This document shows positions 1 to 40,804 of a DNA stretch of 40,804 nt, piece by piece; within the stretch, counting starts at the first letter, position 1, and each line of letters opens with the position of its first letter. The position numbers and the translations under genes are program-made. Source of the stretch: an uncultured Pseudomonadota bacterium (GTDB lineage Bacteria > Pseudomonadota > Gammaproteobacteria > Burkholderiales > Methylophilaceae); NCBI GenBank assembly GCA_903876765.1, contig CAIRBH010000050.1, positions 1 to 40,804 of the forward strand, read 5' to 3'. The notes beneath the pieces were generated by a model that saw only the letters and a list, made by a program, of their open reading frames with translations, ran no database searches and was not told where the DNA came from.

Positions 1-1050
1 GTAAGTGCGAGTAGCTCAACTATTCAAGGCAGAACGCAGGTCAGTTTGACTGGAACTACAGGCAACAATACCTTAAGTGGTGGTAATAACAATGACACGA
101 TAGATGGTAGCTCAGGCAATGACAGCCTAGTTGGTGGCTCAGGCAACGATAGCCTAGTTGGTGGCTCAGGCAATGACACGATAGATGGTGGCAATAACAA
201 TGACACGATAAATGGTGGCGCAGGCAATGACAGCCTAGTTGGTGGCTCAGGCAACGACACCTTTGTGATGGCTAGTGTTTCTGGAAGTGATCAGACAGAC
301 ACCATCACCGACTGGGGAGCTAGTAATACATCAGACACCATCACTGGCAGTATGGGTGTTAATGATAAACTCTATGTGACGATGACTGGGACATCTACTA
401 AATTTGATGCAAGCAACATTACGGGAACTGGTAAGCTGAGCGTTACAGGTTCTGGCAGCAATGACACCATCATTGGTGGTGCAGGCAATGACACCATCAT
501 TGGTGGCAATGGTAATGACAGTATAAACGGTGGCTCAGGCAATGACAGCCTAGTTGGTGGCTTAGGCAATGACACGATAGTTGGTGGCGCAGGCAATGAC
601 ACGATAGATGGTGGCGCAGGCGTATACAGCATCACTGGTGGTGCTGGTAATGACAGCATGGATGCTGGCTCTGACTCCGTTACTGATACCTTTTATTGGA
701 CATTGGCTGATGCTGGCACTACCACAAATATAGCGATGGATAGCATTAGTAACTTTGGCACTTCCGATTCTACTTCGGGTGGTGATGTGCTGGATATCAA
801 AGATTTACTTCAAAATGAAAATGATACAGTTAGCACTTTAGCCAAGTACTTGCATTTTGAAAAATCTAGCGCAAATACCATTATTCATATTAGTGCAACG
901 GGTGCTTACTCCAGTGGTGGCAACAATTCAGAAGACGTGCAAACTATTACTTTAATCAACGTCGATTTATTCGGATTATATTCTGCAGCTACCGATAGCG
1001 ATATTATTACTAACTTGCTGACTGATAAAAAACTAATTGTCAATGTGTAG
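1..1050 (+). CDS. RTX-repeat type I secretion substrate, 3' end of a larger gene
   Basis: The reading frame is open from the first base with no stop, so this is the C-terminal part of a longer protein; the TTG at 46 is not a convincing start. Two blocks of glycine/aspartate-rich nonapeptides (GGxGNDxΦ pattern, such as GGSGNDSLV) are coded by about 64-261 and 454-657. Repeats of this kind form calcium-binding beta-rolls outside the cell. The last ~90 residues (VLDIKDLL, KYLHFEKS, VQTITLINVDL) match the type I secretion C-terminal target domain of the VCA0849 subclass. The protein should therefore be exported in one step by an ABC transporter/membrane-fusion/TolC machine, none of which is in the window. 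A haemolysin-like toxin, an adhesin or an S-layer-like protein are all possible, because the functional part lies upstream. The next gene carries a paralogous C-terminal domain. Confidence 0.85.
   Translation, partial: VSASSSTIQGRTQVSLTGTTGNNTLSGGNNNDTIDGSSGNDSLVGGSGNDSLVGGSGNDTIDGGNNNDTINGGAGNDSLVGGSGNDTFVMASVSGSDQTDTITDWGASNTSDTITGSMGVNDKLYVTMTGTSTKFDASNITGTGKLSVTGSGSNDTIIGGAGNDTIIGGNGNDSINGGSGNDSLVGGLGNDTIVGGAGNDTIDGGAGVYSITGGAGNDSMDAGSDSVTDTFYWTLADAGTTTNIAMDSISNFGTSDSTSGGDVLDIKDLLQNENDTVSTLAKYLHFEKSSANTIIHISATGAYSSGGNNSEDVQTITLINVDLFGLYSAATDSDIITNLLTDKKLIVNV
64..657 (+). repeat. Two blocks of 27-bp RTX nonapeptide-coding repeats
   Basis: Units of roughly 27 bp (or half-units) resembling ggtggctcaggcaatgacag recur at 64-261 and 454-657, many almost identical in DNA. 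They are separated by a non-repetitive spacer coding for about 64 residues. The near-identity suggests recent unit duplication or homogenisation, which would let unit number vary between strains. Confidence 0.8.
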
Positions 1051-1097
1051 CGGCGGTTGCAATTTATTTGACGGGGTTATTGATTGAAGGTGGCAAT

Positions 1098-1778
1098 ATG
1101 ACATTGGTAGGCAAAGTGACTGAAATAACAGGGCAGGCTTATTTGATGACTGCAGATAGCATGCAGCAGCTTGCTATGGGTAGCCAAGTTGCGCTGGGTG
1201 ACAGCATAGTGACGCCAGCTGGCGTGAGCGTTAATCTGCTGTTTGGTAATAGCACGCTCATACATATTGCGCCTGAGCAGCAGGTGGCAATTAGTGATGC
1301 TATTACAGCCGCCAACCAGCCCAGCCAAGCAGATAGCGGCATTAGTAAGGCGACGATTGATACGGTGATGAGCGCTATAGCTAGCAGTTATGATATTGGC
1401 GATGCGATTATGCAAGATGGCACTGGCTCAGATGAGCTGGCTGCGCTGTATGGTTTGCGTTTTTTTGATTTAGCAATGACGGCTGACGTGGCTGTGGCCA
1501 ATGCTGATGTGCTCGATTTACGCGATTTAATCAGTGGTGAAAGCCATGGTCTGGGCTCAGATAATTTGTCGCATTACTTACATTTTGAAAAATCAGGTAC
1601 AGATACCCTAGTGCATGTGAGCTGCTCTGGCCAATATGATGCGGCGATTGGCTCGGTAAATGATGTGCATACCATTACTTTAGCGGGGGTAGATTTAGTC
1701 ACAGGGTTTGCTAGCGATTATTCTTTTGCCAGCGATCATGCGCTTATTCAAGATTTATTGTCTAGATTTATTGTCTAG
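1098..1778 (+). CDS. Minimal LapA-like protein: retention module plus type I secretion domain
   Basis: 226 residues. The ATG at 1098 is chosen over the TTG at 1068 because GAAGG lies 8 bases upstream and the family fold starts there (MTLVGKVTEITGQAYL). Residues 1-65 fit the N-terminal retention module of LapA-type giant adhesins, the plug that holds them in the outer-membrane TolC pore. Residues 70-73 are TAAN, close to the TAAG dialanine site cut by LapG-type proteases. Residues ~135-226 (VLDLRDLI, HYLHFEKSG, VHTITLAGVDL) are the same VCA0849-type secretion domain as in the preceding gene. Giant adhesins carry thousands of residues between these modules; here there are only ~60. It lies 47 bases after the RTX gene and before a strong terminator, so the two are probably co-transcribed. 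It could be a deletion remnant of an adhesin or a dedicated short plug. Confidence 0.75.
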   Translation: MTLVGKVTEITGQAYLMTADSMQQLAMGSQVALGDSIVTPAGVSVNLLFGNSTLIHIAPEQQVAISDAITAANQPSQADSGISKATIDTVMSAIASSYDIGDAIMQDGTGSDELAALYGLRFFDLAMTADVAVANADVLDLRDLISGESHGLGSDNLSHYLHFEKSGTDTLVHVSCSGQYDAAIGSVNDVHTITLAGVDLVTGFASDYSFASDHALIQDLLSRFIV

Positions 1779-1821
1779 GCAAAAGTTGATGACCGATTAA
1801 CGATTTGTTGGGTTGCACGCT

Positions 1822-1854
1822 AAGACTCTAGTCACCATGATTAGAGTCTTTTTT
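1822..1854 (+). terminator. Rho-independent terminator after the secretion-substrate genes
   Basis: A perfect 9-bp stem, aagactcta (1822-1830) with tagagtctt (1842-1850), has an 11-base loop and runs into a T tract (1849-1854). It lies 44 bases after the preceding stop codon and should end the transcript of the two type I substrates. Confidence 0.85.
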
Positions 1855-1944
1855 ATTGGGGGTAGGTGAGTGGTTGGTCTTCATGCGATAATTTGCCTTA
1901 AATGAACTTTGCAAGCATCATTAAAAGCGAATAGGAAAATTGCC

Positions 1945-3057
1945 ATGACTTACCCACTAAAGGGAATGATTTTAGCCGCTGGCCAAGGCACCCGCGTGCG
2001 GCCACTGACTAAAGAAATGCCTAAGCCTATGATTCCTATTTTAGGTAAGCCAGTGATGGAATACCTGATTGAGCATTTGGCGCGGCATGGTGTGCAAGAG
2101 ATTATGATTAATGTTGCACATTTGAATAGGAAGATTGAACAGTATTTTGGCAATGGTCAGCGCTGGGGCGTGCAAATTGGCTATTCTTATGAGGGCCATT
2201 ATCAAGACGGCGAGCTAACCGCCGTGCCTAAAGGCTCGGCAGGGGGTATGCGCCATATTCAAGACTTTGGTGGGTTTTTTGACCAAACTACTATTGTGAT
2301 GTGTGGTGACGCCTTGATAGACCTTGATATTACTGCGGCTTTAACAGAACACCAGCAGAAAAAAGCCATGGTGAGCGTGGTTGCCATGGCAGTAGCGGCC
2401 AGTGAGGTGAGTAATTACGGCATAGTAGAAACCGATGCAGATGGCCGTGTGGTATCTTTTCAAGAAAAACCCAGCCCAGCAGATGCACGCTCAAACCTAG
2501 CCAGTACTGGCATTTACTTTTTTGAGCCTGAGGCTATTAATTTAATCCCCGCCCAGCAAAATTTTGACATTGGCAGTCAGCTATTTCCGCTACTGGTGGC
2601 TAATAAACTACCGTTTTACGCGCAAAAACGCCAGTATAACTGGATAGATATAGGCCGTATTGCTGACTATTGGGAGGTGCTGCAACGGGTATTGCGCGGA
2701 GAAATTAGTTATATGAATATGCCTGGCAAAGAAGTGCGGCCTGGTGTTTGGGTAGGGCTCAATACCCGTATTGATTGGGATCACGTTAAAATCAGCGGGC
2801 CCGTGTATATTGATTCTGCTACGCAAATTGATGCAGGCGCCGAGATCATCGGCCCGTGCTGGATTTCTCATGGGTCGCATATTTACCCAAACGCTAAAGT
2901 GATACGCTCGGTGCTGTTTGAGTACACCCGCATTAGTGCAGATATGACCTTTTTCGAAATGATAGTTTCACCCAGCTATTGCGTGAATAGGGCAGGCACC
3001 ACCTATTACCTAGGGGATGACCACTGCAATCTGCGCTGGGGTGACGCTAGGCTTTGA
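1945..3057 (+). CDS. Sugar-phosphate nucleotidyltransferase (NDP-sugar synthase type)
   Basis: 370 residues. The ATG at 1945 has AGGA nine bases upstream and begins just before the fold; the TTG at 1909 only adds a non-family leader. Residues 10-22 (LAAGQGTRVRPLT) and KPM (27-29) are the NTP-binding signature, GDAL (121-124) the metal/nucleotide site, FQEKP (172-176) and W233-D235-G237 the sugar-side residues of the nucleotidyltransferase fold. Residues ~260-370 look like a left-handed beta-helix of hexapeptide repeats. The enzyme should join a sugar 1-phosphate to a nucleotide in the cytoplasm, providing activated sugar for polysaccharide or glycan synthesis. It resembles mannose-1-phosphate guanylyltransferase-related proteins, but sugar and nucleotide cannot be read from sequence. 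The two glycosyltransferases across the tRNA are plausible users of its product. Confidence 0.85.
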   Translation: MTYPLKGMILAAGQGTRVRPLTKEMPKPMIPILGKPVMEYLIEHLARHGVQEIMINVAHLNRKIEQYFGNGQRWGVQIGYSYEGHYQDGELTAVPKGSAGGMRHIQDFGGFFDQTTIVMCGDALIDLDITAALTEHQQKKAMVSVVAMAVAASEVSNYGIVETDADGRVVSFQEKPSPADARSNLASTGIYFFEPEAINLIPAQQNFDIGSQLFPLLVANKLPFYAQKRQYNWIDIGRIADYWEVLQRVLRGEISYMNMPGKEVRPGVWVGLNTRIDWDHVKISGPVYIDSATQIDAGAEIIGPCWISHGSHIYPNAKVIRSVLFEYTRISADMTFFEMIVSPSYCVNRAGTTYYLGDDHCNLRWGDARL

Positions 3058-3076
3058 CGCAGGACTTTGCGATTAA

Positions 3077-3101
3077 TGCTGGCAAATGCGCTATGCCAGC
3101 A
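3077..3101 (+). other. 8-bp hairpin after the nucleotidyltransferase gene
   Basis: tgctggca (3077-3084) and tgccagca (3094-3101) form a perfect 8-bp stem with a 9-base loop, 19 bases after the stop codon. No T tract follows, so it may be a weak terminator or a 3'-end stabiliser. It also overlaps the upstream part of the tRNA promoter region. Confidence 0.45.
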
Positions 3102-3110
3102 GATATGCAC

Positions 3111-3116
3111 TATAAT
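3111..3116 (+). promoter_or_regulatory. Putative -10 element of the tRNA-Ser promoter
   Basis: TATAAT at 3111-3116 is a consensus -10 box about 57 bases upstream of the mature tRNA. The following bases are GC-rich (gcctcggc), as in stringently controlled stable-RNA promoters. No good -35 box is visible at 16-18 bp, so the call rests on the -10 box and its position. Confidence 0.4.
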
Positions 3117-3172
3117 GCCTCGGCTTTAAAATATTTGGTTTTAAGATAGTTGGTTTTAAAAATATCTAATTC

Positions 3173-3262
3173 GGAAGAGTGGCTGAGCGGTTGAAGGCAC
3201 CACCCTGGAAAGGTGGCACAGGGGCAACTCTGTCGCGGGTTCGAATCCCGCCTCTTCCGCCA
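3173..3262 (+). tRNA. tRNA-Ser (anticodon GGA)
   Basis: The acceptor stem ggaagag (3173-3179) pairs with ctcttcc (3252-3258), followed by discriminator G and an encoded CCA. The anticodon arm ccacc-ctGGAaa-ggtgg gives anticodon GGA, reading UCC and UCU. The long variable arm (about caggggcaactctg) is the class II hallmark of tRNA-Ser, and the T arm gcgggttcgaatcccgc is intact. No integrase or direct repeat of the 3' end was found beside it, so there is no sign of an inserted island here. Confidence 0.97.
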
Positions 3263-3282
3263 TCAAACTACTTTTAATTATC

Positions 3283-4560
3283 CTAATTTTTATTATCCTT
3301 AAGCTGTGCTGATGATGCCGCTAGCTGCTGCACCCAGCTGAGTTGCCTAGGCAAGCAGATTGTTTGAAGGTCGTAATGCTCAATAGCAAATGCTCGGGCA
3401 TTTTTGCCTAGTTTTTTGCGCAGTTTGGCATTGGCTAATAGCTTAATCACTTCTTGGGCTAATGCCTGATGGTCAAAAAAATCTACTAAACGGCCAGTTT
3501 TATCATGAATAATGGCTTCATGTAGCGGCTGGGTGTTGCTGGCCACAATCGCACAGCCCACACTCATGGCTTCTAGCAGGCTCCATGACAATACAAATGG
3601 ATAAGTTAAATAGACGTGTACGCTAGAAAGCTGCAATAGGCTAATAAAGCCCTCATAGGGGATATGGCCTAAAAATCGCACGCGTTGCCAGTCGGCATCA
3701 CTGATGGCAGGCCTGACTTCTGCAATAAAAATTTCTTTCCATGATTTACCCGAGGCAGCTTTTTGGCCGTAGCTTACGCTGTCGCCGCCGACTATTAGCA
3801 CCTTGGCATTAGGGCGGGCTTTTAGTATGACTGGCAAGGCGCGCATAAAAATATGGTAGCCGCGGTAGGGCTCTAAATGGCGATTAACAAAGGTAATCAC
3901 TTCATCTTTTTTACTTAAGTTGAGCTCGGTTGAGCGTAGCTTGTTATTTAGGCTAATCGCAACTTCTGGGTTAGGTATTAGCTTTTTGGTATCTATGCCA
4001 TCATGGATGACAGAAATTTTAGGCTTAAAGTCGTTTGGAAAAGTGCTGGCCTGCCAATGGGTGGGTGAAATGCCTGCATCTGCAATAGCAAAATGCAATA
4101 GGTTGTTGACGTTTTTAAGCCTTATTCGGCAAGATTCACTATCATTTTTTTTTGAAAACTCAGGGTCAAAGTTAGCGTCAGCTTCGTCTGCCTTGTAGTA
4201 AAACTCGCAATAAATGCCCAGCTTAGCCGCTGGCCATACTTCTTTTAAGAATAGGCTTTCACCCCAGCCATGGTGGGCAACAATCACGTCGGGGTTAAAG
4301 CCAGTCTGCTTGAGCAATTGCGCCGCTTTAAAGCAGGCTTCACCGCGTATGGTTTGTGCTTCAATATCGCTCAACCATGGGTGAACGTTGGGCGTGCTGC
4401 CACGCGCAGCAGAATAGCTCAATAACTTAACGCCTTGCCAAGAGTTGGCCTCTATTTTTTGCATGGTCATGGCCAGCACTTCGTGACCTTGCGCCGCTAA
4501 GGCAGGTGCTAAAAATTTAAATTGACCGGGAAAGTTTTGGTGAACAAATAAGATTTTCAT
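3283..4560 (-). CDS. Family 4 (GT-B) glycosyltransferase
   Basis: 425 residues. The start MKILFVHQNFPGQF at 4560 is preferred over an upstream in-frame ATG because it matches the family N-terminus and overlaps the stop of the preceding gene by one base (TGATG), which implies translational coupling. The N-terminal half (HQNFPGQFKFLAPAL) resembles the GT4 subgroup with this conserved opening. The C-terminal half is a Glycos_transf_1 domain, with E330 in the LLEAMSVGCAIVAS donor-binding motif. It should transfer a sugar from a nucleotide donor in the cytoplasm; donor and acceptor are unknown. It is the second gene of a two-gene minus-strand operon and ends 20 bases from the tRNA, with which it is convergent. 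Confidence 0.85.
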   Translation of the reverse strand: MKILFVHQNFPGQFKFLAPALAAQGHEVLAMTMQKIEANSWQGVKLLSYSAARGSTPNVHPWLSDIEAQTIRGEACFKAAQLLKQTGFNPDVIVAHHGWGESLFLKEVWPAAKLGIYCEFYYKADEADANFDPEFSKKNDSESCRIRLKNVNNLLHFAIADAGISPTHWQASTFPNDFKPKISVIHDGIDTKKLIPNPEVAISLNNKLRSTELNLSKKDEVITFVNRHLEPYRGYHIFMRALPVILKARPNAKVLIVGGDSVSYGQKAASGKSWKEIFIAEVRPAISDADWQRVRFLGHIPYEGFISLLQLSSVHVYLTYPFVLSWSLLEAMSVGCAIVASNTQPLHEAIIHDKTGRLVDFFDHQALAQEVIKLLANAKLRKKLGKNARAFAIEHYDLQTICLPRQLSWVQQLAASSAQLKDNKN

Positions 4561-6215
4561 CAAATTACTCGCACAATACCTAGCTTGAGTAGCCAAGTGA
4601 TTGATCTAAAAATAAAAGCTTGCCTTTGGCTAGGGAATAAATTGATTACATCAGCGGCTAATGCTGTATCTTGGCCTAACTTGGCTAAAATTATTTGGCA
4701 TTCATCTTCGTTAGGTATGACTAGTTTTGCAAAATTGACCATAGCAAGTTGGCGGTATTGGGATAAGCGATCGCTAGCGATTGTATGATTAGCATCGATT
4801 AATTGCAGTTTAGTTTGAAGTGTAAGTAGCCTTGATGGGTAGCTATTGTAAGCGGCAAATGGGTCCATTCTGGCTGGCCAAGGATACTTGGGTGCTGGTG
4901 CTGCTGTGTGTGCTTTTCTCATTTTGGTTTGCTCGCTCCACAATGCTTCGTATTGTGGAATAATTACTGCCCAATCATATAGTTGACGTGCGCGCAATTG
5001 ACCTGCCGCGCCCATTTTTTTGCGTAATGCTGCTGAGTTCAATAGTTTGCTAAATGCATTGGCTGTGGCCTCGATATCTACAGCAATTAGCGAGCAAGTA
5101 AGACCGCAGTACATATCGTAAGTGTCAATCTCAAGCGCATGACGAAATGCTAAGTCATTGGCTAATCCTGAGTCAGGCATGGTGGTTGGAATGCGAAAAC
5201 CATCTACGCCATCACGTACTGTATCTTTATAACCATCCCAATCTGAAACGACCACAGGAATACCCGCCGCCATGGCTTCAATCGGGGTGATGCCAAATGT
5301 TTCTTGTATATTGTCTGAAAGTGAGCAAAATATATCGGCACTTGCCCAAGCTGTGTTGCGATTTTCTGCGGTACGGCCGTCTAAAGTTACAACTCTGACG
5401 CCGGGACAGGCTAAATTTGCCGCATCCTCAAAGGCTTTAGCGATATGGTCATTGCTATGCCAGCCGCATTCAAGCAAGACGATTTTTTTGTGTTTTGCCA
5501 GCTTGTTGGAAGCTTTTTGTAAAGCCTGATACATGGCCAATGGGTGTGCTTTCCCGTGGAACGACAGCCTACCCATAAACAATACTACTAGGGTATTTTT
5601 ATCTGCCCCAATGGCTAGACGTGCACTGGCTTTTTGGCTATCAGTAAAAGTAAAATCCTGACTGTGAATGCCTAAAGGAATCACTGGTAATAAGGGCAAG
5701 ACTAATTTTTGCAGACCTAGGCGATGTGCTAAATAGTCTGTTTGGGCTTGAAGTAAGTTCTCAACATTACGCTTTACCGCAGTGCTAGTGCAAATAAGAG
5801 CATCCCAAGTTTGCACTGGTGCAGTGATGAGCGTGGTTATTGCATCCATAACATTTGCAGTGGCTGTGGTATGGGTAATGCCGCAAAGACTCCAAGCATG
5901 ATGGCCATAAGCCGCTCTATGCCAAGCGTATTCGGCAATGCCAGGGCCAGGGTAGTAAACAACGCCTGGATTTGATAATGCGCTAAGATTGAGTTTAGTC
6001 ACGACTTTGATCGGCAGCGTTTTATCAAAACTTCGCGCAGTATTAGAAAAGTTTTGTACGTGCTCTTTTTGCTGAACTTGCAACCAGTATTCATCTATTT
6101 GGCTGTAAAGTATAAAACCTCGCAAAAAAGATTCGCCGGCGGCATTGCGCCCCATAAGCTGAGGCCCGCTGGTGGTATAAGCCTCTGGGTGGTAATAAAT
6201 CGCGGCGCTTGTCAT
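4560..6215 (-). CDS. Family 4 glycosyltransferase with C-terminal extension
   Basis: 551 residues. A GT-B fold is indicated by LFMGRLSFHGKAHPL (~213-227), the GT4 EX7E motif (E305 and E313 in ETFGITPIEAMAAG) and SDWDGYKDTVRDGVDGF (~324-340). After the GT domain there is an extension of about 120 residues rich in hydrophobic and charged positions and without a recognised domain. The start has no clear Shine-Dalgarno sequence; the leader is very AT-rich. It is the first gene of the pair and overlaps the next GT by one base. Two consecutive GT4 enzymes beside a nucleotidyltransferase suggest glycan or surface-protein glycosylation. The secretion substrates at 1-1778 are possible targets, but this is only suggested by proximity. 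Confidence 0.82.
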   Translation of the reverse strand: MTSAAIYYHPEAYTTSGPQLMGRNAAGESFLRGFILYSQIDEYWLQVQQKEHVQNFSNTARSFDKTLPIKVVTKLNLSALSNPGVVYYPGPGIAEYAWHRAAYGHHAWSLCGITHTTATANVMDAITTLITAPVQTWDALICTSTAVKRNVENLLQAQTDYLAHRLGLQKLVLPLLPVIPLGIHSQDFTFTDSQKASARLAIGADKNTLVVLFMGRLSFHGKAHPLAMYQALQKASNKLAKHKKIVLLECGWHSNDHIAKAFEDAANLACPGVRVVTLDGRTAENRNTAWASADIFCSLSDNIQETFGITPIEAMAAGIPVVVSDWDGYKDTVRDGVDGFRIPTTMPDSGLANDLAFRHALEIDTYDMYCGLTCSLIAVDIEATANAFSKLLNSAALRKKMGAAGQLRARQLYDWAVIIPQYEALWSEQTKMRKAHTAAPAPKYPWPARMDPFAAYNSYPSRLLTLQTKLQLIDANHTIASDRLSQYRQLAMVNFAKLVIPNEDECQIILAKLGQDTALAADVINLFPSQRQAFIFRSITWLLKLGIVRVI

Positions 6216-6490
6216 ATCATTTTTTTAATTTAGTTATTTTTTTACTAATTAAGCATTGTGATTAGGGCTTGCTGAGATTAGTACGTTGAATATATTGAAA
6301 TAATAACCCAAAATAATGGGCACCAACTACCGATACGACTAATAAAAAGCCAATCAAGATTTGTTTTTATGTTAAGTATGTTAAAAGCATGCTGATAATT
6401 TTGCGATGGGCTGTTGTGTGGCTTATTAAAACACTTAGCTTGATGTGATTTTGCTAGCTTGAGCTGGTTCTTACTGGCCAGCCGCATTAG

Positions 6491-6667
6491 TTATGCCACA
6501 GTATTGACGTTATTGCCTATAGTTGTAGATGCTGGTTTAGCTGCTGGTTTGGCTTCGGCATTTACTGCTTTGCTAGCATCATTATCCCCATCGTTATCTA
6601 GCACTTGTGGTGGTGCTTTTGGCGCAAATTGAGGTGCAGCCGAAACCCCTGATACTGATGACATCAT
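6491..6667 (-). CDS. 58-residue Pro/Ala-rich, acidic small protein
   Basis: An ATG at 6667 (a second ATG follows immediately) is preceded on the minus strand by AGGAT six to seven bases upstream, and the frame runs 58 codons to TAA. The product starts MMSSVSGVSAAPQFAPKAPP, then has an acidic NDGDND stretch (28-31 region), an AKPAAKPAST segment and the tail TIGNNVNTVA. No signal peptide or membrane helix is visible; it looks disordered. I have an impression, without a search, that similar short proteins with a DxDGDND core occur in methylotrophic betaproteobacteria. Function unknown. It sits alone between a minus-strand GT operon and the plus-strand nuclease gene. Confidence 0.6.
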   Translation of the reverse strand: MMSSVSGVSAAPQFAPKAPPQVLDNDGDNDASKAVNAEAKPAAKPASTTIGNNVNTVA

Positions 6668-6861
6668 ATTTATCCTATAAAATTAGAGATTAATTAATCT
6701 GTTAATGGCTATATCGGCAGCAATTTGTTTTTCTAAAGAGGCTGCTGTATTTAATAGCCAGTATATTGCTAGAGAAAATTTGGCATAAAAGCGCTGCTAC
6801 TGCCTTGCATGAAAAATAAAAAAACAAGCTTATTTAGCTCAGTAAACGCTACAATTACGTC

Positions 6862-9612
6862 ATGCCGTTAAGCCCCAATTCCATCACCATTTGTTCAACC
6901 GCGCGGCTAGTACGTGGTTTGCGTTTGCAGCATCAGCAGCGATCGCTGACTGCGGGGGATAAGCTTTGGCAAACGCCTGAAATCTTTACCTTGGTGCAGT
7001 GGCTAGATGGACTAATCACAGATGCCGCCTTGCTGGGCTTGGTGCCACAAAGCAGCCTGCCTAGCTTGACGCTTAGCCCGCTAGCCGAAGCTTATTTGTG
7101 GGAACAAGCCATAGAAACCTGTTTGGCTAAGCACGAGGCCAGCGCACTGTTTGATATTCGGGCGATGGCAAAAACCGCGATAGAAGCGAATGACTTAATG
7201 CTCAATTGGCAAATTGCCGAGGCGGATATTAATTTACCTTATCTTACTCAAGAAACACGGCAGTTTTTGCGTTGGCGGCATACTTTTGCAGATTTATGCG
7301 CCAAGCAAAACGCCATCGAGGCCAGCGGTTTAATGGCCTTGCACATTGGCCTGATTAAACAATACCAGCAAGTGATTAGCGAAGTTTTAGGCTGGCCTAG
7401 CCAAATTAATTTGGCGGGGTTTGACCGAATTACGCCGCTGGAAGCAAGTTTGATGGAGGTGCTTAAAAGCTGTGGGGTGTCGGTGCAGATGTTGTCGATT
7501 AGCAGCATTAGCGATGCCAAAATTGACTACTATGCATTGGCTGACGCGCAGCAAGAATGTAGGGCGGCAGTCGCTTGGGCTAAGCAAAAATTGAGCGTTA
7601 ACCCGCAAGCGCAGCTGGCGATTATTAGCCCAGTGCTGGGTAATATGCGTCGTGTGTTAACCGATTTGTTAGATGATGCTTTTCATGCAGAAACCTTGCA
7701 CAGCAGCTTGTTTGAAGCGCCACGCTGTTACGATTTTTCATTAGGCTTGTCGCTCACCGAATACCCCTTGGTGCATAGCGCCTTGCAGCTATTAAAGTTG
7801 GCCACAACAAAAACTTTGCTCAGTTTTGATGCAATCACGCCTATTTTGCAAGATATCCATTGGGGCTATGCCGCCGAGCTAGACGCACGAGCCCAGTTAG
7901 ATGCGTTTTTACGCAAACACCTCAATGCCAGTTATTCATTAGATGCGCTGATTAAGCAAACCAGTCGCCTGCAAAGTCATGGCATACAACTAGATGGCTT
8001 GTTTGCTCATTTATCGCTGATCGGGCAGTTTCAGCATCACAGTCAACGTCGGCAATTGCCGTCAGACTGGGTGCGGGCCTTTGTGGATTTGCTAGATGTG
8101 CTTTGCTGGGCAAAAGCGCGGGCTATTTCTAGTCACGAGTACCAAACCCAGCAAGCGTTTTACAAAGGCTTAAATGAGTTAGCGGCTTTGGATGGCTTGT
8201 TGGGCAAAGTGACCGCCAGTGAGGCGCTACAGAAAGTGATAGAGCTTTGTCGTTCAACTATGTTTCAGCCTGAATCAAGCGGTGAGGTGCACATACAAAT
8301 TTTGGGGCTGTTAGAAACACCAGCCGTCAGTTTAGACGCGGTATGGGCGTTAAATATGAACGACCAACATTGGCCACCAGCCGTGAAACTAAACCCTTTA
8401 TTACCAGCCCAGCTACAGCGCCATCAGGCTACGCCTAATGCCAGCGCTTTGGTGCAAAGCCAATTTGCTGCTTTGGTACAGCAGCGTTTAATCACTTGTG
8501 CGACCGAAGTGGTTTTTTCATACGCGTTGCAAGAAGGCGATAGAGAGCTGCGGCCATCGCCTTTGATTGCCCATCATGGGCTATCAGCAATAGCAGCGCC
8601 AAGCATGCAAACGCAGGCAGAAATGCTGGCTCAGCCAGCCGCTATGGCGTTATTAGATGACTTTATGGCGCCAGCTGTTTCGGCTGAAGAAAAGATTCGT
8701 GGCGGGGTGAAGCTATTTGCCACACAAGCCATTTGCCCTGCTTGGGCGTTTTACCAATATCGTCTTGGTGCAGGGCAGTTAGATGTGCCGATTGATGGCT
8801 TGGATACTATGTCGCGCGGTAGCCTGCTGCATAAAGTCTTGCAGTTCTTTTGGCAAGATTGCCAAACCTTAAGCACTTTGCAATTGATGAGCAGCGAACA
8901 GCGTATGGCCGCCATAGACCAAGCGATTATAAAAAGTGTAGCCGCTTTAGCCCATGAAAGTGATTTTCATATTCCAGCGCAAGTGATGCAGATAGAGCAA
9001 CTAAGGTTGCAGCAATTATTAGACCTATGGCTAGATTTGGAGCTAGCGCGAGCCGATTTTAGCTTAGTTGCATGTGAGAAAAAATACACGTTTGCACTGG
9101 AGGGTTTAAGCATTAATTTAACCATAGACCGCATTGACCGCTTGGCTGATGGCGGCTTGGTGGTGATTGATTATAAAACGGGCAGTAGTGTATTGACTAA
9201 AAGCTGGGCAGATGACCGCATTGCAGAACCGCAGCTACCCATTTATGCCGCGCTTGCTTTAAAGGGTGAAAAAATAGCAGCGGTCAGTTTTGCCAAAGTA
9301 CGCAGTGATGAGAGCAAATTTATAGGATTATCTGCCGAGGCGGGCGTGCTGCCTGCCGTTGGCGCCTTAGCAAAAGTGGCGGCTAATTCGGCTTTTAAAG
9401 CGTTTGATGATTGGCAGGCGTTGCTGGCACATTGGTATGTTAGTTTGACTAATATTGCGCTAGAGATTAATGCGGGTGAGGCCAGCGTTAGCATAAGTAA
9501 TGAGGCGGATTTGCTTTATTGTGAGGTTAAACCTTTATTACGTTTGCCAGAGCGCTTGTTGCAGTATGAGCGCAGACAAGCGGCTTTAAAAGAGCAGGGC
9601 TTGCATTCATGA
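6862..9612 (+). CDS. AddB-like PD-(D/E)XK nuclease, probable double-strand-break repair protein
   Basis: 916 residues. The C-terminal ~250 residues carry a RecB-type nuclease: GSLLHKVLQFFW near 655, then DRIDRL and VVIDYKTG (~760-775) as the PD-(D/E)XK core. The N-terminal two thirds resemble an inactivated helicase fold (STARLVRGLRLQ) with no Walker A box, as in AddB-like subunits. It corresponds to the family annotated 'probable DNA repair protein' in betaproteobacteria, next to a UvrD-type partner. With that partner it should resect double-strand ends for RecA-dependent repair, taking the role of RecBCD. Its TGA overlaps the ATG of the next gene (ATGA at 9609-9612), so synthesis of the two is coupled. 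No clear Shine-Dalgarno sequence precedes the start. Confidence 0.85.
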   Translation: MPLSPNSITICSTARLVRGLRLQHQQRSLTAGDKLWQTPEIFTLVQWLDGLITDAALLGLVPQSSLPSLTLSPLAEAYLWEQAIETCLAKHEASALFDIRAMAKTAIEANDLMLNWQIAEADINLPYLTQETRQFLRWRHTFADLCAKQNAIEASGLMALHIGLIKQYQQVISEVLGWPSQINLAGFDRITPLEASLMEVLKSCGVSVQMLSISSISDAKIDYYALADAQQECRAAVAWAKQKLSVNPQAQLAIISPVLGNMRRVLTDLLDDAFHAETLHSSLFEAPRCYDFSLGLSLTEYPLVHSALQLLKLATTKTLLSFDAITPILQDIHWGYAAELDARAQLDAFLRKHLNASYSLDALIKQTSRLQSHGIQLDGLFAHLSLIGQFQHHSQRRQLPSDWVRAFVDLLDVLCWAKARAISSHEYQTQQAFYKGLNELAALDGLLGKVTASEALQKVIELCRSTMFQPESSGEVHIQILGLLETPAVSLDAVWALNMNDQHWPPAVKLNPLLPAQLQRHQATPNASALVQSQFAALVQQRLITCATEVVFSYALQEGDRELRPSPLIAHHGLSAIAAPSMQTQAEMLAQPAAMALLDDFMAPAVSAEEKIRGGVKLFATQAICPAWAFYQYRLGAGQLDVPIDGLDTMSRGSLLHKVLQFFWQDCQTLSTLQLMSSEQRMAAIDQAIIKSVAALAHESDFHIPAQVMQIEQLRLQQLLDLWLDLELARADFSLVACEKKYTFALEGLSINLTIDRIDRLADGGLVVIDYKTGSSVLTKSWADDRIAEPQLPIYAALALKGEKIAAVSFAKVRSDESKFIGLSAEAGVLPAVGALAKVAANSAFKAFDDWQALLAHWYVSLTNIALEINAGEASVSISNEADLLYCEVKPLLRLPERLLQYERRQAALKEQGLHS

Positions 9613-12600
9613 TTGACCTCAATGCACAAGATGCTGAGAATCGCATACGTGCTTTAGAGCTCGCTTCGTTTATTGTGGAAGCGCCGGCTGGGGCGGGTAA
9701 AACTGAGTTGCTGACACAGCGCTATTTAAAGTTATTGGCGACGGTGGCAGAGCCAGAAGAGATTATTGCGCTGACTTTTACCAATAAGGCCGCCGCAGAA
9801 ATGCGTAACCGCATTTTATTAAGTTTGGCAGATGCCGAGCGGCAAACCGTAGTCACTGCGCCACATAAATTAGTCACACGCGGCTTAGCCGAAAAAGCAC
9901 TGCATCAATCGAATATCAAGCACTGGCAGATTTTGAGCCAACCTAGTCGCTTGCGCATTTTAACCATAGACGCCTTGTGCAGCAGTTTAACGAGGCAAAT
10001 GCCTTTGCTTAGTCGCTTTGGCGGGCAGCCTGTGGTGAGCGATGATGCTGATGCGCATTATCAAGATGCCGCGCGACGTGCCATTGCCGAAATTATGCAT
10101 GAGACCAAGATGGATGACACGGTGACCACGGCGCTGCGTTACATGGATAACCATGCTGAAAAACTAACCGAATTATTGGCCAAAATGCTGGCAAGACGTG
10201 ACCAATGGTTGCCTGTGGTGGGGCGCTTACACAAGCTAGCGCCTCAGGCTATGTTGGCCAGTACTGAGCGCGCGCTTAGATGTTTAATCGCAGATGATTT
10301 AAAAGTAGCACTACAAATTTTGCCAAAAGAGGTGCAGCAGGCCTTAATGCCCTTAGCGCGTTTTGCCGCTAGTCACTTGGAGCCAGAGGCTGATATTGCA
10401 CCATTATTAAACTGGCAAACGACTTTGCGCGCTGATGCCGATGACTTAGTGGCATGGCAGGCGCTGGCTAATTTTTTAGTGACTAAAACCGATAGAACCT
10501 ACCGTAAAAACCTGACTAAAAATAATGGCTTCCCCGCAGATAAAGAATATAAAAGCAAAAAAGATGATTTTAATGCCATCGTTATTGGCTTAGAAAATAG
10601 CGCGGTGATAGCTGATTTATTGAGCTTGCCCAGCATTGCTACATTGGCAGATAGTCAGCATGTGATATTGGCGCTGACTGAGTTGCTGGTGAAGGCAAAT
10701 GGTCATTTGTGGCTGGTGTTTCAGGCGGCGGGCGAGGTGGATTTTGTAGCCATTGCACAAAGTGCTCAGCAAGCTTTAGAGAATGAGCAGGGCGCTACTG
10801 ACTTAGCGTTGCAGCTAGATTATAAGATTTCACATTTATTAATTGATGAGTTTCAAGACACTAGCCCTGTGCAAATGGCTTTGCTGGAAAAATTGATTGA
10901 GGGTTGGCAAGTGGAGGATGGCCGCACTTTATTTTGTGTTGGCGACCCCATGCAGTCGATTTATCGCTTTCGTAAAGCGGATGTCAGCCTATTTTTGCAG
11001 GCCAGCGAATTTGGCATTGGCCATTTGCCCCTGACGCGCTTGCAATTAAGCCGTAATAATCGCTCGCAACCTGCGGTAGTCGACTGGATAAACAGCGCTT
11101 TTGTGCAGGTGTTCCCTGCTGCTGACAACATTAATCATGGGGCGATTAGTTATCGCAGATTTATCGCTTCTCGCTCTAGCATTGCTGATGAAGGCGTTTT
11201 TGTGCATCCGCTGATTGTAGATGACGCTATTAAAAATGCCGAGGATGAAGACGCTGCCGACTTCAGTAGCAACAGCAATGTTAAACAGTTAGAAGCCAAT
11301 TTTGTTGCCAACTTAATTACCGAATTACACGCGAAAAATAGCCAACCACAAAAAATTGCAGTGCTAGTACGCAGTCGCAACCACTTAAAAGAATTGGTTT
11401 CTGAAATCAGGCGCAATCATTCGCACTTGAATTTTCAGGCTGTAGAAATTGAGCAATTGCATGAGCGGCAAACCGTACAAGATGCCTTGTCGTTGGTATG
11501 TGCTTTGCACCATCGTGCCGATAGAACGCATTGGTTAAATGTGTTGCGTGCACCATGGTGTGGGCTGACTTTAGCTGATTTACACGCCTTAGCAGGTAAT
11601 CAGCAGGGTGACACTATTTGGGTCGCCATGCATGATGAGGCGCGTTTGCAGAATATGACTAGCGATGGCCTATTGCGTTTAAATCATGTGAAGGCGGTGC
11701 TAAGTAGCGCTTTTGCAGGGCAGGGCAGGTTGCCAGTACGGCGCTGGCTAGAAAGCACTTGGTTGCAACTTGGCGGTGGCAAGTGTTTGGTTGATGCTGG
11801 TGATAATCGTGATGTGCAGGTGTTTTTTGATTTGGTAGAAAAAACCAGTCGTAGCGGCCATTTAGATATTGCTGTACTCGAATTGGCTATGCATAAACTG
11901 TATGCTAAACCTGACATAGCGGCTGATGGCAGTGTGCAGTTTTTAACCATACATAAATCTAAGGGCTTGGAGTTTGATACGGTGATTCTGCCAGCGCTCA
12001 ATCGCCCACCTAGGCCTTCAGATAACGAACTGGTGTTATGGCAAGAGGTGATGGTCGACCATCAAATGCATTTAATTGCCGCCCCGCATTACGTAAAAGC
12101 AGCCAGTAATACTGGCAAAAAAACTGCTACTGCCAATATTTACAGTTACATTAAATCCTTAGAAAAAGTTCGTGAAAGTAATGAGTTGGTGCGTTTATTG
12201 TATGTGGCAGCCACACGTACAGAGCGGCAATTGCACCTCATTGCCAGTGTGAAAACAAACAAAGAGGGTGAGATTAAGCCTGCGGCAAATACTTTGTTGC
12301 AGACCTTATGGCCAGCGGTTGAGGCAGATTTTAAGCGGGCTAGGCCACAGCCATCTAATTCATCTTCAGCTAGATTAGACATCAGGCAATTTAAGCCACA
12401 GTTGCAGCGTTTGCACAGCCACGAGTTTACTGGCAACTTTTTACTCAACACGGCTGCGTATCAGTTAAAAAAACAGCCGCAATACCCGCTGCTTGATGGA
12501 AAAAGTCCAGTGCCATCTGGTTTTAATGGTGCGAACAGTGAGGCCGATTTTAATCGCCATTGTGGCATATTGGCGCATTTATACATGCAGCTCATGGCTA

Positions 12601-13061
12601 AAACGCAGCAGCACAATCAGCGTGAATTAAGCTTGGCGCAATGCCTGCCCGCCATGCAAAAATGGTTAGTGCAGCAGGGCTACACCAGCCAATTAGCTGC
12701 AGCGGGCGCCAGCCAAGTGCTAGCCGCTTTAACGATTACGCTTAATAGCCAAGCTGGGCAATGGGTACTCAAAAATCACAGTCAAGCGGCCAGTGAGTTA
12801 AGTTTAATGCAAGCCACCGAGGCCGAGCTTAAACAACATGTGATAGACCGCACATTTGTGGAAGACGGAAGGCGCTGGATTATTGATTACAAGCTAAGCA
12901 ATATGGCGCTGGATGTTGAATTAACAGAGGCCGCAGCCCAGCACAGCCCGCAATTACAGCGCTATGCCAGCTTGTTTGCCAGCGAAGGCCTGCCGATTAA
13001 AACCGCGGTGTTATTTTTAACGACAGGCCAGTTGGTAGAAGTAGCACTTGGCGGCGAATAA
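9609..13061 (+). CDS. AddA-like UvrD-family helicase-nuclease
   Basis: 1150 residues. Superfamily 1 helicase motifs appear in order: Q-motif/Walker A EAPAGAGKTELLTQRY (~24-39), motif Ia ALTFTNKAAAEMRNRI, Walker B LLIDEFQDTSPVQ (~412-424), motif III GDPMQSIYRFR, motif V LTIHKSKGLEFD and motif VI LLYVAATRTER. A C-terminal RecB-like nuclease is shown by RTFVEDGRRWIIDYK (~1083-1097). The protein should unwind double-strand ends with ATP and cut one strand, working with the AddB-like partner whose gene overlaps it by four bases. Length and architecture fit AddA rather than UvrD or Rep, which lack the nuclease. No separate promoter is visible between the two genes. Confidence 0.9.
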   Translation: MIDLNAQDAENRIRALELASFIVEAPAGAGKTELLTQRYLKLLATVAEPEEIIALTFTNKAAAEMRNRILLSLADAERQTVVTAPHKLVTRGLAEKALHQSNIKHWQILSQPSRLRILTIDALCSSLTRQMPLLSRFGGQPVVSDDADAHYQDAARRAIAEIMHETKMDDTVTTALRYMDNHAEKLTELLAKMLARRDQWLPVVGRLHKLAPQAMLASTERALRCLIADDLKVALQILPKEVQQALMPLARFAASHLEPEADIAPLLNWQTTLRADADDLVAWQALANFLVTKTDRTYRKNLTKNNGFPADKEYKSKKDDFNAIVIGLENSAVIADLLSLPSIATLADSQHVILALTELLVKANGHLWLVFQAAGEVDFVAIAQSAQQALENEQGATDLALQLDYKISHLLIDEFQDTSPVQMALLEKLIEGWQVEDGRTLFCVGDPMQSIYRFRKADVSLFLQASEFGIGHLPLTRLQLSRNNRSQPAVVDWINSAFVQVFPAADNINHGAISYRRFIASRSSIADEGVFVHPLIVDDAIKNAEDEDAADFSSNSNVKQLEANFVANLITELHAKNSQPQKIAVLVRSRNHLKELVSEIRRNHSHLNFQAVEIEQLHERQTVQDALSLVCALHHRADRTHWLNVLRAPWCGLTLADLHALAGNQQGDTIWVAMHDEARLQNMTSDGLLRLNHVKAVLSSAFAGQGRLPVRRWLESTWLQLGGGKCLVDAGDNRDVQVFFDLVEKTSRSGHLDIAVLELAMHKLYAKPDIAADGSVQFLTIHKSKGLEFDTVILPALNRPPRPSDNELVLWQEVMVDHQMHLIAAPHYVKAASNTGKKTATANIYSYIKSLEKVRESNELVRLLYVAATRTERQLHLIASVKTNKEGEIKPAANTLLQTLWPAVEADFKRARPQPSNSSSARLDIRQFKPQLQRLHSHEFTGNFLLNTAAYQLKKQPQYPLLDGKSPVPSGFNGANSEADFNRHCGILAHLYMQLMAKTQQHNQRELSLAQCLPAMQKWLVQQGYTSQLAAAGASQVLAALTITLNSQAGQWVLKNHSQAASELSLMQATEAELKQHVIDRTFVEDGRRWIIDYKLSNMALDVELTEAAAQHSPQLQRYASLFASEGLPIKTAVLFLTTGQLVEVALGGE

Positions 13062-13091
13062 CACATTAGTTAAGGGCTAAAGCCGTCAGGC

Positions 13092-13134
13092 TTAATGCTT
13101 AAATGTTTAATGCTTAAATGGTTTAATGCTTAAA
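13092..13134. repeat. Three tandem copies of ttaatgcttaaa(tg)
   Basis: Copies lie at 13092-13105, 13107-13120 and 13123-13134, with periods of 15 and 16 bases. The last copy contains the stop and final codons of the minus-strand DedA gene. The array follows the AddA-like gene and overlaps an imperfect hairpin (aagcc/ggctt around 13080-13095), so it may act as a bidirectional 3' end; without a T tract this is uncertain. Confidence 0.55.
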
Positions 13135-13731
13135 GTGCCGTCTGATATACCAGACCACAAATACCAGCCCCAGCGCCACAATTAAATAATGGAATTGGTG
13201 AAAATAGACCTTTAAGCTTACCCAGTTTTCACCAAACTTCATGCCAGCATAGGCTAGCAGCCAGCACCAAATGAATGAGCCAATAAAAGTATAAGTGATG
13301 AATTTAGGCATATTCATACGCACCACCCCAGCAGGAAAGGCAATAAAAGTGCGTACCGCAGGCAACATACGCGCAATTAAAATAATAATCTCGCCATGTT
13401 TTTCAAATAAGCGGTCAGCTAGGTTGAGGTCACGTTTAGACAGTAATAGGTATTTGCCATATTTTTCTGCCAGCGGCCTGCCACCCAGCATCCCCACGTA
13501 ATAGGCTGGAATAGAGCCCAATACACAGCCTATTGCGCCCGCTAAGGCCACCCACCATAAGTTCAGCGTGCCTTGAAACACTAAAAAACCAGCAAACGGC
13601 ATAATAATTTCAGAAGGTAGTGGTATGCAGGCCGATTCTATGGCCATGAGCAAGACGATGCCGCCATAACCCATGCTTAAAATAACACCCATAATCCACG
13701 AGGCTAGCAAGGTAATGATTTTTTCTAGCAT
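13123..13731 (-). CDS. DedA-family inner-membrane protein
   Basis: 202 residues, a typical DedA length. The N-terminus (IVLLMAIESACIPLPSEIIM, about 25-44) carries the conserved Glu and the re-entrant loop motif. Further family hallmarks are the glycine-rich GAIGCVLGSIPAYYVG and R-M-L-P-A-V-R-T-F (~121-129), followed by C-terminal helices. DedA proteins are proposed lipid flippases/transporters that need the proton motive force, and they affect envelope integrity. The gene starts nine bases after the mfd stop, with AGGA placed across that junction, so it is probably co-transcribed with mfd. Its last codons overlap a short tandem repeat. Confidence 0.92.
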   Translation of the reverse strand: MLEKIITLLASWIMGVILSMGYGGIVLLMAIESACIPLPSEIIMPFAGFLVFQGTLNLWWVALAGAIGCVLGSIPAYYVGMLGGRPLAEKYGKYLLLSKRDLNLADRLFEKHGEIIILIARMLPAVRTFIAFPAGVVRMNMPKFITYTFIGSFIWCWLLAYAGMKFGENWVSLKVYFHQFHYLIVALGLVFVVWYIRRHFKH

Positions 13732-13739
13732 TGGGCGTC

Positions 13740-16700
13740 CTAAATAAATTCTTTTAATAATTGTTTTACAAAGTCAGCACGCAGATTAATATCGGCAATG
13801 CCCACGGCCACTTTAAGCTTGTCTGGCCCATTCATACGACAGCGGCGATCGCGCTGCAATAAGGCGATTAACTTAGTCGGGTTTATATCGGCTTTGGGAT
13901 TAAATTGCAGCTGTATTGCCTCGCTGCTCGCATCAATTTTAATAATACCAATTGCTTTGGCGGCAATGCGTAATCTGTGGCAGGCAATCAGCGCTTCACC
14001 TTGCTCTGGCAGCAGGCCAAAGCGGTCTATTAGCTCTTCTTGCATATTATCTAAATCGTCATCTAGCACGCAATTGGCTAAGCGCTTATAAATCACCAAG
14101 CGTTCGTGCACGTCAGGGCAGTATTGATTAGTCAGCAGAGCAGGGGTGTGCAGATTAATCTCGGTAGTGACGCCTAGCGGGGCGTTTAAATCTGGCTCTT
14201 TGCCAGCTTTAAGCTGCTTCACGGCATGATTGAGCATGTCTGAATACAAATGAAAGCCAATTTCTTGCATTTCGCCACTTTGGCTATCACCCAACAACTC
14301 ACCCGCACCACGAATTTCTAAGTCATGCATGGCTAGGTGAAAGCCTGCGCCTAAGTCTTCCATCAGTTGAATTGCATCTAGGCGTTTTTGCGCTTGTACG
14401 GTAATTTTACGGTCGGGGTCGGTGAGCAAATAAGCGTAAGCCTGATGGTGTGAGCGACCGACACGACCTCGCAATTGGTGCATTTGCGCTAAGCCAAACA
14501 TATCTGCTTTGTTTAAGATTATGGTGTTAGCGGTAGGCACATCAATGCCAGTTTCAATAATGGTGGTACAAAGCAATAAGTTATAACGCTGGTTATAAAA
14601 GTCGCGCATGACGTGCTCTAGTTCACGCTCTCTTAACTGGCCATGTGCGACGGCAATGCGAGCGTCTGGCAGTATGCGTTCTAGTTTTTCACGCATGGCG
14701 TGTATGGTATCTACCTCGTTGTGCAGAAAATACACTTGGCCACCGCGTTTAAATTCGCGCATGGCCGCTTCGCGGATGATGCCTTCAGAATAATCGGTAT
14801 GAAAAGTTTTAATACTAAGGCGTTTTTGTGGCGGTGTGCTGATAATAGAAAACTCACGCAAACCTTCCATCGCCATGCTTAAGGTCCGTGGAATTGGCGT
14901 TGCCGTCAGGGTCAGCACATCCACTTCTGCACGCAAGGCCTTCAATTGCTCTTTTTGACGTACGCCAAATCTGTGTTCTTCATCTAGCACCACCAAGCCT
15001 AAGTTTTTAAACTTAACGTCTTTTTGTATTAGTCTGTGCGTACCGATAATGATGTCTATTTGCCCAGCGGCCAAACCCGCCAGCGCTTCTTTTTGCTCTT
15101 TTGCCGTTCTAAAGCGCGATATTTCCGCAATCTTAATCGGCCACAGGGCAAAGCGGTCTTTAAAGTTATTAAAGTGTTGCTCGGCAAGCAATGTGGTGGG
15201 CACTAATACCGCTACTTGTCGGCCACCCATCACCGCCACAAAAGCCGCCCGCAGCGCCACTTCGGTTTTACCAAAGCCTACATCACCACACACCAGCCTA
15301 TCCATAGGGCGGCCTGATTGCATGTCTTTAATGACGTTTTCAATCGCTTCTAGTTGGTCTGGTGTTTCTTCAAAGGCAAAGCCCTCGCAGAATGCTTCAT
15401 AATCATGCAGACTTAAAGTAAAAGCATGGCCGCGGCGTGCCGCTCGCTGGGCATATAAATTGAGTAATTCTGCCGCCGTATCACGAATTTGCTTGAGTGC
15501 TTTTTTCTTAGCTTTTTCCCAATGGCCGCTGCCTAGGCGATGCAAGGGCGCGGATTCTGGTGGTCCCCCAGAATAACGAGAAATTAAGAACAACTGCGAT
15601 ACAGGCACATACAGCTTATCGTCGCCAAAATACTCTAATAATAAAAGCTCGGTTTCGCCCTCGCCAAAGTCTAGGTTGACCAAACCTTTGTAGCGACCAA
15701 CGCCATGCTGCTCGTGCACCACAGGGTCATCCATACGCAGCTCAGATAAGTCTTTGAGCATACCTTCAGTGCTACGCGCTTTTTCTTTTTCGCGGCGGCG
15801 TTGTTGACGCACCGTTGCCGCATACAGCTCGGCTTCGGTAATAATGGCCACAGCGCCACACTGAGTTAAGGCAAAGCCATGATGCAGCGGGCTGACCCCC
15901 AGCATGACTTTTTCTTTTGCGCTAGTGAAGTCATGCCAAGTTTCTATCAGCGTTGGTGTTAAACCATGCTCGGCAAATAATTGGGCAATCGTTTCGCGGC
16001 GGCCTAAGCTCTCGGCGGCAATGAATATACGGCCTGCAAAATCTGCGATAAATCCTTGTAGTTTGTGTAAAGGTTGCTCGGCGCGCCGCTCAATATCTAG
16101 TGCTGGCAGACCATTAGACTTGCTAGCATGGGCCAGTTGTAGGCGACCGAATGCATGGCTAGCACTAAAAAAATCCTCAGTTTTAATCAAGAGTTTTTCT
16201 GGGGTTAATAGTGGGCGTTCAGCATCATGCGCCAAAGTGCGGTAGCGCGATTGTGCCTCGCGCCAAAATTGTTGAGCACTGTGATCCAAATCGCCATGTA
16301 AGCACAGCACGCTATTAATCGGCAGATAATCTAAAAACGTGGCAGTTTGTTCAAAAAATAAAGGCAAATACCACTCAATGCCACCAGAGGCAACGCCTTT
16401 ACTGACGTCTTTATAAATTTTTGCCCGTTGCGGATCGCCTTCAAACGTCTCTCTAAACTGCCCACGAAACAGCGCAATGCCAGCCTCATCTAGCGGAAAC
16501 TCGCGAGCTGGCAGTAACCTGATTTCTGGCACAGGGTACAAGCTGCGCTGCGTATCCACGTCAAAAGTGCGTATGGTTTCAATTTCATTATCAAATAAAT
16601 CAATACGATATGGCAGGGCAGAACCCATGGGGAATAAATCGACCAGCCCGCCGCGCACACTAAACTCGCCATGACTAATCACTTGGCTAACATGGTGGTA

Positions 16701-17159
16701 GCCAGCTTCTGCACATTGCAAGCGCAAGGCCTCGGTATCTAGCGTTTGGCCTTTTTTTAGCATAAAAGTATTCGCACTTAAATACGCTTTAGGGCTTAGG
16801 CGAATCAGCGCAGTAGAAAGCGGCACAATAATCACATCACAAGCGTTTTGGGCGATGTGGTAGAGCGTTGTTAAACGCTCAGAGATTAAATCAGGGTGCG
16901 GCGAAAACTGGTCATAGGGCAGGGTCTCCCAGTCGGGCAACAAATGGACGCTCAAACTAGGGGCAAAATAAGGCATCTCTTCTAACAAACGCTGCGCGTC
17001 AAAACCATTGGCGGTGATGATGACCAGCGGCCTAGACGGACTTTGTAGTTTAAGTTTAAGCGCCAATTCGGCCAATGCCAAGCCGTCTTCACCCTGAGTG
17101 GCTAATTCAACGCGCGAGGATGAGCCTAATTTTGGAATTGGCAGGGAAGTCTGCGGCAT
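13740..17159 (-). CDS. mfd: Transcription-repair coupling factor Mfd
   Basis: 1139 residues, close to the ~1150 usual for Mfd. The N-terminal UvrB-like part (LLPDWETLPYDQFSPHPDLI) is followed by the RNA-polymerase-interacting CarD-like domain (DPVVHEQHGVGRYKGL, LLLEYFGDDKLYVPV). The RecG-like translocase then shows VCGDVGFGKTEVALRAAF (Walker A), DEEHRFGVRQKE (Walker B), LTATPIPRTLSMA and the TRG-type QLRGRVGRS region. A C-terminal TRCF domain ends the protein. Mfd removes RNA polymerase stalled at lesions and recruits UvrA. The gene is complete and is followed directly by dedA. A possible -10 box for it lies upstream at about 17192-17197. Confidence 0.98.
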   Translation of the reverse strand: MPQTSLPIPKLGSSSRVELATQGEDGLALAELALKLKLQSPSRPLVIITANGFDAQRLLEEMPYFAPSLSVHLLPDWETLPYDQFSPHPDLISERLTTLYHIAQNACDVIIVPLSTALIRLSPKAYLSANTFMLKKGQTLDTEALRLQCAEAGYHHVSQVISHGEFSVRGGLVDLFPMGSALPYRIDLFDNEIETIRTFDVDTQRSLYPVPEIRLLPAREFPLDEAGIALFRGQFRETFEGDPQRAKIYKDVSKGVASGGIEWYLPLFFEQTATFLDYLPINSVLCLHGDLDHSAQQFWREAQSRYRTLAHDAERPLLTPEKLLIKTEDFFSASHAFGRLQLAHASKSNGLPALDIERRAEQPLHKLQGFIADFAGRIFIAAESLGRRETIAQLFAEHGLTPTLIETWHDFTSAKEKVMLGVSPLHHGFALTQCGAVAIITEAELYAATVRQQRRREKEKARSTEGMLKDLSELRMDDPVVHEQHGVGRYKGLVNLDFGEGETELLLLEYFGDDKLYVPVSQLFLISRYSGGPPESAPLHRLGSGHWEKAKKKALKQIRDTAAELLNLYAQRAARRGHAFTLSLHDYEAFCEGFAFEETPDQLEAIENVIKDMQSGRPMDRLVCGDVGFGKTEVALRAAFVAVMGGRQVAVLVPTTLLAEQHFNNFKDRFALWPIKIAEISRFRTAKEQKEALAGLAAGQIDIIIGTHRLIQKDVKFKNLGLVVLDEEHRFGVRQKEQLKALRAEVDVLTLTATPIPRTLSMAMEGLREFSIISTPPQKRLSIKTFHTDYSEGIIREAAMREFKRGGQVYFLHNEVDTIHAMREKLERILPDARIAVAHGQLRERELEHVMRDFYNQRYNLLLCTTIIETGIDVPTANTIILNKADMFGLAQMHQLRGRVGRSHHQAYAYLLTDPDRKITVQAQKRLDAIQLMEDLGAGFHLAMHDLEIRGAGELLGDSQSGEMQEIGFHLYSDMLNHAVKQLKAGKEPDLNAPLGVTTEINLHTPALLTNQYCPDVHERLVIYKRLANCVLDDDLDNMQEELIDRFGLLPEQGEALIACHRLRIAAKAIGIIKIDASSEAIQLQFNPKADINPTKLIALLQRDRRCRMNGPDKLKVAVGIADINLRADFVKQLLKEFI

Positions 17160-17465
17160 AGCTATATTTGTACACGATAGAGAAAGACTAGATTATAACG
17201 GCTGGGCTTTTAAAACGTCGGTTTTACATCATTTTATCTACGCAAGCCTGGATTATAAATTGATAAATTTTGCTAAAAAATTTAAGTCTGGTACACAAAG
17301 CCCGTGATACGTTGCCGTGTTCTACGCTTTTTGCACACAGTTATATATAAATGCCCATTTTGTTGTAAAAATTTGATTAGGTATTGCTATGGTAAGGGAA
17401 ACTAAAGTCACTAATTTTCACTAGTATTGGCTTTGTAGCTAAACGCTTATTCTTGATTTGCTTAA
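17160..17465. other. 306-bp spacer between tldD and mfd
   Basis: The spacer should hold the end of the tldD transcript and the mfd promoter. On the minus strand TATAAT (plus 17192-17197) lies 33-38 bases upstream of the mfd start and is a candidate -10 box, but no good -35 box is seen. I found no stem with a T tract for terminating tldD. A plus-strand frame at 17098-17307 overlaps the mfd start, has no ribosome site and looks non-coding. Confidence 0.4.
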
Positions 17466-18932
17466 TTAAGCCGTGCCGCCTACCGTAAGCGCATCAATTT
17501 TTAGCGTAGGCTGACCCACGCCGACGGGCACGCTTTGGCCTTCTTTGCCGCAAGTACCAACGCCGCTGTCTAGCTGCATATCATTGCCTATCATAGACAC
17601 GCGTTTTAGCACATCTGGGCCATTGCCGATCAGCGTAGCGCCCTTAACGGGGTAGGTGATTTTGCCATCTTCTATCATGTAGGCTTCTGCCGCGCTAAAT
17701 ACAAATTTGCCGCTGGTAATATCCACTTGGCCACCGCCAAAATTGGCCGCATATAGGCCTTTTTTAACCGATTGAATGATTTCTTCTGGGGGCATAGTGC
17801 CATTGAGCATATAGGTATTGGTCATGCGTGGCATGGGGATATGGGCATAGCTTTCACGCCTGGCATTGCCTGTTATTGGCATATTCATTAAGCGTGCATT
17901 TAGGGTATCTTGAATATAGCCACGTAATATGCCGTCTTCTATCAGCACAGTCCTGTTGCTGGGGTTGCCTTCATCGTCCATGTTCATTGAGCCACGTCGA
18001 TTGCTTAGGGTACCGTCATCGACGATGGTAATGCCGCGAGCCGCTACTTGTTGGCCTATCATGTTACTAAAAGCCGAGCTACCTTTGCGATTAAAGTCGC
18101 CTTCTAGCCCGTGGCCTATGGCTTCGTGTAGCAAAATGCCAGGCCAGCCCGCACCTAGTACCACAGTCATGCTGCCAGCTGGGGCAGGGCGCGCGTCTAA
18201 ATTGATAATGGCTTGGTGTACGGCTTTTTGCGCGTAATCTTGCAAGACTTCATCGGTAAAGTAGCTGTAATCAAAGCGGCCACCACCACCGCTTGAGCCT
18301 TGCTCGCGGCGGCCATTACTTTCGGCAATGACGTTTATCGATAAGCGCACCAAAGGTCTTACGTCGGCCGCCATGACGCCATCAAAGCGCGCTACCATGA
18401 CTACTTCGTATTCGCCAGCGATAGAGGCGGTGACTTGTGAAATGCGCGGGTCTATTTTTCTGGCGTAAGATTCTAAGCGCTCTAGTAGTTTTACTTTGGC
18501 ATCGGCTGTGAGAGACGCAATGGGGTCTTGTGGCAAGTAAAGTTGGCTGGCTTGGCGTTTAATGATATTGCCTACGCTTTGCTCGCCGCCTGAGCTGGCA
18601 ATCGCTTTGGTGGCTTTTGCGGCTTCTTGTATGGCACTTAGGGTAATGTCGTCAGAGTAGGCAAAAGCAGTTTTTTCGCCGCTGACAGCTCGCACTCCCA
18701 CGCCTTGATCTATAGAGAAATGGCCTGATTTGACTTGGCCTTCTTCTAAGCCCCAGCTTTCACTTCTGCTGTATTGAAAGTATAAATCGGCATAATCTAT
18801 CTTGTGCGACATCATATCGCCCAGTACATTTTGTAGCTGTGCTATCTCTAGGCTGGCAGGAGCAAGTAGCGCATCGTGGGCTGCATCAAAATGCTGGGTT
18901 AATATGGCTGTAACTTGCGGTGAGTTTTTCAT
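17466..18932 (-). CDS. tldD: Metalloprotease TldD
   Basis: 488 residues, full length for TldD. H269-E270-A-I-G-H274 is the HExxxH zinc motif within LLHEAIGHGLEGDFNRKG, the hallmark of TldD as opposed to TldE/PmbA. The C-terminus has the conserved GTCGKEGQSVPVG segment. TldD pairs with TldE as a heterodimeric peptidase that degrades unfolded peptides and processes modified peptides such as microcin B17; it also affects CcdA stability. tldE is not in this window. It is the last gene of a minus-strand yhdP-nitrilase-tldD cluster, 30 bases after the hydrolase gene, an order I know from many beta- and gammaproteobacteria. Confidence 0.96.
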   Translation of the reverse strand: MKNSPQVTAILTQHFDAAHDALLAPASLEIAQLQNVLGDMMSHKIDYADLYFQYSRSESWGLEEGQVKSGHFSIDQGVGVRAVSGEKTAFAYSDDITLSAIQEAAKATKAIASSGGEQSVGNIIKRQASQLYLPQDPIASLTADAKVKLLERLESYARKIDPRISQVTASIAGEYEVVMVARFDGVMAADVRPLVRLSINVIAESNGRREQGSSGGGGRFDYSYFTDEVLQDYAQKAVHQAIINLDARPAPAGSMTVVLGAGWPGILLHEAIGHGLEGDFNRKGSSAFSNMIGQQVAARGITIVDDGTLSNRRGSMNMDDEGNPSNRTVLIEDGILRGYIQDTLNARLMNMPITGNARRESYAHIPMPRMTNTYMLNGTMPPEEIIQSVKKGLYAANFGGGQVDITSGKFVFSAAEAYMIEDGKITYPVKGATLIGNGPDVLKRVSMIGNDMQLDSGVGTCGKEGQSVPVGVGQPTLKIDALTVGGTA

Positions 18933-18962
18933 TGGATTGATTAGGGTTCTTTATTTTTGAGC

Positions 18963-19835
18963 TTAAATGCTGGTAATGGTGCGGTGTTTCAGCGCAGGTA
19001 AGCTGTTTCTTAAACTTTGCTGATATTTTGGGTTCATGGTCGCCATTACCACGCCAGAGCCACGTGGCAACCGGTCTAAAATGACGCCCCAAGGGTCTAC
19101 TATCATGCTGTTGCCATGCGTTTCGCGGCCAGATAAGTGGTAGCCGCCTTGCGCTGGGGCGATTACATAGCTGAGGTTTTCTATGGCGCGGGCCCGAATT
19201 AAGGTTTCCCAGTGTGCTTTGCCAGTGGTGTCGGTGAAAGCCGACGGCACCACGATAATATTGACTTCACCCATGGCGCGATACAGTTCGGGGAAGCGTA
19301 AGTCATAGCAAATTGATAAGCCAATTTTACCAAACGGTGTATCTACCACTTGAATAGCATTACCAGATTCTATGGTTTTTTCTTCATGGTAGTGCTCATT
19401 GCCCAGGTCTAGGCCAAACAGGTGAATTTTGTCATAGCGGGCGACTTGTTCACCTTGGTCGTTATAAACTAAGCAGCTATTGCGTACTTTATTAGGGAAG
19501 TTGCTCACTAGCGGTATAGAGCCACCAATCAGCCATATTTGGTGGTTTTTGGCCATGGTTTTCATAAAGGTTTGAATTGGGCCTTTGCCTTCTTCTTCAC
19601 GTATGGCGACTTTGTCGGTTTCTTTAAACCCCATCAGCGCAAAGTATTCAGGTAGTACAACTAGCTTGGCCCCTTGATTGACGGCGATTTCAATCAGTCG
19701 TTCTGCCTCGCTTAAATTGGCCGCAACGTAAGGGCCTGAGGCCATTTGTATGGCGGCAATTTTAGTGATGCCTTGATTGACATCTAAATTGAGTAATTTA
19801 GCTTTAGTGGTTTTTAAGCGCGAGGTAATGGCCAT
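18963..19835 (-). CDS. Carbon-nitrogen hydrolase (nitrilase superfamily, Nit-like)
   Basis: 290 residues. The catalytic triad is visible: E63 in VVLPEYFALMG, K136 in RYDKIHLFGLD and C176 in GLSICYDLRFPELYR. The set of motifs matches the Nit1/Nit2-type amidases, of which some hydrolyse deaminated glutathione (metabolite repair). The substrate here cannot be fixed from sequence. About 24 residues precede the core strand TKIAAIQMASG; the ATG at 19835 has GGAT upstream and is kept as the start. It lies between yhdP and tldD with short gaps (29 and 30 bases), probably in one transcript. Confidence 0.92.
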   Translation of the reverse strand: MAITSRLKTTKAKLLNLDVNQGITKIAAIQMASGPYVAANLSEAERLIEIAVNQGAKLVVLPEYFALMGFKETDKVAIREEEGKGPIQTFMKTMAKNHQIWLIGGSIPLVSNFPNKVRNSCLVYNDQGEQVARYDKIHLFGLDLGNEHYHEEKTIESGNAIQVVDTPFGKIGLSICYDLRFPELYRAMGEVNIIVVPSAFTDTTGKAHWETLIRARAIENLSYVIAPAQGGYHLSGRETHGNSMIVDPWGVILDRLPRGSGVVMATMNPKYQQSLRNSLPALKHRTITSI

Positions 19836-19864
19836 GTCTAATCCAACTATGATTGATATAAATA

Positions 19865-22800
19865 TTATTGATTGAGAGGAGTTCTTTCGGAACTTTCTTC
19901 GTTATTTTTCACTTCTTGCGGGTTATCCCAAGTGCCGATAATTTCGTACTCGGTTGAGGCTATCTTATTGAGTGGGTCTTTTAATATTTTTTGCGCTAAA
20001 AATGCAACTGCGCCCACCAGCGGCCCACCAGCCAATGCCGCCAGCGACAGACTATCGCTAACGCGCGGTAAGACTTTAACGATTAAATGCTGCGTTTCTT
20101 TTTGTAGATTGGTGTCACCTTTGATGGTGACTTCAGCGGCAGGGCCCGCCATTACAAAATCATCGCTAGACATAATGCCGTCATTGATTTTAGCGCTGGC
20201 GCTGATTTTATCAAAGGCAAAGCCGTTACTGAATAAATCTCTAAAGTCTAAGGATAATCTACGCGGCAAGCTTTGTAAGCTTAGTAGGCCTAATAGCCTA
20301 CCCACGCCAGGTTGCACTTTTAAGATTTGGCCTTTTTTCATGTGCAGCTGTAGGCTGCCATTGAGTTTTATCGGGTTAAATTGATGCGGGCTGCCTAGCC
20401 ATTGCAGTTGGCCTGTTAGCGTACCTTCACCATTTTTGATGACGTCAGGATAGCCTACGTCTTTGAGGGTTTTACCTAAATTCTTAATATCCCAGTTGAC
20501 GTTTAGGTATGTACTAGCATTTTTCTGCCAATTATTCCATTGTCCATCAGCATTAATGCTGCTGTCTGGGTTGCTGAGTTTAAGTTTTTGTATGATCCAG
20601 TTATTGTTTTGTGGCAAAGCGATCAGCTCTAAAGCACCTAAATTTTTCTTATTAAATTCAAAGTTTTCTGCGGTAATATCAAATGCAGGGTATGCTTGCT
20701 CTTGGCTAGCCGTGTCTTTTTCTGCGGCATCGCTATTGACGGGTTTAAATTTATTGGGCGCAGCTTCAGGTATGCTTAAATGACTTAAACGGGCAATCAA
20801 TTTACCATTATTTTGATTGAGCCATTGTAAATCACCTGAAAATTCACGGCTTTCTACTGTTGCTCGTAGGCCATCTTTGTCCGCATGCTGAGTCACTTTT
20901 AATTGGTTAATTCGTCTATCAAATACATCTAGCATATTAATTTTTAGCGCGAGTTTTTGTATGGGGAATGAATCTGTGGTCTCTGCGCCCGTGTCGCCAG
21001 CAAAGTCATGCAGCACATGCCGCCAAGCGTCTAGATCAAGGTAGTCTAGATTGCCATAGACTTGTAAGCCTTTGGCCTTACCAAGCTCAAGGTTAGGGCT
21101 GAGATCATTTTGATTACTGCCGCTATTATTGATGGCATTGCCATTAAAGCGCACGCTACCACGGTCAAATTTCATTTGGCCATTTTCGCTACTGTCCGTT
21201 ATTTTGGCGGCAAAGCGATTGCCTAAGCTCAAGCTAATTGCATCGCTGTTTTGGGTTTGGCTTTTAATAATATGTAAGTTTAGCGTGTCACTGCTGGATT
21301 TTTTAAAGGGAATAGGTAGGCGTGAGCTTAAACCAACCAAGTCTGAATTAATGGCAATATTCACCAGTGGTTTTTGTACGGTAATGTCACTTGTCCAGTT
21401 GGCACTGCCTGCGAAGTAATTGACGCTTTTGGCGATCTGGTTGGCATTTTGTGGGCTATCACTTTGTGCGATTAGCATTTTCTTGATGCCAGCATCGTTA
21501 ATTTTACCCTTGGCGGCAATGCGTATGATTTTATCTTTACCCGTATTCAGGTTAAATACCAAAGGCGTACCGAAGGCGCTGGCACTCATATTTTTGACGG
21601 TGAAGCTGCTGTCAGTAAACTCTAACAAGCCATTCATGCCGCTCAGTGCGGGAATTTCTGGCGTATCCATAGCACCGTTACTAATTTGGTAGCTGCCCTT
21701 ATATTGAGCTAATTCAATATGTTGCATGGGGATTATTAAATTCAAATTTAATTTACCTTGGCCACTAGATATTAAGCCTTCGGTAAAGCCTTGAGTGACT
21801 TCAAGCACGGGGCTTTTATTAATAAATTTAATGACTTCTGCCACTGGGCTTTTAAACTCGCTGGTGATGTTAAGCATAGGCTCTGCGGCATCTAGTTGAG
21901 CTATGGTGAATTTACTTTTAATCAGTTGATTACCAAATATTTGACCTGCATTAGCATTAAGTTCCATGCGCCTGCCTTCAAACAGAAAGTCTAAGCTCAT
22001 GTGTTGCATATTGGGCCAGCCAGTGCCGTACTCAATTTCAGCATCAGCCATTTTCCCAGTTACTGTGAATGTGCCTAATTTAGGGTTGGGGTTGTTTTTG
22101 TTATCGACAAATGGAAAGTCAGTCAGACGGCCTTTAACAATTACGTTGATGTTTTCTAAGCGGCCAGACAGTAAGGAGGTATCTAGCCAGTGTAAAGTTG
22201 TATTACCCAAATTAATCGGGTAATACAACAGTGCATATTTAAGGTCAGCTTGACTTAATTTTAGCGCTAAATCTATGTAGTCACTTTGGTTAGCACTAAC
22301 AATATATTCTGCATTAACGGTACTAGCCAGATGTTGATTTTTGAAATTTAGCCCACTTACTTTAATGCTAGTTTTTTCACCATTAATAAGCCAGCTGATA
22401 TCGCCAGCCAGCGCCTCTACAGGAATAGGCCAGCGCAAAGTATCTTTAAAGTCTAAGCGAGCATTTAAGGTGTTGAGCGTAATTTTGCCTGAATTTTGAT
22501 TGGCCTTAATTTCACCTCTTAGGTTGTTAACCCCTGGTATTTTTTGATAGGGAAGCATGCTCAATTCATTAAATTTAGCATTGATTTGGTAAGATTTAGT
22601 AGCGGCCTGTTCACCTTGCCAATTCAGAGTCAAGTCATCTAATTTGCCAGTAGGGGCAAGATTTACAATGTTTTGCATTAGGCTATCTGGCAATGGCAAT
22701 TGCCCCAAGTAAGGCTTGATAAAGGCTAAATCTATATGCTTTAGTTTGATGGCAAGTGAATCTATGCCATGTTGGTCTTTAATGTAGTTCAGTGAGCTGT

Positions 22801-23812
22801 TATCTAAGTGCAAGTCATTATTGGTGGTCAGCGTTAAATGGTTGATGGCTAGGCGTTGTTGCAGCGCGTCATTTTGCCAATTTAATTCACCAGCAAGTTG
22901 GTTCAATATCACTGGCTCGGCATTAGCTTTAAGTTGCATTTGTACATTCTGTAGGCTTAGCTTGCTGTCAATAGATTGCACCTGATTTTTATTAAATTGC
23001 ACATTGATACTGGCACTGCCCGTACCAGATTGTAAATCTATGGTATGGGTAATCAGCGAGTAATCAAACCATGGCTTAAAGGCAACCAAATTAGCTTGGT
23101 TTAAAGCCGCATCTATACTGCCATGCCATAGGGCTAATTGACTAACGTCATTGCCATAGACATTGCCTTTTATGCTGATAGGCTGACTGCTGCCAGTTGA
23201 AGGTATGGCGCTTATAGTAAACCGATGATTTTTAACTAAGCGTTTCCATGTTGGACTTGTTACCTGCAAGTTGAGTTTATCTAAACTTAAGGCGGGTGCG
23301 GCGCGCATTTCATCTAACCAAAGCACTTTGGCATTGACCACCTCAAATTGAGTTTGCCGCAATAGCCAATTAGGCAATTCTGGCTTTGATGGGCCTTGCA
23401 TACTGATGCCTGCTACAAAAATATCGCCATTCGTGGTGCGGCGTATGATCAGCTCTGGTGAGCGTATAGTCAGGTTAGCCAACCTAGGCTCTAGCAAAGC
23501 GACGCTCAGCCATGAGAAAGTGACATCGGTATTTTTAAGCTGCAATGCAGGGCGATTTTGTGCGTCGTAAATATCAATATTTGATACCGCCAAGTGTGGA
23601 TTAAGCCCTTGCCAGCCAACTTTGATATTGCCTATGACTATTTTTTGCTGTGCAGCATTGCTGGCGAAATTGGCAATATTGTTTTTGTATTTATCAATAT
23701 TCGGGAAGATTAAAAACTGTATGGCCAAAGCGCCAAGTATTAATGTAATGCTGGCAATGCTCAGCAGCCAGATGGCAACGCGGTAACTCAATAGCAGTGA
23801 TTTTTTGACCAT
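19865..23812 (-). CDS. yhdP: YhdP family AsmA-like envelope lipid-transport protein
   Basis: 1315 residues, typical for YhdP. A short cytoplasmic start (MVKKSLLLSYR) is followed by one transmembrane helix (~12-34) and a very long periplasmic part made of beta-rich repeats. A C-terminal AsmA-like region includes GRLLGLLSLQSLPRRLSLDF and a terminal helix near GGPLVGAVAFLAQKIL. YhdP belongs to the AsmA/TamB/YdbH group of bridge-like proteins that carry phospholipid from the inner to the outer membrane. It is the first gene of the minus-strand cluster with the nitrilase-like hydrolase and tldD, and is divergent from yheS across a 180-bp spacer that should contain both promoters. No frameshift is seen. 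Confidence 0.93.
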   Translation of the reverse strand: MVKKSLLLSYRVAIWLLSIASITLILGALAIQFLIFPNIDKYKNNIANFASNAAQQKIVIGNIKVGWQGLNPHLAVSNIDIYDAQNRPALQLKNTDVTFSWLSVALLEPRLANLTIRSPELIIRRTTNGDIFVAGISMQGPSKPELPNWLLRQTQFEVVNAKVLWLDEMRAAPALSLDKLNLQVTSPTWKRLVKNHRFTISAIPSTGSSQPISIKGNVYGNDVSQLALWHGSIDAALNQANLVAFKPWFDYSLITHTIDLQSGTGSASINVQFNKNQVQSIDSKLSLQNVQMQLKANAEPVILNQLAGELNWQNDALQQRLAINHLTLTTNNDLHLDNSSLNYIKDQHGIDSLAIKLKHIDLAFIKPYLGQLPLPDSLMQNIVNLAPTGKLDDLTLNWQGEQAATKSYQINAKFNELSMLPYQKIPGVNNLRGEIKANQNSGKITLNTLNARLDFKDTLRWPIPVEALAGDISWLINGEKTSIKVSGLNFKNQHLASTVNAEYIVSANQSDYIDLALKLSQADLKYALLYYPINLGNTTLHWLDTSLLSGRLENINVIVKGRLTDFPFVDNKNNPNPKLGTFTVTGKMADAEIEYGTGWPNMQHMSLDFLFEGRRMELNANAGQIFGNQLIKSKFTIAQLDAAEPMLNITSEFKSPVAEVIKFINKSPVLEVTQGFTEGLISSGQGKLNLNLIIPMQHIELAQYKGSYQISNGAMDTPEIPALSGMNGLLEFTDSSFTVKNMSASAFGTPLVFNLNTGKDKIIRIAAKGKINDAGIKKMLIAQSDSPQNANQIAKSVNYFAGSANWTSDITVQKPLVNIAINSDLVGLSSRLPIPFKKSSSDTLNLHIIKSQTQNSDAISLSLGNRFAAKITDSSENGQMKFDRGSVRFNGNAINNSGSNQNDLSPNLELGKAKGLQVYGNLDYLDLDAWRHVLHDFAGDTGAETTDSFPIQKLALKINMLDVFDRRINQLKVTQHADKDGLRATVESREFSGDLQWLNQNNGKLIARLSHLSIPEAAPNKFKPVNSDAAEKDTASQEQAYPAFDITAENFEFNKKNLGALELIALPQNNNWIIQKLKLSNPDSSINADGQWNNWQKNASTYLNVNWDIKNLGKTLKDVGYPDVIKNGEGTLTGQLQWLGSPHQFNPIKLNGSLQLHMKKGQILKVQPGVGRLLGLLSLQSLPRRLSLDFRDLFSNGFAFDKISASAKINDGIMSSDDFVMAGPAAEVTIKGDTNLQKETQHLIVKVLPRVSDSLSLAALAGGPLVGAVAFLAQKILKDPLNKIASTEYEIIGTWDNPQEVKNNEESSERTPLNQ

Positions 23813-23992
23813 ATTTGGCGAGTTTAGGCTTGAATTTTAGTCAGTTAATAAGTGTTATATTCTACTGCAATATTAAGCTTAGCAAACAATACACTAGGCT
23901 TATTGGCTGCAAAAAATTTAGTCGCGAAATTATTGCTAATATACTGCACTTGTCATTTAGAATAGCACACTCATTTTTTTAGCGAATATCCC

Positions 23993-25894
23993 TTGATTCA
24001 ATTCAAACAACTCACCTTGGCTCGCGGCTTGAAAACCCTGATACAAGCGGCTTCATTGCAGCTGCATCCTGGCCATAAAGTGGGGTTGACGGGTGCTAAT
24101 GGCGCAGGAAAATCGTCGCTTTTTGCATTATTGCGTGGCCAGATGCAGTTAGAAGCGGGGAGCTTAGAAATGCCGGCGAGCTGGGTAATAGCCCACGTAG
24201 CACAAGAAACGCCATCCTTAGCCATGCCTGCCATAGAGTTTGTGCTAGATGGTGATGCAGAGCTGCGGCAGATAGAGGCGGCACTAGCTAGGGCAGAAGC
24301 AAACCATCAAGGCGAGCTGATTGCCGAGTTGCACCATAGATTGTTGGATATTGAGGGATACAGTGCTAAAGCACGTGCGGCAGAATTATTAAGCGGCCTA
24401 GGCTTTAGTCAGGCCAATTTACAGCAAGCGGTTTCGACTTTTTCTGGTGGCTGGCGGGTAAGGTTAAATCTGGCGCGAGCCTTGATGTGTCGCTCCGATT
24501 TATTATTGCTAGATGAGCCTACCAACCACTTAGACTTAGACGCAGTGATTTGGTTAGAATCTTGGTTGCAAAGCTACCCTGGCACGCTGATATTAATTTC
24601 GCACGATAGAGATTTTTTAGATGCGATAGTCAATCATATTGCCCATATTGAGCAGCAAACATTGACGTTATATCGCGGCGGCTATTCAGACTTTGAGCGG
24701 CAACGCGCAGAAAAGTTAGCGCTACAACAAGCCATGTTTGAAAAGCAGCAACGCAAGGTAGCGCATTTGCATAGTTACATAGACCGTTTTAGGGTGCAGG
24801 CCACAAAAGCGCGCCAAGCGCAAAGTCGCATTAAAGCCTTAGAACGCATGGAAATGATTTCTGCCGCCCATGTAGACTCACAATTTAATTTTGAATTTAG
24901 GGTGCCAGCTGCCGCCCCAGACCCATTACTAGTATTAGACGACATGGCGGTAGGCTATCAGAATGTCGCTCTGATTCACAATATTACGCTTGCAATCAGG
25001 CCAGGCGAACGCATAGGTTTATTAGGACGCAACGGCGCAGGAAAAACCACGTTGATTAAGTTGCTGGCCGATGAATTAAAGCCTTTAAGCGGCAAGCGTG
25101 TGGCAGGTAAAGATCTTAATATAGGCTACTTTGCCCAACACCAGCTAGAACAGCTGCGTCCAGATGAATCACCATTGCAGCACATGCTTAAGCTAGATCC
25201 AACAACTCGTGAACAAGAACATTTAAATTTTTTAGGCGGTTTTGATTTTAAAGGCGATATGGCGCGCTCGCCTTGCGCAAATTTTTCTGGCGGTGAGAAG
25301 TCTAGGCTAGCCTTGGCCTTATTGATTTGGACGCGGCCAAACTTACTGTTATTAGATGAGCCCACTAACCATTTAGATTTAGAAATGCGCCACGCCTTAA
25401 CTCTAGCCTTGCAAGATTATCAAGGTGGGGTGATTTTAGTCTCGCATGATAGAGCTTTGTTGCGTGCCAGTTGTGATGAATTTATTTTGGTAGCAGATGG
25501 CAAAGCAGAGCCATTTGATGGCGATTTAGAAGGCTATAGCCAGTGGTTAGTCCAACAGCGATTAAAAGATAAACAAGCCGCCCAGCTTATGGATGATAAG
25601 CCGATTAAGCATGATAGAGCATTGAATAAAGCCGAGCGGCAAGCCAGAATTAGCCAGCGCAGGCCGCTAGTTAAAGAGGCTGAGCAATTAGAACTCAATA
25701 TTAGTCAGTGGCAATTAGATAAGAAAAGCTGTGATGAGCGTTTGAACGACAGTCAACTGTATGCCGCCAGTGATAAAACAGCGCTGCAACAATTACTTAA
25801 AAAACAAGCGGATTTGACTCAGCAAATAGATTTGGCAGAAGAGCGCTGGTTGCTTTTGCATGAAATGCTAGAAGCAATGCCCGCCATAGACTAA
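23993..25894 (+). CDS. yheS: ABC-F family ATPase YheS
   Basis: 633 residues, starting with TTG at 23993; MIQFKQLTLARG matches the family start and there is no nearby ATG. Two ATPase domains lie in tandem: Walker A GANGAGKSS (~34-42) and GRNGAGKTT (~345), ABC signatures FSGGWRVRLN and FSGGEKSRLA, and two copies of LLLLDEPTNHLDL. Between them is the charged P-site tRNA-interaction motif linker (YIDRFRVQATKARQAQSRIK). There are no membrane segments. ABC-F proteins bind the ribosomal E site and help translation of difficult sequences. The match to E. coli YheS extends over the whole length. A coiled-coil tail follows (~545-633). It lacks a good Shine-Dalgarno sequence. Confidence 0.93.
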   Translation: MIQFKQLTLARGLKTLIQAASLQLHPGHKVGLTGANGAGKSSLFALLRGQMQLEAGSLEMPASWVIAHVAQETPSLAMPAIEFVLDGDAELRQIEAALARAEANHQGELIAELHHRLLDIEGYSAKARAAELLSGLGFSQANLQQAVSTFSGGWRVRLNLARALMCRSDLLLLDEPTNHLDLDAVIWLESWLQSYPGTLILISHDRDFLDAIVNHIAHIEQQTLTLYRGGYSDFERQRAEKLALQQAMFEKQQRKVAHLHSYIDRFRVQATKARQAQSRIKALERMEMISAAHVDSQFNFEFRVPAAAPDPLLVLDDMAVGYQNVALIHNITLAIRPGERIGLLGRNGAGKTTLIKLLADELKPLSGKRVAGKDLNIGYFAQHQLEQLRPDESPLQHMLKLDPTTREQEHLNFLGGFDFKGDMARSPCANFSGGEKSRLALALLIWTRPNLLLLDEPTNHLDLEMRHALTLALQDYQGGVILVSHDRALLRASCDEFILVADGKAEPFDGDLEGYSQWLVQQRLKDKQAAQLMDDKPIKHDRALNKAERQARISQRRPLVKEAEQLELNISQWQLDKKSCDERLNDSQLYAASDKTALQQLLKKQADLTQQIDLAEERWLLLHEMLEAMPAID

Positions 25895-25952
25895 GGTTTT
25901 TTGTAAGCACTTAATCTGACACTATTAAAAAACATCAATTTTAGGAATCAAT

Positions 25953-26519
25953 ATGGACATTCAATACTCAAAACGCATCAAACTCATGCATGCCTTATGT
26001 TTAGCCGATACTTTGCATGACGATAAAGCTAAACCCAAGCTAGACTTAAATGACTATGATGCCTTGGCTGCGGCCGATTATTTAAGCTGCTATGTGACCT
26101 TTAAAGCCATACAGGCCGCAGAACGCTCGCCGCTAGCAGAACGTACTGAAAACTTTGATATGCTGAGTGTTTATCAAGCCTATGCGCTATTGGCTTATGC
26201 TTTTTTTACTAGGCCGTTAGCCCAAGAAAATATTGCGCCTAAGCTGGCCGCAGCGCAAATTACCATCGCTAAAACTTTGTTTGCTGGTTTGCCAGATGCA
26301 GAATTGCTTGAGATTGTTCAATCGGGCTTTCATAAGTTTCAGTTGATAGGCGATGCAGAAGTCGCGCATTGGGCGGAATTTAGAGAAAATTTGGATAAAC
26401 TGACGGTGGCTTTTGTAATAGCAGGCACAGACGATGAAAGCCCGCATGATAAAGAGGAAATCACGCCGCTATTTGGTCAGTTATTAAGCCAATTATGCGA
26501 GGCTTTTGCTAGCGATTGA
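25953..26519 (+). CDS. Unrecognised 188-residue soluble helical protein
   Basis: The ATG has a good ribosome site (taggaat, AGGA eight bases upstream), and codon use resembles its neighbours, so it is likely real. The product is acidic and mostly helical (many Ala/Leu/Glu), with no signal peptide, membrane helix, zinc motif or P-loop. Notable stretches are DLNDYDALAAADYL near 31-44 and a helical SVYQAYALLAYAFFTRPLA near 71-89. I do not recognise the family. It follows yheS by 58 bases on the same strand and could be co-transcribed with it; it is convergent with motD. Confidence 0.7.
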   Translation: MDIQYSKRIKLMHALCLADTLHDDKAKPKLDLNDYDALAAADYLSCYVTFKAIQAAERSPLAERTENFDMLSVYQAYALLAYAFFTRPLAQENIAPKLAAAQITIAKTLFAGLPDAELLEIVQSGFHKFQLIGDAEVAHWAEFRENLDKLTVAFVIAGTDDESPHDKEEITPLFGQLLSQLCEAFASD

Positions 26520-26592
26520 TATTGCCACTAACTAGCCAAGACCGCATTCCACAGCTATATTTCTGAGCTTGTGCTAACTGTGTTATCGCAAC

Positions 26593-27399
26593 TTAATTGC
26601 TGGAATTGGGCAGAATATCTATGGCGCTGTTGTCTTGATTATCTGTTGCGTACAAAATCATAATCGACACGCGTCTATTTTTGCTTCGCCCCATGGCCGT
26701 TTCATTTTCATTAATCGGCTGAGTAGCGCCAAATGCTAAAGCGCTCAGTCTTTTATCGGCAATCCCTGCATCATTAAGCATACGCACCACGCTACTGGCT
26801 CTTATGGCGGATAGCTCCCAGTTAGAGAAAAATTCAGCATTATGTATAGCGATATTGTCGGTATGGCCTTCGACTTGAATCTGACGTTGGTTATCCTTTA
26901 ATTTGCCAGCAATGTCATTGATAATATTGCTCGCGGTTGCCGCCAAGGCTGCTGATCCTTGGTTAAATAGCAGACTTTCGTTGATGTCTATGCGCAAACC
27001 TCGGCTATTTTGTACCAGACGTATTTTACCTTCGCTCATCAGAGGTGAAAGTTTGTTGGAGATATCTATACCCATGTTAGCCATAGATTCTCGTTCTCTA
27101 CGCATTTTTTCTTGATAAATATAGCTAAGAGGCAGGGGTTTAATGATGGTCATCGCTTGATTTTTTTGCATATTAGCAGCCTCGGTATTTTGCTTAGTGA
27201 TTAAGTGTTGTGAAAATTTTTGCCCAGCAAAAGCACCCTCTATCGCCATTGCCATCTGGTCATATTTGCTGAGGTTGACCGATGAAATAGAATACATCAC
27301 CACAAAAAATGCAAATAGCAAGGTGATAAAATCAGCGTAAGAAATCAGCCAGCGCTCAGGGTTATCATCGTCATCATCTAGTGGTCTTCTTCTGATCAT
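26593..27399 (-). CDS. motD: Flagellar stator protein MotD (MotB family)
   Basis: 268 residues. One transmembrane helix (LISYADFITLLFAFFVVMYS, ~18-37) contains D23, equivalent to the proton-binding Asp of MotB. The C-terminal OmpA-like peptidoglycan-binding domain shows QVEGHTDNIAIHNAEFFSN (~176-194) and NRRVSI. An acidic DDDDDN run precedes the helix. It forms the second stator with MotC, generating torque from ion flow. The order fliA-motC-motD resembles the MotCD set of Pseudomonas more than MotAB. It is the last gene of the flhB operon, 43 bases after motC, without a clear terminator. Confidence 0.92.
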   Translation of the reverse strand: MIRRRPLDDDDDNPERWLISYADFITLLFAFFVVMYSISSVNLSKYDQMAMAIEGAFAGQKFSQHLITKQNTEAANMQKNQAMTIIKPLPLSYIYQEKMRRERESMANMGIDISNKLSPLMSEGKIRLVQNSRGLRIDINESLLFNQGSAALAATASNIINDIAGKLKDNQRQIQVEGHTDNIAIHNAEFFSNWELSAIRASSVVRMLNDAGIADKRLSALAFGATQPINENETAMGRSKNRRVSIMILYATDNQDNSAIDILPNSSN

Positions 27400-27442
27400 A
27401 AGGTGGGCATCAGTATTAGTTTATTGTTGGCATTGTGCATGC

Positions 27443-28183
27443 TTAACCTAGGTAGGCATCTAAGCGGTCTTTAACTATGCGTGGATGATCGTTGCTAGCA
27501 ATGGCACACCATGCGTTGATTAGCATTTCACGGCGCATGATCTCATTTTGTAATAGCACTTTTAGCTTATGGGCGATAGGTAAAAATACTAGATTGGCTA
27601 GGCCTACGCCATATATGGTGGATACGAAAGCCACTGCAATGCCACTACCAAGATTGCTAGGGTCAGACAGATTTTCCATGACATGAACTAAGCCCAGTAC
27701 TGCGCCTAATATGCCTATGGTCGGTGCATAGCCCCCCGCGGCGCTCCATATCTTTGCGGCATTACGTTGTTGCATTTCATAAATGTACAGATCGATAGCG
27801 CAAATTTGCCTAATTTTTTCTGGGTCATTGCCGTCGACCATGAGGCGCAGCCCTTTAACAATAAATGGCTCAGTTTCTTGGATTAAATGTGACTCTAATA
27901 AAAAAATACCCTGTTTGCGCGATAGGTGGCTCCAAGTGTTGATGCGGTCGGCTATGGCTTGTCTGTCGTCCGTGGGCGGGGAAAATATCGACTTAGCCAT
28001 GCCTAGGCCAGCGATAAAGCTCTTGCCGCTAGTTTGCAATAGCACTGCGCCAAAAGTGCCAAAAATCACGATCACAAAAGCCGCTGGCTGCACTAAAGAG
28101 CTGATGTTGCCGCCTTCTATGCTTTGGCCGATTAAGATGCCGATGACGGCAACGGTGATACCGCTTATGCTGCTCCAGTCCAT
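27443..28183 (-). CDS. motC: Flagellar stator protein MotC (MotA family)
   Basis: 246 residues with four predicted membrane helices. Hallmarks are SIEGGNISSLVQPAAFVIVIFGTFGAVLLQ (in two pieces around 21-50) and GYAPTIGILGAVLGLVHVMENL (~151-172), where the conserved proline sits in the third helix. It is shorter than MotA and matches the MotC/PomA-like group. It partners MotD. The start at 28183 lies inside the 3' end of fliA (19-base overlap), with AGAGAG as ribosome site, so expression is coupled to fliA. Confidence 0.92.
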   Translation of the reverse strand: MDWSSISGITVAVIGILIGQSIEGGNISSLVQPAAFVIVIFGTFGAVLLQTSGKSFIAGLGMAKSIFSPPTDDRQAIADRINTWSHLSRKQGIFLLESHLIQETEPFIVKGLRLMVDGNDPEKIRQICAIDLYIYEMQQRNAAKIWSAAGGYAPTIGILGAVLGLVHVMENLSDPSNLGSGIAVAFVSTIYGVGLANLVFLPIAHKLKVLLQNEIMRREMLINAWCAIASNDHPRIVKDRLDAYLG

Positions 28184-28899
28184 GATTTCTCTCTTAAATT
28201 GGCACGTAATCGGGCAATTGCTTGGCTATGTAATTGGCTAATGCGTGATTCTGAAACACTCATCACCGCGCCTATTTCTTTTAGGTTAAGTTCTTGTTCG
28301 TAATATAGCCCCATTAATATTTTTTCTCGCTCGGGTAGGGCGTCGATGGCTTCCACCAAGGCGGCACGAAAGTCGCTGGCGAGCAGACCCTTGACAGGGT
28401 CGTTTGAATAATCTGTTTGAAACCTATCCAGAAAGTGCTCGCTGTTTTCAGTATCATGAAAATCTTCGTAGTAGAGCAATTGATGGCCAGTGCAATCGCT
28501 GAGCAAGACATAGTAGTTTTCTAAGGTCAGTTGCATTTTTTTAGCCACATCACTTTCTGTGGGCGGCTTGCCTAATTCTTGCTCAAGCTGGCTAATTGCC
28601 ATTTCTACGTCACGCATATTTTTTCGCACACTGCGCGGTAGCCAGTCTGCGCTGCGTAACTCATCTAGCATGGCGCCACGCACTCTTTGTGCGGCATAAG
28701 TTTCAAATAGCGCACCATGACTATCTTCATAGCGATGAATGGCGTCAAGCAAACCTATCATGCCAGCTTGTATTAAGTCATCAAGCTCCACACTTTGTGG
28801 CAGTTTTGCCTTGAGTTGATAGGCAATTTTTTTGACTAACAAGGAATGCATGTTTAGCATGTCGTCTGTTTGGTCTTTTTTGCCTTTAGCACTATACAT
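28165..28899 (-). CDS. fliA: Flagellar sigma-28 factor FliA
   Basis: 244 residues, the usual FliA size. Region 2 is LDDLIQAGMIGLLDAIHRYE with RVRGAMLDELRSADWLPRS; region 3 follows (EQELGKPPTESDVA); region 4 has LPEREKILMGLYY and the DNA-recognition helix in GAVMSVSESRISQLHSQA. It directs RNA polymerase to late flagellar promoters of the form TAAAGTTT-N11-GCCGATAA, one perfect copy of which lies at 34580-34606 in this window. It is normally held by FlgM, which is not present here. It lies 14 bases after flhG and overlaps motC. Confidence 0.97.
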   Translation of the reverse strand: MYSAKGKKDQTDDMLNMHSLLVKKIAYQLKAKLPQSVELDDLIQAGMIGLLDAIHRYEDSHGALFETYAAQRVRGAMLDELRSADWLPRSVRKNMRDVEMAISQLEQELGKPPTESDVAKKMQLTLENYYVLLSDCTGHQLLYYEDFHDTENSEHFLDRFQTDYSNDPVKGLLASDFRAALVEAIDALPEREKILMGLYYEQELNLKEIGAVMSVSESRISQLHSQAIARLRANLREKSWTGAA

Positions 28900-28913
28900 G
28901 ATGGGCCTTTAAC

Positions 28914-29750
28914 CTAATTAAATGATGCATGAGTTGTATTGGTTTGATAGTCTTGGCTGTAGTCATTTTTATAGCCTAGGCGCTGTCCAATTTGTTTAAA
29001 AGCGGCAGAAGCCGTTGCCATGGGAAAGGCGTCAATGACGCTGCGGCCAAGTTTGGCGGCACGTCTGAGGTGCTCATCGGGTGGAATGGCACCAAAAAAT
29101 TCCAACTCAATTTGCATAAAACGATTAGCAACCTGTGAGATATTGTTAAATGTCGTTAGCGCTTGCGCGTCATTGGCATCGGCAACAATGATGCCAAATG
29201 GCCTTCTGCCTAGCCGCATACATATTTTTTTCATCAAGGTGTAGGCATTTTTGATAGATTCAGGATGACGAGTCAGTTGGATTAATATTTCACCTTCATT
29301 GAGTGCTGCTATGGGCAGCAAATAATCAGCATTTAAGCTAGCATCGACTAAAACCACTTCATATTGGCTTGCTAGCTCGTTAAAAGTATCGTTAAGCTGC
29401 TGCTTAATATCGCTATCCATCATGATGTTTTGTGCGACTAAGGGCATGAGTTTGGCTATTGCATGGCCATGATTAGCCTTGATGACGGCATTTTGTAAGG
29501 ATAATTTGCCACAAGAGATATCCAATAGCGCAGGCAGTTTATCAACACCATAGCGACTTTGACTAGAATGCTCGGACGCGTGAACTAGCAACACATCGGC
29601 ATCTTGCGTTAATAAAGATGCGGCTAGGTTGGTCAACATACGTGGTTGATCTTGCGCGGGCGAAGCAGAGACGATAGATACGACTCTGGGCTTAGCAGAA
29701 CCCATTAAACGTCTAAGGCCAGCTGCTTGGTCATTTTGGTAATTAAGCAT
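28914..29750 (-). CDS. flhG: FlhG/FleN-like flagellar number regulator with degenerate P-loop
   Basis: 278 residues, overlapping flhF by eight bases. The N-terminal DQAAGLRRLM (7-16) is the FlhG motif that stimulates the FlhF GTPase. The following segment PRVVSIVSASPAQDQPRMLT (21-40) is where MinD/FlhG proteins carry the deviant Walker A box GKGGVGKT; here those glycines and lysines are missing. The remaining MinD-like strands and helices can be followed (ADVLLVHASE, VVLVDASLNADYLLPI, EFFGAIPPDEHLRRA). It probably no longer binds or hydrolyses ATP normally, while still being able to contact FlhF. Because FlhDC replaces FleQ as master regulator here, the FleQ-inhibiting ATPase role may not be needed. 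Confidence 0.85.
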   Translation of the reverse strand: MLNYQNDQAAGLRRLMGSAKPRVVSIVSASPAQDQPRMLTNLAASLLTQDADVLLVHASEHSSQSRYGVDKLPALLDISCGKLSLQNAVIKANHGHAIAKLMPLVAQNIMMDSDIKQQLNDTFNELASQYEVVLVDASLNADYLLPIAALNEGEILIQLTRHPESIKNAYTLMKKICMRLGRRPFGIIVADANDAQALTTFNNISQVANRFMQIELEFFGAIPPDEHLRRAAKLGRSVIDAFPMATASAAFKQIGQRLGYKNDYSQDYQTNTTHASFN

Positions 29751-31071
29751 AGTGCATCCCCGCTAATTGGCTGGCGTTTGCCGTATTGCCCATAATTAGA
29801 GGTAATTCTTCATCAAGAAACTGCAAGCTACGGCCACCCGATGTGCTTTGTTTTAAGGCACGCTCGATGAGATATGATTTATTCGCCAGATGAATGTCTT
29901 CTGGTACGCGTTGGCCGTTAGCCACATAGTAAAGCTTTAGTTTTTCTCTAATAATCACATCCAGTATGCTGCCTATGGTGGCCGCTTCGTCGAGCTTAGT
30001 CATGATGCAGCCATCTAAACCTTTGCCTTTGTATGCCGTGATCACATCTATTAGCGTTTCGCCAGTATTGGTGGCGTTTAGGCACAATAGTTTTTTAATA
30101 GGCATATTTGCGTTAGAAAGCATGGCGATTTGTTCTGCCACCATGCGGTCACGTTGGCTAACACCTACCGTGTCGATTAAAATGGTGTGCTTGTTCTTCA
30201 GCTCATTGAGGGCGATTTTAAGGTCAGCTTCATCTTTCACCGCATGTACCATGACGCCCAGTATCTTGCCATAAATTCTTAGTTGCTCATGGCCGCCTAT
30301 CCGATAGGCATCCGTGGTAATTAGGCCTAAGTTTTCTGTGCCATGCTTCATCACGTAGCGGGCGGCAAGTTTGGCGGTGCTTGTGGTTTTGCCCACACCA
30401 GTTGGGCCGATTAGCGCAAAAATGCCACCTTGGTCCAGTAGTTCGGCATCGTTTTCTATGGCATGTAGATTGCGTGCTAATATCGCCTTAATCCAAGCGT
30501 TTGCGCTCTCGGCGCTAAGCTTATCTGGCATTTTTTCAGCTAATTTTCTGGCCAGTACTGCACTAAAATTGGCAGACAGCAGTTTGTTTAATACCATGGA
30601 TTTACTGGGATCGCGCTGCTGAATATTGCCCCAAGAGATGGTGGTGAGCTGCGATTCAATCACACTGCGCATCTCACGCATTTCGCTTAGCATCTGAGTG
30701 ATTTTTACATTAGATTCTTGAGCAAGCGGCTGATGCTCATGCCTAGACGGTTTGGCATTTTTGCTCATGAGGTAGTCATCACTGTGGCTATGGGCTTGCA
30801 TTAGCCTATCACTTTGATTAATGACAGGCTCAAATGTGGCTGCTTTGTTCACCTCTGTATTTGCCAGCTTAGCGCGATTGTTGTCAATTAATGAGCGCAA
30901 GGTGGTAGGCTCGCTGGCATAATCATGCATGTCCTGCTCTTTAAAGGCCATAATTTCATTGCCTCCACTCATGGCGCGATTAGACAAAATGACCGCATCT
31001 TCTCCAAGTTCTTGACGAACTAGGCTTAATGCTTCTCGCGAGTTTTTTCCGAAAAATCGTTTAATGTTCAT
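29743..31071 (-). CDS. flhF: Flagellar placement GTPase FlhF
   Basis: 442 residues. The short basic N-terminus MNIKRFFGKNSREALSLVRQ is typical, followed by a low-complexity linker (~45-125) and the SRP-type N and G domains. G1 is GPTGVGKTT (222-230); later DTVGVSQRD (G3) and MTKLDEAATIGSILD (G4 and closing loop) follow. FlhF is a membrane-associated SRP-like GTPase that marks the site of flagellum assembly, usually the pole. It suggests polar or otherwise placed flagella. It begins two bases after the flhA stop, with GGAG eight bases before the ATG, and overlaps flhG. Confidence 0.96.
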   Translation of the reverse strand: MNIKRFFGKNSREALSLVRQELGEDAVILSNRAMSGGNEIMAFKEQDMHDYASEPTTLRSLIDNNRAKLANTEVNKAATFEPVINQSDRLMQAHSHSDDYLMSKNAKPSRHEHQPLAQESNVKITQMLSEMREMRSVIESQLTTISWGNIQQRDPSKSMVLNKLLSANFSAVLARKLAEKMPDKLSAESANAWIKAILARNLHAIENDAELLDQGGIFALIGPTGVGKTTSTAKLAARYVMKHGTENLGLITTDAYRIGGHEQLRIYGKILGVMVHAVKDEADLKIALNELKNKHTILIDTVGVSQRDRMVAEQIAMLSNANMPIKKLLCLNATNTGETLIDVITAYKGKGLDGCIMTKLDEAATIGSILDVIIREKLKLYYVANGQRVPEDIHLANKSYLIERALKQSTSGGRSLQFLDEELPLIMGNTANASQLAGMHYA

Positions 31072-31073
31072 GC

Positions 31074-33152
31074 TTAAGCTCCAATAATACTAGTGACGCG
31101 TATAGTTTTTGAATCGGGTAATTCTTCGTGCGAAATCACTCTTAGGTTAGAATTTGCACGGCGTAAAAATTTAGATAGTGACGCCCTTAATGGCGCTGAA
31201 ACCAGCAACGCTGGCGTCAAGCCCATTTGTTCTTGCTGTTTTGCAGCAGCTTCAACTTGTCTGGAAAGTGTTTCTGCAATGCCTGGCTCTATCGCTGTGC
31301 CAGCGCTACCGTTGCCTTGTACCGCCTGAGTTAATATGCGCTCAAGGTTGTTGTCTAGTGTCATCACCGTCACTTCATTGCTGCTAGGGAATAATTGTTG
31401 AACAATGGCGCGACCCAGCTGAACACGCACTAAAGCGGTCAGTTCGCTTATGTCCTGTGTTTGGCTTGCGTACTCGGCTAGTGTTTCAATGATGGTGCGC
31501 ATATCTCGAATATGCACGCCTTCAGTTAATAAGTTTTGCAGCACTTTTTGTATGACAGTGAGCGAAATCAATTTAGGAACCAAGTCTTCTATCAGCTTGG
31601 GGGATTCTTTACTGACATGGTCTAACAGCTGTTGTACCTCTTGGCGACCCAATAATTCAGCAGCATGAGTGGTGATGATATGGTTTAAGTGTGTGGCAAT
31701 CACCGTGCCAGCATCTACCACGGTATAGCCTTTGCTTTGTGCGTCGTCACGGATATTGCTATCTATCCAGACGGCAGGCAAACCAAACGCAGGGTCGGTA
31801 GTGCTAGGGCCAGGCAATGCGCCATTGACCATGCCTGGGTCTATGGCTAAATATTCGCCTATATGCGATTCGCCAGTGGCAATCACCACACCTTTCAGGG
31901 TGATTTGATAGCTGGCTGGTTTTAACTCTAAGTTATCGCGGATATGAACAGTTGGGGCTAAAAAGCCAACTTCTTGGGCAAACTTTTTGCGTAAACCTTT
32001 AATGCGTTTAAGCAAATCGCCACCTTGTGCTTTATCTACCAGTGGGATTAGTCGGTAACCGACTTCTAAGCCTATCACGTCAACAGGGGTCACATCGTCC
32101 CAGCTAGCTTCTTCTGTCGCGGCAGTGACTTCAGTTTGCTCTATCACTTCAGGCTCGATGTCGGCGTTTTCCTTTTTTTCGGCAATGAGGTAGGCGATGC
32201 CAGCCAACACTGCCGCCAGCAATAAAAATGCAAAATGCGGCATACCAGGAATAGCCCCCATGCCTGCAATAATGCCTGCTGTGACATACACTACCTTAGC
32301 GTTAGAAAATAGCTGGGTGACTAATTGACCGCCAATATCTTCAGTATTGGCCACGCGAGACACCACCACACCGGCTGCGACAGAAATGACTAATGATGGA
32401 ATTTGCGCAACCAAACCATCACCAATAGCCAGTAAGGTATAGTTTCTAACAGCATCGGCAAACACCATGTCATGCTGTACTAGGCCAACAATTAAGCCGC
32501 CAAAGATATTGATAATAATCACCATAATGCCAGCGATGGCGTCGCCACGTACATATTTACTAGCACCATCCATTGCGCCGTAGAATTCAGATTCTTGGCT
32601 GACTTCAGCGCGGCGGCGGCGAGCTTCATCTTCGCCGATTAAACCTGCATTAAGATCAGCATCTATCGCCATTTGCTTACCTGGCATAGCGTCTAAAGTA
32701 AAACGTGCGCCCACTTCTGCAATACGGCCCGCCCCTTTGGTGACGACGGTAAAATTGATAATAGTCAATATGACAAATACCACGATACCCACGGTGTAAT
32801 TACCGCCAATTAAAAAGTGGCCAAATGCCTCTATGACTTTACCTGCCGCGTCTGGGCCAGTATGTCCTTCAGATAAGACAACCCTGGTGGACGCCACATT
32901 AAGCGATAAGCGCAGCATGGTAGTCATCAGCAATACGGTAGGGAAAGCAATAAAATCTAGCGCTTTGGTGGTTTGTAGGCCGATGAGCAAGACCATAATC
33001 GACAGCGCAATATTGAAGCTAAATAACACGTCTAGGATCACTGCCGGTAGCGGCAGTATCATCATAGAAAGTAGCAATACAATGATGAAAGGCGCGGCTA
33101 CATTGCGGCCATTGAGTTTTGCCATCCAGCTAGGTAAGTTAAGAGGATTCAT
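31074..33152 (-). CDS. flhA: Flagellar export gate protein FlhA
   Basis: 692 residues, full length. The N-terminal half has about eight membrane helices and the FHIPEP-family loop (GARFTLDAMPGKQMAIDADL, then GLIGEDEARRRRAEVSQES at ~160-178). The C-terminal half is the cytoplasmic FlhA-C domain that forms the nonameric ring docking export chaperones and substrates. Its start overlaps the flhB stop by one base (TAATG), and flhF follows after two bases, so flhB-flhA-flhF are translationally linked. Confidence 0.98.
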   Translation of the reverse strand: MNPLNLPSWMAKLNGRNVAAPFIIVLLLSMMILPLPAVILDVLFSFNIALSIMVLLIGLQTTKALDFIAFPTVLLMTTMLRLSLNVASTRVVLSEGHTGPDAAGKVIEAFGHFLIGGNYTVGIVVFVILTIINFTVVTKGAGRIAEVGARFTLDAMPGKQMAIDADLNAGLIGEDEARRRRAEVSQESEFYGAMDGASKYVRGDAIAGIMVIIINIFGGLIVGLVQHDMVFADAVRNYTLLAIGDGLVAQIPSLVISVAAGVVVSRVANTEDIGGQLVTQLFSNAKVVYVTAGIIAGMGAIPGMPHFAFLLLAAVLAGIAYLIAEKKENADIEPEVIEQTEVTAATEEASWDDVTPVDVIGLEVGYRLIPLVDKAQGGDLLKRIKGLRKKFAQEVGFLAPTVHIRDNLELKPASYQITLKGVVIATGESHIGEYLAIDPGMVNGALPGPSTTDPAFGLPAVWIDSNIRDDAQSKGYTVVDAGTVIATHLNHIITTHAAELLGRQEVQQLLDHVSKESPKLIEDLVPKLISLTVIQKVLQNLLTEGVHIRDMRTIIETLAEYASQTQDISELTALVRVQLGRAIVQQLFPSSNEVTVMTLDNNLERILTQAVQGNGSAGTAIEPGIAETLSRQVEAAAKQQEQMGLTPALLVSAPLRASLSKFLRRANSNLRVISHEELPDSKTIRVTSIIGA

Positions 33153-34327
33153 TAAATTAAAGCCTCATTGATGGCTGGGCCGCTAGCTGCTAAAAGGCTA
33201 TGCGGGTCTAGCGCTTCTGGTACCGCAATCGTTTTAGGTAATTCAGGGCGGAAGCCACCTTCTTTTTTGAAAATACGCATTTGGAACACATAAGCCAGCA
33301 CTTCGGCAACCGCGGCATATAGCGCTTCAGGAATCTCATCATTTAACTCGGTGTGTGCATATATAGCGCGTGCTAGTTTGGGTGATTCCATCAGCATGAT
33401 GCTATTTTCAGCAGCAATTTCACGAATCTTCAATGCCACGGCATCCGCTCCTTTAGCCACAACAATAGGCGCGCGCATAGATTGATCTTGATACTTAATC
33501 GCAACCGCATAGTGGGTAGGGTTGGTAATCACCACATCCGCTTTGGGTATTTCTGACATCATGCGGCGTCTGGCAATCTCACGCTGCTGCTGGCGTATTC
33601 TGGCTTTAATTTCAGGGCTACCTTCAGACTCTTTAGATTCTTGACGAACTTCTTCTTTAGTCATTTTTAGCTTGCTGGCGTATTGATATAATTGGTATGG
33701 CACATCAATGGCAGCAATCAACACCAAAGCGCCGACGATAGATAAAAACCCCATGAGCATGAGCTCGTTGACTTGTGAAATGCTGGTTTTTAAAGGTAAT
33801 GATGACAGCGTTAAGATAGGGGCGATGTCATGTGTAATCACTATATATGCGACGATACCTACGACTAAGGTCTTGGCGATAGACTTTAGCAGCTCAATTG
33901 CCGCATTCTTAGAAATCATATTTGCGATGCCATTAATAGGATTAAGGCGGCTAAATTGCGGCACAAAAGCGCTGCTGCTAAATACCCAACCGCCTACCAA
34001 AATAGGTGCAGCAATGGCAACGCTGATGATGAGTAGGGCTAATGGCGCAAAGGCTAATAATAGTGAGCCCAAGTTATCGTTTATTTTAATGAGTAATAAC
34101 ATCGGGTCAAAAGCAGTTGCTCTATCTATCTTGAGCCCAGCGGTCATCGCAGTTTTTAAGGCGTGATTAAGATGATCGCCCATGGCTAATAAACCTATGC
34201 CCGTAGTAAAAAGCACAGTCACAGTCGCCAACTCGCGAGAGCGGGGTACGTCGCCATCTTCACGCGCTTTTTCTAAGCGCTTGGGCGAGGCCTGTTCTGT
34301 TTTTTCTAAATCGCTGTCTTCAGCCAT
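33152..34327 (-). CDS. flhB: Flagellar export switch protein FlhB
   Basis: 391 residues from the ATG at 34327, which has AGGT about seven bases upstream and gives the family start MAEDSDLEKTEQASPKRLEKA; an upstream in-frame ATG at 34378 adds 17 non-family residues. Four membrane helices precede the cytoplasmic domain. The autocleavage motif N269-P270-T271-H272 falls at the same residue numbers as in Salmonella FlhB. Cleavage there switches export from rod/hook to filament proteins. It is the first gene of the minus-strand flagellar operon, and its promoter should lie in the spacer shared with flhD. Confidence 0.97.
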   Translation of the reverse strand: MAEDSDLEKTEQASPKRLEKAREDGDVPRSRELATVTVLFTTGIGLLAMGDHLNHALKTAMTAGLKIDRATAFDPMLLLIKINDNLGSLLLAFAPLALLIISVAIAAPILVGGWVFSSSAFVPQFSRLNPINGIANMISKNAAIELLKSIAKTLVVGIVAYIVITHDIAPILTLSSLPLKTSISQVNELMLMGFLSIVGALVLIAAIDVPYQLYQYASKLKMTKEEVRQESKESEGSPEIKARIRQQQREIARRRMMSEIPKADVVITNPTHYAVAIKYQDQSMRAPIVVAKGADAVALKIREIAAENSIMLMESPKLARAIYAHTELNDEIPEALYAAVAEVLAYVFQMRIFKKEGGFRPELPKTIAVPEALDPHSLLAASGPAINEALI

Positions 34328-34579
34328 CACACTACCTAATTTAAGTTTAATCTCAATGTGCCATGATTTTGTTGGCAACTTGAGTGTGAATTATTAGGTA
34401 ATTTGTAACGGTTGCATCTGCGGAATAAAAGGGTGAAAGCAGCCCTATCTTTTAGCCAATATTGATTAATGATGCTATTCAATAGCTAACAATATGCGCT
34501 ATTTAAAAATATTTTTAATAAATTAAATTAATAAAATCAATTAGATAAAAATTATTTTTAAATATTTTTAAATTTACCC

Positions 34580-34606
34580 TAAAGTTTCCTAAAGGGTTGC
34601 CGATAA
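34580..34606 (+). promoter_or_regulatory. Consensus-perfect sigma-28 (FliA) promoter
   Basis: TAAAGTTT (34580-34587), exactly 11 bases, then GCCGATAA (34599-34606) matches the enterobacterial FliA consensus at all 16 defined positions with the right spacing. It points along the plus strand, 394 bases before the flhD start, with no recognised gene directly behind it. It could drive flhDC (feedback by FliA), a small RNA or a leader transcript. Confidence 0.85.
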
Positions 34607-34837
34607 TCACAGCATGAAGCCGTCATTGTTTTTATTTTTGGGGTATAGCTGCGATAAAAAGAAAATTATTCAGTCTGGTGATATTCAATCGCTAGCGGCG
34701 ATTTAGACAAGTTGCTTACGGTAAAGCGAGAAAAAACTTTAGGATATTTTTAAATGAGAGAGATGATTTAGTCGTCTGCCAGTAACAATTAATGTGCGTT
34801 TGCATTAGTTAAGTGTATGAAAATAATAGCTTTATAT

Positions 34838-34878
34838 TAGCCTTGTAGGTGTTTGTAAGACAAACACCTACAAGGCTA
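34838..34878. repeat. 19-bp perfect inverted repeat with 3-base loop in the flhD leader region
   Basis: Arms tagccttgtaggtgtttgt (34838-34856) and its exact complement (34860-34878) flank the loop aag. It would form a very stable hairpin in RNA in either direction. No T tract follows on the plus strand, and on the minus strand only a short A/T stretch, so it is not a standard terminator. It lies ~120 bases before flhD. Options are a leader control structure, a protein binding site, or a small repeat element; I saw no second copy in the window. Confidence 0.85.
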
Positions 34879-34999
34879 TGGCTGTTCGTCCGACCCAATA
34901 TACCGACAAGCGCTAATTGTATGCAATGCTTAACGCGTTCAAAGTACGTCCCATAGGTAATACACCTATTAACAGATGTTCTTACTTAAGGGGATTGAA

Positions 35000-35317
35000 A
35001 TGAATGAAATAGAAATTTTGTCAGAAATAAGAGATGCCAACCTAAACTATTTAATGTTGGCGCAACAACTTATTCGTTCAGACAAAGCCACGGCAATTTT
35101 CCGTTTAGGCATTAGTAAAGATATCGCTGATTTACTAGAAGGCCTGAGTAATTTGCAATTACTCAAACTCAGTACTAGCAATATGATGCTAGCGCGCTTC
35201 CGTTTTGATGATAGCGCAATTCTTGGCATGTTAACCAACTACAGCAAAGATCGTTCGCAAGCACATTTGCACACTGCGGTGCTGATGGCTGGACAAACTG
35301 CTGAGGCTATCGCCTAG
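35000..35317 (+). CDS. flhD: Flagellar master regulator subunit FlhD
   Basis: 105 residues from the ATG at 35000, which has AAGGGGA five bases upstream; an in-frame ATG at 34976 would add eight non-family residues and has no ribosome site. The sequence MNEIEILSEIRDANLNYLML AQQLIRSDKA (two pieces) and the helical C-terminus match FlhD. FlhD and FlhC form the FlhD4C2 activator of class 2 flagellar promoters. flhC follows after 31 bases. The long upstream region suggests complex control, as in enteric bacteria. Confidence 0.95.
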   Translation: MNEIEILSEIRDANLNYLMLAQQLIRSDKATAIFRLGISKDIADLLEGLSNLQLLKLSTSNMMLARFRFDDSAILGMLTNYSKDRSQAHLHTAVLMAGQTAEAIA

Positions 35318-35348
35318 TTCATCAGTCATACTTAAAAGAGTACACATC

Positions 35349-35915
35349 ATGCAAAAGAAAAGCGTAGTAAATGAATCAGAGCAAATTCAGCTGGCTATTC
35401 AAATGATTAAGCTAGGTGCAAGATTGCAATTATTGGAATCTCAAACAAGTTTATCTCGTGAGCGTTTAATTAAGCTATACAAAGAGCTCAAAGGCGTCTC
35501 GCCGCCTAAAGGCATGTTGCCGTTCTCAACAGATTGGTTTTTAACTTGGCAGCCTAATATTCATGCTTCTATTTTTTATAATATTTACAAGTTTATGGTG
35601 GACTACACCCATGTAACAGGCATACATGCCATTATTAAAGCGTATAGCTTGTATTTGCAACAAGTGGAGCAGAATCAGACTGATGACGAAGCTGAGCCAG
35701 TGTTGTCTATGACGCGCGCTTGGACTTTGGTTAGGTTTGTAGAAAGTAAAATGCTTAAGACGCAAAATTGCACATGCTGTGCTGGCAGCTTTATTGTCAA
35801 TTCTTATGATTTGAACCACAAGTATGTATGTAATTTGTGCCACGTGCCGTCACGTGCTGGTAAAACCAAAAAAGCCAAAGAACTGACTTATAAAATAGTT
35901 GGGCTGACCGCTTAA
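35349..35915 (+). CDS. flhC: Flagellar master regulator subunit FlhC
   Basis: 188 residues, the normal FlhC length. The zinc ligands are clear: C141-T-C-C144 and C161-N-L-C164, equivalent to the four cysteines of E. coli FlhC, and the C-terminal PSRAGKTKKAKEL follows. TRAWTLVRFVESKML (122-136) is also conserved. FlhC supplies most DNA contacts of the FlhD4C2 complex. The gene has AAGAG as ribosome site and is followed after 21 bases by the methyltransferase gene, then motAB. Confidence 0.96.
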   Translation: MQKKSVVNESEQIQLAIQMIKLGARLQLLESQTSLSRERLIKLYKELKGVSPPKGMLPFSTDWFLTWQPNIHASIFYNIYKFMVDYTHVTGIHAIIKAYSLYLQQVEQNQTDDEAEPVLSMTRAWTLVRFVESKMLKTQNCTCCAGSFIVNSYDLNHKYVCNLCHVPSRAGKTKKAKELTYKIVGLTA

Positions 35916-35936
35916 TTATTGGTAGCAACGGCATAG

Positions 35937-36821
35937 ATGCAACCTAGCTTAAAAAAACATGCGCTGGCTCAACACCTGTTAAATAGCTGTGTTGAGCGCA
36001 ATTTTAGGCAACAGGCTAAGCCCTACATCAAGCGAATTTTTCAACGTATAACGCAAGTGCCAGTACTATTAGCCGTTATCGCGCAGACGATCGCCTTGTT
36101 TGCGGTACTGGCAATAGTTAAGCTAATTAGCCTACTGGCAATCACTTATTTTAATGGCGTTATCAATTACCCATTTTTTCTATTAGTCTGTATGCAAGCA
36201 TTAATGGCTAGCTTGGTGTCTTATTCTTTAGGTATGGCCAGTTGGTGGCGTGCCATACATTTTATTTTCCCCTTAGCAGTTTGGTTGATGTGCTTATGGC
36301 AACTGCCTAATCAAATTTATTTAGCTGGATTGATACTGAGTTTTAGCGTGTTTTGGAGCACTTTTCGCAGTCAAGTGCCTTTTTTCCCTTCTCGCCCTAT
36401 CGTTTGGCAGCGGCTGGCTAAGCTGATGCCGCAAGCTAGGTCAGTGCGCTTAATCGATATAGGCAGTGGCTTGGGTGATGTGGCTATGCATATTGCTAAG
36501 CTGCGGCCAGATAGCCAGATTGAAGGCATAGAAGTCGCACCGTTGCCTTGGTTAGTGAGTTATCTGCGTGCCAAGCTGCAGCGCAGCAACGCTATTTTTA
36601 AGCTGGGCGACTACCGTAGCTTAAATTTTGCACACTATGATGTTATTTTTGCTTATTTGTCACCAGTGGCCATGCCTGCTTTGTGGCAAAAAGCCAGTCA
36701 AGAAATGCGTTCAGGCAGTCTGTTAATTAGCTTGGAATTTGATATACCAGGCGTTGCAAGCAGCTTACGCATTGCTGGCAGTAAAAATGCGCCCATGCTG
36801 TATGTTTGGAAGCTACCCTAA
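35937..36821 (+). CDS. Membrane-anchored SAM methyltransferase, FAM173/ATPSCKMT-like
   Basis: 294 residues. About four hydrophobic segments lie between 41 and 142. A class I methyltransferase core follows: motif I IDIGSGLGD (173-181), an acidic residue at the end of strand 2 (GIEVAPLPWLVSYLRAKL, 197-214), GDYRSL (224-229) and YDVIFAYLSPVAMPALWQK (234-252). The pattern E-x-x-P-x-x-x-x-S-x-x-RA, then YDVIF..P..M..L..K and LISLEFDIPG, is like that of the FAM173/ATPSCKMT family, whose known member methylates a lysine of ATP synthase subunit c. That likeness is from memory, not a search. It sits between flhC and motA with a 21-base gap from flhC, so it may modify a membrane or flagellar protein. 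It could also be a lipid or small-molecule methyltransferase. The start has no strong ribosome site. Confidence 0.75.
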   Translation: MQPSLKKHALAQHLLNSCVERNFRQQAKPYIKRIFQRITQVPVLLAVIAQTIALFAVLAIVKLISLLAITYFNGVINYPFFLLVCMQALMASLVSYSLGMASWWRAIHFIFPLAVWLMCLWQLPNQIYLAGLILSFSVFWSTFRSQVPFFPSRPIVWQRLAKLMPQARSVRLIDIGSGLGDVAMHIAKLRPDSQIEGIEVAPLPWLVSYLRAKLQRSNAIFKLGDYRSLNFAHYDVIFAYLSPVAMPALWQKASQEMRSGSLLISLEFDIPGVASSLRIAGSKNAPMLYVWKLP

Positions 36822-37006
36822 GATATCTTGTCAGCTGGGTATTTTTAGCCAAATTTGCACAGCCAGTTTGTGCTCATTTAACGCTTAAACCAACGGCAAG
36901 CGGCAAAACATTCCCTTATTCCACGAATTGATTTTCACCACAGCTTGCTATTGTTCAGTTAACGATTAAATCCCTGTCAATTATTTTTATTCTGGAGTAA
37001 GCAAGT

Positions 37007-37867
37007 ATGTTTGTCGCTATTGGATATCTCGTTGTATGCGGCAGTGTTTTTGGTGGTTATGCATTGGCTGGTGGGCATTTGGGGGCATTATGGCAGCCCT
37101 TAGAATTGCTCATGATATTTGGCGGTGGCGCAGGTGCGTTTGTGGTGGGAAATGATAGCAAAGCGATTAAAGCGACATTGCAAGCCCTGCCTACTTTGTT
37201 TAAGGGTTCAAAATACAACAAAGCACTTTATATGGATTTGCTGGCGCTATTATTTGAGATTTTAGCGAAAATCCGCAAAGACGGGATGTTGTCGATAGAA
37301 GGTGATATTGAAAACCCTGAATCTAGCCCACTATTTAGCAAATACCCAAATCTGCTACATGACCATCATTTAGTAGAATTTATAGCTGATTATTTACGCC
37401 TGATGAGCTCTGGCAATATGGATGCCTTTCAGATAGAAAACTTAATGGACAACGAAATAGAAACGCATCACATGGAAGGCCATGTGCCTGCCCACTGCAT
37501 TGCTAAGTTGGGTGATGGCTTGCCAGCGTTTGGTATTGTGGCGGCGGTCATGGGCGTGGTGCACACCATGGAAAACGTAGCCTTACCCCCAGCTGAATTA
37601 GGCATTTTAATTGCCCATGCGCTGGTGGGTACTTTCTTGGGAATTTTATTGGCTTACGGCTTTGTTGGCCCGCTCTCTGGCTTGCTAGAACAAAAACTAG
37701 AAGAAAGTAGCAAAATGTTTCAAACCGTTAAAGTCATATTGCTTGCCAGTTTAAATGGCTATGCGCCGCCGATTGCCATTGAATTTGGTCGCAAAGTACT
37801 ATATTCAACCGAGCGCCCTAACTTTCTTGAACTAGAAGCCCATATTAAGCAAACAAAAGGTAAATAA
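37007..37867 (+). CDS. motA: Flagellar stator protein MotA
   Basis: 286 residues, close to E. coli MotA (295). The key residues fall at E. coli numbers: R90 and E98 in the cytoplasmic loop that contacts FliG, P173 in GDGLPAFGIVAAVMGVVH and P222 in YGFVGPLSG. Four membrane helices are evident. With MotB it forms the proton-driven stator. GGAG lies about ten bases upstream of the ATG. The 185-bp gap after the methyltransferase gene is large enough for its own late promoter, but I could not find a convincing sigma-28 match there. Confidence 0.98.
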   Translation: MFVAIGYLVVCGSVFGGYALAGGHLGALWQPLELLMIFGGGAGAFVVGNDSKAIKATLQALPTLFKGSKYNKALYMDLLALLFEILAKIRKDGMLSIEGDIENPESSPLFSKYPNLLHDHHLVEFIADYLRLMSSGNMDAFQIENLMDNEIETHHMEGHVPAHCIAKLGDGLPAFGIVAAVMGVVHTMENVALPPAELGILIAHALVGTFLGILLAYGFVGPLSGLLEQKLEESSKMFQTVKVILLASLNGYAPPIAIEFGRKVLYSTERPNFLELEAHIKQTKGK

Positions 37868-37912
37868 CCGCGTGTTATTTTTGCAAAAAAATGAACGATA
37901 ACGGAGCCTGCC

Positions 37913-38845
37913 ATGGCTGAAAATCTGGTCAAACCTATTATTGTTAAGCGCATTAAAAAAACCGCAGCTGGCCACCATGGTGGTGCATGGAAAATAGCCT
38001 ACGCAGACTTTGTGACCGCTATGATGGCTTTTTTTCTGCTAATGTGGCTACTAGGCTCAACTTCTAAAGCGCAACTAGAAGGCATACAAGAGTATTTTAA
38101 TACGCCATTAAGTGCCGCATTAAGTGCGGGTAGCAGTGTGGGCAGTAGCGAATCTGTCATCAAAGGTGGCGGCAAAGATGTGACTAAAAAACAAGGGCAA
38201 GTTCAGCCAGTCGACAGCGTTAAGGGCAAGAAAAAACTAGTTGATATTCAAGATTCAAAAGAAGCGATAAAAAAACAAGAAACAGCCAAGCTAGAAGAAC
38301 TAAAAAAGAAAATAGAAAAAGCGATTGACGATAGCGCAACCTTAAGTAAATTTAAAAATCAGCTATTGCTAGACATCACCACCGAAGGCTTGCGAGTGCA
38401 AATAGTCGATGAGCAAAATCGCCCCATGTTCAATTCATCCAAAGCTGAATTGCAGCCGTATGCCAAACAAATACTGCATGAATTAGGCCGCATGTTAAAT
38501 GGCGTGACTAACAGAATTAGCTTATCAGGTCATACTGACGCCACCCCATACCCTAACGGTGAAAAATCTTACAGCAATTGGGAGCTTTCATCCGACCGTG
38601 CCAATGCCTCGCGCCGAGAGCTTATTGCAGGCGGTATGGATGAAACCAAATTGCTGCGCGTGGTGGGGCTATCGTCGGCCAGCATGTTTGACAAAAAAAA
38701 CCCATTTAACCCAACCAATCGGCGTATCAGCATTATTATTATGAATAAACAAGCTGAAGAAAACGTATTAAAAGATGACGAGGCGGTCAATGTATCCGCA
38801 GACTCCACAGAGGCTGAACTTGGCAAAGCCGTAGTAAAACCTTAA
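37913..38845 (+). CDS. motB: Flagellar stator protein MotB
   Basis: 310 residues, as in E. coli (308). D32 in KIAYADFVTAMMAFFLLMWL is the proton-carrying Asp of MotB, at the same number as in E. coli. The plug/linker region is rich in lysine (~80-135), and the OmpA-like peptidoglycan-binding domain has ISLSGHTDATPYPNGEKSYS (~203-222) and NRRISIII. CGGAG precedes the ATG by six bases, and the gene starts 45 bases after motA. It ends 43 bases from the convergent ygjP gene; near-repeats of cttaatttytggctaa lie in this gap, but no clear terminator. Confidence 0.97.
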   Translation: MAENLVKPIIVKRIKKTAAGHHGGAWKIAYADFVTAMMAFFLLMWLLGSTSKAQLEGIQEYFNTPLSAALSAGSSVGSSESVIKGGGKDVTKKQGQVQPVDSVKGKKKLVDIQDSKEAIKKQETAKLEELKKKIEKAIDDSATLSKFKNQLLLDITTEGLRVQIVDEQNRPMFNSSKAELQPYAKQILHELGRMLNGVTNRISLSGHTDATPYPNGEKSYSNWELSSDRANASRRELIAGGMDETKLLRVVGLSSASMFDKKNPFNPTNRRISIIIMNKQAEENVLKDDEAVNVSADSTEAELGKAVVKP

Positions 38846-38888
38846 TTTCTGGCTAAGCCTTAATTTTTAGCTAAACTCTCATTTGTGG

Positions 38889-39419
38889 CTAGCTAAGTGC
38901 AGCTAAAGCGTCGTCCATTTTTAATGGGGCTTGATGATGTTGCCATAACAAATAAACCCTGCAATCAAATTCTAACTGGTGATAGCTAGGTTCCATGTGT
39001 TGGCATAGCTGATAAAAAGCTTTGTCATGCTCACGCACTTTTAAATGGGCAAGTTCGTGTACCACTATCATGCGTAAAAATTCAGCTGGCGTTGTTTTAA
39101 AAAAAGACGCAATCCTGATCTCTTTTTTTGCTTTAAGCCTGCCGCCTTGCACCCGAGAAATGGCCGTATTAAGCCCCAAAGCGTGATGCGCTATGCTAAG
39201 CCTATTATCGTAATGCACTTTGTTTAATAGCGGCGTATTGTGCAAAAAAGCTTGCTTAATCTCATTGCTGTAGTGATAAAGCGCCTTATCCGTTTGTATG
39301 TCGTGTGATTGCGGGTAACGTTCACCGATATAGTCCCCCAATTTATTTTGCGCTTGCAATTGGCGAATTTTTTCTTGCAGGCTAGTGGGGTAGTGCTCTA
39401 GGTATTTTAAGGGTGGCAT
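38889..39419 (-). CDS. ygjP: YgjP-like zinc metallopeptidase-fold protein
   Basis: 176 residues. H121-E-L-A-H125 with a third likely ligand H131 (HELAHLKVREHDKAFYQLCQ) is the zinc site of the YgjP/WLM-like (DUF45) group. The conserved basic segment GRLKAKKEIRIASFF lies before it. The biological substrate of this family is unsettled; it is commonly annotated as an M48-type metallopeptidase. It is a single minus-strand gene, convergent with motB. The 5' side is a spacer full of REP-like repeats, and its promoter is not evident. Confidence 0.85.
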   Translation of the reverse strand: MPPLKYLEHYPTSLQEKIRQLQAQNKLGDYIGERYPQSHDIQTDKALYHYSNEIKQAFLHNTPLLNKVHYDNRLSIAHHALGLNTAISRVQGGRLKAKKEIRIASFFKTTPAEFLRMIVVHELAHLKVREHDKAFYQLCQHMEPSYHQLEFDCRVYLLWQHHQAPLKMDDALAALS

Positions 39420-39457
39420 AATTAGGTATTTTAAGGGGGCATAATAATGCTATTTAG

Positions 39458-39661
39458 CCCGCTCATGATCAACTTGTCAAACCAACTAAGCCGTTAAAAT
39501 CAAACTCATGTCTGGTGAGCCTTTTGAATCAACTAAGCCGTTCGTGGTGAGCTTGTCGAACTAATCCCATAACCTGTCCGTAGTCAGCCTGCCTAACAAC
39601 TTAGCAGGATTGTGCTTGTATAAGACGTCTTATATACCGTTCGTGGTGAGCTTGTCGAACC
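39458..39661. repeat. Cluster of five REP-like elements around ccgttcgtggtgagcttgtc
   Basis: Two near-identical copies (ccgttcgtggtgagcttgtc plus gaac) lie at 39538-39561 and 39637-39660. Three decayed copies lie at about 39458-39484, 39507-39531 and 39574-39598. Each good copy has a gttcg...cgaac stem. The word aactaagccgtt follows the first two decayed copies (39484-39495 and 39531-39542). A 16-base palindrome, tataagacgtcttata, sits between copies at 39619-39634. Elements of this sequence are widespread in proteobacterial spacers and are REP-like; no RAYT transposase is present here. Confidence 0.75.
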
Positions 39662-39994
39662 ATGAATGATGTCAACCATAATTCATTCACACAAAGCCTG
39701 CGCCTCACATTTAGGTTAATCATTAATGCAATTTAACTTCGAAGCATTAATTCGAACCAATAAATTGTTGAAATATCATCAAATAATTTAATTTTTATAA
39801 ATTTATTTATAAATTGATGGGATATCGTCAAATTTCTGTCATGTTGGGAAATTATATTTGCAGATAGTTATTAAGGTGCTCAGCCTTCTAGGAAGTTTGC
39901 AGCGCCTTATTTATTTTGCAAATACATGAATGCTTTAGATCTAAATGCTTTGGATCTGCTTAAAGATGGATTATTTATAAGATGAGTTACTTAA
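39662..39994. other. AT-rich spacer before the 130-residue unknown gene
   Basis: No gene is supported. The stretch 39755-39830 is very AT-rich, with ataaatttatttataaatt and two similar words, atatcatcaaat and atatcgtcaaat, about 55 bases apart. A 19-codon frame at 39926-39985 coding for MNALDLNALDLLKDG... lacks a ribosome site and is treated as non-coding. The spacer presumably contains the promoter for 39995-40804. Confidence 0.45.
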
Positions 39995-40387
39995 ATGATT
40001 GACCCCTGCCAAATTATAGCTAGGAAAATGTTAGAAGACGGCTATGACCCTAAACCTGTTCTTGATTTTATCAACGAGGCGACTATTACTGGGCAGTGCG
40101 AGATTGTCGATATTGGAAAATCTATTTTTGTACTGATATATATTGCCCCTTATGAAATCGTTTTGCATTTATTTTCCGAAGACTCTCCAGTGGTTTTAAG
40201 AAAAAAAATATTAATTTTCCACAATAAGATACTAGAACGTTCGATTTCTAAGGTTTATATCTATGGTGAGAATCCGAAATTGATTGAGCTCTTACGTAAA
40301 TTAGGATTTACCCTACAAATAAGTGATAAGTCAAAGTTTGATTGGATGATTGATCCTAAGTGCGAAATTTTGCATATAAATATTTAA
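39995..40387 (+). CDS. Unrecognised 130-residue protein, GNAT-like C-terminal half
   Basis: I do not recognise the family with confidence. A helical start (MIDPCQIIARKMLEDGYDPK) leads into beta-strands (QCEIVDIGKSIFVLIYIA, EIVLHLFSED), a helix and the segment KVYIYGENPKLIELLRKLGF, which is like the last part of the GNAT acetyltransferase fold where xLLxKLGF is common. The acetyl-CoA loop (Q/RxxGxG/A) is not evident, so activity is doubtful. Its base composition is noticeably more AT-rich than the other genes in the window, which suggests transfer. The next gene starts 22 bases later and is probably co-transcribed, so a role in modifying or handling the repeat protein is possible but unproven. 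Confidence 0.65.
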   Translation: MIDPCQIIARKMLEDGYDPKPVLDFINEATITGQCEIVDIGKSIFVLIYIAPYEIVLHLFSEDSPVVLRKKILIFHNKILERSISKVYIYGENPKLIELLRKLGFTLQISDKSKFDWMIDPKCEILHINI

Positions 40388-40409
40388 GTTTAATAAAAGG
40401 AGATTAGAA

Positions 40410-40804
40410 ATGGGTGCAGAAAACATAGGTAATGATATAGTAAATTGGGCTAATGAGGTCGCCAGTGAGGTTAAAAATGGTTTTGACCAGATAAGTAATT
40501 ATGATCTACAGCACCTCAACCCAGCACAACTTGTTGAGCTTAGTGCGGATCAAATTGCCAGTCGGTTTACTGAATTCACAACCAGTCAGCTTCAAAGTTT
40601 TACAACTGGGCAGCTTGCTACTTTGGCGGCGGATAAAGTTGCCAGTCGCATTGGCGATTTCACAGCCAGTCAGCTTCAAAGTTTTACAACTGGGCAGCTT
40701 GCTACTTTGACGGCGGCTAACGTTGCCATTCGCATTGGCGATTTCACAACCAGTCAGCTTCAAAGTTTTACAACTGGGCAGCTTGCTACTTTGGCGGCGG
40801 ATAA
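40410..40804 (+). CDS. Octapeptide-repeat protein, 5' part (runs off the window)
   Basis: The ATG at 40410 has an excellent ribosome site (aaaaggaga, 40396-40404). The frame is open to the last base, so at least 131 codons are present. A non-repetitive head (MGAENIGNDIVNWANEVASE...) has no signal peptide. From about residue 36 the protein consists of octads of the form [F/L]-[T/S]-x-x-Q-[L/I]-x-[S/T], grouped as three octads plus four residues (RIGD), giving a 28-residue unit. Repeats of this FTTSQLQS/FTTGQLAT kind are, as far as I recall, found in large secreted or surface proteins of several proteobacteria; export by type I secretion would fit the missing signal peptide. The downstream end would decide this. 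No enzymatic motif is seen. Confidence 0.8.
   Translation, partial: MGAENIGNDIVNWANEVASEVKNGFDQISNYDLQHLNPAQLVELSADQIASRFTEFTTSQLQSFTTGQLATLAADKVASRIGDFTASQLQSFTTGQLATLTAANVAIRIGDFTTSQLQSFTTGQLATLAAD
40575..40804 (+). repeat. 84-bp tandem repeats coding for 28-residue units
   Basis: Units start at 40575, 40659 and 40743 (the last cut by the window edge). The first two full units differ at only 5 of 84 bases. A more diverged half-unit precedes them (LNPAQLVE LSADQIAS RFTE, 40509-40574 region). Such near-identity implies recent tandem duplication and likely length variation between strains. Confidence 0.9.

What the first reader, a model, noticed from the sequence alone, without database searches (positions are those of the whole stretch)
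35937..36821. FAM173/ATPSCKMT-like membrane methyltransferase embedded in the flhDC-motAB cluster
A protein with four hydrophobic segments and a class I methyltransferase core sits between the flagellar master regulator and the stator. Its post-motif pattern resembles the lysine methyltransferases that act on the c-ring of ATP synthase. The neighbouring proteins include proton-channel stators and an export gate, so lysine methylation of a membrane motor protein (MotA, FlhA) or of the c subunit is a testable idea. I know of no described role for such an enzyme in flagella.
Basis: partly seen in the sequence, partly recalled or inferred. Interest (0 to 1): 0.7.

Follow-up and report, generated by a model that had tools for sequence, protein, structure and literature searches.

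The report
Membrane methyltransferase tied to flagellar motor
A gene beside the flagellar motor genes encodes a membrane-bound enzyme that looks like a protein-lysine methyltransferase; its relatives in other bacteria often sit next to the genes for the motor's stator, so it may chemically modify the motor.

Summary
Window 35937-36821 (+) encodes 294 aa: four membrane helices plus a class I methyltransferase, between flhC and motA. A family profile hits the archaeal lysine methyltransferase aKMT (5fa8, E 6e-16), about 30 bits above anything except 5bxy; the predicted fold agrees. Reviews place FAM173A/B in that aKMT-like group. No lipid or quinone model neared its cut-off.

The flagellar link is real. 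In the genus, gene and motA are both present in 21 and both absent in 16 of 37 genomes. In the order, 107 of 108 carriers have motA, against 134 of 200 overall. In 84 of 108 the gene lies near motA, beside another stator gene, or beside flhDC; 24 lie elsewhere. In three genomes of one genus motA and motB are split, and the gene follows motB with a 4-nt overlap.

Best reading: a stator-linked lysine methyltransferase, most likely acting on MotB's cytoplasmic tail. The substrate is inferred: the lysine signal does not stand out once phylogeny is considered. The ATP-synthase c subunit is unlikely.

The parts
35937..36821 (+). stator-linked membrane methyltransferase (called MTF here), 294 aa
36060..36353 (+). 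four-helix membrane domain (residues 42-139; helices 42-72, 80-97, 102-121, 125-139)
   Evidence: AlphaFold2 model and hydropathy
36375..36392 (+). V-P-[FL]-[FY]-[PL]-S-type pre-methyltransferase motif (residues 147-152), V147 and P148 invariant in 35 of 35
   Evidence: alignment A2
36396..36812 (+). class I methyltransferase domain (about residues 154-292), aKMT-like
36456..36470 (+). SAM-binding motif I, D174-I-G-S-G178; D174, G176 and G178 invariant in 35 of 35
   Evidence: a motif I Asp (Asp94) is needed for FAM173B activity (PMC5828452, passages); that D174 is its equivalent is inferred from the motif
34976..35317 (+). flhD, flagellar master regulator
   Evidence: PF05247, NF002783
35349..35915 (+). 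flhC, flagellar master regulator
   Evidence: PF05280, NF009365
37007..37867 (+). motA, stator subunit of MotA1 type
   Evidence: TIGR03818, 395 bits
37913..38845 (+). motB, stator subunit
   Evidence: PF13677, PF00691
37946..37960 (+). candidate substrate: K12-R-I-K15-K16 in the cytoplasmic tail of MotB (inferred)
   Evidence: suggestive only

Best explanation
The gene encodes an inner-membrane, SAM-dependent protein-lysine methyltransferase of the archaeal-KMT/FAM173-like kind that serves the flagellar stator. Four N-terminal helices hold it in the membrane with its catalytic domain in the cytoplasm. Its most likely substrate is the short basic cytoplasmic tail of MotB just before the membrane helix (P-I-I-V-K-R-I-K-K), above all the K15/K16 pair; a MotA cytoplasmic lysine (K55 the best by the same test) is second. 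Methylation would happen as MotB is inserted or as MotA and MotB assemble. It would keep the positive charge but add bulk and hydrophobicity, tuning the tail's contact with lipid or MotA and so stator stability or output. SHOWN: ORF, family relation, predicted fold, linkage, co-occurrence, the motB-only arrangement in one genus. INFERRED: lysine specificity, the substrate, the topology, the effect.
For: Profile of 35 members: best solved structures are aKMT (5fa8/5fad 61.9 bits, E 5.7e-16; 5jwj 56.3 bits) and 5bxy (48.9 bits); next is MitM at 32 bits. Fold search of the model: ranks 1-5 are 5bxy and aKMT (target TM-scores up to 0.87 and 0.83). NF041081, archaeal protein-lysine methyltransferase, is the NCBIfam model matched by most members, 21 of 35 at E <= 0.01 (cut-off not shown; the window protein is not among the 21). 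Co-occurrence: genus 21 both, 16 neither, 0 discordant; order 107 both, 1 gene only, 27 motA only, 65 neither of 200. Linkage in the order: 63 downstream and 13 upstream of motA on the same strand within 5 kb, 1 on the opposite strand, 7 more beside flhDC or another stator gene, 24 elsewhere, of 108; 27 of 32 carrier families have at least one linked genome. Same class, other orders: motB upstream on the same strand in 9 of 15 loci read (6 adjacent, 3 with about 1.3 kb between). G063, G173, G226 (one genus): one close MotB each, away from MotA and followed by this gene; the MotA loci read for G063 and G226 hold no MotB. A start codon of the gene overlaps the motB stop by 4 nt in those three and in L026, L073, L203, L205 and L206. 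MotB columns that drop most in genomes lacking the gene: 6 of the top 7 of 74 lie in residues 9-25, K16 second and K15 fourth.
Against: No biochemical evidence. Phylogeny-aware tests do not single out the lysines: K15 of MotB ranks 9 of 81 columns (LRT 8.7), K16 54, K12 63; MotA K55 ranks 10 of 91. The pattern K-[RK]-[IVL]-K-K is still present in 11 of 23 and 20 of 45 MotB tails from genomes without the gene (same order; rest of class), against 108 of 119 and 14 of 16 with it. 27 of 134 motA-bearing genomes of the order lacked the gene in the single-protein search (25 after the profile search added G122 and G155), so it is not generally needed for motility. 24 of 108 carriers have it away from the flagellar genes queried. 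The split-motB case is one genus, so probably one event. Linkage could reflect shared regulation. Short relatives in other classes showed no named flagellar family among 10 neighbours scanned. Lysine specificity rests on homologues only.
Confidence: 0.5

Rival explanations
1. Same enzyme class, but the substrate is MotA: a lysine on its cytoplasmic loops (for example K55 or K112) is methylated, by analogy with FAM173, whose targets are ring-forming membrane proteins.
For: MotA is the adjacent gene in the flhDC-gene-motAB order. MotA K55 is K in 124 of 125 carriers of the order, against 14 of 22 and 15 of 20 sequences without the gene. MotA forms a ring (recalled), as the reviews say of ANT and the c subunit (PMC9006661, passages).
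Against: In G063, G173 and G226 the gene stays with motB. K55 and K112 are K in only 7 and 5 of 9 carriers in the rest of the class.
Confidence: 0.17
2. It methylates another flagellar protein (FlhA, FliG, FliF, flagellin or a chemotaxis protein) and sits beside stator genes only through co-regulation.
For: Gene is 21 bp from flhC in the window; beside flhDC with motAB far off in G052 and G142; downstream of motC-motD in G113. Flagellin lysine methylation exists elsewhere (FliB; PMC8598068, PMC7181671, titles and abstract starts in listing).
Against: Repeated adjacency to stator genes, including a motB away from motA. I queried only the window's flagellar genes (flhDC, flhABF, fleN, fliA, motABCD), so attachment to other fli, flg or che genes was not tested.
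Confidence: 0.15
3. It methylates the ATP-synthase c subunit, like FAM173B.
For: Relation of the core to the aKMT/FAM173 group.
Against: The gene is lost with flagella while the c subunit stays (4 of 4 genomes searched); c subunits are nearly identical with and without the gene.
Confidence: 0.03
4. It is a small-molecule, lipid or quinone methyltransferase active in the membrane and only regulated with flagella.
For: Membrane helices; single-sequence hits include a cyclopropane fatty acid synthase model (21 bits against a cut-off of 600), and 17 of 35 members match it weakly.
Against: No lipid or quinone model near its cut-off; profile and fold prefer aKMT; flagellar co-occurrence.
Confidence: 0.1
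5. It no longer works as an enzyme but as a MotB-binding assembly factor or chaperone, like FlgX of Campylobacter in role.
For: motB coupling; a stator chaperone exists (FlgX, PMC6686046, title and abstract start in listing).
Against: SAM motif residues D174, G176, G178 and E199 are invariant in 35 of 35 aligned members.
Confidence: 0.05

Closest known systems
aKMT (Sulfolobus islandicus protein-lysine methyltransferase; PDB 5fa8, 5fad, 5jwj)
   Same: Methyltransferase core by profile (E 6e-16 over profile 107-252) and fold
   Different: The aKMT chain is 161 residues without the membrane domain, and a review calls it broad in specificity (PMC9006661, passages); this one has four membrane helices and flagellar linkage
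FAM173B / ATPSc-KMT and FAM173A / ANT-KMT
   Same: Membrane segment, then a pre-methyltransferase stretch, then an aKMT-like core (PMC9006661, passages); motif I Asp (PMC5828452, passages)
   Different: Four helices instead of one; no c-subunit correlation; bacterial and flagellar; not compared by sequence here
Short relatives in other classes of the phylum, probably alphaproteobacteria (for example L216:4264-4791, 175 aa)
   Same: 28% identity over 173 residues, with a single hydrophobic N-terminal stretch, close to the FAM173 layout
   Different: Lack the four-helix domain; no named flagellar family among 10 neighbours scanned in 5 loci
FliB, flagellin lysine methylase
   Same: Lysine methylation of a flagellar protein
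   Different: FliB uses a [4Fe-4S] cluster and modifies the filament (PMC8598068, title and abstract start); no invariant or nearly invariant Cys in this family
FlgX, stator chaperone of Campylobacter
   Same: Possible role in stator assembly (PMC6686046, title and abstract start)
   Different: Sequence relation not tested

Membership tests
Archaeal KMT-like (aKMT) methyltransferases | Sequence-profile relation to aKMT over the whole core | tested here: met
   5fa8 E 5.7e-16, profile 107-252; apart from 5bxy the next is MitM 7e-7
Archaeal KMT-like (aKMT) methyltransferases | Same fold | tested here: met
   Foldseek ranks 1-5 are 5bxy and aKMT, target TM 0.76-0.87, on a predicted model
Archaeal KMT-like (aKMT) methyltransferases | Reaches the curated NCBIfam cut-off of NF041081 | tested here: inconclusive
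   21 of 35 members match at E <= 0.01, best 6.9e-7; cut-off not shown; the window protein itself does not match at that E and it is not among its 15 hits at E <= 1
Archaeal KMT-like (aKMT) methyltransferases | Lysine-specific methyl transfer | not testable with these tools
   needs an enzyme assay
FAM173A/B | Membrane segment, pre-methyltransferase stretch, methyltransferase domain in that order | tested here: met
   Order of parts met, but with four helices rather than one; three short relatives read as ORFs have one hydrophobic stretch
FAM173A/B | Motif I Asp needed for activity | tested here: met
   D174 invariant in 35 of 35; equivalence inferred from the motif
FAM173A/B | Orthology by direct sequence or tree comparison | not tested
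   no eukaryotic FAM173 sequence was used
FAM173A/B | Target is ATP-synthase c or ANT | tested here: inconclusive
   co-occurrence and c-subunit comparison argue against c; ANT is mitochondrial
Lipid, quinone or tetrapyrrole methyltransferases (CFA synthase, UbiE, CbiT) | Score at or above curated cut-off | tested here: not met
   21 of 600, 11.8 of 158 and 22 of 78 bits for the window protein
FliB flagellin methylase | Conserved cysteines for an iron-sulphur cluster | tested here: not met
   no invariant or nearly invariant Cys in A2

The most novel reading that the evidence does not exclude
A dedicated enzyme, common in betaproteobacteria and present in part of the other gammaproteobacteria, installs lysine methylation on the cytoplasmic tail of MotB as a standard part of building the stator: a covalent modification of the flagellar engine itself, made by a bacterial relative of the enzymes that methylate the rotary ring and the nucleotide carrier of mitochondria.
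Probability: 0.33. Interest if true: 0.85.

Novelty: new variant of a known kind. Interest (0 to 1): 0.68.

Why it matters
None of my six searches for it listed a paper whose title or shown abstract describes a stator-modifying enzyme. If real, it adds a layer of control or assembly to one of the best studied molecular machines, one that several motA-bearing genomes in the sample lack. It would also give prokaryotic relatives of FAM173 a substrate and suggest a shared theme: membrane-held lysine methyltransferases that act on ion-driven or transport machines. The split motB loci give a sharp, cheap prediction to test.

Tried and rejected
Single-sequence Pfam and NCBIfam gave only sub-threshold generic methyltransferase matches. 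Plasmid records: one weak hit. c-subunit target: rejected. Neighbours of the 24 unlinked copies: 54 neighbour ORFs scanned, chosen from those listed (91 refs plus one further ORF); no flagellar family among the 25 of 37 families shown; ORF calling in those loci was by length only. Simple K-frequency comparison looked promising for MotB K15/K16; its carrier group mixed some loci of other orders and repeats, so I use the cleaned groups instead. An all-column ranking supported the tail region. Phylogeny-aware fits showed that other columns score as high: in the first set of 23 columns only A25 scored above K15, but in the wider set of 81 eight columns did, so I downgraded the lysine claim. Promoter and terminator scan: counts within the range of the shuffles. 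One search was a failed run (the optimiser did not move) and is not used.

Rows dropped: MotA/MotB sequences of 250/200 aa or less, exact duplicates, and loci on the script's skip list (repeat places, and places of relatives already counted or without a clear label). G216 (gene found only by profile) was not in the MotA/MotB comparison.

Full report
THE OBJECT. Window 35937-36821 (+) is an intact 294-codon ORF, 21 bp after flhC and 185 bp before motA. FlhD, FlhC, MotA1 and MotB are named by Pfam/NCBIfam. The genus is probably Methylotenera: same-genus genome G014 has the gene at the same contig position as the named record L107, Methylotenera oryzisoli. AlphaFold2 on a 35-member alignment gives mean pLDDT 88.8 with four long helices before a Rossmann-like domain. 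Charges (N tail K+R 3.6, D+E 0.7 on average; the stretch after helix 4 also positive) favour a cytoplasmic N tail and catalytic domain.

WHAT FAMILY. The single sequence gives weak generic hits and 5bxy at E 0.0026. The profile is clearer: aKMT of Sulfolobus islandicus (5fa8/5fad E 5.7e-16; 5jwj 3e-14), 5bxy 5.5e-12, then MitM at 7e-7 and HemK at 5.5e-6. Foldseek ranks 1-5 are 5bxy and aKMT. 5bxy's title, 'RNA methyltransferase', is a depositor's label. NF041081 (archaeal protein-lysine methyltransferase) is the NCBIfam model matched by most members, 21 of 35, but not by the window protein itself at that E-value. Two reviews put FAM173A/B in an 'Archaeal KMT-like' group, say that they target the ring-forming inner-membrane proteins ATPSc (K43) and ANT (K52) on the matrix side, and mention alphaproteobacterial homologues (PMC10238732, PMC9006661; passages). 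Thirteen columns are invariant in the 35: V147, P148, D174, G176, G178, G197, E199, L241, S242, P243, M246, S265 and F268. Several are shared with 5bxy or aKMT in the printed alignments.

WHERE IT OCCURS. Genus: 21 of 37 genomes have it (E < 1e-60). The same 21 have MotA and the other 16 have neither; four of the 16 are at least 95% complete, so some absences may be assembly gaps. Order: 108 of 200 at E <= 1e-10; MotA in 134; both 107, gene only 1 (G134, where the gene lies at the end of a contig), MotA only 27, neither 65; Fisher p 2e-29, not corrected for phylogeny. The profile search added three divergent carriers, G122, G155 and G216 (E <= 1e-27), two of which have MotA; G216 does not, making a second gene-only genome. 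Class: 18 of 281 genomes (15 outside the order) have a match that starts before profile position 30, taken as full length; 17 of the 18 have MotB at E <= 1e-20 (not G313), against 66 of 281 overall. Phylum: of 199 genomes, 13 of other classes (probably alphaproteobacteria) have matches to the methyltransferase part only; three that I could read as ORFs are 175-186 aa with one hydrophobic N-terminal stretch.

LINKAGE. Genus: all 21 loci read lie between flhC and motA (in L003, L007 and L019 a contig end cuts part of the cluster). Order: of 108, 77 lie within 5 kb of motA (63 downstream and 13 upstream on the same strand, 1, G154, on the opposite strand). Seven more lie beside flhDC (G052, G142), beside a motB without motA (G063, G173, G226; G185 at a contig end) or after motC-motD (G113). 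Twenty-four lie elsewhere. For the downstream set, motB between the two was read directly in the loci fetched and otherwise inferred from the roughly 1-kb spacing; in G053, G079 and G194 the spacing is 2-4 kb. 27 of 32 carrier families have at least one linked genome; f21, f25, f37, f42 and f48 have none. Of the 80 best named loci, 79 have MotA directly downstream and the last (L110) has flhDC upstream; they are the nearest relatives and so a biased set. Same class, other orders: motB upstream on the same strand in 9 of 15 loci read, in three of them (one family) with about 1.3 kb between (in L211 an RsgA-like ORF on the other strand, named by eye); in 6 of 15 no MotA or MotB was found in the stretch read, some of them short contigs.

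A NATURAL EXPERIMENT. In G063, G173 and G226 (one genus) the only close MotB (54-55%) is away from MotA. The MotA loci read for G063 and G226 hold no MotB, and further MotB-like hits are at 27-31% identity. The gene follows this motB; in L079 motB ends at 4527 and the gene starts at 4524, among glutamine-synthetase-like, aminotransferase-like and other ORFs that look non-flagellar (by eye). A start codon placed for the same 4-nt overlap occurs in other lineages (L026, L073, L203, L205, L206). These three genomes are one lineage, hence probably one event, but they point to MotB as the partner.

WHICH LYSINE. If the catalytic domain is cytoplasmic and MotB the substrate, only the tail is reachable. 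MotB has the tail P-I-I-V-K12-R-I-K15-K16-...-G-H-H-G-G-A-W-K27. After removing duplicates, K12, K15 and K16 are K in 115, 117 and 114 of 119 carriers of the order and in 16, 14 and 16 of 16 other carriers, against 18, 17 and 16 of 23 and 38, 29 and 33 of 45 sequences without the gene. Of 74 MotB columns conserved in both carrier groups, the largest drops in non-carriers are A25, K16, P267, K15, I9, K12 and G20. Correlated-evolution fits on a MotB tree built without the tail gave K15 LRT 8.7 (loss rate 0.49 without, 0.07 with the gene): second to A25 (10.6) among 23 columns, but ninth among 81 in the wider set, and K16 and K12 are not significant. MotA K55 behaves similarly (rank 10 of 91). 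I take this as a pointer, not proof.

REJECTED TARGET. The c subunit is present in all four well-completed genus genomes without the gene that I searched and in the window's genome. The proteins are nearly identical, with the same mid-protein lysine.

HOW IT MAY WORK (inferred). The enzyme sits in the inner membrane and methylates lysines near the membrane on the tail of newly made MotB. Methyl groups keep the charge but change lipid and protein contacts, which could aid MotA-MotB assembly or set stator output. FAM173's two substrates are also inner-membrane machines with the lysine on the equivalent face (PMC9006661, passages).

LITERATURE. Searches combining methyltransferase with flhDC/motA, stator/MotA/lysine methylation, flagellar cluster/Ralstonia, MotB/N-terminal/lysine/methylat, SAM-dependent methyltransferase/motA/motB/flhC and MotB/stator/betaproteobacteria listed no paper whose title or shown abstract start describes such an enzyme. 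The listed papers were not read, long lists were shown in part (15 of 59), and subscription journals are mostly missing.

VERDICT. Real, conserved and flagellum-linked; an aKMT/FAM173-like enzyme by profile and predicted fold; a stator protein, most likely MotB, as substrate is a good but untested inference.

Noticed in passing
window 34838-34878: A perfect 19-bp inverted repeat (3-nt spacer) about 100 bp upstream of flhD; its 25-bp core TAGGTGTTTGTNNNACAAACACCTA is found exactly in 26 of 332 fetched loci, all of them loci of this flhDC cluster (L001 and L176 are the window itself, and some others may be the same record). Possibly a conserved operator of the flagellar master regulator.
   Followed up: partly
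window 27443-28183 and 26593-27399 (-): A second stator pair (PRK09109-like MotC and MotD) beside fliA, so this genome has two stator sets. In G113 the methyltransferase sits right after the motC-motD pair.
   Followed up: partly
window 40545-40804: Tandem array of an 84-bp unit, 3.1 copies, 90% matches, running to the window's end.
   Followed up: no
   Followed up: no
L014 (G031): The genus copy here carries an in-frame TGA: a sequencing error or a decaying copy beside motAB.
   Followed up: no
L056, L062, L075, L090: A divergent subgroup has QRPESM where the family has LSP..M; in three of the four no flagellar query hit lies in the stretch read, and one (L075) lies between motB and flhB on the opposite strand.
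   Followed up: partly
window 46-1050: ORF with weak RTX/calcium-repeat matches and a type I secretion C-terminal domain (TIGR03661, above its cut-off) at the window's edge.
   Followed up: no
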